DNA of 64,000 nt. It comes from Ascaphus truei. Taxonomy: Eukaryota > Chordata > Amphibia > Anura > Ascaphidae. Positions 1-64,000 of this stretch are shown here, in pieces. The position numbers were made by a program, and so were the translations under genes. Under the pieces are notes generated by a model. It worked only from the letters and a program-made list of their open reading frames with translations, did no database searches and had not been told where the DNA came from. Position 1 is the stretch's first letter. Every line of letters begins with the position of its first letter. The stretch is taken from NCBI GenBank assembly GCA_036426205.1, contig CM071567.1, positions 295,295,752 through 295,359,751 on the forward strand, given 5' to 3'.

Positions 1-528
1 GGTGCATCCACAAGCTCCTAGTGATGTCAGTGCAGCCGGGACTTTTCTACAATAAGCGGTTCCTCCACAGCCCCAGATGGAATAAGAGGGGGAGAGGGAG
101 ACTTGGAAGTCGAGCCCCTCTTCCCCCTCACGGGTCTCGGCCCGCTCATCTGGGGTACCCAGAGGATATATATGGGTCTAGTTACCACCAAACATGTCCC
201 TGCCCCCCACACAATACACAACACCCAACAAACATAAATAAATAAATAAAGATCATCTCCATGTCAAATAGTGCCCCACATAGGGTGACACAGGATCTGG
301 GAATCACACAAGATCTGGGAATCGCACAAGAAAGAAGTTAAACCCATATGATCTCATATAACAGAGATGATTAACATTTTATTAAAAAATAGTAGTATAT
401 ATGGAGAAGATATGTTATATGGGTTAGAGGTATATTATTGTTATGTTGAGTACATGTGTATATATATATATGTGTATGTTTGTGTGGGTGTACATATGTT
501 TGTATATATGTGTGTTATTACATATTAC
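1..528. other. AT-rich intergenic DNA, no gene recognised
   Basis: No coding region or known repeat is recognised. The first 240 bases are moderately GC-rich and end in a short TAAA-type run (about 233-250). A TA/TG-rich low-complexity stretch lies at about 455-520. The short open frames here have no recognisable domain. Confidence 0.4.
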
Positions 529-684
529 CAGTGGTTGACAGGTCACCGGGAAATCTACTCGCCACACGAGAGGGTCTGCTCGCCACCTGGTGCCAGGCGT
601 GTGCTGCTTGGGCCAATGTTTACTCGCCCGGGGGTTGGGTCCACTCGCCCGGGGCGAGCAGGTGTGTGGGTTTGTCGAACACTG
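529..684. mobile_element. hAT-type MITE, 156 bp, perfect 8-bp target duplication
   Basis: The element begins CAGTGGTTGACA and ends TGTCGAACACTG, imperfect terminal inverted repeats of about 12 bp. It is flanked on both sides by the same 8 bases, CATATTAC (521-528 and 685-692), the duplication size of hAT transposons. The interior is CpG-rich with several CTCGCC/GGCGAG units. It has no coding capacity, so it would need a transposase in trans. Confidence 0.8.
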
Positions 685-692
685 CATATTAC

Positions 693-1291
693 TATATACG
701 CTATATAAGATTCCGCTATGATAAATATCTGCTGTTTCGGTTTGGCTGTATACGGTGTGCTACGAGAAGGTCTATTATGTCACGTCATAAGGACTACATC
801 AGTGATGGAGACTTTTCAGCACATGCGGACTCGTTCGATATAAATATATTTATCTCTATATGAAGAAGCGGGTTATATGGAGGATACATACAATACAATT
901 TACATATTATTTGTCTCTACGGATTGAAATTACCGCACGTATTGTATCCATATGCTAATGTTTCTCGTGTCATATCTGCCTTATATGTTCGGGAAGATGG
1001 TGTGCAGACATATATATATACATGTTTAAAATTTCATAAGTTAGCTTAATTAAAGCTGTTTAGAAGATGTTCACATTAGATAAGATTACAAACATAAGGG
1101 CTCAACGGCCTAAGGTTACTGTTATTTTGCCAAGGTTAACCCCGCTAACCCCATTACCAGTAATAGCACTATCTAGATTACAATCGGGATTCAAGGTTCA
1201 TGGTCATTAAGGTCACTGTTAGTGGCACTGAGATGATGTCACTATCATTTTATGTTGCAGTTCACAAAATATGCTTTGCTTTTTCCTTTTT
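693..1291. other. Unique AT-rich DNA, nothing recognised
   Basis: AT-rich sequence between the small hAT MITE and the LINE. I see no coding frame, terminal repeat or tandem array in it. The T-rich end (about 1281-1291) may be the left copy of a short LINE target duplication. Confidence 0.35.
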
Positions 1292-4200
1292 GAAAAGTGC
1301 CGGGGGAGATACTCCCCTTCGAGCATGTGTCCCCTTCATCGGTCCCCAAATATGAGGGACCGATTCCAAGACCCAGGGTGGGATATCTTCAACACAGGAG
1401 ACTGGCCCATCTTTAAAATGGAGTCAGAAGACCCACCCTTTGGGCACAGGAGCTACTCTCGGGGGCTCCCGAGATACGCCCTTGTTTTTTGTTTATCCCT
1501 TTTTACAATTTTATTATTATTTTCTTTTTCCCGTTTTAGCCCTCTTGTCGCTTCCCCTGTCTTGTCTACCTTTCCCTGCCCTCTCCCTTTCCCCTCCCTC
1601 TCCAGGGAGCATGGATTCCACCCAGAGCGTCTAACCGACACGATAGTTTGGGACACATCCGCCAGAAACCTCAGATATAATTTCACAAGTAAGTATGCAG
1701 ATCACTATATATATCATTCCCTGCTTCGTAATACATGGCGTTAACATTAATCTCTCACAATGTGAAGGGCTTTAATAGCCCAATCAAAAGAAAGATTGCC
1801 TTTACAGATTACAAGAGAAAACAAGCGGATGTGCTATTTCTACAAGAAACACACTTTAGTAATAATAGCTCCCCCAGGTTCCTAGATAGGGGCTTCTCCC
1901 AATTTTATACAGCATCAGCATCGGTCAAAAAACGTGGGGTAGCCATCGTATTTAACAACTCAATCCCATTTATTCTCCAGACAATCAAAAAAGATGTAGA
2001 TGGTCGTTATATCATTTTAACAGGGACCATACATGAGCAGCCTATTACGTTGGCCTCCCTCTACGCGCCCTGTACACAGGATGCGTCCTTTTTTGACAGA
2101 TTCTTCCGCCTGCTAAACTCAGCAGCTAAGGGATACACTATAATAGCAGGAGATTTTAACATCACAATGCAATCCTCAATAGACAGATCAGGGGGAAATG
2201 ACTCCGATAATAAAAAAGCTCAAAATTCCCTGCACAATGCCCTGAAAGATAATCAATTAGTAGACATATGGAGGGAGCTCCACCCTACGACAAGGGACTA
2301 CACTTTCTATTCCCACCCACACACCTCATATAGCAGAATCGATTATCTCTTCGTTTCGTGCCACCTGGTCCCTAAGGTCAATCATACAAAGATCCATGAT
2401 ATTTCATGGTCTGACCATGCACCAATTGAGCTCAGGTGCAACAATATTCAGACCAATAGACCAGGCGCAAACTGGAAACTTAATGAATCCATTCTTAAAA
2501 TACCCGAAACCTGCGAAACGATAGGTCAAGAAATAACTCAATTCTTTGAGATAAACACAGGCTCTGTGGAATCCCATATGACTTTATGGGAGGCTCATAA
2601 AGCAACGCTAAGGGGCATAATAATTAATCTCACTGCTAAAAGAAAACGAGTGAGGGATTCCAAAATTCGGACGCTCCAATCCAAATTGAATTCCCTTTCA
2701 TCGAGTCATAAGACCAATCCCGATCCACTTACGACACAGGAACTTAAAGATACAAAAATTGAATTGAATATGTTATTGACTTCCCGGGCGGATAACTCCC
2801 TATGTTGGTCTAAGAGGAAGTTTTATGAAAAAGCTAACAGGCCGGATACGATGCTGGCGCGCGCACTGAAAGATAGGCAATCTAAGTTTAATATCCAAGC
2901 TATACGCTTACAATCGGGTGTACTTACGGCCAATCCTAAAAAAATAGTGGAAGAATTCGGTTCATTTTATGGCTCCCTATACGACGGTAAGAAGGTGGCA
3001 CACAATAACAACACGAGCAGCGCACTAAGAGATTTCTTAGCCAGCTCAAAACTGGAGAGATTGACAGAGCTAGACAGAGAAGCTATTGGCGCTGACTTCA
3101 CATTGGAAGAAGTGTCGCAGGCCATCAAGGAGCTTAAGCCATCAAAGGCACCAGGCCCTGATGGCTTTTCGGGGCTTTATTATAAGAAATTTTCCGAATC
3201 ACTTGCTCCGAGGCTGCTCCAAATGTTTAATGCTATCTTAGCAGGAGCCCCTATTCCTGGGGACATGCTGCGGGCGTTTATATCACTTATACATAAACCT
3301 GGCAAAGATCCGCTAAATTGTTAAAGCTATAGGCCAATATCTCTAATTAATACCGATATCAAAATATATGCGAAATTATTGGCCAACAGATTAAGTCACA
3401 TCCTACCCAGACTAATACACCCAGATCAGGTCGGTTTTGTTAAGGGGAGGCAGGCAGCGGATAACACCCGACGATTTATTGATCTGTTGGAATTGGCTAA
3501 CAAAAATAACACACAAAGCATGCTATTAAGTCTGGATGCAGAAAAAGCTTTTGATAGGATAGACTGGCCATACTTAAAAGAGACGCTCGCGGCATTTGGC
3601 TTCGGAAATCGGGTGAGTAGAGCGATTATGTCACTATACTCAGGCCCAACCGCCAGGGTCATACATCAGGGCTTCCCCTCGGTCCCATTTCAAATCCAGA
3701 GTGGCACAAGACAGGGATGCCCTTTATCTCCCCTCCTGTTCGCCCTATGTATTGAACCCCTCGCGGCACGAATTCGAGATAGCCCGGATATCTCAGGGTT
3801 AAACGTTTACTCCCAATCACATAAAGCGGCCCTCTATGCTGATGATATCCTATTAATTATCTCCAAACCCCTTACGTCATTACCTAACCTGTTTGACCTA
3901 CTAGATAAATTCTCCAAGGTCTCAGGTTTCAAGATTAACCAATCCAAATCTGAAGCTCTGAATATCAACCTCCCTAGACATACAGAGAAATTACTGAAAC
4001 TAAATTTCAATTTTAACTGGCAAAAGAACTCGATAAAATATTTGGGGACCTATATCACCAAAGATGCAAAAAGCATCTATAAAGCAAATTATCCCAAACT
4101 GATCTGGACTCTAAAACAAGACCTAATCAGATGGTCTTCCAAGAAGATTTCTTGGATCGGAAGGATTCACAGCGTTAAGATGAATCTACTTCCCCGTATC

Positions 4201-5970
4201 CTATACCTCTTCCAGACACTACCTGTGCCACTCAAACTGAAGGACATACTCTCACTTCAGTCTGGAATATCTAATTTTATCTGGGGAGGTAAAAAACCGA
4301 GAGTAAATAAGTTATCTATGAAGAGACCTATTTTAGCGGGTGGCCTAGCGGTACCCTGCCTGTTGTCATATTTTAAAGCGGCTCAATTAAGCCAGGTCAT
4401 ACAATGGCATTCCGACCCCAAATTAAAAAGATGGGTTGAGCTTGAACATGCGGCTTGCTCCCCTTTAGAGCTTAACAATTTGATTTGGCTACCTAAAACA
4501 TCAAGGAAAAACACTATTTTACCGCTCACCTCAATAGCTAACTCCTTATCTGTTTGGGAAGCATCAAGATTAAAAAACTCACTTACTTCAGCAAATTCCC
4601 TGATGTCACCCATTTGGAATAATCCTAGCTTTGCACCGGGTCTTATTGGTCATAATCACTCAATTTGGAAACAAAAAGGCTATACTAGACTCAAAGATCT
4701 GGAGGGCCATGATCTAAAAATTAAATCTTTTGACCATATCAGACTAGAAAAAGACATCCCCCACACTGAATTCCATAAATACCTCCAGCTCAGATCATTT
4801 TATAATAAATTTGCCCCATACCCCCCATTAGCGAATTTTGAAAAGCTCTGTCGGGCAGAAACCGACACTAAGGGACTCATATCTACGATATACAGAGAGG
4901 TAATCGAGCCTGCAATCTCAAAGCACCAATCACCTACATTCCGTACCCAATGGGAAAGGGACCTAGGGGAGACCTTGGACGACGAAGAGTGGAAGGCTAT
5001 ATTCCTAGGAGCCGCAAAAAGTTCTATATGCACCACACTGAAGGAGAACGCATATAAAGTTCTTATGAGATGGTACCTCACCCCACTCAAATTATCTAAG
5101 TTTATACCAGGGTCCTCCCCATTGTGCCCTAAACAATGTGGAGGAACAGCTGACCTGTTACATATGCTGTGGTCTTGCCCGCTGATATACCCGCTATGGG
5201 AAAAGATCAGAAATTGGATCCAGAGAGTTTTCGATCTCACTATTCCCCCAGACCCGTGGCTGTTTCTCATGAACAGACCCCTAAAGAACCTATCAAAATC
5301 ACACAATAAACTAATTGCACATTTTGCTCTAGCTACGCGGTGCGAGATCGCAGCACTATGGAAACGCCCCGATATTCCAATTATCCCAAAGATTCGGAAT
5401 CGTATTTGGTTTATCTGCCAGATGGAAAAGTTAACGAGCTTAGTTAATGACACTGGTGACAATTATCTAAAAGTTTGGGCCCCCTGGCTTGCCCAAACAG
5501 ACATCCCTGGGGTAGAGCGTAACACAATTTGGCTATAATAGTAATAAATGCGTTCTCCTTTGGGGGCATGAGAACCAACCCCACACATAGCACCTCATAC
5601 TCCTTACGCCCAATCACTTATTCTACAGAAAAGCCTCACTAGTTGATACATAGTCCTCACGCTGTCCTGGTGTTCCCCAGATGTATTCTTGTCCTTGGAT
5701 ACACCTTCCCCCTCTCCTTCCCCCCCACCCCCTCCCTTACCTCCACCCCCCCCCCCTTGGTTTTTTTTTTTTTTTTATATATTATTATTTACCCCAGTAC
5801 CTTACACATGACGATTCCCACTCACGTGGTTAAGTAGGGCTCGAAAAACTACGTGAGTTTATTATGCTTTTGTTATTGTATATGATATGCTAAATATGCA
5901 CCTGATGTCTTTTTTTTTATGTATATCATGCATTTATGTATAATAAAATACAAGTTATAAAAAAAAAAAA
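1292..5970 (+). mobile_element. L1/Tx1-clade LINE, 5'-truncated, with 3' UTR and A-tail
   Basis: Non-LTR retrotransposon in sense orientation. It holds about 440 bases upstream of ORF2 (inter-ORF region or ORF1 tail), the whole of ORF2, a 3' UTR of about 430 bases with C- and T-rich runs (5725-5776), AATAAA at 5942-5947 and an A-run at 5959-5970. The left edge is uncertain. I put it near 1292 because TCCTTTTT occurs at 1284-1291 and again after the tail at 5974-5981, a possible but low-complexity target duplication. ORF1 is missing, which suggests 5' truncation on insertion. The A-tail and the nearly open ORF2 suggest a young copy. Confidence 0.85.
1735..5538 (+). pseudogene. Tx1-type LINE ORF2 (endonuclease + reverse transcriptase), one in-frame stop
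   Basis: The frame runs 1,267 codons with a single in-frame TAA at 3322-3324 (codon 530), so two open pieces (1735-3321 and 3325-5535) lie in the same frame. Residues 1-230 are an apurinic-type endonuclease: SHNVKG at 7-12, LQETH around E38, AGDFN at 138-142, RIDY at 201-204 and SDHAP at 226-230 supply the catalytic set. The RT region includes PGPDG at 473, LDAEKAFD with the first aspartate at 601, TRQGCPLSPLLF, and YADD at 701-704 (3835-3846). A C-terminal C-x3-C-x7-H-x4-C knuckle starts at C1131 (5125-5178). Length and domain order fit L1/Tx1 ORF2. The protein would nick DNA and prime reverse transcription of its own RNA. The stop lies between the PGPDG and YRPIS blocks, so an unsuppressed product would lack RT activity. 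Confidence 0.93.
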
Positions 5971-7588
5971 TTGTCCTTTTTATTTATTTGTATTTCTAAT
6001 GTCAGTATTGTTAATTTGTATTAAATTTAATATTTTGGAAAGTATTCTTAAATACTTTAAAAAAAAATCTAATGTTTGCATATGCCCCTTTGACTGCCCC
6101 TTTGACTGCACCATTACAGTCTCCATTTTTGTATTTAAACCCAATCGTAGCAAATGCAAAATAGTTGGGAATAGCTGTAGCCATATTTGTCATGGATACA
6201 TCTCAAGAAAAGAATTGTGATGTCTGAAAGAATTATGAACAATTCTGAGATTGGTCCAATGTATCTTTTTTTCACCCTCATCTACTACAGTATGTAACTA
6301 TGTAATATATTCAGCATGACTATTTCTCTTCTTCTCCCATTAACCTTACAGGTTACAAAAGCCCACCCCAAATAAAATATACTAAGCTCTATAACTTATA
6401 AGTAGCAAACTGGTTTGTAATTTATTTACAGTACTTAGCATTTTTACGTTCCTGTAATTTATTTTCCTGTCCTCGCCACCTACATTACCTTTATTGTATA
6501 TCTGATATTCTTAACAAACCTTCAGACTTTACATTACACTCCTTTGCTCAATGTTATTTATATACATATTAAACAACACGAGTAACACTGCACCATGAAG
6601 AATATGTTTCATTAATGATTGTTCTCTGCTTTCACTGTTGCTAGAGACTTTGTTTCCAGTTTAATTGGGACTCTATTTCAGAAACAACAATAATGGTTAT
6701 GCTTATGTATTTTTGCATGGATTTCACCTAATTGTTTGACAATTTTGAGATTTGTTTTATGTCTGTGCTTGAGAGTGCAAGCGTTTTAAAAACAAAAAAG
6801 GCAGGAAGCTTAATTTCTTTCACAAGATGACTCCAACATCTTATCAATGGCAAACTATTTTATTGCATATTACCCTGATAATGCTATTAAGGTGCAATGA
6901 AGGACTAGTAACAACTTAAGCAGTACTTTTTGTATCCTTTTAATTTACTTCCCTTTTAAATACACCAGCATTTTGCAATGAAACTGGGATATTAGTGCAC
7001 AATCATTTTTGTGGTGTATCTCAAATATGGCCATTATATTTTTAAGGAACACTAAAACTTATCCCAACTAATGCTAGTGCTCAGCTGTGCGAAATGGTAG
7101 AATAGATGTTTCCTACCATAACCCCATAAACACTTCCAATTAATTAGGTAAAAAAGGTTATACAAATCCTATCTTGTAATAAGTTAAAAAACCACACTTT
7201 ATTTCAGTAAAACAAATTAAATATGAGGGCTACATACATATCACTTTAATGGTTGTTTTCCCTGTACAGTATTGTATTCTATTTACACATGTAATCGAAT
7301 CTTTTGACTCTAAAGTCTGCTCTACCCTCCACCAAAAGATCTACACCAAGGTGGAGATGGGCCCTGCCCCCCCCCCCCCCCCCCGAAATATCTTGGGGAC
7401 TTTTTTAAATGCCAAGACAGGTCACACCCTTCACAGTCCTCAGACTCACAGTTACGTGCAGGCTCTGAAATGGAGTCAGAAGGAGAATCATGGGCTAACA
7501 TTCCACAAAGATGGACATTGAAGACATCTTTGGAAATATAAAAGTCCTGCTCCAATTTAGCTACAAATAGCCCTGCTAGAATAAAGTA
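5971..7588. other. Unique AT-rich DNA with a poly-C run
   Basis: About 1.6 kb with no gene or known repeat. An 18-base C-run lies at 7367-7384. The short frames at 7249-7521 (+) and 7322-7600 (-) cross that C-run and have no protein features, so I do not call them genes. Confidence 0.4.
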
Positions 7589-7985
7589 CTGCTGCGACAC
7601 ACTTTATTCGAGCAAATACCCAGTATGTACCTGGCAGATACCTGGAATGCGCCGCTCCTCACCTCTGACAAGCCCCGTTGCGTTTGCCTTCCCAGCCTGG
7701 GTTCATGCCTGGCTGACGGGCGGCTGATCTGTTAAATGATAATGATTAGGATTTAATAGGCTGCAATGCTTCGCGTGTCTACCAGATGGCATAAATTCAT
7801 GAATTGTAATGCAGTATATATATATATACTGTGCAGTATTGCAGCCAGCGGGAATAAAATGCTTCAATCCCTGCCTGGAAAATAACGCAATGCACTCGGG
7901 CAGAAAACAGTCACAAACCTCAATACACCCGAGTATACCCGAATTCGTGGGACTAGCCGAGCTCGAATAAAGTGTGTCGCCAGTG
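7589..7985. mobile_element. TA-flanked MITE with 20-bp perfect inverted repeats (Tc1/mariner-like)
   Basis: GCGACACACTTTATTCGAGC at 7594-7613 is matched by its exact reverse complement at 7961-7980. The outer few bases also correspond (CTGCT... and ...CCAGTG), and TA lies on both sides (7587-7588, 7986-7987), as expected for Tc1/mariner-type insertion. The 397-bp interior is non-coding and contains a (TA)n hairpin near 7815-7835. A second, more diverged member lies at 10638-10885. Confidence 0.75.
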
Positions 7986-7989
7986 TAGG

Positions 7990-8570
7990 ACCTGTTCTGC
8001 CATGGAGCAAGGACAGACTCCCTCGAAAGGAAGCTGGAAGAAATGATAGCGGCTCAGAACAAAACAGGCCAGAGCCTGGTGCAGCTCCAGGAACATTTAG
8101 AGAATAGGGACTGGAGGAATAACCTCAGAATCCAAGGCATCCCTGGGTCAGTGTTGGTGCTAAAAGAGTTCTTTGCAAAATGGCTCACCTCCATGCTGCC
8201 AGACCGGTCCTAAAGATCTATAATACTTGACCAAAGTCATTGGTCCCTGAGGGCAAAGCCCCCACCTGGAGATCGTCCAGGGATGTCTCTGAGACGATTC
8301 CAACTAAGAAGGTTTTTTTTCTTTGCAGCTCAGAGTTATGGAGACCTCTCCTTTGACAATATCCCGCTACAAGTTTTTCAGGACCTATTCCCATCTACAC
8401 TCTCAAGATGGTACAACCTGCATGATGTACTGTAAGAGCAGTGCTCTGGGGAAAAAAATTCATGAATCAGTGGGCCCTCCATTCAGTCATTAGAAATGGC
8501 AACACCGTTTCTCTAAAAACCCCACAGACAGATTGGCATTTCTACCTTGATTAGGAATTTCTCCTACTTC
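7990..8570 (+). pseudogene. Tx1-type LINE ORF1 relic
   Basis: Conceptual translation gives ORF1-like blocks in changing frames. The stretch 8090-8210 reads EHLENRDWRNNLRIQGIP and continues to LPDRS before a stop. About 8335-8430 reads DLSFDNIPLQVFQDLFPSTL. These match the N-R-R-N-N-L-R-I-x-G-I-P and I-x-x-F-x-D-L-S/F-P-x-T-L blocks typical of Tx1/L1 ORF1 RNA-binding proteins. Several stops and frameshifts make it non-functional. It lies in the same orientation as, and upstream of, the ORF2 relic at 11010-16060, so both probably come from one old insertion. Confidence 0.7.
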
Positions 8571-10001
8571 ATCTCTGACCGCTAAAGGGATAAGGAAAAA
8601 CTCAGGTCATCCTAGTCTATTCCCAAACTAAGGAGGAGCCCTATGAGGCTTCTTAGTGTCGGTGAGTAGCGGACTACAAAGGCAAGGTGCCTTTCCCATG
8701 GACAAATGAACACATAAACTACTATCTGACTGGACAGTAAGAACACTTTCCCTGAGACCCTAGCTAAACCCTAGGTCACAATCAAGCTGCCTGTACCCTG
8801 ATTGACAACACACATAGACATGGTCACTAGGCTTTCCTGGGATAACTCACATTTGGCCCCCAACCTGACCAAAGAACCAGGGAGGCTTCCCTTTACTCCT
8901 ATCCAAGGGGAAGTTATTACATCCAGAGGTCACTATGGTTATGCTCATCTGCTATCTGCAGCCCCCTGGAGCTACTCCCCTGAACATGCTCATCCTGGTG
9001 TCTGTGTTTTTTCATGGATACCAGGGACCTGAGCATTGTACATGCAATTCCTTTTACACTGGTGGGATCTACAGCTCTGCATATAAGCCGGTTCCTGTTC
9101 CCCAGGATCAACCAGGCAAGATATTAGCACCCCAAAGATAAAACTAGCCGCACAGGAGAGACCTGGTTAACTGTTAAGATCTCATTGCCCCTTTATTTAA
9201 ATCTATGCCACAATTTACTTATAATTGCTTTGTATGATTTAATATGTAACTAAAAAAATAGATACAATCATAAAGGCTGAAGAGTTTACAAATATACACA
9301 CTTTCATTCTGGGCATGGGAGAGCCCTAACAAAAGCAATACCATGGGACAGATGGGTTTTAATGTCCTGTGAATCCATGGACCCATGGATCCAGTTATGG
9401 GCAGGCAGCCATAATTGTGGACTGGGGCTTCCATGGCACTAGAGGGTGGGAGCAGACGGACATAAGCTACAAACAGTATCTAATCATTAACCCCATTTGT
9501 TTTCTTCCCTGCCTCAATTTGCTTACATTTATTTTCCTAAGTACCAGCATCGGTTAGGGCTGTGGAGTACGGGGAGGCTTGGGCATAGCAATTACAAAGC
9601 TATACCCTGTACACGCTTACGGTTTATGCCCAACAAATGCCTGAGAACCTTGCCATGATTTGTTTATCCCTCCAAGGGTACTCTTTAATCAGGCAATAAC
9701 GGTGACCTCCAAAAGTAGACCCAGATGGACGATCCAAGGTTAACGCTAACATTATATACTCAATATTTGAAATTCCCTACTTTTGATAGACGGCAGAAAT
9801 CCCTACCTTTTTTTTTTTTAAAGATGTTATAAGGTTTCATAGTTGAACTATCTCTGATCAGCTGTTGGAGAGAACACCTCTGGTATCACATTGTTCTCAT
9901 GTTTATTAATCCATATTCCTATTTTAACTTCCTGTATTCATAGCTCGTGGATGTCCCGAGTCCTGGACCGTTACTTGTCTGTCAGTGTTTGGCGGTCTTA
10001 A
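8571..10001 (+). mobile_element. Probable inter-ORF / ORF2 5' part of the old Tx1 LINE
   Basis: This stretch joins the ORF1 relic to the ORF2 relic, so by position it should be the inter-ORF region and the first ORF2 codons. I can read only weak ORF2-like words around 9740-9790. The last bases before the TAA-flanked MITE (about 9990-10001), joined across that insertion, give a frame that runs into the LIQETHF endonuclease block. The rest is too decayed, or may hide further insertions. Confidence 0.4.
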
Positions 10002-11006
10002 TGGAGCCTATTCACTAAACTTCAATAAGTGAATTAATGCTGGTTAAGTGCCCTTTTCAAGCAAAATTGCATGTGTAGCTATTCACAAAGCTTCAATAAC
10101 GTGGCAATATTGCACTGAAATGGCTTTTTAATGAGGTTTAACATTCTGATGTTAAGAAGCAGTGAGTTAGCTGAAAAAATGCACAAATTCACATTTTTTG
10201 CCAGAAACTGCTATTCACTAAGCTCCGGGATGCATAACATACCATAAAAACGTGCATTCTTTTCTCACAATCTAAAGGGTGGCGAGATCGGAATCGCGAT
10301 TTGCATATCACAGAGTTTATTTTTTTTACTGCATAGGATTGAATCCAGGGGTCTCCGAGGGTATCCGGAGCTGACTCGCATTCATTTATTCATTCATCGC
10401 ATTCGGGGTCCCTGAGGCTCAAGGGTTCAGCTCTGGAGACTCCCTGCTTCAATACTCTGTTATTAAAATTAACATTAAAACTGTGCAATCGCCTGTAAGA
10501 GCTGTGCAGGTAGATGCAGCTCTCTCCGTGCAGCTCTTCCAGACTGCAGTTTAAACAAACACAACAAGTGCGATAAGTATGGGGGAAAAACATACACACA
10601 AAATAGTGCAATGTTGCATTTTTTTTACCGCACTATACTGCTGCGGCCGAGTTTATTCGAGCATTTGCCCGTTCTCGGCCGCAGCAGTTACCTGGCGCAC
10701 GCCGGAGGGTGCCGGGCGCGCGCCGAAGCAGCGGAGGAGAGGCCCGCCGATCGCGGCTTCCCCCTCTCCTCTCCGGGTCCGCCGGGTCCCCCGGAACCCC
10801 CTGCCGCTGTCCCCCACATCGCGGGACACCAGGGCTCTCCCGGCTTGCGGTACTGGCCACACTGCAATAAAGTGTGTCGCCAGTGTAAATGTTTTTTATT
10901 TTTCTTAGTGAATACCGTTTTGACACACATTTCTTATTATGCAGTAAGAAAATGCAAACCCACTCGGCAATGCACTGAACGTATCAAAGTTTACTGATAG
11001 GCCCCA
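10002..11006. mobile_element. TAA-flanked non-autonomous DNA transposon (Harbinger-like), 1,005 bp
   Basis: The left end TGGAGCCTATTCACTAAAC pairs with the reverse complement of the right end (TGGGGCCTATCAGTAAAC), and both sides carry TAA (9999-10001, 11007-11009). A 3-bp TAA/TTA duplication is the Harbinger signature. Removing the element together with one TAA restores a continuous LINE endonuclease frame running into IQETHF, which independently confirms both boundaries. The interior is non-coding and contains a GC-rich TA-flanked MITE at 10638-10885. Confidence 0.8.
10638..10885. mobile_element. TA-flanked MITE nested in the TAA-flanked element
   Basis: It starts CTGCTGCGGCCGAGTTTATTCGAGC and ends AATAAAGTGTGTCGCCAGTG, with TA on each side (10636-10637, 10886-10887). 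The ends match the family of the 7589-7985 MITE (shared TTTATTCGAGC and GTGTGTCGCCAGTG). The interior is very GC- and CpG-rich, which produces several overlapping spurious open frames on both strands. Confidence 0.68.
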
Positions 11007-11009
11007 TAA

Positions 11010-11443
11010 CCTTAATTCAAGAGACACACTTTAAAAAAAACGATAGTTCCGGGACTTTTTGATAAACAATACCAACAATTATTCAATTTTTTACTTAAAA
11101 AAATAAAAGGTGTGACGATCTTGATTAACAAGCAAATACCCTTTGTCTCTGAATTTACAAGAGCAGACAAAGAAGATTCTTGATATTAGCGGGGAATGTT
11201 TTGGGGCAGGACCTCACCATAGCAAATATCTATGCCCCAAAAGAATGTAGTTCAAAATGCCAATTTTTTTAATATCCTTCGGATCATGGCGAAAGGCAAT
11301 GCTATACTATACTAGGAGGAGGTTTCAATCTGACCCTTAACTCAAACCTGGATCTATCCAGCCTACAGGTAATAATCCCATAAACCACAGAAAGCAGACA
11401 ATAGAGCGCTAAATAATTGCCTAAAAGTCCTGCACCTAGAAGA
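11010..11443 (+). pseudogene. Tx1 LINE ORF2 relic, endonuclease domain part 1
   Basis: Blocks read through shifting frames include LIQETHF (11012-11034), LTIANIYAPKE (about 11211-11245), and LGGGFNLTLN (about 11310-11340, equivalent to AGDFN). They end with NNCLKVLHLEE just before the foldback insertion. Stops and frameshifts are frequent. The order matches residues 35-165 of the intact-looking copy at 1735. Confidence 0.75.
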
Positions 11444-12276
11444 AGAGGGGGTGCCCAATGCTACATCCCATTGACAAAACATATACTGTATGAGGAAAAG
11501 TATAAAGTAAAATACTTCAATAATAATAATAATAATATTAAATACTTGGTTATTTAGTTAACCCTTTGGCCAAAGCGTCATAAGCCAGCATACCAACGCC
11601 AAGGTATAACCAAATTAATGCAGGTCCTACACTACACTACCCTGTGAACCCTTCCTTTTACCTCTGTAAGAGGGGAAGAACCATTATAGGTCTTGTTCCT
11701 GCAGCAAATGTAATGACCTTCCAAGTTAAAAAGGTGAAGGAGGAGGAGTGAGCTTTGGGGGGAGGTTCCACCAGCCTCCAAATTGACTGCTACCAGTCAG
11801 AAATTGATTAACACACATTCCTAGCTAGCTCAAACTCCCACACCCACCACATGATGGTGGCTGGTGGCACCTCCCCCCAGAGTTCACTCCTCCTCCTTCA
11901 CCTTTTTAACTTGGGAGGTCATTACATTTGCTGCAGGAACAAGACCTATAATGGTTCTTCCCCTCTTACAGAGGTAAAAGGAAGGGTTCACAGTGTAGTG
12001 TAGTGTAGGACCTGCATTAATTTGTTATACCTTGGCGTTTGTATGCAGGCTTATGACGCTTTGGCCAAAGGGTTAACTAAATAACCAAGTATTTAATATT
12101 ATTATTGAAGTATTTTACTTTATACTTTTCATCATATATGTTTTGTCAGTGGGATGTAGCATTGGGCACCCCCTGTCTCTTGTTATATACAATTGCCACG
12201 CTCAGTAGCTCTCTGGTTGACATAAATATATATTCATCATGTGGTGGGTGTGGGAGTTTGAGCTAGCTGGGAATGT
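11444..12276. mobile_element. Foldback element, 0.8 kb, inserted in LINE ORF2
   Basis: A long inverted repeat: the left arm (about 11446-11790) is the reverse complement of about 11860-12173, with a spacer of about 70 bases. A second inverted pair overlaps it: 11815-11857 matches the reverse complement of 12236-12275 (AGCTAGCTCAAACTCCCACA and its complement). The right half is therefore a unit of about 460 bp bounded by its own inverted repeat, and the left arm is a partial inverted copy. The flanks are CTGCACCTAGAAGA (11430-11443) and CTACACCTAGAAGA (12277-12290), a 14-base duplication with one difference. ORF2 resumes exactly after it. Confidence 0.75.
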
Positions 12277-13372
12277 CTACACCTAGAAGATGCTTGATGA
12301 GAACTGAACCACCTACTAAAAGTTTACACCTTTTATTTATCCTCTCATCAATCATACTCTCGAATAGACTTATGTTATGTTTGTGCTAGAATGTTTCCCA
12401 AAATTCACTCAGACAAACTACATTGTATTGTATTGTATGTCTTTATTTATATAGCGCCAAAAGTGTACTCAGCGCTTCACAAATAATACAGTACAGGGAA
12501 TTAAAATGATACAATAAGTGCAGCAAAATCAGACAATAGGACAGGAAATCCCTGCCCTGAAGAGCTTACATGATATGAATTGGTCAGACCATGCCTCGAT
12601 AGAAACTTCTTGTGCACATTTGAGACTTAATGAGTCCCTTTTAAAAATTCCAGAGATCCTGTCTGAGGTTGTGGGCAAATTCATTTTTCATCCAAATTAA
12701 TGTGGATAGTGTTTATTTTTGCTCTCTTGGAGGCTCACAAGGCCACATTCGGGGGCCAGCTGATCAGCATAGCTGCAAACATGAAATGAGAGCGGTTAGA
12801 TCAAATTAACAATCTTCAGACAAAGGTCAACATTTTATCTAAACATAAAAAGGATTGCACTGATGCAACCCTTAAAAAGTTAAAAGAGGATAGAGCTTAA
12901 CTGAATGTACTTCCTATGCCGAAAAGTCCTTAAAATAGACGAGGAGGAGATTTTTTTTTAAAAGCCCATCAAACCAGACTCTGAGTTAGCGACCAATCTA
13001 AATAATAAGCAATCCTTCTGTAGAATACATTCTATGCGACTGAAATCAGGTAAACTCGCATCAAACCTAAACTTATTAGTCACAGAATTTCAAAACTTTT
13101 ATTCCAGCCTATACAATGGAAATAAGTTATTCACCATCACCATTATGAAAGTCTATTATCTGCTTACCTGAGTTCAGCCAACTTGCCCAAACTTCGCAAC
13201 GCTGACAGAATATCTTTAGGCCAACAATTAACCCAAGAGCAATTACTTTTTGTGATTAAAAAAAACTAATTATCCAGCCACCAGGCCCTAATGATTTCTC
13301 AACATCTACTACAAAATGCTATCTCGTATTCTAGCACCTCATTTACATTTCTGTATTTCTGTATTTCAATTC
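12277..13372 (+). pseudogene. Tx1 LINE ORF2 relic, endonuclease end to RT start
   Basis: After the foldback the ORF2 text continues with VYTFYLSSHQSYSRID (about 12323-12372) and then, across the SINE-like insert at 12424-12566, LHDMNWSDHASIE (about 12568-12606). Downstream come the inter-domain region, SFCRIHSMRLKSGKLASN (13017-13068), FQNFYSSLYNGN and a decayed PxPGPNDF RT block near 13285. Many stops and frameshifts are present. Confidence 0.72.
12424..12566 (-). mobile_element. SINE-like insertion in the Tx1 relic
   Basis: The insert interrupts the ORF2 text between the RID and SDHAS blocks. It is flanked by TACAT on both sides (12419-12423 and 12567-12571). It carries TTGTA repeats at its left end, then TTTATTTATATAGCGCC and CAGCGCTTCACAAA, and ends near CCTGCCCTGAAGAGCTTA, wording common in short retroposons of amphibians and fish. 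The tandem TTGTA end suggests the minus orientation. Family assignment is by general resemblance only. Confidence 0.6.
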
Positions 13373-15243
13373 TGTATTCACAGAATTCCCCTTCCCAGGT
13401 TTTAATTGTCTGAAAACTGGGGGAGAGTCTGATTATATGTGGTTGGAAATTGCAGAGAGAGGGCGTGGGATGGGAGAAGTCTTGTGGTCGGGGGTGTGAA
13501 GATGTAGTAAGGCAGGAGGAGAGGCAGATGTTGTGAGCAGAATGGAGGAGGTGTTTAGATATATATTTGGGGATGAGGGTTGAGATGTAAGGTGGCGTAG
13601 CAGTGTTGAGAGGTTTGGAAGTCAGAGCTAGGTTTTTAGATTTAATTCTAGTTGATTTGGGAAACCTGTGCAGGTATTTGCATAGTGGAGCAGTGAGTGA
13701 AGTTATTACAGGTGGGCAAGGGTAATGCCAACTAGAGAAATGTTGCAGTTGTCCAGGTGGAATGGATAGGATAAGTGAGTGATATAGCATTTTAGTTGCA
13801 TCATGAGCGAGAAAAGGGTGTATCCAAGCCATATTTTGGAGGTGAGATGACAGGACTTAGTTAGGACTTGAATGTACGGAATGAAGGAGTGGGCATATCA
13901 AAGATTATCCGTAGGCAGTGAATTTGGTGTGCTGATGAGCATGTGGTGCTATTGATGGTGTGGAAGAATTTGTGTGTAGGGGTAAAAGTTCAAGGGAAAA
14001 GATTATTAGTTCTGTTTTGGACATGTAACAATGACACGGGACAAGAGAGAGGGGAAGAGGTCGGGGAGGAGAGGTAGATTTGGGTGTCTTCAGCATAGAG
14101 AGGATACTGAAAGCTAAAAGTTCACCAAGAGAAAAGGTATAGAGTGAGAAGAGCAGAGGGCCACGGACAGAGCCTTGTTGGACCCCGAAAGTGGGAGTTA
14201 AGATGAGGAGACAACAGAGAAGAAAACACTAAAAAAAGCAGTTGGATAGGTAGGACTTGAACAACAAGAGTGCTGCATCACAAAGACCAATAGAGTGTAG
14301 AGTGCGCAGGAGAAGGGGATGATCAACAGTGTTGAAGGCAGCAGAGTAATCTAGGACAATCAGTAACGAGAAATTACCCTTAGCTGTGAGTAGGTCATTG
14401 GCCACTTTTGTTAGTGCTGTCTCGTGGAGTGTAGAGGATGGAAACCTGATTGCAACGAGTCAAGCAGGGAGTTGGAGGAGAGAAAGTGAGTCAAGCGGTT
14501 GTATCCTAGCAGCTCAAGTAGCTTGGAGGCAAAAAGGAGAAGAGAAGCAGTAGTTAGAAAGCGAGGCTGTGAGAAGAGAGGACTTATTTAGAATAGGCAT
14601 GATTAGTGCATGTTTAAAGGAAGCCGATAATGTGCCAGATGTGAGAAAGACAGAGAGAGGTTAAAAAGGTGAGTTAGGGTGAGGCTTAGTGTGCCATAGA
14701 GGGAGCATAGGAGATGTGAGGGAATGGGATCAAGAGGGTAGGTTGTAGGGTGAGAAGATAGGAGGAGTGCAGAGACCTCCTCTTCAGTCACAGGGGAAAA
14801 TTAGCTGAGGGTAGATTTACTGTAGGTGTGCAAATGGAGGTAGGTGTTGCATGTGGAATATAACATGAAGAGATGTCATCTCTATTGGACTCAATCTTAT
14901 CTGTGAAGTAGATGGCAAAATCTTGGTTTGTGAGGATTGAAGGGGGCTAAGGTGCAGTTGGGCAGAGAAGGGAAGGTGGTGAATAGGCATTGAGGAAAGG
15001 GCAGAGTTATACGATAAGACTTGGAATTTATATTGGAGGAAATTGGCTTTAGATCGTGATTGGAGGTAACGTGTAGAGCTTGTGTGCCATGGTTGTGACT
15101 TAAGTTGTCTGAGGTGACATGTGGGGGCAGGAGCTGTCTTGTCTATGGCTGATGAAAGTGTACTGTTGTATAGAATGGTTTCCAGGTCTGGGAAGGAAAG
15201 GTTTCAGATGGGAGAAAGGATATAGATAAGGAGCCAGATGTTT
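13373..15243 (-). pseudogene. L2/CR1-type LINE ORF2 relic, antisense, inserted in the Tx1 relic
   Basis: On the minus strand the translation shows RT blocks in order: TEEEVSALLLSS..PLDPIPS (about 14791-14690), [12 protein letters not shown] (about 14345-14310), and [17 protein letters not shown] (about 14186-14133). A C-terminal region ends near 13380. These are the L2/CR1 forms of RT motifs. Frames are broken by stops and shifts, and no clear 3' UTR or tail is visible at the 13373 end. The Tx1 text resumes at 15244 in its YADD-equivalent block, so about 600 bases of Tx1 RT sequence were lost at or after insertion. Confidence 0.75.
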
Positions 15244-16060
15244 AAGGTAGAAGTGTTTGCCAATGATATCTTACTTCCCCTCTCAAGACCACTGACTTCC
15301 TTGCCTAGTCTCTTTTATGAGCTTTCAGAATTTAACAATGTATGGGGATTTAATATCAATAAAAGTAACTCTGAGTCCCTCAACATTAACACCTGAAGGA
15401 GGTGGTTAAATACCCAGAACTATACAGTACTTTGACTTTAAATGGCACCCTAATACCATTAAGGACCTGGGGTATATATTACTAAGGAGTATAGCACACT
15501 CTATCATGCAAATTACCCAACACTTCCTAAAAACTCTTTGAAATGATATCTAGGCATGGTCCGTCTTCAATATCTAATAGATTGGCAAAATCCAATTAAT
15601 AAAAATGTGTCTCCTGCCATGCCTGCTCTGCTTATTCCAGACTTTACCCATCCCAACAAGGATATTCTTAATCTCCAATCCTTAATTACTAAATGTATAT
15701 GGAACAACAAGAGATCAAGAATCCGCATGTGCATCTTCACCTTCCCTACTAGTGCCGGTTGACTTGCCCTCCCCGGTCTCATTATAAGGTAGCCCAAGCA
15801 GGCCAACTGGTGCAATAGGATACAGATCAGGAACTTAGACGTTGGGTGGCTCTGGAGGCCTCATTCATCCAGTAGAACTTGACAAACTAATCTGGTTTCC
15901 GCTCTCGGTGAGGTCATGCACTGGTGAGGTCTCCCACTCATGAAACTCTGGAAAACCATTAGACTCAAATACGATTTCACAACTAAAAACTTCTTAATAA
16001 CTCAATACCTAGACAACAAGCTTATTGAACGATTCGTGTTTCAAATTTCAGAAAGTCTGG
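15244..16060 (+). pseudogene. Tx1 LINE ORF2 relic, RT palm to C-terminal region
   Basis: The text resumes with EVFANDILLPLSRPLTSLP (15248 onward, the YADD block with A-N-D-D changed to A-N-D-I), then FNINKSNSESLNIN and YITKEYSTLYHANYPTLPK. The piece 15556-15762 (NKNVSPAMPALLIPDF..FTFPTSAG) equals the ISWIGRIHSVKMN..KRPILAGG region of the 1735 copy. It decays after about 16060. Numerous stops and frameshifts make it inactive. Confidence 0.72.
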
Positions 16061-16700
16061 CAGCCCTAGCAATCTCACATAGGTATCCCTGGCCTCAATC
16101 CTCTTTCAATCTTTCTCTGACCTTAGGGTCATGTTGGCTGGAGCTAGGTACGGCCTTGTGTGAGTTCTCCCCAGTCCGCTCTTCTAACAAACCCAGTGTT
16201 ATATAGTAAATCATCATGCGTGGAAGAGATGTGCGGACTTTGAAAATGTTGATCCATTTCGCTAGAACATTTGGCTCCAAAAGTTCTTTTACGAAATTGT
16301 CACTGTTTTTTTTTAACTTTTTGGAAAGTTTGATTAAAACTGTGGCAAATACAATCTAGGCAGGTTCCCCTTATTTTTAATGTACGGGACATGGTTGAGC
16401 AACAGATCTTCCCAACGTAACTTTAATGTCTTTCATTTCAAACATTGTACAGTATTTATTCCTGTGGAAAGGAACCTCCTGTGGCGCTAGGGTTGAATGG
16501 AAGTAAGATCTTGTGCAAAAGTTCTTGTCTTGTACTACTGACCTCAGGAAAAGAAGACAAAATGCAAAAAACACTACAATAGTGTATTACCCAGGGACAT
16601 AGTATGATATTATAAAGAGCAATTTATTATATAAAAAATCAGTAAAACAATTAATATAAAACAATTAATCAGACATAAATGTCAGACTTGATTGACATAT
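16061..16700. other. Decayed sequence, possible LINE end
   Basis: This may contain the last, unrecognisable part of the Tx1 relic to about 16280. Beyond that it is AT-rich with no recognised feature. The short frames at 16095-16280 and 16377-16574 on the minus strand have no domain. Confidence 0.3.
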
Positions 16701-16729
16701 AAAACTTCCATGCGCTTGTGCACTAGGAA

Positions 16730-17060
16730 GATGAACTGCTCCGCCGTGGTAAAATTAGAATCCTACTCACCGGACGTGAATAGGACATGCGCAATGGTTT
16801 AAAGGTCTTTGCATCAGGTAACACCGCTCGCCGTGGGGTGGAACAGCCAGTTGATACGGGAGAATCGCCTTCAATGCTCGCAGTCTCCTTGCTGACAGAG
16901 TTCGGTCGATCGGCTCCACTGCTACAGTGTCCCTGAGAGGCCAAAAAACCTCCAACGCGTTTCGAAACTCCTATTGATGGGTTTCTTCGTCAGGGATCCC
17001 TGTTTGCACGAGCGCTTTTTGCACTTATTATTTCACCACTTAGTATTTATTCCTGGTAGG
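16730..17060 (-). repeat. Repeat with hammerhead-core-like hairpin
   Basis: A CpG-containing stretch stands out from its AT-rich surroundings. On the minus strand 16993-16955 reads CTGACGAA, then GAAAC (16985-16981) and GTTTC (16968-16964) pairing across a 12-base loop, then GAAACGCGT. The same layout with different stem bases occurs in the foldback at 25016-26736, so this is a repeat-borne structured motif. Element boundaries are not visible. Confidence 0.5.
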
Positions 17061-17430
17061 AACTTCTGTATATCTGTGTTAATCATAAAAAGGTTATCTA
17101 AAAAGAATGACTTGTTTTATGTGAATAGCGATCGGCCTTCCAGTTTTAGTTGGTTTCAGTTGCAACATTTCATCCCAGTCCTACTAGGAAAGTGTGTCCA
17201 ACCTGCAATACCTGTGAGAAAGGCTTTACACTGTTTAACTAGTTTTGCAAAGACTTGAAAACAATCTACAAAACCTTATTGCCTAGTTATGTTTGAATAA
17301 CCTTTCAGTAAACATTAAGGAATGTTTACACGCATCTTCATTTTTCAATGCTACACCTTACTCATACAAGAGGTCACCATGGTATCTAGGGCTCTAGTGC
17401 AACAATGTCTTTTAGCTTGTGTTGGAAAAA
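17061..17430. other. Unique DNA, nothing recognised
   Basis: AT-rich non-coding sequence between two repeats. No tandem array, terminal repeat or domain-bearing frame was seen. Confidence 0.35.
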
Positions 17431-17433
17431 TAA

Positions 17434-17710
17434 GGCTAATCTAGGTCCCCAGTGACCGCGGCTGCGACTGTGTTTGCGGTGCACACAAGGTACGTCCCTC
17501 TATGGGGCCAGCCCCAGTAGCTGCCTGCGCACCCTGGCACAATGCGCAACGTGCGACCACATTTTGTAAAAACAAGGATTTTGTCTTTTCTTCTGAATGA
17601 GGGCGAACCAGCCGTGTGACGTTATGGCCGCGCCCCCGCCGTACCCCCACCACTCCTCCCTGTCGTGAGTTGCCTGGAGTCCACCAGGTCGCTCTCACTC
17701 AGGTAACGAG
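17434..17710 (-). mobile_element. CpG-rich MITE family member (copy 1)
   Basis: It follows TAA at 17431-17433 and opens GGCTAATCTAGGTCCCCAGTG, similar to the TAA-flanked copy at 50404. It contains GAATGAGGGCGAACCAGCCG (17595-17614), the reverse complement of the core at 19115-19135. CpG density is far above that of the flanks. The right boundary is uncertain. It is non-coding. Confidence 0.55.
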
Positions 17711-18955
17711 CACCGCCAGGCACCCCGTCGTACCAATATGTACCACAAAGGACAAAGCATCCAACTTCTAATAAAGGTGTGAATTCTGATTTTTTTTAAA
17801 TGTACCTTTTCCAAAACAGCTATTAGTAGACATTTGATTTAGGCAAAAGTTCACAAAACACTTTTACAATATGTCTTGGGAGCAAATTACATAATGGAAT
17901 TTTAAATACTTTAAGTAAACATGTTTACCATGCTGTTAAGCATATAGAATTCTGTCAATCTTAGACTTTGATTTCAATTTGTGTTTTTTAACTCACAAAA
18001 AAACCTTGCCTGCAGAGGCTCTTTGGACTTTCAAGCTCCTTTGATCTATCTGGAATCAGTATTTGGTACAGTATTTACAGTTTTACGGACCCTGCATGTC
18101 TAAGTGACAAGTTGACTTACAATAACAACTTAGCTGCTGAACACATACAGTGACAGTGACATGAAGAGACAGCATTCTAAGCAGTAAATCATGATGCCCC
18201 AGCTTCAGAGACAGACACTGAGATATAAGCAGAAGGACTTTTTGACCTAAAGCATGATACACGATTAATGGTTGGTTGCGTGGCATCCTTTCTGTAGTTA
18301 TTAACTGTATTCATGAAAACAAAGATCTCCTGAAGGAAAAAAAGTTGTGAAGACTTTCACCCTTTCATTGCCAAACAAGCCTGCAATGCGTTACAGGTTG
18401 CAGATGTGTCATGATAACAAAACGTAACTTTGTTATCTTCTTTGCAAGTGCAAGCAGAGGCACTGTGTCCATAACAAGAGCCCCATTCTCACCCCCAGTT
18501 CTATTACACAAACATGTTATGGTGAGTGAGAAAGTCACAGAACTTCTCCACAACTCTGCGTACAGTAATCATAAAGAACACTTATGAGCACATTCATGTT
18601 TCAGGCAGGTCCCTATAACCTGCCTTACCCTATTGTCATACAGGATACAGCCAGGATCTCTGGGTAATGACATGTAAATGACCAATCGTAGGCCCAGATT
18701 CATCAAGCGCCAGCACATGTTAGTGCTCCCGATCCAGTATTTACTCCTATTCAAGTTAATGGGCGTCTATATTTTATTGACTTCAATGTGGATTTCTGTG
18801 CGATAGTGCCGGCTCAGCGCCATTGCACTTTATAAATTCTGGACCTATGACTGCTCTTTTGCATGTCATTACCCAGAATCCCTGGCTGCAGTGGAAGCAC
18901 TGTATTCTGTGTGATTATGTGGTAAGGTCGGTTGGGGGGATATGTCAGAGACCCA
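17711..18955. other. Unique AT-rich DNA, nothing recognised
   Basis: No coding frame with a domain and no repeat structure was recognised in this 1.2 kb. Short minus-strand frames at 18083-18286, 18365-18553 and 18569-18754 look like chance. Confidence 0.35.
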
Positions 18956-18958
18956 TAA

Positions 18959-19336
18959 GGCTGCGGTCCCAGTGCGTTCTGTAGCACGCGTGCCCGGCGG
19001 AGGGGCGGCGCGTGCACAGCGTTTCACCGCAGATCGCGGTCCTGGGAGAGAGGGAGAGTTTGCGACGGGAGGGGGCATGATGGGGGATTTGTGGGGACGT
19101 AGCCATGACCTCACACGGCTGGTTCGCCCTCATTGGCTGAACCGCCGGCGGTGCGTGGCCACGCCTCCGTCGCAAGTTCCACATACAAAAAAATTGTATG
19201 TGAGAAAACTTGCAGTACAGTGCGGCTGCTAAATGCGCGCTGATGCATGTACTTGGACCGGATAGATTGGGGGGCGTTGCTTGTGCGCACCGTACACACC
19301 GAGGCGTGTGCTGTAGAATGCACTAGGACCGCAACC
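18959..19336 (+). mobile_element. CpG-rich MITE family member (copy 2), long inverted ends
   Basis: The left end GGCTGCGGTCCCAGTGCGTT (preceded by TAA, 18956-18958) matches the reverse complement of the right end (GGTTGCGGTCCTAGTGCATT) over about 34 bases. The interior holds GGTTCGCCCTCATTGGCTGA at 19121-19140, a CCAAT-box-like core shared by copies at 38510 and, inverted, 17593 and 50577. A short ATACAAAAAAATTGTAT hairpin follows at 19183-19199. Confidence 0.65.
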
Positions 19337-20090
19337 AAAGTGTTCTTTATCATTACTGCACAGTTTAGTGGTCTTTAAACCTTACTATTCTCTTACAACA
19401 TAAATTAGCGATTATAAGGTCATTTTTACCCTACATTTGTTTTTATTTATTATGAGAAACAGTTTTAAATAATTAATTTAACTGAGGATTATCACCCATT
19501 CTGAACTAAGTTTCCTGCTATCTGTTATTGTACAGCACACCAAAAAGGAGTTCTGTGCTCCACAAACAAATACAAACAGCGTAAACCAAAATGTATGCTG
19601 AGATATGAAAGGCCTTTTGAGGCTTAGATTAATTGTTAGTGACTCATTTAAATACTGATAGAAGCTACTGAAAATACTAACTTTGAAGAGGCCTCATTAC
19701 TCACGTAACAGGCTATGCGCGGCACTGTATTTTGATTAGCACTGCACAAGTCAATAAATACACACTTAAAGATTTAACAGCTTATTTTACGACATTACTG
19801 CACGTGGTTCTCGGTACACAATATACCATGTAGTAACGTGGCCAATTTTTAGAAAAAGTTTCAAGAAACATTCACAATTAGTAATATTGATTAGTAACTG
19901 ATGATTTTGAGTGTGTACATTTTATGCCCATCCTTTCTCTAAAAATATGGGGTTTTTTTTGCATTGTTTGAAAAACTGTGCTACAGTATGTGCTCGTCAC
20001 CGTTATTCAGCTTTGAGCTTTTTATTCAGTCATTTAATAAGGTTTAACTGCAATCCATAAAAGTAGTCTAGCCCTTTTTCCCCCCCTCTC
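19337..20090. other. Unique AT-rich DNA, nothing recognised
   Basis: Low-GC sequence without recognisable genes or repeats. Confidence 0.35.
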
Positions 20091-20099
20091 TGGAAACAT

Positions 20100-20765
20100 G
20101 TTGCTGTTACTGATATCTGTGGAGCATTCATACCTGTGAAGGTCCAGGAGAGCTGAGTGTCCGCTATGTTGTGGAGTAACAGGACAGGCTTTTCGGTGAT
20201 CCTTAGGCTCTTTCCATGTGGTGACAGCGCTTCCAGTCACAGCAGGATGCAGTATCATTGCAGGCAGTCCCTACCATGACAGTCTTACTCCTATACTTCA
20301 GGCTAATAGACTGCAGAAGTATATAACCTGGATCTTTATTTATTGCAACCACTGCAGGATGGTATAACAGCGCTGCATATAGTAGAGTAGGGGTTTCAGG
20401 CCCTTGGATGGTGCTGGCCAGCAGATAATTTGATGAGGCCTTGTGCTAAGCACAGATCTTCACTCCTCCACCCATGAGGGGCTGAAGGGAACACCAACAC
20501 ACACACTCCTCTCCCCAAGAGGGGCGGAAGAGAACTGACTACTATAATTTAGAACATCCTCCTTCATGCAAAAGGGGAGGGCACAGGGTCTGCACTATGA
20601 TAGGCTGCAACACAGACCGAGTCTCACACCTCTTCTGCCACTGAGGGAGGCTGCGTGAGGGGGGGGGGGCAAATCCCAAAGGATAACCTGTCACTGTCTG
20701 TACCTAGGAGAACTTACGTGACAGGGACAGAAAGATAGCTGACCAGCCATGGCTATAGTAGCATA
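20100..20765 (-). mobile_element. Possible diverged LTR
   Basis: The organisation resembles the LTRs at 41482, 45742 and 47327: an antisense polyadenylation-type word (TTTATT at about 20335), several CTCCACCCATGAGGGG-type C/G-rich pairs, and an end reading CCATGGCTATAGTAGCA. Flanking duplications are not convincing, so boundaries are approximate. Confidence 0.3.
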
Positions 20766-21174
20766 AACTCCAAGCAAGCACTATTGTCTGTCTCTTTAAC
20801 ATTGACATTGTAAATGCTGATAATACTGTGTACATTTTCCAAAAGCTGTGAAAAGTGGGAAATGTTCAGATATCAAAGCTTTGTTAAAGCATACAGTAGA
20901 ATCTATTACAATCTATCATTGGGAGTCTTAAAGGGCATGTGTGGTATCTCATCCATACACATAGGGTAAAGGTTTTTTTCTTTTTAATGTATATACAGTA
21001 ACATCAGCTGTAGAAAGAATGGGCTCTATAAACTCAAAAGACAATTATAACTTTGGAATTTAGGACCGCCCAGCAATAGTAAATATAAATAGAGAGCCTT
21101 CTGTGTAGATTCTAGAAATAATTCCATCACTTGTGTATCTGCTATTTAATGTGGCTCTACAGTGCTGAACAGCG

Positions 21175-22225
21175 TTAATTTCAGCTCCGGGGACCCCCTA
21201 CTTCACGGGATACATACCTTGGATTGAGCTGACGGAAGCAGCCCCGGCCAAGCTCAGAAAATGTCTGCTTAACGGTCCCGCATCCTGCGGGCCAATCGGA
21301 TGCTGCAACGTCATCCCTTGTGGCCCTTTAAACAGGACCTTTAAACAGAAATGAGTGTCATGGTAGTGCTGCCCGCAGACTAGACCCGTCCCTTTACTGA
21401 GGTGGGACGTATAGTAACACACACCCGCAGCAGAGGGAGCGTGTCCGGGGTGTGGAAGGTAGCATAGCCAGGCCAGGAGACTTTAGCTAAAGTAAAGGTA
21501 CTTGCCGGATCAGGGAATAGAAGAACCGTGGAAGTTGTCATAGCCAAGGGTCGAGGATACGAGGTAGGTCAGGGTATAAGCCGAGATCGAGGGACGAGAG
21601 AGACAGCATAGTGAGGAAGGAGCCGGGGTCTAAAGCCAGAGAGGGAGTCGTAAGCCAAGCCGAGTCAAACCTGAGGAACACAAGAGCAAACAAGACGAGA
21701 TCCACACGAGAGTAGTAGAAGCTATGCAGAGCAATGATTCCAAGGGAGAACTGGGGTTATAAAGGTAGGTGAGCCAATCACAGAGGGAGGCAGAGCAGTG
21801 GTGTGCCGTGGAGCGCATTGTAATAGGTGCAGGCTGTCATCATTGCCAGGAATCAGCTGTGAAGCTAAGGAGTGAGAGTGGAGCTGAAGAGAGTGCTGGG
21901 GGGCGTGGCCAGAAGCCAAGAGGGGTGAATAAATTATAGCCGGGGACGCGCACTGTGTAAGCGCCTCCCGCGCGCGTCCCAGCAAGATGGCGGCCGCGTG
22001 ACCCAAAGCCGGCCGGAGCAGAGCAATATTGCGGCAGGGGTACCGCTGTGGGGGTTGAGGGGCGGTAGCAATGGCATCAGAGCACGGTAAGGAGAGGTTG
22101 CATGAGCCCTGCTTCTTCACAATGAGATACCGGCAGCTTCTATAGAGATGTATAGCTCGGGGAGCAGGGGATCCCCATAGCTGAAGAATATACAGTTCAG
22201 CTCCATAGACCCCCTGCTTCACCAC
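21175..22225. mobile_element. GC-rich composite repeat, possible LTR
   Basis: CpG-richer than the surroundings. Similar words CAGCTCCGGGGACCCCCTAC (21183) and CAGCTCCATAGACCCCCTGC (22197) lie in the same orientation at both ends and resemble the ends of the MITE at 34441-34846. Between them is a non-coding GC-rich stretch with a purine-rich middle (21500-21720), of a type seen in LTR retrotransposons. Minus-strand frames at 21630-22225 have no recognised domain. Classification is tentative. Confidence 0.35.
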
Positions 22226-23131
22226 CTATAGGAGATTTGTTATTTTTCATTTTAAAGGCAAAGCTCCTTAAACAACATGACAGTACAAATCAATGAAACC
22301 AATAACATATTTTAATTCTAGATAATCCAATGAAATAATATGCAAGACTTATTTTGCAATTTAGTTTTGATTACATTGAACTATTACTACAGCTTCTTTT
22401 TAATAAAGCTTCAGCACAATGTACGATGTTAAATATTACTAGTGCTCGCAAAGGAACACTCAACATCATGTATTATTGAACTTCCAACCTAAATATTTGG
22501 TCAGTTATTCTGCACTGGTGTTAATCGCAAAAAAACATGTTGTCAGATTTACATGGGTGTACTGCACACATTTTAATGCCGCCGTGTAATTTGGGATTCT
22601 TGGTATGTTTTTCTATTAAACTAAAATGTTTTGTACTGGCACTGTCACTTTTGTTAATTCTTCAAAAGGAGAAAACAAGCGAGGAAAGCGATATTTGGAA
22701 ATCTGTCAGTAATGGATATTTCTGCCAGGGATTTGTATTCCTCTTTCCTTTTCAGTCCGCTTATCATTCCACAGATCAAGCTGTGCCTGAGTCTGTTTGT
22801 TTCCAGACAGCCTGACTGATAAACTTGTGGGCAGAGGCAGTGACCATGTCGATGCCAGTCACTGCCCTAGCATTCCTCTCATTTTCTACCCTCCAAATCC
22901 ATTTGCGTTGGCTGGTTTACAATAAAGGTGAGGGACCCTTTTAGTTCGCAAAGCAGCTCTCAGCAAATGGTCATGGCTTATAAAATACGATCTCGGCAAA
23001 GCAGTATCCTTACATGAAAAACAAAGTGATCAATGTTACTGCATTGTTTTTCCAGTGTTCTGTGAACTTGTCTCTTCTTCATTTATATTTCTAATAGTTT
23101 ATATCAAGAATAATGTGAAAAAGATATATTT

Positions 23132-23185
<54 letters not shown>

Positions 23186-23361
23186 CTAAACTGTAACAGT
23201 TATACTTCTCTCTCTATATATCACATGTCTATTTCACTCTTTTCTACATTTGATGGATGTTTACTGCTAATTTTAATTAGGGAAAAGGATTGTGGGAGCT
23301 CCGAATTGCAGTAATATATATACAATCTAATACAGGGGTACGTCTATTCTTTACTTATAGC
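22226..23361. other. Unique DNA with a (TA)n run; possible conserved noncoding part
   Basis: Non-repetitive sequence. The stretch 22520-22880 is of more even composition than its surroundings and lacks repeat structure, and may be conserved noncoding DNA. A TA dinucleotide repeat lies at about 23127-23181. The 92-codon plus-strand frame at 22537-22815 has no recognisable domain. Confidence 0.35.
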
Positions 23362-24149
23362 CAGGGCCGGCGACAGGGGCGGACAGTCGGAACAAGTGTC
23401 CTATGACCCTTGGCTGCGGGGGGCCCGGTGGCAAGACAAAGCAGTTGGGCCCAACCTCTCCTGGCCGCCGGGCCCCAGCTCTCCCCGATCTGCGGGCCTC
23501 CCTACTCAGTAACTGTCCCACGCCGGGACCTCTGACGTCGGCGCACCGGAAGTAAGCTGGGCTACGCTTCCGGCGCACGTCGGCATGAGGAAAGCACAGT
23601 AAGTGCTGATGTCAGATGCTCGGCGTGGAACAGCATGAGGTGGCCTGCAGTTTGGGGAGAGCCGGGGCCTAGCGGCACAAGAGGTCAGGCCTAACTGCTT
23701 TGTCTGGCTGCCGGTCCCCCCGCAGCTAGTGAGCCCGGCCAGAGGCCTGACACCTGTGACCAGCAGCAAGGTAAGGGTATATATGTATTGGGTTGTTTTT
23801 TTTATGTATTGGGTTTTTTTTGTATGTATTGTTTTTTTATTTTTTTATTGGGGGTTTAAGAGGTTTTTTCTCTATGGTTTATTTTTTTAATGTGTATTTT
23901 TTTATATATGTATGGGGGGAGGGGGTTATATGTATAAGGTTTTTTTTCCATGTATTGTTTTTTTTAAATCTATTGGGTTTTTTTTAATGTTTTTGGTTTC
24001 TTGTCTATGTATTTTTTTTTTTCTATGTATTGGTTTTTTTTTCTATGTATTGGGGGGGTTTAAATGTATTGGTGTTTTTTCTAGGTATGGTTTTTTTTCT
24101 ATGTATTGAGGTTTTTTCTATGTATTGGTTTTTGACTGCATATGTATGA

Positions 24150-24185
<36 letters not shown>

Positions 24186-24759
24186 ACAGGGGGTTAACAT
24201 GTATTGTTTTTTTTAAAATATGTTTTGGTGGGTTTTATATGGATTGGTGGGGGGTTTATATGTATTGTTTTTTTTTATATGTTTTGGGGGGTGGGGGTTT
24301 GTATATTTTTGCGGGGGTAAGGATTTTTTGGTATGTATTTAGAGGGGTGGGATATTTTGGTATGTATTTAGAGGGGTGGGATATTTTGGTATGTGTTTTG
24401 TCGGGGGCATTGTGTGAGGGGGAGTGAGTGTCAGGAGGAGGGATTGAGAGAGTGGGGTAATTGACGGGGGAGAGTGAGAGGAGCGAGCGAGGAAAGAAGT
24501 AAGAGTGAGACGCTGGGGAGAGAAATACAGTACATGTGAGGAGGGAGTAGGGATTGCGTGAGAGTGGGGTAATTGATGGAGGGGGGGAGAGGTCAGACGG
24601 AGGGAGAGAGAAAAAATTGGGAAGAGGGAGGGAAATAGATGGGGTTCGCTAGGTGTGAAATCAGAGGGCTCGTAAGACCACCAACACGGGGGGCACGGGA
24701 GGAGCTTAATGGGGGGCGGTCTTAACTCCTGGGCCCAGTGAAATCTGTCTGCAGCCCTG
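23362..24759. mobile_element. hAT-type non-autonomous transposon, 1,398 bp, perfect 8-bp target duplication
   Basis: It starts CAGGGCCGGCG, ends GCAGCCCTG, and is flanked by CTTATAGC on both sides (23354-23361 and 24760-24767), the hAT duplication length. The left 400 bases are GC- and CpG-rich. The middle (23770-24390) is a degenerate minisatellite of TATGTATTGGG plus T-runs with a (TG)n at about 24162-24185. The right part (24390-24640) is purine-rich. No transposase frame is present. The purine-rich segment closely resembles that of the differently ended hAT element at 29104-29553. Confidence 0.85.
23770..24390 (+). repeat. Degenerate T/G-rich minisatellite inside the hAT element
   Basis: Irregular reiterations of TATGTATTGGG followed by T-runs, some 20-35 bases per unit. 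A (TG)n tract lies at about 24162-24185, and a near-perfect duplicate TTTTGGTATGTATTTAGAGG occurs around 24325-24385. The short frames here (23793-24427, +) are by-products of the repeat. Confidence 0.65.
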
Positions 24760-25770
24760 CTTATAGCTGATAGCAACGTTCAGGACAAAGCACTAACCAG
24801 GAAATAAAAAGAACATTTGCACACATTCATGTTTGGTAAAGAATTTTTTTTTCTTTAACAGATCACCTTTGAATCAATTAAATAATTAAATTTGCTGATT
24901 CAAGAACTCAGAACCGAGAAAGATATGGGGGAAAAAAATACTCTGAATTATATTTACCATTAAAAAAAGTGTTTCACTTAAATTCTTAATGACTTATACT
25001 ACTTACACTTCCAAAGAACATATACAGACCAGCGCCCCAAAAAGTCCAATAAGTCCCAAATAGAGTCCAAACAAATGGAGGGGGAGAGAATCCAAATGGT
25101 CCAATCACTGAAAGATCTCCAATCCAGGGGTCCGTGACATAGGGACAGAAACAAAAGAAAATAATAGTGTAATACGTAATATTAAAATTGAACAAACAAC
25201 ATAAAACACTTAACAAGAGACATACATTAAACAAACAAGCTGAAAGTAAAATAACTATTTATTAAAACAAACGGAGCCTGCTGCAGCGGGTCATCAAGGG
25301 GTTAAAACCCAAAACCCTACTTACTGTAGGACTGGTATAACATGCGTGTATGACCAAGTGAGGCAGATGCCGGCAGCAGTAAGGGTCCTCGCGGGCTCCC
25401 CGATGTGTGGTATATATCCCTCTAACTTCGGAGCACTCTCCAAGATGGACGCCGAGTAAGGGAAATCCACACACTCCTGCATACAAGCAAAACAGCCTCT
25501 CTCGTGATATCTCGATGACGCTGCTTCCTGCTTCACTTGACTGACACGTTCTCACAACCAGTGTTTCTCCAAGGCACCGTGACCTCTGACCCTACGCGTT
25601 TCGTGACTGACGTCACTTCCTCAGGGGATGGTTCAGTAAAGGTGAAGTCCCATTCTATATACCTCACTCATCACTGATTGGATAGAGATAACTAATTCCA
25701 ATAAGTTTAAAATTCAGCTCTAACAAAACAAAACAGTACAAACTCTGACTAAAACAACCATATACACAAG

Positions 25771-25848
25771 GACAGACCTGTAAGCCTGACTTCAATAGTA
25801 GGGAAACTACTTGAAGGTTTAGTACGGGATAATATTCAGGAATACCTT
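25771..25848 (+). pseudogene. LINE reverse-transcriptase fragment in the foldback loop
   Basis: This 26-codon open stretch lies in the spacer between the two arms. It reads DRPVSLTSIVGKLLEGLV and then RDNIQEYL, the conserved Y/D-R-P-V-S-L-T-S block at the start of the RT domain of CR1/Jockey-like LINEs. It contains no stop. The element therefore either captured a LINE fragment or is itself a rearranged LINE copy. Confidence 0.7.
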
Positions 25849-25986
25849 GCTGCTGCCATTTGTGGGAGTTTGTACTATTTTGTTTTGTTAGAGCTGAATT
25901 TTAAACTTATTGGAATTAGTTATCTCTATCCAATCAGTGATGAGTGAGGTATATATAATGGGACATCACCTTTACTGAACCTACCC

Positions 25987-26017
25987 CTGAGGAAGTGACG
26001 TCAGTCACGAAACGCGT
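25987..26017 (+). ncRNA. Hammerhead-core-like hairpin (with mirror copy at 25594-25624, minus)
   Basis: CTGAGGA (25987-25993), one A, then GTGAC (25995-25999) and GTCAC (26004-26008) with a GTCA loop, then GAAACGCGT. CUGANGA, a helix and GAA are the conserved core of hammerhead ribozymes around helix II. An extra A sits before the helix, and helices I and III are not evident, so self-cleavage is doubtful. The motif recurs at 16955-16993 (minus) with a different but still paired stem. Confidence 0.4.
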
Positions 26018-26927
26018 AGGGTCAGAGGTCACGGTGCCTTGGAGAAACACTGGTTGTGAGAACGTGTCAGTCAAGTGAAGCAGGAAGCAGCGTCATCGAG
26101 ATATCGCGATAGAGGCTGTTTTGCTTGTATGCAGGAGTGTGTGGATTTCCCTTACTCGGCGTCCATCTTGGAGAGTGCTCCAAAGTTAGAGGGATATATA
26201 CCACACATCGGGGAGCCCGCAAGGACCCTTACTGCTGCCGGCGTCTGCCTCACTTGGTCATACACGCATGTTATTCCAGTCCTGCTGTAAGTAGGGTTTT
26301 GGGTTTTAACCCCTTGATGACCCGCTGCAGCAGGCTCCGTTTGTTTTAATAAATAGTTATTTTACTTTCAGCTTGTTTGTTTAATGTATGTCTCTTGTTA
26401 AGTGTTTTATGTTGTTTGTTCAATTTTAATATTACTTATTACACTATTATTTTCTTTTCTTTCTGTCCCTATGTCACGGACCCCTGGATTGGAGATCTTT
26501 CAGTGATTGGACCATTTGGATTATCTCCCCCTCCATTTGTTTGGACTCTATTTGGGACTTATTGGACTTTTTGGGGCGCTGGTCTGTATATGTTCTTTGT
26601 TTTTTCTCTGGTGTTGTTCTGCTAGTTTTCCTGGCTGCCCTGTATACATAGTGTATTGTTACATGTTTATTTAGTTTTTATATTGGTTGTATTTTTATTT
26701 TTATGGTTTATAGCGCCTAAGCACTTTCTTTTGTGTTACTTACACTCCCAAATCGCAATTTCACTCTGATAAGGCAAAATGTTTTCAAAGTACCCAGATA
26801 CGGTCAGAATAAAATATACAAAGTAAAAATCCCCTTTTTTTATCGTGATGTTGAAACGACTTTTTCTTTCTATTTAATAAAATGCATGTTGCACTCTTTT
26901 GTAAAAACAGGCCTTTACAGTGTAAGT

Positions 26928-26975
26928 AGGGTGACCAGATTTACAAAAGTAAAAACCGGGACACGTTAAAAAATA
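26928..26975. repeat. End fragment of a hAT-like repeat
   Basis: AGGGTGACCAGATTTACAAA followed by AACCGGGACACG resembles the widespread AGGGTGACCAGA..CCCGG transposon terminus. No partner end or target duplication was found. Confidence 0.35.
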
Positions 26976-27059
26976 TATTTATAAAACAAATGACATCACC
27001 AACTGCGCCCCTCCCCTTTATGTCTCTCTGCCCCTGGCAAGGGTAAATTCAGACAGTTT

Positions 27060-27560
27060 CTCTCGAGTTGCGATAGCATTTCAATTGGTAGTCTTGGTCT
27101 GGTAAGAAATCTTTCCCTTTAGAATGGCCAGGGACAGATGCTAAAGCTGAATTGGGGGATGTTGGATCTAGAGAGAAGTTGCTATGGATTGGCCTGGTGG
27201 CACAAGGAATTTGAAAATGTACCAAGGAGTTTCTATCAGGAGGATGGCACCCATCTATCTGATGTTGCCCTTGATATTGTTCACATAGATTTGCAGGACG
27301 TGCTAGAAAGGACTACAGGGTGGTGGGGGCTGTTATGCAAGTTTGATGACAAATGGCCTTGGCTGTGGAGGTGGTTTGACCGGTTGGGGAGCCCATGGGA
27401 TTAATGGCTGCTTATCCCAATTACGGTTCATTGGGCAATGAGGTCTCAAGTCTGGGCCAGAAGTGCTGGGTCTGGGGTGTCCTCCCAAAAGGCGGGGGTT
27501 ACGGAGATTTTATTGGGCTCATTGTGTGATAGGGCGCTCCTCTGACCAATTCTACAGTTC
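27060..27560 (+). pseudogene. Ngaro/DIRS-type SGNH-hydrolase relic (copy 1)
   Basis: The frame 27138-27404 contains FYQEDGTHLSDVALDI (from 27228), the D-G-x-H-L-S block that carries the catalytic Asp/His of SGNH hydrolases and precedes V-x-L-D. The W-rich tail and a nearby AATAAAAAGCC word at about 27575 resemble the 3' part of Ngaro-like elements. The upstream domains are absent. A related relic lies at 32664-33200. Confidence 0.5.
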
Positions 27561-28071
27561 AGTGGTTGTTTGTTAATAAAAAGCCAGTTGTACACAATTT
27601 AATGTGTCTGTATTGGGCTAGAGAAACTCAGAGGGGGGGCGAGTTATACGAGGATCTACAGGTCTAGAGGTCATGCAGAATATACACACATGCCAGCAAT
27701 ATCTGGAAACATTAAATTGCATCGAAAATGTAAAAAGTATAAATAGTAGTTAACTAGTTAATATGTATACAAGTATCTATTAAAAATGAAAACAGAATAT
27801 AAATTGGTCCTTTGATGTGTGACTTGAATATCATGTATGCATTTAGTTATATTTCATATGAATTTAATACTTCAAGGGATGCTAGATGAGAAACATTCTT
27901 ATTTGAAGTATGACTTCAATTTTGAATACTCTATGGATTAAGGCAGAATTCATTTGCCTACATGTACAAGTGTCCACCATGACTGATGCCTTCATTGGAT
28001 GAGAAAGCACTTTATTCCCATGCATGTTCTGTCATTGACTTCTTTCTAAGAATGTAAGTCAAGATGACAAC
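27561..28071. other. Unique AT-rich DNA
   Basis: Non-repetitive. The stretch 27760-28060 is even in composition and lacks repeat structure. No gene was recognised. Confidence 0.3.
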
Positions 28072-28075
28072 TTAA

Positions 28076-28422
28076 AGTAGCAATCTGCTCTACTAACCAT
28101 AAAAATACATGTTTCCTTTCATTTTACCATCATGAAGTCCCTTTGCTGCTGTTTTTTTTAGCAATCACACCTTTTTAAATTCTGTTAAATTCTGGAGAAA
28201 TCAATTGCTGAAAATGTGCCGTCCTGGGATGTTAAAATGACCACTGCCATTCAAACTCAGAGGCTGCCAGGAAAACCGCCGGCGCCAGCAAAATAATAAA
28301 CAGTTGAGAACTGAACAAAAAATGACGATATTGAAAAATGTGTAATGTACTGTAGAAATAGATTTGTACAACATCACGGTATGTTATGGCTTCAATTTGA
28401 TGGGGGGGGGGGGACTATTGCT
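28076..28422. mobile_element. TTAA-flanked MITE candidate
   Basis: TTAA stands at both ends (28072-28075, 28423-28426). The ends AGTAGCAATC and GACTATTGCT are partly inverted. TTAA duplication is typical of piggyBac and Kolobok superfamilies. The interior is non-coding, with a CCGCCGGCGCC island at 28277 and a G-run at about 28401-28413. Confidence 0.45.
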
Positions 28423-28426
28423 TTAA

Positions 28427-29103
28427 AAATAAGACTAATGCTATCAACTAATCAACTAATTTGGCAACGTCTAATTAATGGCACACATAAGGATTTTTTT
28501 TTCTGACCTTTTGCCACTTGTTTCCACTAATTTTTATTGCCCTAAAATGTTTACTTATTTCATTATAATTTTTTGCTGTCAGTGGCTCATATGCCCAATT
28601 TAACGCATGGTCGCCTACCTACTGTATAGCCAAACGGGCTAAATAGATGTACTAGAAATACCAAGCAAATGTGTTGAGATGTTGAGAAGGTAATAAAGCT
28701 GATTGCTATGGGGTGTATGTATGAGCGTAGAGAAAAGTGTACTTAGACGCAATGCTCTGTTTTTTTGGAACAGTGTATATAGAGCTTATTTTTAAGCACT
28801 ACATTTCCTTTGGAATACGTACTGTAATATCAAGCATAATAAACATGTTGGCTACAACATAGGGGTAAATTCTGTATAGTCTGAAGTGGCCTTTTGGACC
28901 ATTTTTGCCTGAAAATCCATAGATAGCTGCTTTGGAGAATACACAATTAAGAATTAAGAGCCAAACCACAATGATTTCTTTGCGACCTTTAGGAAGTTAC
29001 TTTACGTTACCACAACCAAAAAATAGGCTTGTCTAAGGGCAGAGATTTATTTGGTATATTTTGCTTTCACAGCGACACTACTAGCTAAATCAAGGGAATA
29101 GAT
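28427..29103. other. Unique AT-rich DNA, nothing recognised
   Basis: No gene, terminal repeat or array recognised. Confidence 0.3.
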
Positions 29104-29553
29104 CAGTGATTCCCAACCAGGGTTCCGTGGAACCCTAGAGCTCCTTGAATCAGTCTCAGGGTTCCTCCTATTGACCACAGACCCCCCCTCCCATGGGGGT
29201 GGGGTTTTTTGGTATGTATTTTGTAGGGTGGATTGAGAGAGAGTGGGGTAATTGACGGAAGGTAGGGGCAAGTGAGAGAAGAGAGGGGTGCAGGAGGGAG
29301 TGAGTGAGGAAAAGAGGAAGTAAGAGTGAGACGCAAGGGATAAATACATGCGAGGCGGGAGGGGGGAGAGTTGGTGAGATGGATGGGACAGAAATACATG
29401 GGTAAAGGGTGGGAAATAGAGGTGGCTCGTGCGGTGTGAAATGTTGTGACTGACCCCTGTCGAACCTAATATGTGTCAGCCAGATAGGGGTTCCCCGAGA
29501 TTTTTCGAAATACTTCAAGGGTTCCTCAAAACAAAAAAGGTTGGAAATCACTG
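29104..29553. mobile_element. hAT-type MITE, 450 bp, 8-bp target duplication
   Basis: The ends CAGTGATTCCCAACC and GGTTGGAAATCACTG are inverted repeats. The flanks GAATAGAT (29096-29103) and AAATAGAT (29554-29561) differ at one base. An inner GGGTTCC/GGAACCC hairpin lies near each end. The purine-rich interior (29220-29400) matches the interior of the hAT element at 23362-24759 although the termini differ. Minus-strand frames through this tract are compositional. Confidence 0.8.
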
Positions 29554-29561
29554 AAATAGAT

Positions 29562-30850
29562 GAATAAACTGGACTAACATTTTCATTTATTAGGAAGGAC
29601 AATGCAGAATTTTAAGGATAATGTATACCTAATGTTTTTATTTATTTTTTACTTGCCAGTGTACCAAAAAAGTCTTCACTTTTTGCTTTGAACCCATACT
29701 TTTACTGTAGTGTTGGATTTGTTCCTGGCTTACACAATTTACAAGAGACTTGTGGAAAATAATATGCAGATTTATTGGATACATATATTCCTTTTTCCTT
29801 CAGCACGAATAGTTAAATATCTGTGCATTCCCCTTGGCATTGATTTCACATTATTTATTGAGTCAAACAGATTCAGTGGACTGAAATCACCTTGCTAAAG
29901 TAAAAAACAGACCCACTTACATATTTTGCATTTTTCTCCCCACGACATCTGGGACCATTTTTGTTGGAGGTAAATGCCACAAATGCTACTTTTGTTTTAA
30001 ATAATTTTCTGTTGCCAACATATTCTCTAGCAAAGATGTCACCAAAAAAATTTAATAACTGTAGAAACTTCAAGTAACCATGGGGTAAGGAAACTAAAGA
30101 GTGTGGCCAACACAATTAAAAGGTAGACACCCGTAGACAAATGGTATGAATAAAACTTAGTAGAGCTCTACTCACAAATCGTTCAGCAATCAATGAATGA
30201 AACATCAGAGAGTACAATGTTTCTGCTCCAATCAGGATCAGTGGTAGACTTACCTAATGAAAGGTAGCTGAGAAATCCCAGGAAATAGTCTACCACAGGT
30301 CCCGAAAACCTAATTCATTCACCCCATTGTCACGTTGTACAGTAGTCAAACTGCATATAAGGATCCTGGGTAGTGACATGCAACTGAGCTTGCCATTACC
30401 AGTAATGTCACCTTCAGCTGCCTATCCCATTTTACATCACCCTCTGTTTCACACTTCTTGTATAGCATTGCTTGTTGATGTGGAGTATTTAGAAACACTG
30501 CACCCACAAAATGACAGCTGTTCATCCTTTCGGACAGTTTAAGTCTGATTACTGATTCTGCATTGTGAGTGAATCTGGTTAGATAGACAATTAGGTTATG
30601 GTGGATAAGAAAGTAAGACAAATCCTCCTCTGTACTAGGTATTGCTAAGATAGAGATCCTATAAGTGTACAGTATCTGCATGTCATCCACAGATCCAGAT
30701 CCGCTTCAGTCAGTTTATAGAAAGCTCTAGACTTGTAAGGAAGGGGCGGCATGACTAAGGCCGAAGGGCTCCTCCTCTAAGGAGCTGTGATGTCATGCTA
30801 TAAGGAGAAGTAAGGGATACTTAGGGCAAGGGGGAGGGATCCTAGCTTCC
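29562..30850. other. Unique AT-rich DNA, nothing recognised
   Basis: Includes several short frames without domains (29710-29898 +, 30346-30690 -). No array or terminal repeat seen. Confidence 0.3.
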
Positions 30851-31686
30851 TTTTTCTTCTAGGATCTACTGGAGCAAAGTAAGATTTTCATGGTTCATGA
30901 TTCCTTGTTTCCTGATCCCAAGAGGTGGCTGTGTGGCGTGGATGAAGAAAGACATGGTCTGAGGGCCTCAACGGAGATGGTCGGCGGTGGAGTCTCGTGG
31001 ATGAGGGAACTGCAGCAGGAAGCGCAGCGGAGTGGTTCCCAGTGCCTGCTGGCTCTTGTGCTTGCCTGGTCACAGGGGTTCAGTGGGGGGGGGGGGGGCA
31101 TGGTGAGTACGCCAAGTGCAGGATGGACATTAAGGATGGTTACCTTTGCTTTGCTAGCCTGCTGGGGTTGCATCAATCGGTGGCAGTGAAAGAGCAGGTA
31201 TGGAAGGATTATTATGTTGATATACTAACAACTGACACTATTATCGGACTATAAGGAGCCAACAAATTCGGTCAAAAAGAAGGATGAGAAAGAGAAGAAG
31301 GAAAGAAGAGATGGAAATGAGTCAAACTCCCAAATCTTTTGGGGACTGTCTGCAGGCCTTTGCAATTATAGCTAACGTGATAGGGGAGAAGAAGCCGGAG
31401 CATTGCTCGGTGCTCTTCAAGTATGTGTGTATGATTTGGGAGCCCTATAATTTTATGGGAATCCGGGGTGGTGAAGGAATGATAGAGACTTCTGGCAGAA
31501 AAAGGCAATTAGGAAACAATTGTGGTGGGACGTGAAAGATATGAAACTATGGAAGTCCAAAATGATGCCACATAAAACAAACTTATTTCTTCCTTTGGCC
31601 GGTAGCTCATAGCAAGCTGGGCAGTAGGCCGGGAATAAGAAGGGGGTTCTTGCTGGCAGTATAATGAGGGTCAGTGTCAGTGGGGT

Positions 31687-31914
31687 ATGGGATGTCATTT
31701 TAAGTACGAGTGCAAAAGCTGCAGGGGTAGCCAACACCATGCCGGTGTGCTTTATAAATGGCCAAGGGTGTATTTAAGGAAGGAGCAAGTGGAGAGGTTG
31801 GGGCAAAGTGCGAGGACACCAGTGAAGTTCGATAAGATAGCACCGTGGCTCTGCAACTACCCAAATAGGGAGGCTGCAGAACTGTCAGAGACAGGTTTTA
31901 GAAGTGGTTTTTGA
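31687..31914 (+). pseudogene. Ngaro/DIRS gag C-terminal fragment
   Basis: The frame gives CHFKYECKSC, a small cysteine/histidine cluster, followed after about 30 residues by TPVKFDKIAPWLCNYPNREA and then AELSETGFRSGF and a stop. The P-x-K/R-x-x-x-L-x-x-Y-P-x-R-x-A-A-x-x-L-x-x-G-F-x-x-G-F signature is typical of the gag-like ORF1 of amphibian and fish DIRS/Ngaro elements. No start of its own is expected, because this is the tail of a longer gag. Confidence 0.6.
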
Positions 31915-32146
31915 ATTTAGGGAGGTGGGAGGATCCCTATGTAGAAGGAATTTGAAATAGCTTGAGATGCACATGGGGGTAGAACAAGCTAAAATAGAAA
32001 AGGAGGAGGGAGTGGGTAGAATGGCAGGACCGTTTTCCTCTCACTCATTACTGGGCTTGAGAGTTTCTCCACTGGGATTGGTCCCAAAGAAGGAGCCAGG
32101 TTCATTCTGACTAATACATCACCTGTTATTTCCCGAGGAGTTGTAG

Positions 32147-32320
32147 GTGAATGATGGGATTGACAAAGAACTTTGTAGCGTGCAGTATGCATCTTTTGAC
32201 AGGGTCAGTGATCTGGTAAAGGAGGCAGGACCAAGGGTGTTGAGTGCAACGGCTAACATAGAATCGGCATTCAGTCTACTGCCATGCACCTGGAATGCTT
32301 TCACCTGCTGGGGTGCTGGC
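32147..32320 (+). pseudogene. Ngaro/DIRS reverse-transcriptase fragment
   Basis: The translation contains SFDRVSDLVKEAGPRVLSAT and then ANIESAFSLLPC, corresponding to the D-I-x-S-A-F-R-L-L-P motif A region of DIRS/Ngaro RT, with the first catalytic Asp replaced by Asn. The rest of the RT is absent or unreadable. Confidence 0.55.
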
Positions 32321-32663
32321 TGGGGTTGGTGGAAGTGTGGAAGATCTTTTATTATTATAAAAACAGCTTTTTGGTGTAGCTTTTTTGCCTAGCCTTCTTC
32401 AGGGCTTGCATATTAGTGAGTTAGTGAGCAATTCAAAGAAAGGCCAGGGGAAGGGGGTGGTTGCAAAGAGAGGATGTAGACTGGGAGGCATGGTCTGTGA
32501 GGTTTAGAGTCAGGAGATCTAAAATGGACCAGGCAGGAAAATGGGTTCACCCAGGAGGTGTATTTTAAGGATTATGTTAGAACCTGTACAAAATGTTAAA
32601 AGCATTCAGTGGTTAATTTGATTTGTTTTTGTTTAGGTCAAGCCCCTCTGGAAGTCTGGCTGT

Positions 32664-33200
32664 GTGGGAATTCTTGTGTTTACTGGGGCAGCAAAGCAAG
32701 CTGAGCGTATACTAGGGGGAAGTCAATTGGGAATAAGGGACGACTTGGCCAGGTTGTCATGGGTTGGCAGTAGGAGGATGTATTGGGACCCACTACTGCG
32801 TGAGTTATTGCGTATGGAAAGGGGTAGGACCCCTCCAGACATAATTGTGCTGCATGTGGGAGGGAACAATTTGGCATCAGTACAATTGTTAGTGTTAATG
32901 AGGAGCATGCAGTGGGACATAGGGCAGCTAGTAACAATATTTAGACAGGTGATGCTAATCAGGTCGGAGGTGTCTCCTAGCTTGTACTGCCATGGGGCCA
33001 GAAATGACGGAGCAGTAGACAGATCTAGGAAAAATATAAATAAGGCTATGGAGGCATTTGTGTTGAATTTAATGGGAATTGCAGTAAGGCATGAGGAACT
33101 TGAAGGAGGATGAAAGGCTTGTTTAGGGAGGATGAAGTCCATTTGTTAGACACAATATCCTGATTTTAGTGGGGCAAGCCACGCTGGAAAAATCAGTGAA
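32664..33200 (+). pseudogene. SGNH-hydrolase-like ORF relic of Ngaro/DIRS element
   Basis: The open frame 32664-33113 (149 codons) includes GGSQLGIRDDLARLSWVGSR, PPDIIVLHVGGNNLA (the G-G-N-D/N block III of SGNH hydrolases) and a basic region ending in NLMGIAVRHEELEGG. Past the stop, another frame holds the remains of the C-terminal D-x-H-L block. Such hydrolase ORFs accompany Ngaro elements; their role in transposition is not known. The N-terminal G-D-S block is only weakly recognisable (VWLCGNSC about 32655). Confidence 0.58.
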
Positions 33201-33660
33201 GCTAGTGGTGGCACGCAAGACCAGTTTAAGGCCTGTTAAATGACCTTGCTGGTGGTGAGAGTAATGTTACTCTGGGAGGGGGTTTCAGTCAGTATTGGCT
33301 CCTTGAGGGAGGACTCAGACCTCGGAAGTATTTTAGTTGGGGAAGGCGGTACCATTCCAACCTTTTGCGGCCGGAATAGTGGTGACCTTTCAGATGAGAG
33401 CTCTGGGCATTCAGACTAGAGTACTGAATGGCTAGATGAGCACAAGCTCCGGTAGATGTGTGTGGAGCAATTTGACTGGGTCCCTAGTTGGGGATAAATA
33501 TGAGATACTGTATTTATCTGTTGTAATAAATAAAGCTTTGGTCTTTAATTTCTCCCAAGAAGTTGTACAGTATGGTGTGTTTATTGGAAATGGGAGAGAG
33601 GTCCAGCTTGAGGCATGGGTAAGGCATGTCACATACTGTACAGATGTAACGAGACTTACT

Positions 33661-34260
33661 GTCTCCGGAGCCGCGTCTGAACTTTTTTAAAGCCATAATT
33701 CCGGAGAGAGTTCTGCCGCGATGTAGCTGTGTTCGGTCCACACTACCCTTCCTCTCCCCCCCACCCCCCTCTCCCCCCTTCCATTGGCGATAATCCTCTG
33801 CCGCCTGGTCAGTCTCAGTCTCGCGGCTTGCTCCAGTGCAGAAAACAATAAGGCGTGCTGTATCTGTGCTACCAGTTTACACAGTGGAACCTGGCTCTGC
33901 CCGCACGTCAAACGCTGTCCTTCAAGTTGCATAATGTACCAAAGAATATCTGCAGTGCTTTATTTGGGACGTGTCTGAAGCTGATCAGAGAATGCTTCAG
34001 CAGTTCCAATAACACAGTGATGGTAATGATGTAAATGTATAATATATACAGTAATAGGGCGTTTAACAATGTGTAACAGAAGCCAACTTTATTAAAAACT
34101 GAAAACTTCATTATATTATGTGTGATCAAAATGGAGAGGTAAAATCAAAACAATTTTAACATAAAAATAATCCCTAAAGGGACATTTTTACGCAGTAATG
34201 TTTCAAGGTAATTTGCACTTGCAGTTGTTTCACATAAATCTTTCAATTTGGTGTGTTAAT
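33661..34260. other. Unique DNA, nothing firmly recognised
   Basis: A C-rich stretch at 33745-33782 is the only low-complexity feature. Short frames have no domains. Confidence 0.3.
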
Positions 34261-34330
34261 AGTAACATAGTGGTTTAGGCTGATAAATGACGTGCCTATC
34301 GAGTTCAACCCTTTTTTTAGACAGGGGACA
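34261..34330 (+). mobile_element. SINE-like fragment
   Basis: AGTAACATAGTGGTTTAGGC followed by GATAAATGACGTGCCTATCG and AGTTCAACC is wording I associate with a widespread amphibian SINE. Continuation to about 34430 is unclear. Confidence 0.4.
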
Positions 34331-34440
34331 GACTGTGCTCCTAGAAATGTTGTCACGTAGCGCTACTGTACATCTATTCTCAATGCTATATAAGAAAAAA
34401 ATATTATTACTATTATTATACCTAACTTCGCACATAGTTA

Positions 34441-34846
34441 AAGGAGCAATCCAAGCCAGAAATTTTTTGGGTGGGTATTTTTTTTAATCATAGAATTGAA
34501 GCAGGTGGTCTCCGGAGCTGAACCCCATTAATTTCAGCAGGACCCCCTGGAGATACTTACCTCCGCAGGGGGTGCCGGGATCTCTCTTTTGATTAAAGTT
34601 TCCGCGTCATGCGGGCCAATAGGAAGCCAAACCTGATGACGTTACGACTTCCTAGGAGCATTGAAAAGCGGCCATTACGTGATCCCTGCTAGCTGAGCAG
34701 AGCGGCTACCACCACCTACTATGGAGGTAAGTATCTCCAGAAACAGGGGGTTCCCAGAGGTGTAATGAATGGGGTTCAGCTCTGGAGACACTCTGCTTCA
34801 ATCCTAATGAAAATTGCTAAGAAAATCACCGAATTGGATTGTCGCC
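34441..34846. mobile_element. MITE with nested inverted ends
   Basis: Outer ends GGAGCAATCCAAGCC and AATTGGATTGTCGCC are partly inverted. Inside them GTCTCCGGAGCTGAACCCC (34509) and GGGTTCAGCTCTGGAGAC (34772) form a stronger inverted pair, and GGTAAGTATCTCC/GGAGATACTTACC a third. The interior is CpG-rich and non-coding. The inner ends recur near 10420, 21183 and 22197. Confidence 0.55.
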
Positions 34847-35229
34847 GCAAAGCCTTTTCTTACTATAAAGAAGACTCTGCCTTTTTGCTGGTGAAATCCC
34901 CTTCCCTGTAATATTAATGGATGAACTTTGTGTTAGTTGTACAGTCACTTAGTCGAAACATCCTCTTGCAAGTTCCTTCTGTTGATCCTTGTTATATTTA
35001 TAAATTGTAATCATATCCTTTCTCAGGTGTCACCAACACGAGAGGAGGTAATTGATGCTCATATTATAATGATATGTGTCACATTGCTAACACAACTCTG
35101 CCAGATCCAAGGAAATATAAACCATTCCGGCTAATGATCGGATCGACATCAAATGTAACATATTAGGACATAGATACTATACATGAACTCCATAGTCTTT
35201 GCAGCAATGATGTAAGATTTCTGCTTCAA

Positions 35230-35680
35230 GAAATAACCTTCTCACATTCTCTCCTCCTACTGTCTCTGTAAGTTCTCCCTAATTACAGCTCAACCCCCTT
35301 ATAACGCTGTGCTTGGGGTCCAAAGAATTACATCGCGCTATAAGCGGATCGCATTAGAAATAATGTCCAATTGTATGCAGTGCACAATAAAGTATTTAAG
35401 ATACCAATAATCGTGTTGTAAAGTATTCATAAATACGACAATTGGGAGCCACGCTTGCATCGCGCTATAAGCGGATTCGCGTTATAATGGGGTTGAGCTG
35501 TACTACTTAGATTATAAGCTTTTCAGGGCAGGGGTTCCTTTTCCTATTTTTACTTTCATGTCTGAAGCAATTATCCCCACTCCGTGTTATAATATTATGT
35601 CACGTGTATTATTGCTATGAAGCGCTATGTACATGGATGGTGGTATATAAATAAAGATATATCGTACCTACATACATTCT
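35230..35680 (+). mobile_element. L2/CR1-type LINE 3' end split by a MITE
   Basis: CTCCTACTGTCTCTGTAAGT, then (after the MITE) TTAGATTATAAGCTTTTCAG, TTTCATGTCTGAAGC, GAAGCGCTATGTACATGGAT and ATATAAATAAAGATA correspond stepwise to the LINE 3' end at 53351-53560, including the AATAAAGA terminal word. The MITE at 35286-35500 lies inside it. Confidence 0.68.
35286..35500. mobile_element. TA-flanked MITE (mariner-like), 215 bp
   Basis: It begins CAGCTCAACCCCCTTATAAC and ends GTTATAATGGGGTTGAGCTG, nearly perfect inverted repeats of about 20 bases, with TA at 35284-35285 and 35501-35502. It interrupts a LINE 3' end, which fixes its borders independently. Two internal CGCGCTATAAGCGGAT words strengthen the symmetry. 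Confidence 0.85.
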
Positions 35681-35784
35681 ATTAATTTGGTTGCCTCTTT
35701 AACTAAACAAGCTGCTTTAGCTGATTCATTGTGCTGGAATGGCCCTAAAAGACGCCTGGAATAAACACACGACTTTAACCAAGC

Positions 35785-35988
35785 GGTGCTTGACTCCAGT
35801 CCTCAGCCCCTCCAACAGGGCAGGTTTTCAGGATATCCCAACTTCAGCACAGGTGGCTCAATCAGTCCCTGCTTCAGCACTGGTGGCTCAATCAGCTTGA
35901 GACACCTGTGCTGAAGCAGGGATATCCTGAAACCCTGACCCGTGGGGGCGAGGGGGGCAGAGGACTGGAGTTGAGCCCCCCTGCCTTA
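35785..35988. mobile_element. hAT-type MITE with large internal hairpin
   Basis: The ends GACTCCAGTCCTCAG and CTGGAGTTGAGCCC are inverted. Inner arms CAGGTTTTCAGGATATCC..CTTCAGCACAGGTGGCTCAA and their complements make most of the element one hairpin. The flanks TTTAACCA and CTTAACCC suggest a diverged 8-bp duplication. A related copy is at 39118-39257. Confidence 0.65.
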
Positions 35989-37190
35989 ACCCACTGTGTA
36001 ATATCCACTCTGTAGGGAAAATGCAGCTTCATTAGCATTTTTATGATACCTGGCATCTCATTGCCAGTGAAAATATTCCTGCAGGGCTGAATTGCCTAAG
36101 GCTTCGGGACAAACTAGCTGAAAAGTTAAACAGCTTATTTAAAGCTAAAACTAAACAGTTATATCACAAGTTTTAAGAGCTGTAAAGTTACATGATTGGA
36201 AGAAACAGAGATTGCAACAATTATATCTTATTCCATTACCATTATAGATTTAAATTGAGGCAGTGGCATTTCTTTAGCCACCATGGTAATTAGGGTGTTA
36301 AGGGTTACTGATATTATAAAACCTAAACAAGAAGTCATTATGAAAGAATACTAGTTTTTCAGTTGTGCTATTCTATGTTCCTTAGACAAGTTTCCCAAAG
36401 GGGCCAATTTGCTAATATTAAGCATTTTTGAGCTAAATGGAATACGATGAAGACAGAGGAGAGCAGCTTAAAAAGTTTTGAACTGAATTTAAAATTACTG
36501 ATGGTAGCAATAGACTCCCCAAACAGAGAGAATTTGTCCTAAAGAGCTAATTAATTGGGAATTATTGCAGGAGAAAACGCTGTTATTATCTTTCCAAAGA
36601 AAGAATAAAGTATTTAGCATTACAGTTTTTACTAGCATTCCTGGTAACTTTTCAGTATTTGGGATGTATAGTGCATTGGAGTTTACGAACTAATTGTCAC
36701 ACATTGAATTTTTGGCATTAAATGGCACAAAAAACCCACCAAATATACTGTTTGGGAGTGCATCTATGAAGTAACCTTATTTTTACCCACTGTGTGCCTT
36801 AAGTATCAAAAATGTTTTTAGTCAGTTATATTGGCACAAACATGTGACGCGCATGAAGCACAGATGTAAATGGTATGTACTTAAAATGTTCTATATGTGC
36901 GTTACAAAATTAGTTGAAACTGCATAAAAATTGGCAAGTTGTACCCCTGTAATTCCTACAAAGTCTGTTTGTACGGTATGGCTAGCACAGAATTAGAAGT
37001 GCTTTAAATTGCTATGTATCCACCCAATTTTACAGATTTGTATGTATATTTCATTACTGCACATATGTTAACAAAATCTATTATTTTTGCAGTACTATAA
37101 AATATGCAAAACAAATAACTGATATTTGCTAATGCCAGGTCAAAAATAAAAGAGACACCTAATTCTGGTTTAATTTCAATTGGATCAGCC
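35989..37190. other. Unique DNA, possible conserved noncoding element
   Basis: Free of recognisable repeats for 1.2 kb. The part 35990-36700 has even composition and homeodomain-type words (AGCTAATTAATTGGG near 36546). This resembles vertebrate conserved noncoding DNA, but only alignment could show it. Confidence 0.3.
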
Positions 37191-37559
37191 AGGTAAGCGT
37201 AACAAGGTATAAGTGATCCAATAGGCGCTTAACACAGAGAGTGATCACTATTAATAAAGTGATAAGAAATTACCAATATACAATAAAAGTGCTGTGAAAC
37301 AAAGCGTATAAAATAATATACAATTGTGCAACTCAAAATATTGTGCATACATTTGTGCAATTTTTTTGTTGATGCTCCCCCTGGATTGTGAGAGATCAGT
37401 CAGTAAGTGACACAACACAGTGAGCCAAACATCATTTCAGACAATAAACTACGGAGCGTGTTCTAGAAGCTCTGAAGTTGTCACTGCCAAACTGCACTGT
37501 ATTCTTTTTTGCAAATCACTTCTTCTAAATCGCTTCTAAAAAAAAGTGTCAAACCGCAC

Positions 37560-37765
37560 AGTTTAACAGTAAATCCGCCCAGTGACGTCACGCTGCGGTA
37601 GGTGGAAAAATCAAATTGACTTGACTTCCAGTGATCGCGACCAAGCCGTCACGCCGTCGTGTCACTTCTACTATAAGCGCACGCAACGGCAGCAATACAT
37701 TTGTTTGGCCGCGCCGGCGCGTCGCCGGCACTATAAGCTCAGACTTAGAAGAGGTTTGTCACACT
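37560..37765. repeat. CpG-rich repeat fragment
   Basis: A local CpG-rich island in AT-rich DNA with two CACTATAAGC/CTACTATAAGC words and GCGCCGGCGCGTCGCCGGC. The style resembles the CpG-rich MITE family (compare GGTATAAGCACGGCC at 38692), but terminal repeats are not clear. Confidence 0.4.
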
Positions 37766-38074
37766 TTGGAGCTACCAGAATAGGCCGCATGTGTTATATA
37801 AAGTCACATAACAAGTAAAGATGTACGAAACTGCCAAGATTTGCAACACTTCGGTTTCAATCAAACTTTTCAGAAGGTTCGAAGACGCACATTGTTTTAA
37901 TATTCTTTTGGCACCAAAAGTTCCAGCAAAATAAGCCAATTCTTAAAAATGTGCTCATTTCCTTTTTTTTTTATTGCAAAACAGCACCCCCATGACTTTA
38001 CATTGTTTTGATATTTTGAAAGCGAAAGTCAATTAAATTATTTGAACATGCAATGCTCTTTGACTTTTGTGTTA

Positions 38075-38260
38075 AAGCAGCAAAACATGTGAAATCTTAT
38101 TTTTTTTTTTTTTTTTAAATAAATCAGTTCGGTAGTATTAAATAATACTTACTGCATTTTTTTTTCTTATTATCCCACTCTTGATGTCATTTTAATGAGT
38201 TTTCAAGTATTTTTTTATTTCTATAGCAGGTTTTAGCACACCTCCCCACAAGGCAAGATC
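38075..38260. repeat. Diverged partial copy of the 48421 MITE
   Basis: T-run then AAATAAATCAGTTCGGTAGT, TACTTACTGCATTTTTT and CTATAGCAGG align in order with 48460-48555 of the TA-flanked MITE at 48421-48863. The ends are not preserved. Confidence 0.45.
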
Positions 38261-38429
38261 TTTATCACAAAAAGGAAAGTGTTGCAATTTGGTGCCAATG
38301 TTCCCAGCAATTTGAGTTGTAAACTGTAACAATAGATAATGTTACCTTAATAATATCAGGATATATTGTAGCTGCTGAGTAACACTGACTGAAGAACTGA
38401 TTGAAAATGCAAAGCAGTCATTATGTTAG

Positions 38430-38707
38430 GCACACAATCAGGATTTTGATAGGCAGGCAGGAGGCGTAGGTAGGCGTGGCGGGAGGTGTGGCCATGACGG
38501 CACGTGAGCGGTTCACCCTCATTGGCTGAGCTGCTCACGTGATGCGGCCGCAATCAATTTCTCAGATCTGTTTGAAATATGCGCGCTTGGACATGTCTGT
38601 TGCGAGCACGGTCGCACGCAGTAAGTGAACGCTCAATTGCCAACATTACTTTGCTGTGGTGGGGCGCGGCGTCGCGCACACGCACACCGCCGGTATAAGC
38701 ACGGCCT
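38430..38707 (+). mobile_element. CpG-rich MITE family member (copy 3)
   Basis: It contains GGCCATGACGGCACGTGAGC and GGTTCACCCTCATTGGCTGA (38510-38529), the family core also at 19121. The right end ACGGCC is followed by TTAA. The left end is uncertain. CpG density is high, and there is no coding capacity. Confidence 0.55.
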
Positions 38708-41481
38708 TAAGCGAACTTGTTACGGGTCTTTGTATCGAGGCAACCTTTATTTTGCGGAACAGGAATTGGGGAAGTTCACAAAGTTTGCTCAAGTGAGCAA
38801 AATGTTGGAACATCACCAATAATCGCCGTCATACAGGCCAGTCACATTTTACTAAGGTTTGTACGTCTTTCTAGCACTATGATTTTGACACCATTCGTTT
38901 TGCTGGTACATTGGTCACATTGAGTTTACAGTGGTACGAATTTAGTAATAGTGTTTTGTGTTTTGTGTTTATTTCAACCCTCACATATATAATTGCTACT
39001 TATCTCATATTTCACCAAAAGGGGTCTTTTTTTCCAAGTACAAAATGTGTGAAAGAAAATAAACATTAGAAAAATAGTACTTACAGCATAGAAATGTTTT
39101 AAGAGAATAGCCTTATACCAGGATGGGGGCAACTCCAGTCCTGAAGGGCCACCAATAGGTCAGGTTTTCATGATATCCCTGCTTCAGCACAGGCAGGTAT
39201 ATCCTAAAAAACAGACGTGTTTGTGGCCTTTCAAGACTTGAGTTGCCCACCCTTAATGCAGTATATTGTAGTGATTACAAGCAGCAACATTTGGTTCCAG
39301 TGCTTCAAAATGATTCAAATGCGACCAAAATCATACATACAGTAGTTGCTCATGAATATCACTACAAATAGCAGCGAGCATGTGTTTCATTGCTACTGTT
39401 TAAACTATCAAACTACCGTTCTGATTCGTGATGGGCACATTACAGTGGCCATTTGTGATAGTTTCACTACTAAACCTTGCATTCCTTTATTGTCTTAGTC
39501 AGACTCCAGGCACTTCCAATATGTCAAAAGCAAAGGAGCTAATCAGAGGATGAGATTATAGAGAATATACTTGCACACTGTGTAGGCCGCAGTGTTTTAT
39601 GTATGTATGACGGACGGACACTTGGACAGAGATACAAACAGGGACACACCGTAGGCAACTCAGGTGACACAGAAGCGTTGCCATCCAGGCCTTGCAAGTG
39701 TGATAACTCTGTTTCAGATTATTATAGCTCAACATGATCTTATCATCGTCATAGCAGATAAATTAATGGATGGACAGATGTGAGTTTAAGGTAAAACAGG
39801 GGAGGATTTGCATATTTAGTTCAGCCTTGCAGCTTTCTCCTTAGAGTGGAATTAATGATCTGGTAAATGATTGCTGTTCAGAGGCTTCAGCACTGAGGTA
39901 TACAGTATTTGTACTCTTCTCTTACTATGTAAGCCAAAGTTCAGCTGAAGGGCAAATTATAACTACTGTAAAAAGTCATGTGGCTCTCGTGTTGGTTAGT
40001 ATGTCACTTTGAACAGCTCTTATCTGATATTATTGTGACTTACCCAGTGCTGACAGCATGGAACAGGTTACAGACGCCATGTGATGATTATTTAAGGCAT
40101 CACTGAGTACCAGCAGCAACTGATATTAATCCAGTCTTTCAGGAATATCAGTACTTATATCGAAGTTGAACAGTCAAAGGGGAGGATTCAGGAATGAAGG
40201 GGAGGAGTGAAATACTTGACATTTAAAGGCCACATTGCACTTTGTTTTCCATTAAAACTTTTTTTAGTTCAAACTTAAAGTTGGCCGTTCTGATTAGGAC
40301 ACATTGTACAAAGTGAAATATAACACAAAATGAGAATCAACAGTCACCTCCAGTAATATAATATAGATGTAAAATATGTTTTTGCAACTCTGATGGTTGT
40401 TGAAAACGTAGTGCAGGAGAGATTAGTAAAATATACTTCCATAAGTAAACAATGTTAATGATTTTAAATACAGAACAGAAGCTTCTAATTGTAACTTAAA
40501 CTGCTATAACATGTACTACACATACTGGGATATGCTCGTTTTATTTATTAACCTTCCCTGACCATTAGAGGTTTAGAGACTGTGCCCAATATTTTTTGTG
40601 GTGAGATATTTCGGCCTCCTTTTTTAAGAACCGCATCAGGTTCCAGAGAAAGCAGGATACAGTTATGTCACATGGGATAAATGCAACCAGAATTGAAGCA
40701 AAGTAAATTAAGACATTGTTTGAAAGTGCCACATACTGTTCATGGGAGTTTCAAAAACACATTTTTACCACTTTCATTGGTTTTATAGAAAAACTAAATT
40801 ATGAAGCACTGACCCCTTCTTGGGTCTTTCAACCTTTTGAGTGCCAGGGAGCCAGTCCTGTTGCAGATACCTTCTGCCACTGAAAGTCTTAAGAAATGAC
40901 TGCACATTTATTGATCTTTGTAGTGAAACGCAAACAAACAAACAGCTTGCTATAAAGTAAGTCAGCTTTTTACAGACATGCAAATGCTTCATGTACTGTA
41001 TTGAGCTATGTGTACCTGTGCCAGGAGTATAGAGACAGACTTTGCTCTAGTTGTTTTACTCTTAAAATGATTGATATCATGATATGATGTCATGTCTGCT
41101 AAAGAGAAGTTTCTCAATGTTAGGACTCATGTTGTTTTCTTTTTACAGTAGTAAGAACTAGAGCAAACCAACATTTAAACCTGTAATAAGTTTCATGTAT
41201 TTGTACACACATGCAAACCATGTTTTGCAATGTTTTACTTCATGATACTGTAAATTTATATAGCCTTGTTGACAAATCTAGTTGCCTGCCAAATATTTTT
41301 TTGGGTTAGGGCCTTGAGCTCCATAATGTATGTCTATATTAAAGATTCAGTCACTAAAGGGATTGTCAATATTCTGCTGCCAGATTAATTGTTTGAATCT
41401 AGACGTTGTCCAGTCTCAGACAAGATTTACAGTACTGTGCAGAGAAACAGCATATTCTTGTAGGCCCTTCCTTTATACTAT
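38708..41481. other. Mostly unique AT-rich DNA
   Basis: Apart from the hAT MITE at 39118-39257, no gene or repeat is recognised in 2.7 kb. The stretch 39480-40200 is repeat-poor and includes an octamer-like GATTTGCATAT near 39808, so it may be conserved noncoding DNA. Confidence 0.35.
39118..39257. mobile_element. hAT-type MITE, truncated copy
   Basis: CAGGATGGGGGCAACTCCAG at the left and GAGTTGCCCACCCTTAATG at the right are inverted. Inside is CAGGTTTTCATGATATCCCT and CTTCAGCACAGG, as in the 35785 copy. The second half of the inner hairpin is largely lost. Confidence 0.65.
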
Positions 41482-42242
41482 TGTAACAGTGTTTCCCCCA
41501 CCCGGTGGGAGATTTGGCCATTACTACATATGTGGTGCATGATACCTGCTGTTAACAGGAGGGCTGAGCTGTCCGCCGATGGTAGTGGGGACACAGGATC
41601 AGGATTCTGGGGTTCATTACAAATATGGCTCTCTAGCAATGCTGCGCCTTCATCTGCCGCAGGCTCCAAGATGAATGTAGACGATCTCCTACGGTAGAAT
41701 TATTCCCTCTCCTACCAGTAAGATCACACACAGGTAGGAGGTATATGCAAACAGGAACAGTCTTTATTGAATACACCACAACACAGCAGTGGTCTGCTCA
41801 ATCACAGCTTCTCAGGATCAGACATCCACTGGAAGATGGTTCCTGGACAACCAATACAGGTCAGGGCCCCTGCAGCTGTCCTAGCTCTTCCTAACTCCCC
41901 TATCAGGAGTCAGGGTATAGGTCTACACTTGCTCTCCCCCAAGGGGAAGAGGAACAGGGAAGGCCCCAATCTCAGGCTCCCTGTATGCAACCTTGCCTCT
42001 CCCACTGAGAGAGGCACTCCTGAATTTGGGGCAGCACTGCCCTAAAATACAGCCAGGAGGAGGGTACCAGGTCTGTCCCACGATTGGATATGCTCAGGCC
42101 TGATGTCACTGTCTCCCACTGTCAGTCAAGTGCAGCACCAAGGAGTGGGGAAAACCCATATTGACTGCTGGCAAGGCCGGCTCTTACCAAGGCTTACGGC
42201 CAGTACAAGGGCAGATTAGTAACCACAGATGGCATGGCTACA
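41482..42242 (-). mobile_element. Solo LTR (family copy A), 761 bp, 4-bp target duplication
   Basis: It starts TGTAACAGTGTTTCCCCC, ends GGCATGGCTACA (TG...CA) and is flanked by CTAT on both sides (41478-41481, 42243-42246). An AATAAAG word on the minus strand (41761-41767) shows the LTR is read leftward. The same layout occurs at 45742-46497 and 47327-48075. No internal retrotransposon sequence is adjacent, so it probably formed by LTR-LTR recombination. Short frames within it are not genes. Confidence 0.8.
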
Positions 42243-43082
42243 CTATATAATAATATATATATATATTTAATTAATGTATGACATGTATACACAACCACGC
42301 AACCCCACACCTAATTGTGTGTGCTCCATGGAGAAGGTGAAATAGTAGCAGCCAATGGCTTCTAGGATGAATTGGCATAATATGGTAGTGACGGAGTAAG
42401 GTACCAGTTGCTACTTCCCCTTGGGAGGGTATGTGAAAAGCTACAAGGATGAAAGATTATGTCACCCCCAGAGAGCTTCTGTGATTGAAGGGAGGGAAAG
42501 AGATGCACTTTGCATAAGAGTGAAAAGGAAAAACATTTGGAGTAACAGAAAAAAAGGGAAACTTGAACAGTATTAGTGATTCTGTCTCTTTATCTGTCAC
42601 TCAGTTCTGAAATCTTCATCCAGCAATTAGCTCCTCAAAGCTAGACGTGACTCCTATGTGCTCTCTCCCAGCACATGTCAATATCTGCATCCCCTGTATC
42701 ACCCTGTCTGCACGCAGCAGACAAATAGATGAGAAGTGGAGTTGCAAGTCAGATGGAGCTGCGGTAAAAGAAACTTGAGGTTGGGGAGAGGATTCTGTCT
42801 GATTCCCATTTCCTCGCAAATCCTGCACATGTTTGACCTGACTGCCACAACCCCAATCATATAAATATATCATTATATAGTTACAACAGTATACACAGGG
42901 CTGTACCTACACGGTAGCATTTTACAGGCACTCTTAGACACTGTCCCAGAGAGCTTGTCATATAATTTTGGGGACTGAGACATAGGGAGATAAAAGCAAG
43001 CCCCCGAGAAAAATAAGAAAGGGGCCACGTGACCGTGGCCAGGTGGGTCCCCATAAATGGAGTTATGGGGCTAAAATTAAGC

Positions 43083-43290
43083 AATGGAAGGCTGTTAAGG
43101 ATGGGTGGGGTTAGGATGGGTGGGTTTATGATGGGTAGGGTTATGATGGGTGGGGTTAGATGGGTGGGGTTAGGATGGGTGGGGTTATGATGGGTAGGGT
43201 TATGATGGGTGGGGTTAGATGGGTGGGGTTAGGATGGGTGGGGTTAGGATGGGTGGGGTTAGATGGGTGGGTTAGGAGTGGGAGATTAAA
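43083..43290 (+). repeat. G-rich minisatellite
   Basis: About 14 irregular units of 13-15 bases, GGATGGGTGGGGTTA with variants. Each unit carries GGG runs on the plus strand, so G-quadruplexes are possible. The proline/threonine-rich minus-strand frame at 43156-43356 is a by-product. Confidence 0.85.
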
Positions 43291-43299
43291 GGGCCTTCC

Positions 43300-43880
43300 T
43301 GAGTTTCCCTCTTTCCTTTGTCTGGGGCGATGATTCCCCCCATCCCTATAAGGCAATGCTTCTAGGGTTGATGAAGGCTTTCTTCTGTTCTCACTGCAAA
43401 TTATTGGTAATTGTATATGTTCTCATATAAAAAAATGTGAAAGAACACGAAAGTATGGTGGTGGGATAAGTGCTATTTGGTTACAGCAGGGTATCTTTGG
43501 CTTTAAGAAAGGGCAGGAGTTGCTGACCGGTCCTGAAAAAGAATGGTATTCCCATTTTAGTGGAGTTTCCTACAATATGGGGAGTTGAGGAGGTGCTCTG
43601 GTCTTGGCTGGGTCGACAGGCTTGAAGGGAAGTTTCCTCTTTTATGGTCCACTACATCATCTACGGTGGGATCACTAGGCTGGGTCGGGAGACAGTATCT
43701 GGCAAAAATCATACCCTTTGGATTTTGGGTGGACTTTGCTGGGAAATTTCCCTTTATGTGGAATAGGTTTATATTTATTTTATGGTTATCATTAAAACTG
43801 TGGCTTTTCCTTCTAAAACGGGTGTTTGTATTATTTATAGGAAATGGGGAACCTTGCCTAACAAGGATACTTATCTAGAC
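43300..43880 (+). pseudogene. Possible Ngaro/DIRS 3'-end relic (copy 3)
   Basis: The end (43790-43870) reads GTGGCTTTTCCTTCTAAAAC and GTGTTTGTATTATTTATAGG then GAAATGGGG, which follows the same order as 33535-33595 downstream of the hydrolase relic. The 97-codon frame at 43585-43878 has W/G-rich text but no diagnostic motif. The assignment is weak. Confidence 0.3.
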
Positions 43881-44524
43881 TGGGCAGCTCGTTAGCTGAC
43901 TGCACACAAAAATTAGGCCGCTTATTGTTCCTATCTATGTAATGTCAGCATGGAATGTTGAAACTTGATCTACTGTACCTGCAAAAACGCCACCATAGCA
44001 CTGGCTGGAAAACCTGCTACTTATTAGCATTATTAAACCTAATCTCCTACAGAAGATTTTAGCTCCGTCTTTTAGTGAACAAAAAAGAAAAGCCAACCAA
44101 GATAACAAGGTAAAGTTAAAGAGGCCATCGCTATTTTATTTCTAAGCACTGCATATAGACCAAGAACTGTAAGGTTGAATATGCAAACATAAAGTATCAG
44201 GAAATTTGAATACAGGGCTAATTATATGAGATATGGGAAAGAAAAATTAGGAGAATTTCAAATCAGAAGAGCTAATAATCTGAGTTGAATATTTGGAAAA
44301 TCACTAAGGCAATATACTGTATGTGTAAATGCATTGGTTTATAGTGTCTGGACAAGAAATACATATGGAGATTACTTAAAAATGGGAAGAGAAGAACGTT
44401 GCTGGATTTTCTTTTTTTTAAAACAGAACTAAAATAATATTGGGGAGCTCACATTGCAGTCACATTATATAAACTGGGCATTGTACAATTACTGAAGGGG
44501 TAATGAGCTCTTTATTACATTTTA
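43881..44524. other. Unique AT-rich DNA, nothing recognised
   Basis: No gene or repeat recognised between the possible Ngaro relic and the LINE C-terminus. Confidence 0.3.
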
Positions 44525-45260
44525 AAATTGTGCAAACACTTTCTCCAAGTACACAGGAGTACATCAAACAGTGCATGCTGGGCTGAGCTGGGCCGCTTTC
44601 CTCGACTGCTCACTGTACAGAAGATAGCATTGAAATACTGGGCTCGCCTAAACAACAGCCATCCACAGTATTACTGCTACAGAGCAATGAGAAGCCAGGA
44701 GCTCCTCACTAAACCCTGCGCCATCAGCCAACCTGTCCTCCCACTCCCAGAACAAAATCTCACACCGATCAACAACCTGCCAAAAAAACACATCAACTCA
44801 ATCACCAGTGAAATGAAGGAGAAGTATATGACTATGTGGAAAAATGATACCAAGTGCTGAAAGAAGCCGGAGACTTACCACTGCGTACAGAAAGAATACA
44901 CCCTACCTACTGAAGGTAAATGACCCAAAGCAGAGACAGACCTTGTGCCAGTGCAGAATGAGTGCTCACAGCCTGGAAATAGAAACAGGCAGACGCAGAC
45001 AGAACTGGAAGCCCCGGGAGATGACTGTGCCATAGAGCTAGGAGAGGTACAGTAGAAGATTAAATACCCTTCCTGCTGCGCTCACACAATACTCTGAAGT
45101 GAGGAGTGCCCACTTGGAGAAACTCACAACTCTTATCCAGAATTTTAATAACATAGAAGAGAAGCAAAAAATAGCGATCCTCCTAGGAGAAGATGAAACC
45201 ACAGAACTGGCTGCACACTATATCAGTACCCGTCACAGGCTGAGAGACACCCACTAACCT
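44525..45260 (+). pseudogene. LINE C-terminal domain relic (I/Nimb-like)
   Basis: 44528-44860 reads KHFLQVHRSTSNSACWAELG, RFPRLLTVQKIALKYWARLN and on to a stop. 44930-45020 (another frame) gives CRMSAHSLEIETGRRR and PREMTVP. 45090-45255 gives LEKLTTLIQNFNNIEEKQ and AILLGEDETTELAAHYIS in pieces. This series, G-V-x-x-x-x-S-N..E-L-G-R-x-P, H-x-L-x-I-E-x-G-R and the A-A-x-Y-I end, is typical of the region after the RT in I/Nimb-like LINEs. RT and endonuclease are missing (5' truncation). Frameshifts are present. Confidence 0.6.
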
Positions 45261-45282
45261 CCACATCCTTGTTTATAACTGT

Positions 45283-45633
45283 TATCCATGTACTGTGTAA
45301 TCATTATACCTTACCCCCTGTTATTCATGTACTGTGTAATCATTATAGCCTACCCCCTGTTTTTCATGTACTGTGTAATCATTATACCCTACCCCCTGTT
45401 ATTCATGTACTGTGTAATCATTATAGCCTACCCCCTGTTATTCATGTACTGTGTAATCATTATAGCCTACCCCCTGTTATTCATGTACTGTGTAATCATT
45501 ATAGCCTACCCCCTGTTATTCATGTACTGTGTAACTATTATTCTCTACCCCCTGTTATTCATGTACTGTGTAATCATTATTCCTTACCCCCTGTTATTCA
45601 TGTACTGTGTAATCATTATACCCTACTCCCTGT
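45283..45633 (+). repeat. 39-bp tandem repeat, nine copies, in the LINE 3' tail
   Basis: The unit consists of TTATTCATGTACTGTGTAAT plus CATTATAGCCTACCCCCTG, 39 bases, repeated about nine times with few differences. It sits between the LINE stop and the terminal AATAAA (45677-45682) and GATTT-type tail. Because 39 is divisible by three, all frames stay open and give two long spurious plus-strand frames (45269-45709, 45288-45692). Confidence 0.9.
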
Positions 45634-45741
45634 TATTTATTCTTTTGACAATACTGAAATGTTTTTCTATAATGCTAATAAAGCTGATTTGATTTGTGTG
45701 TCTCAGTGAGTTAAGGAGTCTGAAAGCAATGACATTGCTTA

Positions 45742-46497
45742 TGTAGCCCATGTACCCCCACCCAATCTCATGTCGGGTACCCTAGGGTGTTTCTTGGTCT
45801 GGCTACATGTCTGAATGTGGTGCGTACCTGCTGGCAACAGGAAGGCCTGAGTCTCCCGCGATGACATGGGGGACAACAGGACAGGTTTCTGGGGTGAATG
45901 CCTTCGTTCTCCTTCTAATGGTGCAGCGCCTCCATCTGTAGTAGGCCCCAGGGATACGGGGTGGAATCCCTACTGCAGAATCCTCTCCCAGGGATGAGAG
46001 ATTCCAGTCTCCACACAAGGTCTCTTTCAATTAGCAGTAGCTCTTTATTGGCTTCTCTCATCAGCATACAATCAGGTACAAACAGTATACAGCCAGCCAG
46101 CCAGCTGTACTCCTTCAGGATGTCCCTGCCTCCACTCTGGGCCTCAGGGGCATTCAGAGTAGGGCTAGCTCTTCCCTCACCCCCTAAGCAGGGTGAGAGG
46201 TACTTGGTCCACCTCCTAACTATACTGCTTCACTCCTTTCCTAGCTAACTCACAGTACTAACTGTACTCTCAGACTTGTGTCACTAAATAGGAAGTGCAC
46301 TGCTCTTTATGGTTTCAGCAGGCACAGCCCCTGTGTCTCTTGATTGGACACAGGGTCAGGTGACCTACCTTCACCATTTCAGGGCCAGTGCTTGAGGTGG
46401 GGGAAACCCATGATAGCTCCTGGCAAACCTGCCCTTAACAGGGATTACTGCACAGGAGGAGGATAGAAATATAGCCCATAATCTTACCAGGGCTGCA
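45742..46497 (-). mobile_element. Solo LTR (family copy C), 756 bp, perfect 4-bp target duplication
   Basis: It begins TGTAGCCCATGTACCCCC and ends ACCAGGGCTGCA, flanked by CTTA on both sides (45738-45741, 46498-46501). The minus-strand AATAAAG word (46044-46050) sets the orientation. It is inserted about 30 bases past the end of the LINE tail. Confidence 0.82.
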
Positions 46498-47326
46498 CTT
46501 ATGAAGCAGCTGATTCAAATTAAAGTGTCAGCTCCTTGGGACCTTGGGCAATTCATTCTATCGTCATGTGCCTCCCTGTGCAACCAAAAATTGAATTATT
46601 AATTCTACAGAGCACGTAGATTTTTTTATTGTTATGTAAAAAATCATACAACACATACATTTAAAGTATTATATTATTAATCCACATAAAAAAATGCATT
46701 ACTGGCCACTAATGCCCTGGCTGGGTTAAAGGCCGTCAGCATCGCACTGGGCCTTTCAACTCCTCCAGCCAGGGCAATATTGACAAGGAATGTTTGCAGT
46801 AATATATAGTAGACAGTACAGAGAAAAGTTAGAAAAGTGCATAAAAGGTCATTAAAGTAATTACATTAGGGAGTCCCTGCCCAACAAAGCTAAAAAAAAC
46901 TCATTTTGCATCTGTTGGGTCAATATCGCCAACCTTGAGGTAGCGAGATCAAATTTGCAAGTACTGTATTTCCAGACAGCTTTGCATTTTTGACAATACC
47001 AACAAATTGGTAACATTGGAGGGATTGAGACATTTTGGGCCTTTCACACAGATTTGCAGAGCCAGAATGAAATCACATTTAAAAAGGTATTTCTCGAAGG
47101 TTTGGACATGCGAGGCAGACGTTTTTGAAGAGAGCGACCTGCATATCTGAGCGAAAAATGGCTCTTTCCGTGCAGATACTGTATGCAATTCTGGCAGCTA
47201 GTAGAATAGGCCCAAGACTCAGCACCAATGGCAGGCCATTCCCCCTCCCCTCCCTGTAGCCTATATGAGTTTAACCTATATAATGTTAGTATATTGCGCA
47301 CAGATCATGTCCTGTTCTTTTTGTAT
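46498..47326. other. Unique AT-rich DNA between two LTRs
   Basis: No internal retrotransposon sequence is recognisable, so the flanking LTRs are independent solo LTRs rather than a pair. A possible hairpin repeat piece with AGGGCAATATTG / TGCCCTGGC words lies near 46710-46780. Confidence 0.4.
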
Positions 47327-48075
47327 TGTAGCGGTGTATCCCCCACCCTCTGGGAGATTTGCCCTGCTACCAGGTGTGTAGTGCTGGTACCTGCTGGTTT
47401 ACAGGACACCTAGGTGTCCGCCGATGGTAGTGGGGACATCAGGGCAGGATTCTGGGGTAGATGGTTGTTCTTTCTCACTCTGGTGTCAGCGCCTCAATCT
47501 CTTGCAGGCTCCAGGGATGTGGAGACAATCCCTGCACGAGAACTCACCGATACTCCCCCTGATAGATTGAACTCATAGACAAGAGTATATTTTATAACAG
47601 CCACTGTCTTATTCTTTACAGCATATAACAGCATACACTCCATACACAGCTTACTCTCTAGGCCTCCAGCCCCCGGATGATCCCTGGACTCGCATCCCCA
47701 GCCATGGGCACCAAGGGCGGTCTAGCTCTTCCCTGACTCCCTATTAGAGTCAGAGGTATCAGTCCCACTCCACTAGGGGAGGGAATAGAAGGTGACCAGA
47801 GCCCTGCACACACTATTCTAGGATATGTCTCTCTCAAGGGAGAGACAGAACTGGCTAAATTTGGTAATGCAGCCCTTTAAGTACCGAGGTGGAGGGTCGA
47901 AGGTCTGAGCCCTTTTTTGGGCAGAACACAGACCTTAGCCCGCCTCCTCCCCTGTCACTCAAGGGAGCTGCTTGCTGTGGGGAAACCCCTGGATTGGGCC
48001 TAACACTGCCTGCACTGTTACCAGGCCTTACATGTCAGGGAGGGCAGGTTAGTAGCCAAGCCAGGCATGGCTACA
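47327..48075 (-). mobile_element. Solo LTR (family copy B), 749 bp
   Basis: TGTAGCGGTGTATCCCCCAC at the left and GGCATGGCTACA at the right. The flanks GTAT and TTAT are a 4-base duplication with one difference. The interior follows copy A closely (CTTAAAGGGCTGC-type TATA-like word on the minus strand near 47873-47882). Confidence 0.75.
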
Positions 48076-48420
48076 TTATAATGTTTTTTAGTGTTAAAAA
48101 TCATGATTTTCTTAATCTCTGGAGTCTTCACTGGGCTCTGGGGAGAACTTCTGAACAGAGCATTAGATTTAAAAAAACAAAAACAGCATTTGAAAGGGCA
48201 AGATGAGACCTCTTCAAGTATCACAAGTGAAATGGCAAAAATAAATAAAAAAAATGGTGACCAGGGCGGGCATCTGCTTTTAAAACGTTTTAAATGAAAG
48301 TGTACACTGTAGGACCTTTTGTTTTAGATTACAAATATCTAGGCACACCATAAGGTACTGTAATGCAAAACAAGTTTTACAGTAGATATTTATATATCCA
48401 CACCAATGTTTCTGTCCTTA

Positions 48421-48863
48421 AAGCTGCAGTTCAAGCAATGTCCACATGTGGGTTTTTTTTTTTTAAATAAATCTGTTCTGTACTATGAGAAAATACTTGT
48501 AGCATTTAAAAAAAAATTCTAATGCAACAAGCATTTTTGTTCCTATAGCAACAATTTACAGTCACACACCCTTCCCCTTCTGAAACAGCATCACCTTATT
48601 GAGCCCTGCCCTCTCTAGCAGTGAACCAATTGAATCTGGTGCCTGTCTGGTCACATGATCTCCCTCACAGAACTTTGACTGTTAGTGCAGCAGAAGAGGA
48701 CCCAAGATGCATTTAGTGAACCCCGAGCCGAATTTTCAGCGATCGATTACAGGAGAACGGATCGATCAGCAACTTCGCTAATCACTTGTCAGTGTGTAGA
48801 TTGTATTGATGAACATATTGAATGTTTTTTTTTTTTTTTAAACGACAGCTTGAACTGCAGCTT
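48421..48863. mobile_element. TA-flanked MITE with perfect 16-bp inverted ends
   Basis: AAGCTGCAGTTCAAGC (48421-48436) is the exact complement of GCTTGAACTGCAGCTT (48848-48863), with TA at 48419-48420 and 48864-48865. The 443-bp non-coding interior has T-runs near both ends. A diverged relative is at 38075-38260. Confidence 0.78.
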
Positions 48864-48865
48864 TA

Positions 48866-50400
48866 CAGGATCCTTATCAGACTTATGTATTTGGTTAGTA
48901 TTAGTCTCATAACCAATAAATCTGTATTCATTTTAACATTATATTCATAATATGTCAAGATTTGTGTAGTTCCATGGTATGGTGTAGTTGGGCTTCAGTT
49001 ACATACCTGTATAATTTAAATTAACCTGTCATTTGAGCCATTTCCCTTTTTGAGTATGTATATGTATATTATTCTCAGAAGTTTAGAGGCTAATTTGTTA
49101 TGGCGCTGGAAGATGCCTAATGAACCTCCTGCTTCCAGGGTAACTGAAACCTGTCCTTTCCCTTAATATCAAGGGTGGAGAGGAAGTTTAGGGATTGGTC
49201 AAGTTTTTCCATGATTACTTGACAGTGCCTTTATGACATACCGAGCACGGCATTGACTGCGGCACGCATGAAACCCTGGCTTGTTTTCTGGAACACCCAC
49301 CACAATCTAAATGTAAGTGGAGCCCCCTCCACCTCTGATACCAATATCCGGGGCATCAGTCACGGTCATGGAACCACTCCTGGAGTGATCCCATGTCCGG
49401 AAGTACCGGAAGTCTGATGGCCCTTTGGGGGACGCCATTGTAGAGGTTAATTGCTAACTGATGTTTAAAAAGAGTGCTAGCTTACAGGACCATACAGATC
49501 AAGCCCGAAGAAAAGACCTGAGTAACCCACAAAGAGCTGCACTATTTTTTTAAACAGGTACAGTAGCCATTGAAGGGATCACTTTTTACCTTACTTTTGT
49601 TCCCTTTTATTAGAAAATACCTTTTCTCTTATATTGAATTGGTAACAGTTTCTTGAATTTATGGGTGATATAAGAGCAAATTTTGACAGCAAGGCTAATT
49701 GCAATGTCAGAGTTAAAGATCATGTTCAATTTTGTGCACACCGTACTAAAATATTATTGACTATACTAAATAAAAAATGTACATATATTTCCCTCTGGAC
49801 ATTAGCCACTGGAAAGTTTGTTATACATTTTATCAACAGTCTACATTTACACAACACACACCCCTCCTGCATTTACAGCCCTAATTACACACTACTGTAC
49901 TTAAAAACTTTGTAAGGTAAATCATATACCTATAGTGGTAGCACAAAGTGGCAACATAATAACATTTTATAGATTTTATAGATTACTACTAGCTGTTTCA
50001 CATTTTAATCTTGTCTGTAACTGTTACATACACGTCCATAACATATTTTATCTCTAACAGTTCAAGAAATGTTTTTGAATATAATATATAACTGTGTACA
50101 TTTAATGTAACCATGTATTGTTATCATAACTCTGTGCCCAGGACATGCTTGATAACGAGAGGTAACTTTCAGTGTATTACTTCGTGAAAAAAAACATTTT
50201 TATAAATAAGTATAAATAAATACAATATTTGCAGTGAGAAGTTATTAGATTGCATCTACAGTATGAACACTCAATCCAAAATATGACACACATGAGTTAA
50301 AGATCCATGTTAATTGTACAAGGATCTTCCTCAGTTTAAATGCCCTTTTTTCTCACTCTCTTGCCAAGCTACAAATAGTGTTCAGTGTGAGTTTTCTATC
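48866..50400. other. Unique DNA, nothing firmly recognised
   Basis: Mostly AT-rich. The GC-richer stretch 49090-49440 may be an old repeat, but no ends are seen. The frame at 49661-49915 has no domain. Confidence 0.3.
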
Positions 50401-50403
50401 TAA

Positions 50404-50730
50404 GGCCAGGTCCCCGCTGACTACTGCAGCGCCCGCTGTGGCGGACGCTGCAGGGACTAAAGCCACCGGGCCCACTGCAAGGGGGTGCCACCATGCTGCG
50501 CCGACAGAAACTCCTGCTCTCAAGAAAATTGAGATCGGGAGTCACGACGGAGCTCTAGGCCACGCCCCCCGGCGGTTCAGCCAATGAGGGCGAACTTGCC
50601 ACGTAACCTCATGGCCCCGCCCCCGTCCCCCTGTCTTTCCCCCTGCAGCTCACTGCAGAACTGGGGACTCAGCTGCACGCGCCGCCTGCCTTGCAGACGC
50701 GTGTGCAGCGCAGGTAGTGGGGCCGTAGCC
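50404..50730 (-). mobile_element. CpG-rich MITE family member (copy 4), TAA target duplication
   Basis: The left end GGCCAGGTCCCCGCTGACTA and right end GTAGTGGGGCCGTAGCC are imperfect inverted repeats flanked by TAA (50401-50403, 50731-50733), the Harbinger duplication size. It contains TCAGCCAATGAGGGCGAAC (50577-50595), the inverted form of the core at 19121. It is very CpG-rich and non-coding. Confidence 0.72.
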
Positions 50731-50733
50731 TAA

Positions 50734-51650
50734 AGCAAATGTTTGTATTCAGGATTATCTATCTCAGCCTGTGCTTGTGACTTTACTGTGAAAATCACCA
50801 GGCCTCTTTACCAGCTCCCCTTTCACTTAGGATGGGACTTTTGATAACTAAAGATCATCTTATTCACAAACTGGGAATATATAGGGCCAAACCAATTCAA
50901 TGGCAAATGAGACACACAATAACGTATTCGAGTTTTGGTATCCAATCTCTTACATAAATATGCATAAACAATTAACAATCACACAGTGTTTCACATTGGC
51001 CCTCTTAAAATATTTATTTTAATCTGTGGCAGTGGCATATTTAAGAGGTTTAATTTTGTGTCTGATGCCTTTTAAGCAAATAGACAACTGTAAGCTTTAA
51101 AAACATCTTTCTAGTTTGTAAGGTACGGTATGTTGTTAGGCATGTTGATGACAACATGCTCTCATTATCTCCTTATCACAAACAAGGCTTAACTTGTGGT
51201 ATATAATTGTTTAAAAAAATGCAGAATTATTGCAAGAAGAAATAACCACCGGATTACCTCTGTTTTCAGCCAGATTGAAATACATTGAACAGAGCCAATG
51301 CCTCCGTGCAGCTATTTCCTTCTATTTATGGCCACCTCTACTTTAGGGGGCTGCCCCTCATTAACTTATTAACAAAAAGAATCAACATTTGCGTAAGCAA
51401 CACATGCCTGAAATGTGATTTTGAGGGGGGAAAATGTTAACGTTTCCCAACCGCTAAACCAGGGTGAAAGAGTGGACAATAAAATACGCCCGATTTAGCA
51501 ATGCCTAAAATGGGATTCATTTTCTTTGGTAAATCTGATGCAGTTTTTTGTTCCACTTTTACCTTAACTTTGCAGCTAGGGGGTTTTAACTTCTGTAGTG
51601 CCTTATGTACAGTATACGTTGTATCATGTTCAGAAGGTTGGCGCCCAGGT
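50734..51650. other. Unique AT-rich DNA, nothing recognised
   Basis: No repeat or gene recognised before the LINE relic. Confidence 0.3.
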
Positions 51651-51679
51651 GGCCCTTATGACCTACTTGGTACTTGTGC

Positions 51680-53585
51680 TCGTTTTCCATAACAGGTCCC
51701 GGTCGAGTGACGTGAAAGGAAGGTTAGGATCCTCCCTTTCCATTCGTCAGTCCATCCCCTCTGTATCCTCCTCCCTTCCAACACCTCTTGCTAACTCTAC
51801 TCCTGCATTCCTTTACTCTTTATCCGCTGTCACAGAGGAGGATGTGTCGTTGTTGATCTCCTCTTCTCCTTTACCACCTGCCCTCTTGACCTCCTTCCCT
51901 CCCATCTTCTAAAAACTCTTACTCCTACTGTAATCCCTACGCTCACACACATTTTTAACTCCTCCCTCTACTCTGGTACCTTTCCCTCTTCCTTCAAATA
52001 TGCAACAGTTATACCATTACTTAAAAACAGCAAGCTTGACCTTACCTGTCTTTCTAACTATTGACCTGTTTCCCTCCTGCCTTTTGCCTCTAAACTCCTT
52101 GAACGTCTTGTATTCTCTTGCTTGCTCCATTTTCTCAATACCTATTCTCTCCTAGACCCTCTACAATCTGTCTTCCGCACTGCTCACTCCACGGAAACAG
52201 CCCTCACTAAAATAACTAATGAGCTCCATGCTGCCAAACACAGAGGTCATTACACTCTGCTCATATTACTCGACCTCTCTGCAGCATTTGATACTGTGGA
52301 TACCCTCTTCTCTTTCACATTCTCCATACTCTTGGCATTTGTAACAAAGCTCTATCCTGGATCTCCTCTTACCTCTCCCATCGTATTTTCAGTGTCTCTT
52401 TCGATAACACCTCCTCCTCTATCGATCTCTCTGTTGGGATACCCCAGAGCTCTGTTCTGGGACCTCTTCTCTTTTCTCTTTACACACTCTCTCTAGGTGA
52501 CCTAATAACATCGCTGTGATTCAAATATCACCTCTATGCTGATGACACACAAATTTTCTTTTCGACCCCTGACCTTACACCTGCTGTACAGACTAATTTC
52601 TGAATGTCTCTCGGCTATATCATTTTGGATGGCCCTCTGCCGACTTAAACTTAACATGCTAAAAACAGAGCTCCTCATACTTCCTTCCAAACCTAGCCCT
52701 ATTTCCTCCTTCCACATTACTGTTGGAAGTACTATCATTCACCCAGTAGCCAAGGCACGCTGCCTAGGGGTCACACTCGTCTCCGCTCTCACATTCTCTT
52801 CTCACTTTCTAAAGATAATTCTCTCCCGTCTCGATTACTGTAACCTCCTGCTGTCCGGCCTTCCTGCCTCTCACCTGTGTCCCCTACTATCTATCCTAAA
52901 TGCTGCTGCCAGAATCACTCTACTCTTTCCTAAATCTGTCTCAGCGTCCCCCTTGCTGAAATCCCTCTCCTGGCTTCCTATAGAATCCCGTATCACACAC
53001 TCAATTCTCCTAATCACTTTTAAAGCTTTACAATCTTCTGCTCCTCTTTACACTCAGCCCTAATTTCTCGCTATGCACCATCCAGACTCTTACATTCTGC
53101 TCAAGGATGTCTTCTCTCTACCCCTTTTGTATCTAAAGCCCTCTGCCGCAATAAACTCTTCTCACTGACTGCCCCAAACCTCGGGAATGCCCTTCCTCTC
53201 AATATCCGTCTAGCACCCTCTATCTACATTTAAGACCCACCTCAAAACACACCAGCTTAAGAAAGCATATGAGTAGCTGCATGACTGATATTATACACCT
53301 CATACATAAACCATTGGCCCCTTGCAGACGCACTTACCAGAACGCCCTCCTACTCTCTCTGTACGTTCTTCCTACCAACAAATTCGATTGTAAGCTCTTC
53401 TGAGCAAGGACTCCTTTTCCTAACTATTACTTTTATGTCTGAAGCCCTTCTCCCCTTTATGTGTTATTTATATTATTTGTTATTTATATGATTGTCACGT
53501 ATATTACTGCTGTGAAGCGCTATGTACATTAATGGTGCTATATAAATAAAGACATACATAAATACATACATACATACATACAGTA
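51680..53585 (+). mobile_element. L2/CR1-type LINE, 5'-truncated, with 3' end
   Basis: Sense-strand relic. It begins within or just before the RT domain, carries the RT/C-terminal coding remains (51690-53270) and a 3' UTR: GATTGTAAGCTCTTCTGAGC at 53388, TTTTATGTCTGAAGC, GAAGCGCTATGTACATTAAT at 53513 and AAATAAAGACATACATAAAT leading into a (CATA)n tail at 53548-53580. The simple tandem tail and absence of poly-A are typical of L2/CR1 LINEs. Confidence 0.8.
51690..53270 (+). pseudogene. L2/CR1 LINE ORF2 relic (RT and C-terminus)
   Basis: Blocks, in changing frames: AVTEEDVSLLISS (51829 onward), [18 protein letters not shown] (52078 onward), [20 protein letters not shown] (52173-52232), [12 protein letters not shown] (52268-52302; motif A), YADDTQIFF (52535-52561; motif C, different frame), GVTLVSALTFSSHF, LSRLDYCNLLLSGLP (52820 onward), and LKTHQLKKAYE near the end. 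Frameshifts and stops make it inactive. Motif order and wording are those of L2-clade LINEs. Confidence 0.8.
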
Positions 53586-54954
53586 CATAAATGCATTCAC
53601 ATCACCGGTGACATCTTGAGGAGCGATCCTGTGGTAGCGACTTTCTGCATTGGGCCAAAGCACTCTAGTGCCCAACCCCCTCTGGCACTTACGTACTTAA
53701 CAGATTTCCCCCTGTGTGTGTTACCCATCCGTGTTACCTGCCATCCGCGGACTGGCAAGAAAGTAGTGTTACTCTACATTAGGCGTTTCTCTCAAGTGGC
53801 CTTATGTGTAACAGCATCTGTAATTATTGGAAGACCCAACTAATAACTGTGGGGATAGGAAGATAAACTGTTGTCAGTTTGTTGTTATGCTCAGCACCAC
53901 TTCATGCTGAAAATATTCCTGGAAATCCAAGATAAATTACAAGCTATGATGATAGGGCTGTTCGTTCTTACTTTGTTGCAACCGTGCTAATTGACATGTG
54001 TCCTGCAGGATTCAAGCCCTTTTTCATCCTAGTAAAAATCTGCCTGGCAGGATTACAATAATTGTTTTATGGAAACAGAATTGAAAAAAACAAAAGCCAA
54101 GGCGCGTCAAGAGTATTGCAGCTCTAGTCTTTACCAACTTTTAATATAGGTGCACATTCTGTATAATATGTAACTATCTTTATTAAGCATAAACGATGGA
54201 AATAAAGATTGCTTTCTTGTAGTGTAATAAAAGGTTGTTTTTAGAAAGCTGCATTCAAAGGTAAAAGTGTAGATTCAAGGTTCCTATATTATATGCAGGG
54301 CAACTTGAAGACTTTCTTGTAATGATCTTGGCAGTCAGGTTTTCAAATGTGCTAGTTACTGTGGGTGTCTTTTTTTTCTATTTGTTTACATGCCATTCCA
54401 TTACCAGTGTGCTATAGTTCAAACTGTTTTAAAACGACCAATTGAATAGATTATTCTGCTTTAAATTGACCTATTGTCACCCTGCATAGCTAGTAAATTT
54501 ACAATATCACAACCGACACATCCATTTTAATAGAATCTAGTAAACAGCCCAAGCTGTTCAATATATACGTTGGGATCTAGCAGCAGGGCCTTGAAATGAA
54601 AATAGCTTGTGTAATCAGTAGAATATAAATGGCAACAGCATCTTGTACTCCCATTTATGATGGTAAAAAGGCAATGAGTTCAGTGGGCACTGGGCAGCCA
54701 TATGACCAAGTCTTGCATGACTGAGAAACGTACATGTTTGCACTGTGCTGCAGTTAAAGCGCTCCTGTATCCAGGAGGTAAATCGTTCCTTTGTCTTGTG
54801 ACTAACCTCTAGCTGAGGGAAGAAGCAGAAGAAAGAACTATTATTTCAGCACAGGCATTACAAACCCTGTAGAAAGCTGGCAGCACTAATTAACTAAATA
54901 CTTTCACATAATGTCCTTGGAGTTCCAAAGAAAACAAAGTAGTCAATGGGGGTT
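53586..54954. other. Unique DNA, possible conserved noncoding part
   Basis: No gene recognised. The stretch 54560-54950 is repeat-free and of even composition (for example GCACTAATTAACTAAATAC at 54883), which could indicate conserved noncoding DNA. Confidence 0.3.
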
Positions 54955-55045
54955 ATTCATTAAACTGTGATGGTGCCGATCGGGGCACTATCACATGGAA
55001 ACTCCCAGCGAAGTCAGAGCAGCAGGATCACAGTTTAATGAGTAT
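54955..55045. mobile_element. Short MITE, 91 bp
   Basis: ATTCATTAAACTGTGAT at the left is matched by ATCACAGTTTAATGAGTAT at the right. It is too short for more than inverted ends, and the duplication is unclear. Confidence 0.55.
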
Positions 55046-55079
55046 CTTCCAATGTGTCTGAAATAACCCTGAGCTTTAA

Positions 55080-55255
55080 CTTAGATTGTAAGCTCTTTGG
55101 GACAGGGTCTCCTTTAGCTTTATGTTGTCATTTATCTGTTGCACTTATTACCATTGTTTGTAATGTGCATTATTTACCTCTTTTTGTAATGTAGTACAGA
55201 GCTGCGTACATTGTTGGCACTGTTTAAATAAAAGTATACATACAATAGTTTTGCA
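55080..55255 (+). mobile_element. LINE 3'-end fragment (L2/CR1-like, second subfamily)
   Basis: TTAGATTGTAAGCTCTTTGG, GGACAGGGTCTCCTTTA and CAGAGCTGCGTACATTGTTG, then TTTAAATAAAAGTATACATA. The order matches the LINE 3' end at 53388-53560 but with different middle text, so it is a related subfamily. Confidence 0.55.
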
Positions 55256-56046
55256 TGTTTTTTATATAAATATGCTTTAGTTCAAATCAAAAATATTAAG
55301 CTATTAATTGATAGCACTACAGTAGATGCCCTTCAATACAGTAGGAAGATACCTTTGAAATGGTAAACAGTTTACATAAATGTATTAACAGGCATAGTTC
55401 AAAAGTATAGATGCACACGATAGCCCAGTAACATGCTATAGAGTTAATGAGATAAATGATATGTCTCTCATTGCTGTAAGAATGTACCAGTTTAGCACTG
55501 TACAGTGTATGCAACATTGAGGCTCTTATCCATACTAATTCTTGTCTATTCTCTCCCTTGTTTAATTGGATAAACATATTGATAGGCCACAACAGATTGT
55601 TTAGGTAAGGCCAATGAAAGATAAATAATATGTAACAGTGCCCCCCTCCCCCCCACCCCCCCAAATCTCAGATCGGGGCCATTACTGGGTGTTTGTGGTG
55701 CATACCTGCTGGTAACAGGAGGGCCGAGTCATCCCCTGTAACTTTGGGACTTCAGGAACAGGCTTCTGGGGTCCATACCCCACGATATACTTAGCAGTGC
55801 AGCGCCTCGATCTGCCGTTGGCTCCAGGGATATGGAGGCGATCTCCCACGGTAGAATCGTAACTCTCCCCCCAGTTAGATCACAAACCAGGCAGGAGGTA
55901 TATTGCAAACAGGAACAGGTTTATTACTACTCTTAGTGCAGTAAGGTACAGGTACTCAGAAGGTACAGGTACTCAACAGTCACCTGCCGGATCACAGTCT
56001 CGTATATCAGCTCTCAGGTATCACCGGAGATAGTGGCAAGAGAGCA

Positions 56047-56300
56047 GATCCGGCGCCACTGCGCATGACAAAGATCCAAGCTACTTCCGGATGAATTCAC
56101 AAATCTTTATTGGCCCATAACACACAAGGCTACACCACGATCTCCCCCTCAACGTGTTTCACGCTATGGAACAGCGCTGTTCCATAGCATGAAATGAGTT
56201 GAGGGAGATTCGTGGTGTTGCCTTGTGTTATAGTGCCATATAAAGATTTGTGAATTCATCCGGACTTAGCTTGGATCTTTGTCATCGCAGTGACGCCGGA
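56047..56300. repeat. Palindrome, about 125-bp arms, no spacer
   Basis: 56047-56175 is the imperfect reverse complement of 56176-56300. The centre, 56163-56188, is a perfect 26-base palindrome around GGAACAGCGCTGTTCC. The arms include GATCCGGCGCCACTG / CAGTGACGCCGGATC and AAATCTTTATTGGCCC / GTGCCATATAAAGATTT. AACGTGTTTCACGC near the centre resembles the ACGCGTTTCG motif of the repeats at 16955 and 25594. Confidence 0.85.
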
Positions 56301-56440
56301 TCTTCTCTTTTTCATTATCTTCATAGAAGCTGCACCGGGATTTTCCAAGGAGCATTGTAGAGCAGTGACCCATACCAGAGCTTCTATCTAGGTAAGGGTG
56401 TCCCTTCCAATTCCTGTGTCACACAGAGGTTACTTATCTT

Positions 56441-56686
56441 TTGCAACCCTCACTCCATATCCTTAGTGACATTCTTGACACTCGTCACGGGTGGAGTAGA
56501 CCACTACCGAAGCGCAAGACAGTTTCATTTGGTTTATCAATGAATCCTATCTCTTCCCCCCACTTCCCTGCCCGGGAGGCAGAGGTATATTCACTCCTAC
56601 TCCCTCCCCGCAGGGAAGAGCACATGGGTAGGGGTCTGTATATTAAACTCAAAGACGGGCTAGATAGAAATGTGAGAAGTTCCTAA
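56441..56686 (+). other. Unassigned 81-codon open frame beside the palindrome
   Basis: An open frame on the plus strand, MQPSLHILSDILDTRHGWSR to LKDGLDRNVRSS, lies between the palindrome and the purine-rich block. Its text is less biased than that of other frames nearby, but I do not recognise a domain. It is preceded by a CTAGGTAAGGG splice-donor-like word at 56389. It may be chance. Confidence 0.2.
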
Positions 56687-56689
56687 GGC

Positions 56690-59050
56690 AGCGAAGGAAA
56701 GAAGAGTCAGGTAGAACGGGGAAAACAATACAAAGTATGGTAAGAGCGACCAAGGGTGAATCGCCGGCTACAGCCACATTTTGTTGATGGATGAGAGAAG
56801 AGAATCAACACACTTATCCCACACAGGAAGGAACACACGGTAACACAAAACAGAAAGGAGGCGGGAAAGAACCGAACAAGTAAGCGAAGCTTAAGATGGA
56901 ATATCTAATTAGGGGAAAGTAAGGAGTCAAAGGAAAGAAAGGGAAAGCAGATATTCATCTGATCAAAAACGTCGCTGCGGAGTTAGTGGAACCGCACACA
57001 TAATGGGATAAGGATACTTGAGCTCCCAGTGAATAGCGAAAAAGCGGGCGACGGCGGAAAAGGGTGTATCAAAAACTCCAAGTGGATGTAGACGAAAGAA
57101 CACATAGATCGCGAATAAACATAAGAGGGTAGCAAAATCGAGGCGAAAGGAAAACGCCCAAACACCCGCGAATCATCTACAAGAGAAAAAGAGACGCAGG
57201 GAGTAGGGGAGAGACTATCGGACACGGATGACTAGAGGATACAGGGACTATGGGTCGAGAAGGAACTATGTCAAAACGGGGACAAGCAGCAGTGAGATGG
57301 GGGAGAAAAAAAAGCACCACTCGCCCGTCAAGACAAGGAGCGCGTGACGGGCGGCTAGCTAAGCCGATATTACCCATAGCCTCTTAGGCCTGAACGAAAC
57401 TACAGAACAGAGAGCCGATGGCTGAGGGATTCTAGGAAAATCGGAATCGGAACGAGCAGTAGAAGGGAGCCAGCACACGAGGCCAAAGGTAACGACCCGA
57501 ACTGGAAAGGACGGGGTAACAACCAGAGGAGGAATTAAGAATCAGCGGGAACAAATGACAGCCGGCGGGAAACGGGGAACAGCGCCCGGAAAACGGGAGA
57601 TAAAAGTTATGAGAAATAGGTACACAAATTCGAAGATGAGAACAACTGAGCAAAAAAGACGGAAATAGTTGAGGGGGGATCCTAGGAAAGTGTGCCGGAG
57701 GGGAACGAAGAGCAGCGAAGAGGGAGGGCCGGAAACGAAATAACGAGGAGTCATTCGGAATGGGAATAAACGAGCATCACAGAAGGAGAAGAACTGTGGT
57801 TGATGGAAGCAGAGATGAGGGGGGGCGGAGGCAGCAGACGAGGAAAGTATTAAGGAAGCACTTGCTAATCAAGGAGTGGAGGAGGGGGGAGGGAAGCGGA
57901 TAGAAGGGGCCCACAACGAGGCAACCGGGGAGCGAAGCAAGGAAGGGTATGGGTAGCAACGGTCGGTAAAAAACGCAAGCGTAGCACAGCCCTTGCGTGC
58001 GGAGTGGCACCAGAAGGAAACAAGGAAGACAAGAAGGGCTGCCCACAGACATAAACTGGGGGGTGAAACGGGTCCTTTTAACGGAAACGCAACGTAGCTA
58101 GAAACAGAGGCGAAATACGTACAGTCAAATGTCAACATTGAACGAAAAACGAGGGTGTGGAATAACAGAAGACAGCAACACGACGTGTAAAAATGATTAG
58201 ATCTAAAGCGCTTCGAAGCGAAGAGGCACGAAATAGCCGGCGGTAGAGGCAAGGAAGATGGGAGCGCGAGGGCGCTGAGGGAGAAGGAAACGAGCATTTA
58301 TACACCATAGGAGCACGGGCCCCTTCCGGAGAGACCGTTAGCCGCAGACAAAAAGTCGGAGAATACCAAAGAAACTAGAAGAAAACGGTGAAGCCGCCAG
58401 TGGAGGATATAGTTATGGGGTCAGGACCGGAAGGGGGAAGGGCATCAGAGAGAGGTACATGAGCAAGGGAGGCCAACGGGCCGACTAACAGCTCGGGCCC
58501 TAAGACCAGCGGACGAAAACGGAGTCGTTGCAAACGGGCGGGCATAGAAATTCTGAGGGCGGAGAGGACAAAAGCCCATGCCCTCCGTGTACGTACAGGT
58601 CACAGTAATGAACAATGAGGGAAGAAAATGGCGAAACGAGATATGAGACAAACCTACGGCATAAGAGCGGAATTAGCAAAGGAATAGGATAACGTAGAGT
58701 GGCAGTACGGGAACAACACGACGGAGGCAATAGAAAAAGGTAAATTGTAGAAAAATTAGAGCAGAACAGCGGCGCAAGAACAAATAAGGGGCAAGCGGAA
58801 AGCAGAAAGAAAGTGGAATGACGGCCGGACGCAGGATCTGCCAGGGAGAGACGTCGGAGTTGAGGAAAGAAAGTCAGGAGATGCTAAGCACAGAACAAGT
58901 ATGATGAGCGAAGGGGTTGGAATAACAATGGGTGAGGGCAAGAAGAAAGTTGAAGGAGGGGAAGGGGTGCGGGAAAATGGACCCCAGCGTACCACAGACT
59001 AATATGGACATAGTCGGCGGCGAGACTGCGATCGAAACTCTAGGGTGTTA
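56690..59050. other. Purine-rich, CpG-rich block of unknown origin
   Basis: About 2.4 kb in which the plus strand is roughly two-thirds A+G by eye and CpG is frequent (for example five CpG in 57036-57060), unlike the CpG-poor DNA around it. It has no internal tandem period that I can see and no plus-strand frame of 60 codons. The minus strand is pyrimidine-rich and therefore stop-poor, giving overlapping frames in all three phases (for example 57869-58297). These look compositional, not coding. The block lies inside an LTR, right of a palindrome. Confidence 0.6.
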
Positions 59051-59474
59051 GGTGGAAGAGTAGATTCCGCTAGAAGAGCAGGAGCAAGAATAGCAACGGG
59101 GCCATGGGCGGTTTGGCGCAAGAATATAAGCCTCCCCCAAAAACAGCAGTACAGTCTCCACCTATTCCTTCCCCTTCTTTCCCATATCCTTGGGCATGGC
59201 ACTTCGCCTCACTCACTTGGGGGACAGTGGAACGATCACCAACTTTGGGGCGGTCCTGCCCTTAAGTACAGCCAGGGTGCGGAGTACCCTTGACCCAGCC
59301 AACAAGGATATGCCTTCCCCTGCCATCACTCAAAAGTTCAGTACCAAAAGATGAAGGGATGAAAACCCATAATAACTACTGGCGACCTGTAATACAAGGA
59401 TTTGCCAGCCCATAGGTAGATTTAGTAACCAGGGGGTAACCCGTTAAACTCTACCTCTGGTGGAAATACCAACA

Positions 59475-59484
59475 TCCCCGCTTT
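59475..59484 (-). promoter_or_regulatory. Candidate polypurine tract next to LTR copy D
   Basis: On the minus strand AAAGCGGGGA directly precedes the LTR start TGTTGG. A purine run of this kind primes plus-strand DNA synthesis in LTR retroelements. One C interrupts it, so the call is tentative. Confidence 0.35.
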
Positions 59485-59755
59485 GGGTTCTAAATTTTCG
59501 GGTACCATCTTTGATGTAACTGAACAACAAAATAACATTTCACATGATATATCACATTAATATGCATTATATACATTTTTATTGTGAAAACAGCACAGGT
59601 CATATATTCACCATATACTTATATTATTACGGTAATATACACATGGGTTCCTCCAACGGGGAGAACCTTGATTTCAATAATAATGTTAAGGATCAGGTTT
59701 CCACACTGATATTCCTGATGCATCAGTAACAGTGACAGAGAATACCCTCTTTGAA
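59485..59755 (-). other. 3' region of the unknown ORF
   Basis: Runs from the ORF stop to the candidate polypurine tract. On the minus strand it contains AATAAA (59583-59578) 170 bases after the stop. It is AT-rich and has no further frame except a 28-codon one overlapping the LTR border. Confidence 0.35.
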
Positions 59756-60851
59756 TTACTCCACTCTGTCCAGGTACACTGACCTACCAACTTTCCAAAC
59801 TTGGACAAGATAGGCCTCTCGCTCATGTATATTGTGGAATGTACTGCAGTTGTGCTCTAGCACATAAGCTTTTACCGCTTCAATCAGCCATTGTTCCCGA
59901 TTAGCATCAATTTCTCGCATAATATGCTCCAGAACCTATGGAAACTCAAAACCATGTGAACTTCTGTACTTTTGTAACATAAGTCGCTCGGCACAGCTAA
60001 TTTTAGTAAGCCAGCGACCTTCAGCTCTACCTGGTAGAACCCAGTATAAAGGTTCCTGAATGGGAGACACATATTTTGCTGGCACATTACTCGACAGCTG
60101 TAACTGGCCCGCCATTATATCCGCTTCCATTGTCCTCATTTCCTGAGCAGCCTTATCAGGACTATACACCCCTTTTGCCCACCAATTGTGAACTATATTG
60201 TCGGTTTCTAATAAGAACCTTGTGCGGTCCATAAAGTATACATATCCCTGAAACCGGGAGTGCCACCATGAGTGTGAACTAGCAGGCCCAGCTACAGCAA
60301 CCCCTGGGTGTGAAATATCGGTGGAAGTGGTAGCATCAGAGTTATTAACAGACTTGCTACTGACTAAATCCACTATTTACACTGCAATTGTCTACATCTT
60401 CATTAGTAACATAATCATCTGGAATATCATTATCATTTGTAACAACATTACTATCGGTCAGCATAGTATTCCCATAAGTCCAGTCCTTCCAGTCCGAAGA
60501 GGGAATATGATTCCTAGAGGCCCACAAGCTCCTTTTTCTGGAGTAATGTTCTCCTGCGCCCGATCAGCTTCCAGCGGCGGCAACCCACCCCTCAGACTTC
60601 CGGACTGAAGGGGTTCCCTGAGCAGAAGATGGGCAAATGTCCCGCAGACCAGCGGTACTGGTCGTGGACAAAGGGGCCTTGCAAGTGTCCAAGTCCCGAA
60701 CAAGTACGTCCCTGAGGCCCGAAACTAACGTAATACTCAGTATTGACTGCACAGCAATGGGCTTTGGCCTTGATAGGGAATCCGACACATAGCCTTTGTG
60801 CGATGCCCAACTCGCAGGAGTAGAACACTGTTGAATGTCATGATCTGCCAT
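59756..60851 (-). pseudogene. Unrecognised ORF of about 365 codons, two stops and one frameshift
   Basis: From ATG at 60851 the minus strand reads MADHDIQQCSTPASWASHKG and stays open for 95 codons to a TGA (60566-60564). The same frame then continues about 70 codons to near 60375. A one-base frame change leads into 145 codons (60373-59939), then TAG at 59938-59936, then 58 more codons to TAA at 59758-59756. The N-terminal half is Ser/Thr/Asn/Asp-rich. The C-terminal half looks globular, with many aromatic residues (for example LYWVLPGRAEGRWLTK, VLEHIMREIDANREQWLIEA). I see no signal peptide, membrane segment, zinc motif or catalytic signature, and do not recognise the family. Its place next to an LTR suggests a retroelement or viral accessory ORF; a captured gene is possible. 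Confidence 0.5.
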
Positions 60852-61411
60852 GATTATTAAATGTATTTTTACTGTTTAAATAGTTTCACCATATTTACTT
60901 CTTTTGCTAAATAATCAAATATAGAAACTTGTGTCATACTGTAGTGCCAACGATTATTCTAAACAACATCAGGGCAATCACCAAAAGACCCAGGTACATG
61001 CTGGTAACATGCTGGAACATTCTCACAATTTCTGAAGACAGACTAATGGCCCATCGATTAACAGCGGGGTCCCTCCGTCCCATTCAAAACTGAATGGCAC
61101 TGCCAGGAACCCCTGCTGTGTTAATCCGATAGGGCGTTATTCCTCTGCAGAAATGTGTGAAATGTTCCAGCATGTACCCAGCATGTACCCAGCATGTACC
61201 TGGGTCTTTTTGGTGATTGCCCCTGATTTGTTTTAGAATAATCGTCGGCACTACAGTATGACACAAGTTTCTATATTTGATTATTTAGCAAAAGAAGTAA
61301 ATATGGTGAAACTATTTAAACAGTAAAAATACATTTAATAATCATGGCAGATCATGACATTCAACAGTGTTCTACTCCTGCGGGTTGGGCATCGCACAAA
61401 GGCTATGTGTC
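60784..61411. repeat. Head-to-head palindrome duplicating the ORF 5' end
   Basis: The left arm 60784-61086 is the reverse complement of 61091-61411 with a 4-base centre (CATTCA AAAC TGAATG at 61081-61096). The outer 230 bases of each arm are almost identical; the inner parts are more diverged and the right arm has extra CCAGCATGTAC units. Each arm carries the same upstream region and the ATG plus about 23 codons, so start codons point outward at 60851 (-) and 61343 (+). Only the leftward copy continues into a long frame. Confidence 0.85.
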
Positions 61412-62620
61412 TTGTTGGTGATAAACTCAGATTTTCCAAGGCAAGTGTTAGAATACTCGTTGGCGCACCTGTATATTCTAAAGTGTAAAAAAAAAGTGAA
61501 AAAGAGAAGATACTGCTAGAGAATGATCATTTTGTAGTCATCATATAGACCAATTTTAAAAATAGTTTACATTTCACTTGAGAATACCAGGATTCTCCCC
61601 CCCCCCCCCCCCGACCCTTTAAGAATTATAATACATTGATGGCAGAGACACATGAAGACATTCCAGATAATCACAATGTATTTAGGTTGGGATTTCTCGA
61701 GCTCCAATGTGGAGTATGGCACCAGGTCTGACTATAACTGTGATTGACTCCGCCGGATCTGGGGGTATCGGTATTGCGCATCGAAGCTTGAGGAATCCTG
61801 GCCTTAGAAGTTTCAGAGTCTCTTACAGTTGTCAAGATCATAAAAATCACACAGAGATCAAAAGAAAGAAAGTCCGCAACCTCCCCGAAATGTCATCCAT
61901 TTTGATTGGTATTATAAGGTAACACTGTGTAAGGCCCAGCTGGCTGCAAACTGGGGCAACACCAGTGAACAAACAACACCAGATTTATTAAAAAAAATGA
62001 CTCCAACTGCAGATTAAAAAAAATAAGTATAATTATTTTGCACTGGCTTGGTCCCAGTTTTGCAGCCAGATGTAATAAATAACCCCCTAAAATGTGAAGT
62101 TGCCACACTAACTAATGTGATGGTGTTGACACAATCTTTGCATTACAAAATAATTGCTCTCAGCGCAGCTAGCGAGCAATGTTTGAGCAAATGAGTGTTT
62201 GGAATTCTTGTTCTAGATATCCCCCTCCACTCTTAAACATTGTATTATTTAAATAAAGATCTCTCTGAACTGTTACCAAGAAGTAGGACATACCTGAAAA
62301 TGACACCAATCAATGAGTAATGGAATTGTCATAGTGCTAGGTGACATGGAGGGATGCAGAGATTGACCACTCCACCTGTTCAGGACTGCAGCATAGTTAA
62401 GCAAATTAAGTTTTAAAAAAAAAATTCTTACACACAACTCATTCGTTGTTGCACATACACAAGAAGAGCATTTGTGATGTAAAAATGAATGAATCCCATT
62501 CTAACATTTAAGAAGCATTTTCCCTAATTACTTTTATTGTTCTTTGCATAACTACATTTATTGCTCCCAGGTGGTCTGACTCAGGCATAGAAAAATCTGA
62601 AGAAATGACCGGCCTCTGAA
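61412..62620. other. Unique DNA with a poly-C run
   Basis: No LTR-like match to the element on the left. A 16-base C-run lies at 61597-61612. The frame at 61707-61922 has no domain. Confidence 0.35.
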
Positions 62621-62627
62621 AGATACA

Positions 62628-62984
62628 GATGCAGCGGCCGTTATTCGAAACAAATCACGGCGCCTTTTTCATGTGCGCTGCAGTACGCCATGCGGCATTA
62701 ACGCCGCCAATCGCCCCAGGCACACATGTTTATTGCGGTTGCTATGTTTGAATTTCATGGATTGTGTGCAATTAAATGCAATTAAATGAATGAATTTTAA
62801 TGTGTACAGTACAATGCTACTGTGTCAATTTCAGGTGTTTAAAAACCAAAACACTAAAATGCCATTTTCTGCACTCGCCTGCACTCGCGTCTAAAGGCGG
62901 TACGGTTGGAAGAAATCATGCGCCATCACATGGGCATTCCAAGGTATACAACGCGTGAAGTGTTTCAATAACGGCCGCTGCATC
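62628..62984. mobile_element. MITE with 18-bp perfect inverted ends
   Basis: GATGCAGCGGCCGTTATT (62628-62645) is the exact complement of AATAACGGCCGCTGCATC (62967-62984), and similarity continues inward (CGAAACA / TGTTTC). TA-containing flanks (GATACA, TATATG) leave the duplication ambiguous. Both terminal regions are CpG-rich and the middle is AT-rich. No coding capacity. Confidence 0.75.
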
Positions 62985-63466
62985 TATATGACCCAATGAT
63001 CCTTTGTAAAACATGTTAAACGAACCTAAGTGTATACATTTCCAACGTAAATACTACAAATACTGCAGCCCACATCTGTACAGATGCAGCAGGCATGATT
63101 ACCCCCGTTGACACTAGTTAACACAATAAATGTTTAGAAAATGATTGTGTGCATTAAAGAGGACGCATGCATTTCTATCTTTTTCAATAGAGTTGCTGTT
63201 TTTGTTACGATAAATAACCCAGGAGTGTTGTGCTACAGTATATCTGTACATACTGTAGTATGTTACATGAACAAAACCTCACATTGATGGATCGGAAGCA
63301 TAAGGCTCATATTTAATAAACAATGCTATTGTACATGACCCCTTAAAGCCCATTCACGAGGAGGTGTGTTATTAGGTAGCAGTGCATGGTAAATATGGCC
63401 ATTTATCGCCCATTGACTGGAATGGCCTATAATAACTTTCCAAAGATCATAATCCACTGAGTTAGA
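62985..63466. other. Unique AT-rich DNA
   Basis: No repeat or gene recognised. A (TA)n run follows at about 63465-63490. Confidence 0.3.
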
Positions 63467-63493
63467 TATATATATATATATATATATATAGTA

Positions 63494-64000
63494 TGTAACC
63501 AGGTCCCCTCCGGTCCCCCTTACATCCGCTGCCGCGGGGGATGTTGCGGGGAGGTGCAGGTAGCGACGGGCTCATCGGCGGCTCCTGGCAAGGGGCGCCA
63601 CCATGTTGGAGTGCGGGCGCATGCGTAGAGGGAGCTCCAGTGGTCATTACCAAGTTGCGCATGCGCAGTACGCTAGGCGCACACGGTGGCTGTTAGGGAT
63701 AGGCTCCGCGGGGACTACAAGCCCCATAATGCATAGGGGCATGCAGACATATGACCACACCCAGCCATAAGGGCTGAGAGGATTCGCCTGCAAGGATTAG
63801 TTACATTTGGCGCGCTCAGGTCAGATAGGCAGTCGGAGCTGGGACACAGATAGGGGAGGTTGTAGGCACAGGGTGTCTGTGGCCCCTGCACTAGGCCAGG
63901 TATCCCCCTAGGCCCCAGCTAGGCCCCAAATCACCAAGTAAAGATTGTGACTGCTACAGGAACAGGCCCTTAGGTAGGGACCCTGCCCCATTAGCTGTTT
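63494..64000 (+). mobile_element. CpG-rich LTR-like or MITE sequence cut by the window end
   Basis: Opens TGTAACCAGGTCCCCTCCGG right after a (TA)n run and stays GC/CpG-rich to the end of the window. TGTAAC is also the first word of LTR copies A and D, and AGGTCCCC occurs at the left end of the CpG-rich MITE copies. Without the other end it cannot be classified. Confidence 0.3.

Follow-up and report, generated by a model that had tools for sequence, protein, structure and literature searches.

A decayed reading frame starting inside a palindrome upstream of an LTR in Ascaphus truei, tentatively read as the 3' end of an LTR element cut by snap-back inversion

A decayed reading frame of about 364 codons, which runs on the minus strand from 60851 to 59756 and is broken by two in-frame stops and one frame change, starts inside one arm of a palindrome in Ascaphus truei and is followed, in the same orientation, by an LTR. 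Positions refer to the 64-kb stretch of contig CM071567.1 analysed here (the window). Tentatively, we read this locus as the 3' end of a decayed, endogenous-retrovirus-like LTR element of an anuran, carrying an orphan ORF of accessory type, the 5' side of which was cut by a snap-back inversion.

The frame consists of four pieces. Piece 1 (60564-60851) begins with the ATG at 60851-60849, has its first 68 nt within the palindrome arm and comprises 95 codons before an in-frame stop at 60566-60564. Beyond this stop the same frame continues as piece 2 (60357-60563, 68 codons), the product of which is acidic. Inside 60376-60360 the frame changes to that of piece 3 (59936-60376, 146 codons, in-frame stop at 59938-59936). 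Piece 4 (59756-59935), in the frame of piece 3, adds 59 codons up to the end stop at 59758-59756. The preliminary description had given about 365 codons, two stops and one frameshift for this minus-strand frame, and its coordinates and counts proved to be right.

This frame is not a product of chance, because with one frame change allowed the region 59756-60860 contains a minimum of two stops on the minus strand, compared to a mean of 10.5 and a minimum of five in dinucleotide shuffles (n = 1000, better strand counted), none of which reached two. The corresponding value for the plus strand is nine. The longest single open run (146 codons) was matched by 21 of the 1000 shuffles and is unremarkable on its own. 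Three-base periodicity was clear in pieces 2 and 4, where 0/300 and 3/300 shuffles reached the observed value, and weaker in pieces 3 and 1 (25/300 and 37/300, respectively); two L1 frames used as controls were reached by 0/300 and 2/300 shuffles. A further convincing copy of the frame pieces was not detected within the window.

A position model of coding, trained on the small set formed by pieces 2-4 of the same ORF, favoured the expected frame in the part lying in the arm and in the whole N-terminal part beyond it, and gave this frame the worst score upstream of the ATG. The frame of piece 1 was the best of the three at 60564-60783 and the second best at 60675-60783. With the reservation of the small training set, this drop in coding signal ahead of the ATG makes it probable that translation once began within the arm. 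The ATG is preceded by an A at -3 and followed by a G at +4. We regard the frame as the remnant of a gene that was formerly coding and that started inside the palindrome arm.

Self-alignment confirmed the earlier claim that the frame starts inside a 628-bp palindrome (60784-61411), which is 88% alike to its own reverse complement over 650 columns. Left arm (60784-61086) and right arm (61091-61411) meet at an axis (61087-61090) formed by a 4-nt loop between the halves of a perfect 7-bp inverted repeat. Snap-back copying leaves just such a short stem with a small loop behind. As had also been described, both arms hold the ATG and the first codons: the shared 68 nt comprise the ATG followed by 21 complete codons, and one residue differs between the arms. 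The second ATG, at 61344 on the plus strand, opens a frame of 25 codons which halts just past the arm end (stop at 61419-61421). At 61411 the palindrome ends abruptly, with unrelated sequence beyond. The two outward-pointing starts of the preliminary description, one of them leading to a long frame, are present. The evidence does not establish them as a permanent arrangement in which both starts functioned: the second frame breaks off after 25 codons, the palindrome lacks a flanking target duplication and the axis is of the snap-back type. The flanks read GATAGGGAATCC on the left and TTGTTGGTGATA on the right, and the target duplication at the outer ends by which a DNA transposon or a hairpin MITE would be recognised was not found. 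Self-comparison of the window did not reveal the arm sequence again at the opposite end of the ORF either. A prokaryotic promoter and terminator scan of the palindrome, a method not applicable to a vertebrate, gave values near chance.

The two arms do not appear to be of one age along their length. In the outer 180 alignment columns there are two mismatches and no gaps, compared to nine mismatches and 24 gap columns in the inner 144 columns. In its inner part the right arm has roughly one additional repeat of an 11-bp unit, and a number of the differences there reflect single-base runs of unequal length. The difference between inner and outer arms gave p = 0.004 in a Fisher test, in which the inner part was entered as 9/114 (the alignment gives 9/120 aligned columns) and the split at 180 columns was chosen after inspection of the alignment. 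After a single snap-back event equal divergence would be expected throughout the arms; the uneven divergence therefore argues against one event followed by uniform mutation. Gene conversion is known for long palindromes, and conversion between the outer arms, or alternatively extra mutation near the axis, could explain the pattern.

Downstream of the frame and on the same strand follow an AATAAA (59578-59583), a candidate polypurine tract (59475-59484) and an LTR (55631-59474), just as the preliminary description had listed them. The candidate tract has nine purines in ten positions with one interruption, is weak, and abuts the TGTTGG of the LTR. With about 3.84 kb this LTR is stretched compared to a solo LTR of the same family (41482-42242, minus strand, 761 bp), which has TGT...ACA ends and CTAT on both sides. 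The stretched LTR likewise has TGT...ACA ends and resembles the solo LTR in its end regions, its putative 5' edge lying just outside the stretch of similarity. At the downstream end (55925-55677) the similarity is 74% over 259 columns. At the upstream end (from 59431), the edge of which is weakly supported, it is 63% over 253 columns under relaxed scoring; default scoring gave a 33-bp core at 85%, and one self-comparison of the window listed nothing there. Two further copies were found on the minus strand: one of full size (47327-48075, 749 bp), which has 65% similarity to the solo LTR over 789 columns and is flanked by GTAT and TTAT (three of four bases alike), and a partial or decayed one of about 650 bp (45815-46467), matched at both end regions only. 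Judged by its similarity to these three copies, the LTR downstream of the frame is real. It ends with CACTGTTACA at 55631, followed by TATT, while GGGA precedes its start. Such unduplicated flanks are expected of a 3' LTR with the internal part attached and not of a solo LTR.

The extra DNA inside the stretched LTR (55992-59186) amounts to 3.2 kb and replaces 144 bp of the solo LTR. It is absent from the three other family copies in the window and is therefore probably a later insertion. The alternative, a family with LTRs of 3.8 kb, is less likely, as the copies of 749, 761 and about 650 bp lack this DNA. Within the extra DNA, at 56554-59167, lies a 2.4-kb tract in which purines make up 70% of the plus strand, the longest such strand asymmetry in the window. 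Qualifying 200-bp windows form a run of length 2414 there (next longest, 882), and the tract shows no three-base periodicity (chi-square 4.4, 6 df). The extra DNA also contains an imperfect hairpin (85% alike) at 56028-56320.

The protein encoded by the frame resembles no family in the libraries searched. Pfam searches with the four pieces, also with X at the stops, returned up to E 10 nothing but RNR_N (E 0.032 and 0.22), with scores below the family cut-off which we take as chance matches. Pfam contains a foamy BEL model. The best hits of the four pieces in PHROGs (E 0.15) and among PDB sequences (E 0.14) were not beyond chance, and NCBIfam gave none up to E 1. In viral contigs, searches with the four pieces gave 6, 22, 5 and 12 stretches that fitted a pattern, and none was confirmed. 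A set of 5.8 billion proteins, including frog proteins, yielded eight candidates with piece 3 as query, none up to E 1, and 302 with pieces 3 and 4, none up to E 10; this search, run with pieces 3 and 4, needs shared five-residue words and could miss distant relatives. As a control, the L1 ORF of the window found 244 proteins in this set at E 1e-20 or better, with Xenopus, Leptobrachium, Ascaphus and Pelobates among the matches listed. A clear match to a known gag, env or host gene thus did not emerge from Pfam, PHROGs, NCBIfam, PDB or viral contigs, nor for pieces 3-4 from the protein set. Accordingly, the earlier term "undescribed" holds insofar as there is no family match in these libraries, and goes too far where it says more than that no relative was found at this sensitivity. 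Furthermore, CCHC, DTG/DSG and YxDD patterns are absent from the frame pieces, and no 19-residue stretch exceeds a hydropathy of 1.5. Without these patterns or a hydrophobic stretch, the product is unlikely to be a protease, polymerase or envelope protein, which, on sequence features, would leave an accessory or Gag-like role for it.

We also searched for the rest of the element between the palindrome and the end of the window. In 61412-64000 none of the 19 open stretches with 40 or more codons on the minus strand and none of 10 plus-strand open stretches (three at the left edge, 61342-61731, not counted) matched Pfam at E 0.1. Gag or pol domains were detected by Pfam neither in these stretches nor in the four ORF pieces, and env was likewise not found in the scanned open stretches of 61.4-64 kb. 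An element that ends at the palindrome would predict this lack of family matches. An LTR of the stretched-LTR family was not found between 61411 and 64000; a second LTR could lie beyond 64000. What we state on copies of the ORF, the palindrome and the LTR applies to this window.

Several other repeats were observed in the window. An L1-type ORF2 in two long frames (1735-5538) has relatives in Xenopus, Leptobrachium and Ascaphus, and for the ORF at 1735-3321 the four highest-scoring matches are unnamed, while the best named ones come from Xenopus tropicalis, Leptobrachium leishanense and Ascaphus truei, which marks the window as vertebrate and most likely anuran DNA. A tblastn search of the L1 ORF against phages as well as RNA family and tRNA scans gave nothing bearing on the ORF or the palindrome. 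A palindrome larger than the one described above (25012-26599) has 741-nt arms which are 97% alike and a 106-nt spacer reading RPVSLTSIVGKLLEGLVRDNIQEYL, which we take to resemble a motif of LINE-type reverse transcriptases. The inverted repeat at 11503-12131 is hairpin-like and MITE-like with a diverged centre, and another possible MITE (62623-62989) is bounded by 23-bp inverted repeats, 321 nt apart and 96% complementary. A tandem array at 45201-45718 has a 39-bp unit, a period that is a multiple of three, and its ORFs of 134 and 146 aa are probably spurious.

In the reading we prefer, the element would have carried, all on the minus strand, an accessory-type ORF, a short 3' UTR, the polypurine tract and the LTR, the latter having been stretched later by foreign DNA of about 3.2 kb. 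A cut at the axis near 61086 would have truncated the element. The broken 3' end may have folded back through the 7-bp inverted repeat with its 4-nt loop and primed the copying of its own strand over about 320 bp, before the copied end was joined to unrelated DNA at 61411. This would have produced the second, useless start, and the palindrome would be specific to this one copy. The role of the ORF, the snap-back origin of the palindrome and this order of events are what we infer from the arrangement of the locus. That the ORF belonged to the LTR element is suggested by order and position, by the common orientation and by the weak polypurine tract. Against this link speaks that gag, pol, env, a primer binding site and a second stretched LTR were not found in the window.

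The main rival explanation, nearly as likely as the preferred one, is that ORF and palindrome form a different mobile element, e.g. a DNA transposon or a long-hairpin element with the ORF start in its terminal repeat, and that the LTR is a mere neighbour. With three other copies in 64 kb the LTR family is common enough to make a chance neighbour plausible; this frequency slightly weakens the preferred explanation and slightly strengthens the rival one. The weakness of the polypurine tract and the other long palindromes at 11503-12131, 25012-26599 and 56028-56320, which indicate that hairpin-like repeats are common here, fit a different element as well. Nevertheless, such an element is opposed by the palindrome flanks lacking a target duplication, by the missing second arm copy at the far end of the ORF and by the absence of a transposase match for the four pieces in Pfam.

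Alternatively, the palindrome might belong to the regular make-up of an element family not yet described, in which it would act as a control region for both directions, with a start facing outward on each side and one of the two now broken. The outer arms, which include the ATG and the DNA upstream of it, are indeed nearly identical (two differences in 180 columns) around an old-looking axis, and the ATG context is favourable in both arms. We nevertheless regard this as unlikely, considering that the frame of the right arm extends for no more than 25 codons and terminates barely outside the arm, that one copy was seen in the 64-kb window, and that a snap-back with gene conversion explains the same pattern. 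A somewhat lower probability is assigned to the specific version of an undescribed anuran retroelement family with an orphan protein, the start-region palindrome and two outward starts of which are kept by arm-to-arm gene conversion. It is improbable that the palindrome is an inverted chimera produced by amplification or sequencing, i.e. a library or assembly artefact: the 4-nt loop and the changes of run length among the inner differences would fit snap-back copying in the tube, but neither nine inner-arm mismatches nor an abrupt end at 61411 with unrelated sequence behind it is expected at read level. Least probable of all we consider a decayed host gene or retrocopy outside mobile-element DNA. 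The AATAAA downstream of the frame and the lack of matches to mobile-element families would suit such an origin; yet no poly-A tail follows the AATAAA, and the protein set with its frog proteins contained no relative of the last two pieces. Besides host-gene origins, those from DIRS elements and MITEs were considered and ranked lower. Ordinary mechanisms, i.e. retroelement decay, snap-back inversion and gene conversion, suffice to explain this single decayed copy. Should the ORF prove to be an accessory gene of an LTR element, the poorly mapped set of orphan proteins in amphibian retroelements would gain a further member.

Foamy-like endogenous retroviruses of amphibians and fish (newt and cichlid) carry accessory genes without clear relatives between env and the 3' LTR (PMC5512871). 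Our ORF, likewise without clear similarity to known proteins and followed by a putative 3' LTR, would resemble this arrangement. It has been likened to these genes by position and description, and with 364 codons it differs from them in size (164 aa in newt, 234-253 aa for acc1a, acc1b and acc2 of cichlids; PMC5512871). Furthermore, those viruses possess env, whereas no pol, env or gag was found at our locus. XtERV-S, a class III endogenous retrovirus of Xenopus tropicalis, likewise exhibits TGT...ACA LTR ends, and it has a polypurine tract before the 3' LTR, to which the candidate tract of our locus may correspond (PMC8278194). Its small additional ORF is located in pol, whereas the ORF described here adjoins the LTR, and copies related to XtERV-S show a 5-bp duplication compared to 4 bp at the solo LTR 41482-42242; a palindrome is not mentioned in the section of that report drawn upon here (PMC8278194). 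DIRS-like retrotransposons of Xenopus combine a Gag-like first ORF with inverted repeats, which in their case lie at opposite ends of the element and not head to head as in our palindrome (PMC9210276). A tyrosine recombinase or reverse transcriptase, as in DIRS elements, was not detected by Pfam in the pieces scanned. In yeast, foldback inversions arise from single-strand hairpins in which the loop measures a few bases and the stem can be as short as 4 bp (PMC7467729). Our locus differs from these in that only about 320 bp are inverted and the arm divergence is uneven, but as in yeast, a sequence is duplicated in inverted orientation on either side of a hairpin with a short stem and a small loop, and a secondary join follows (PMC7467729).
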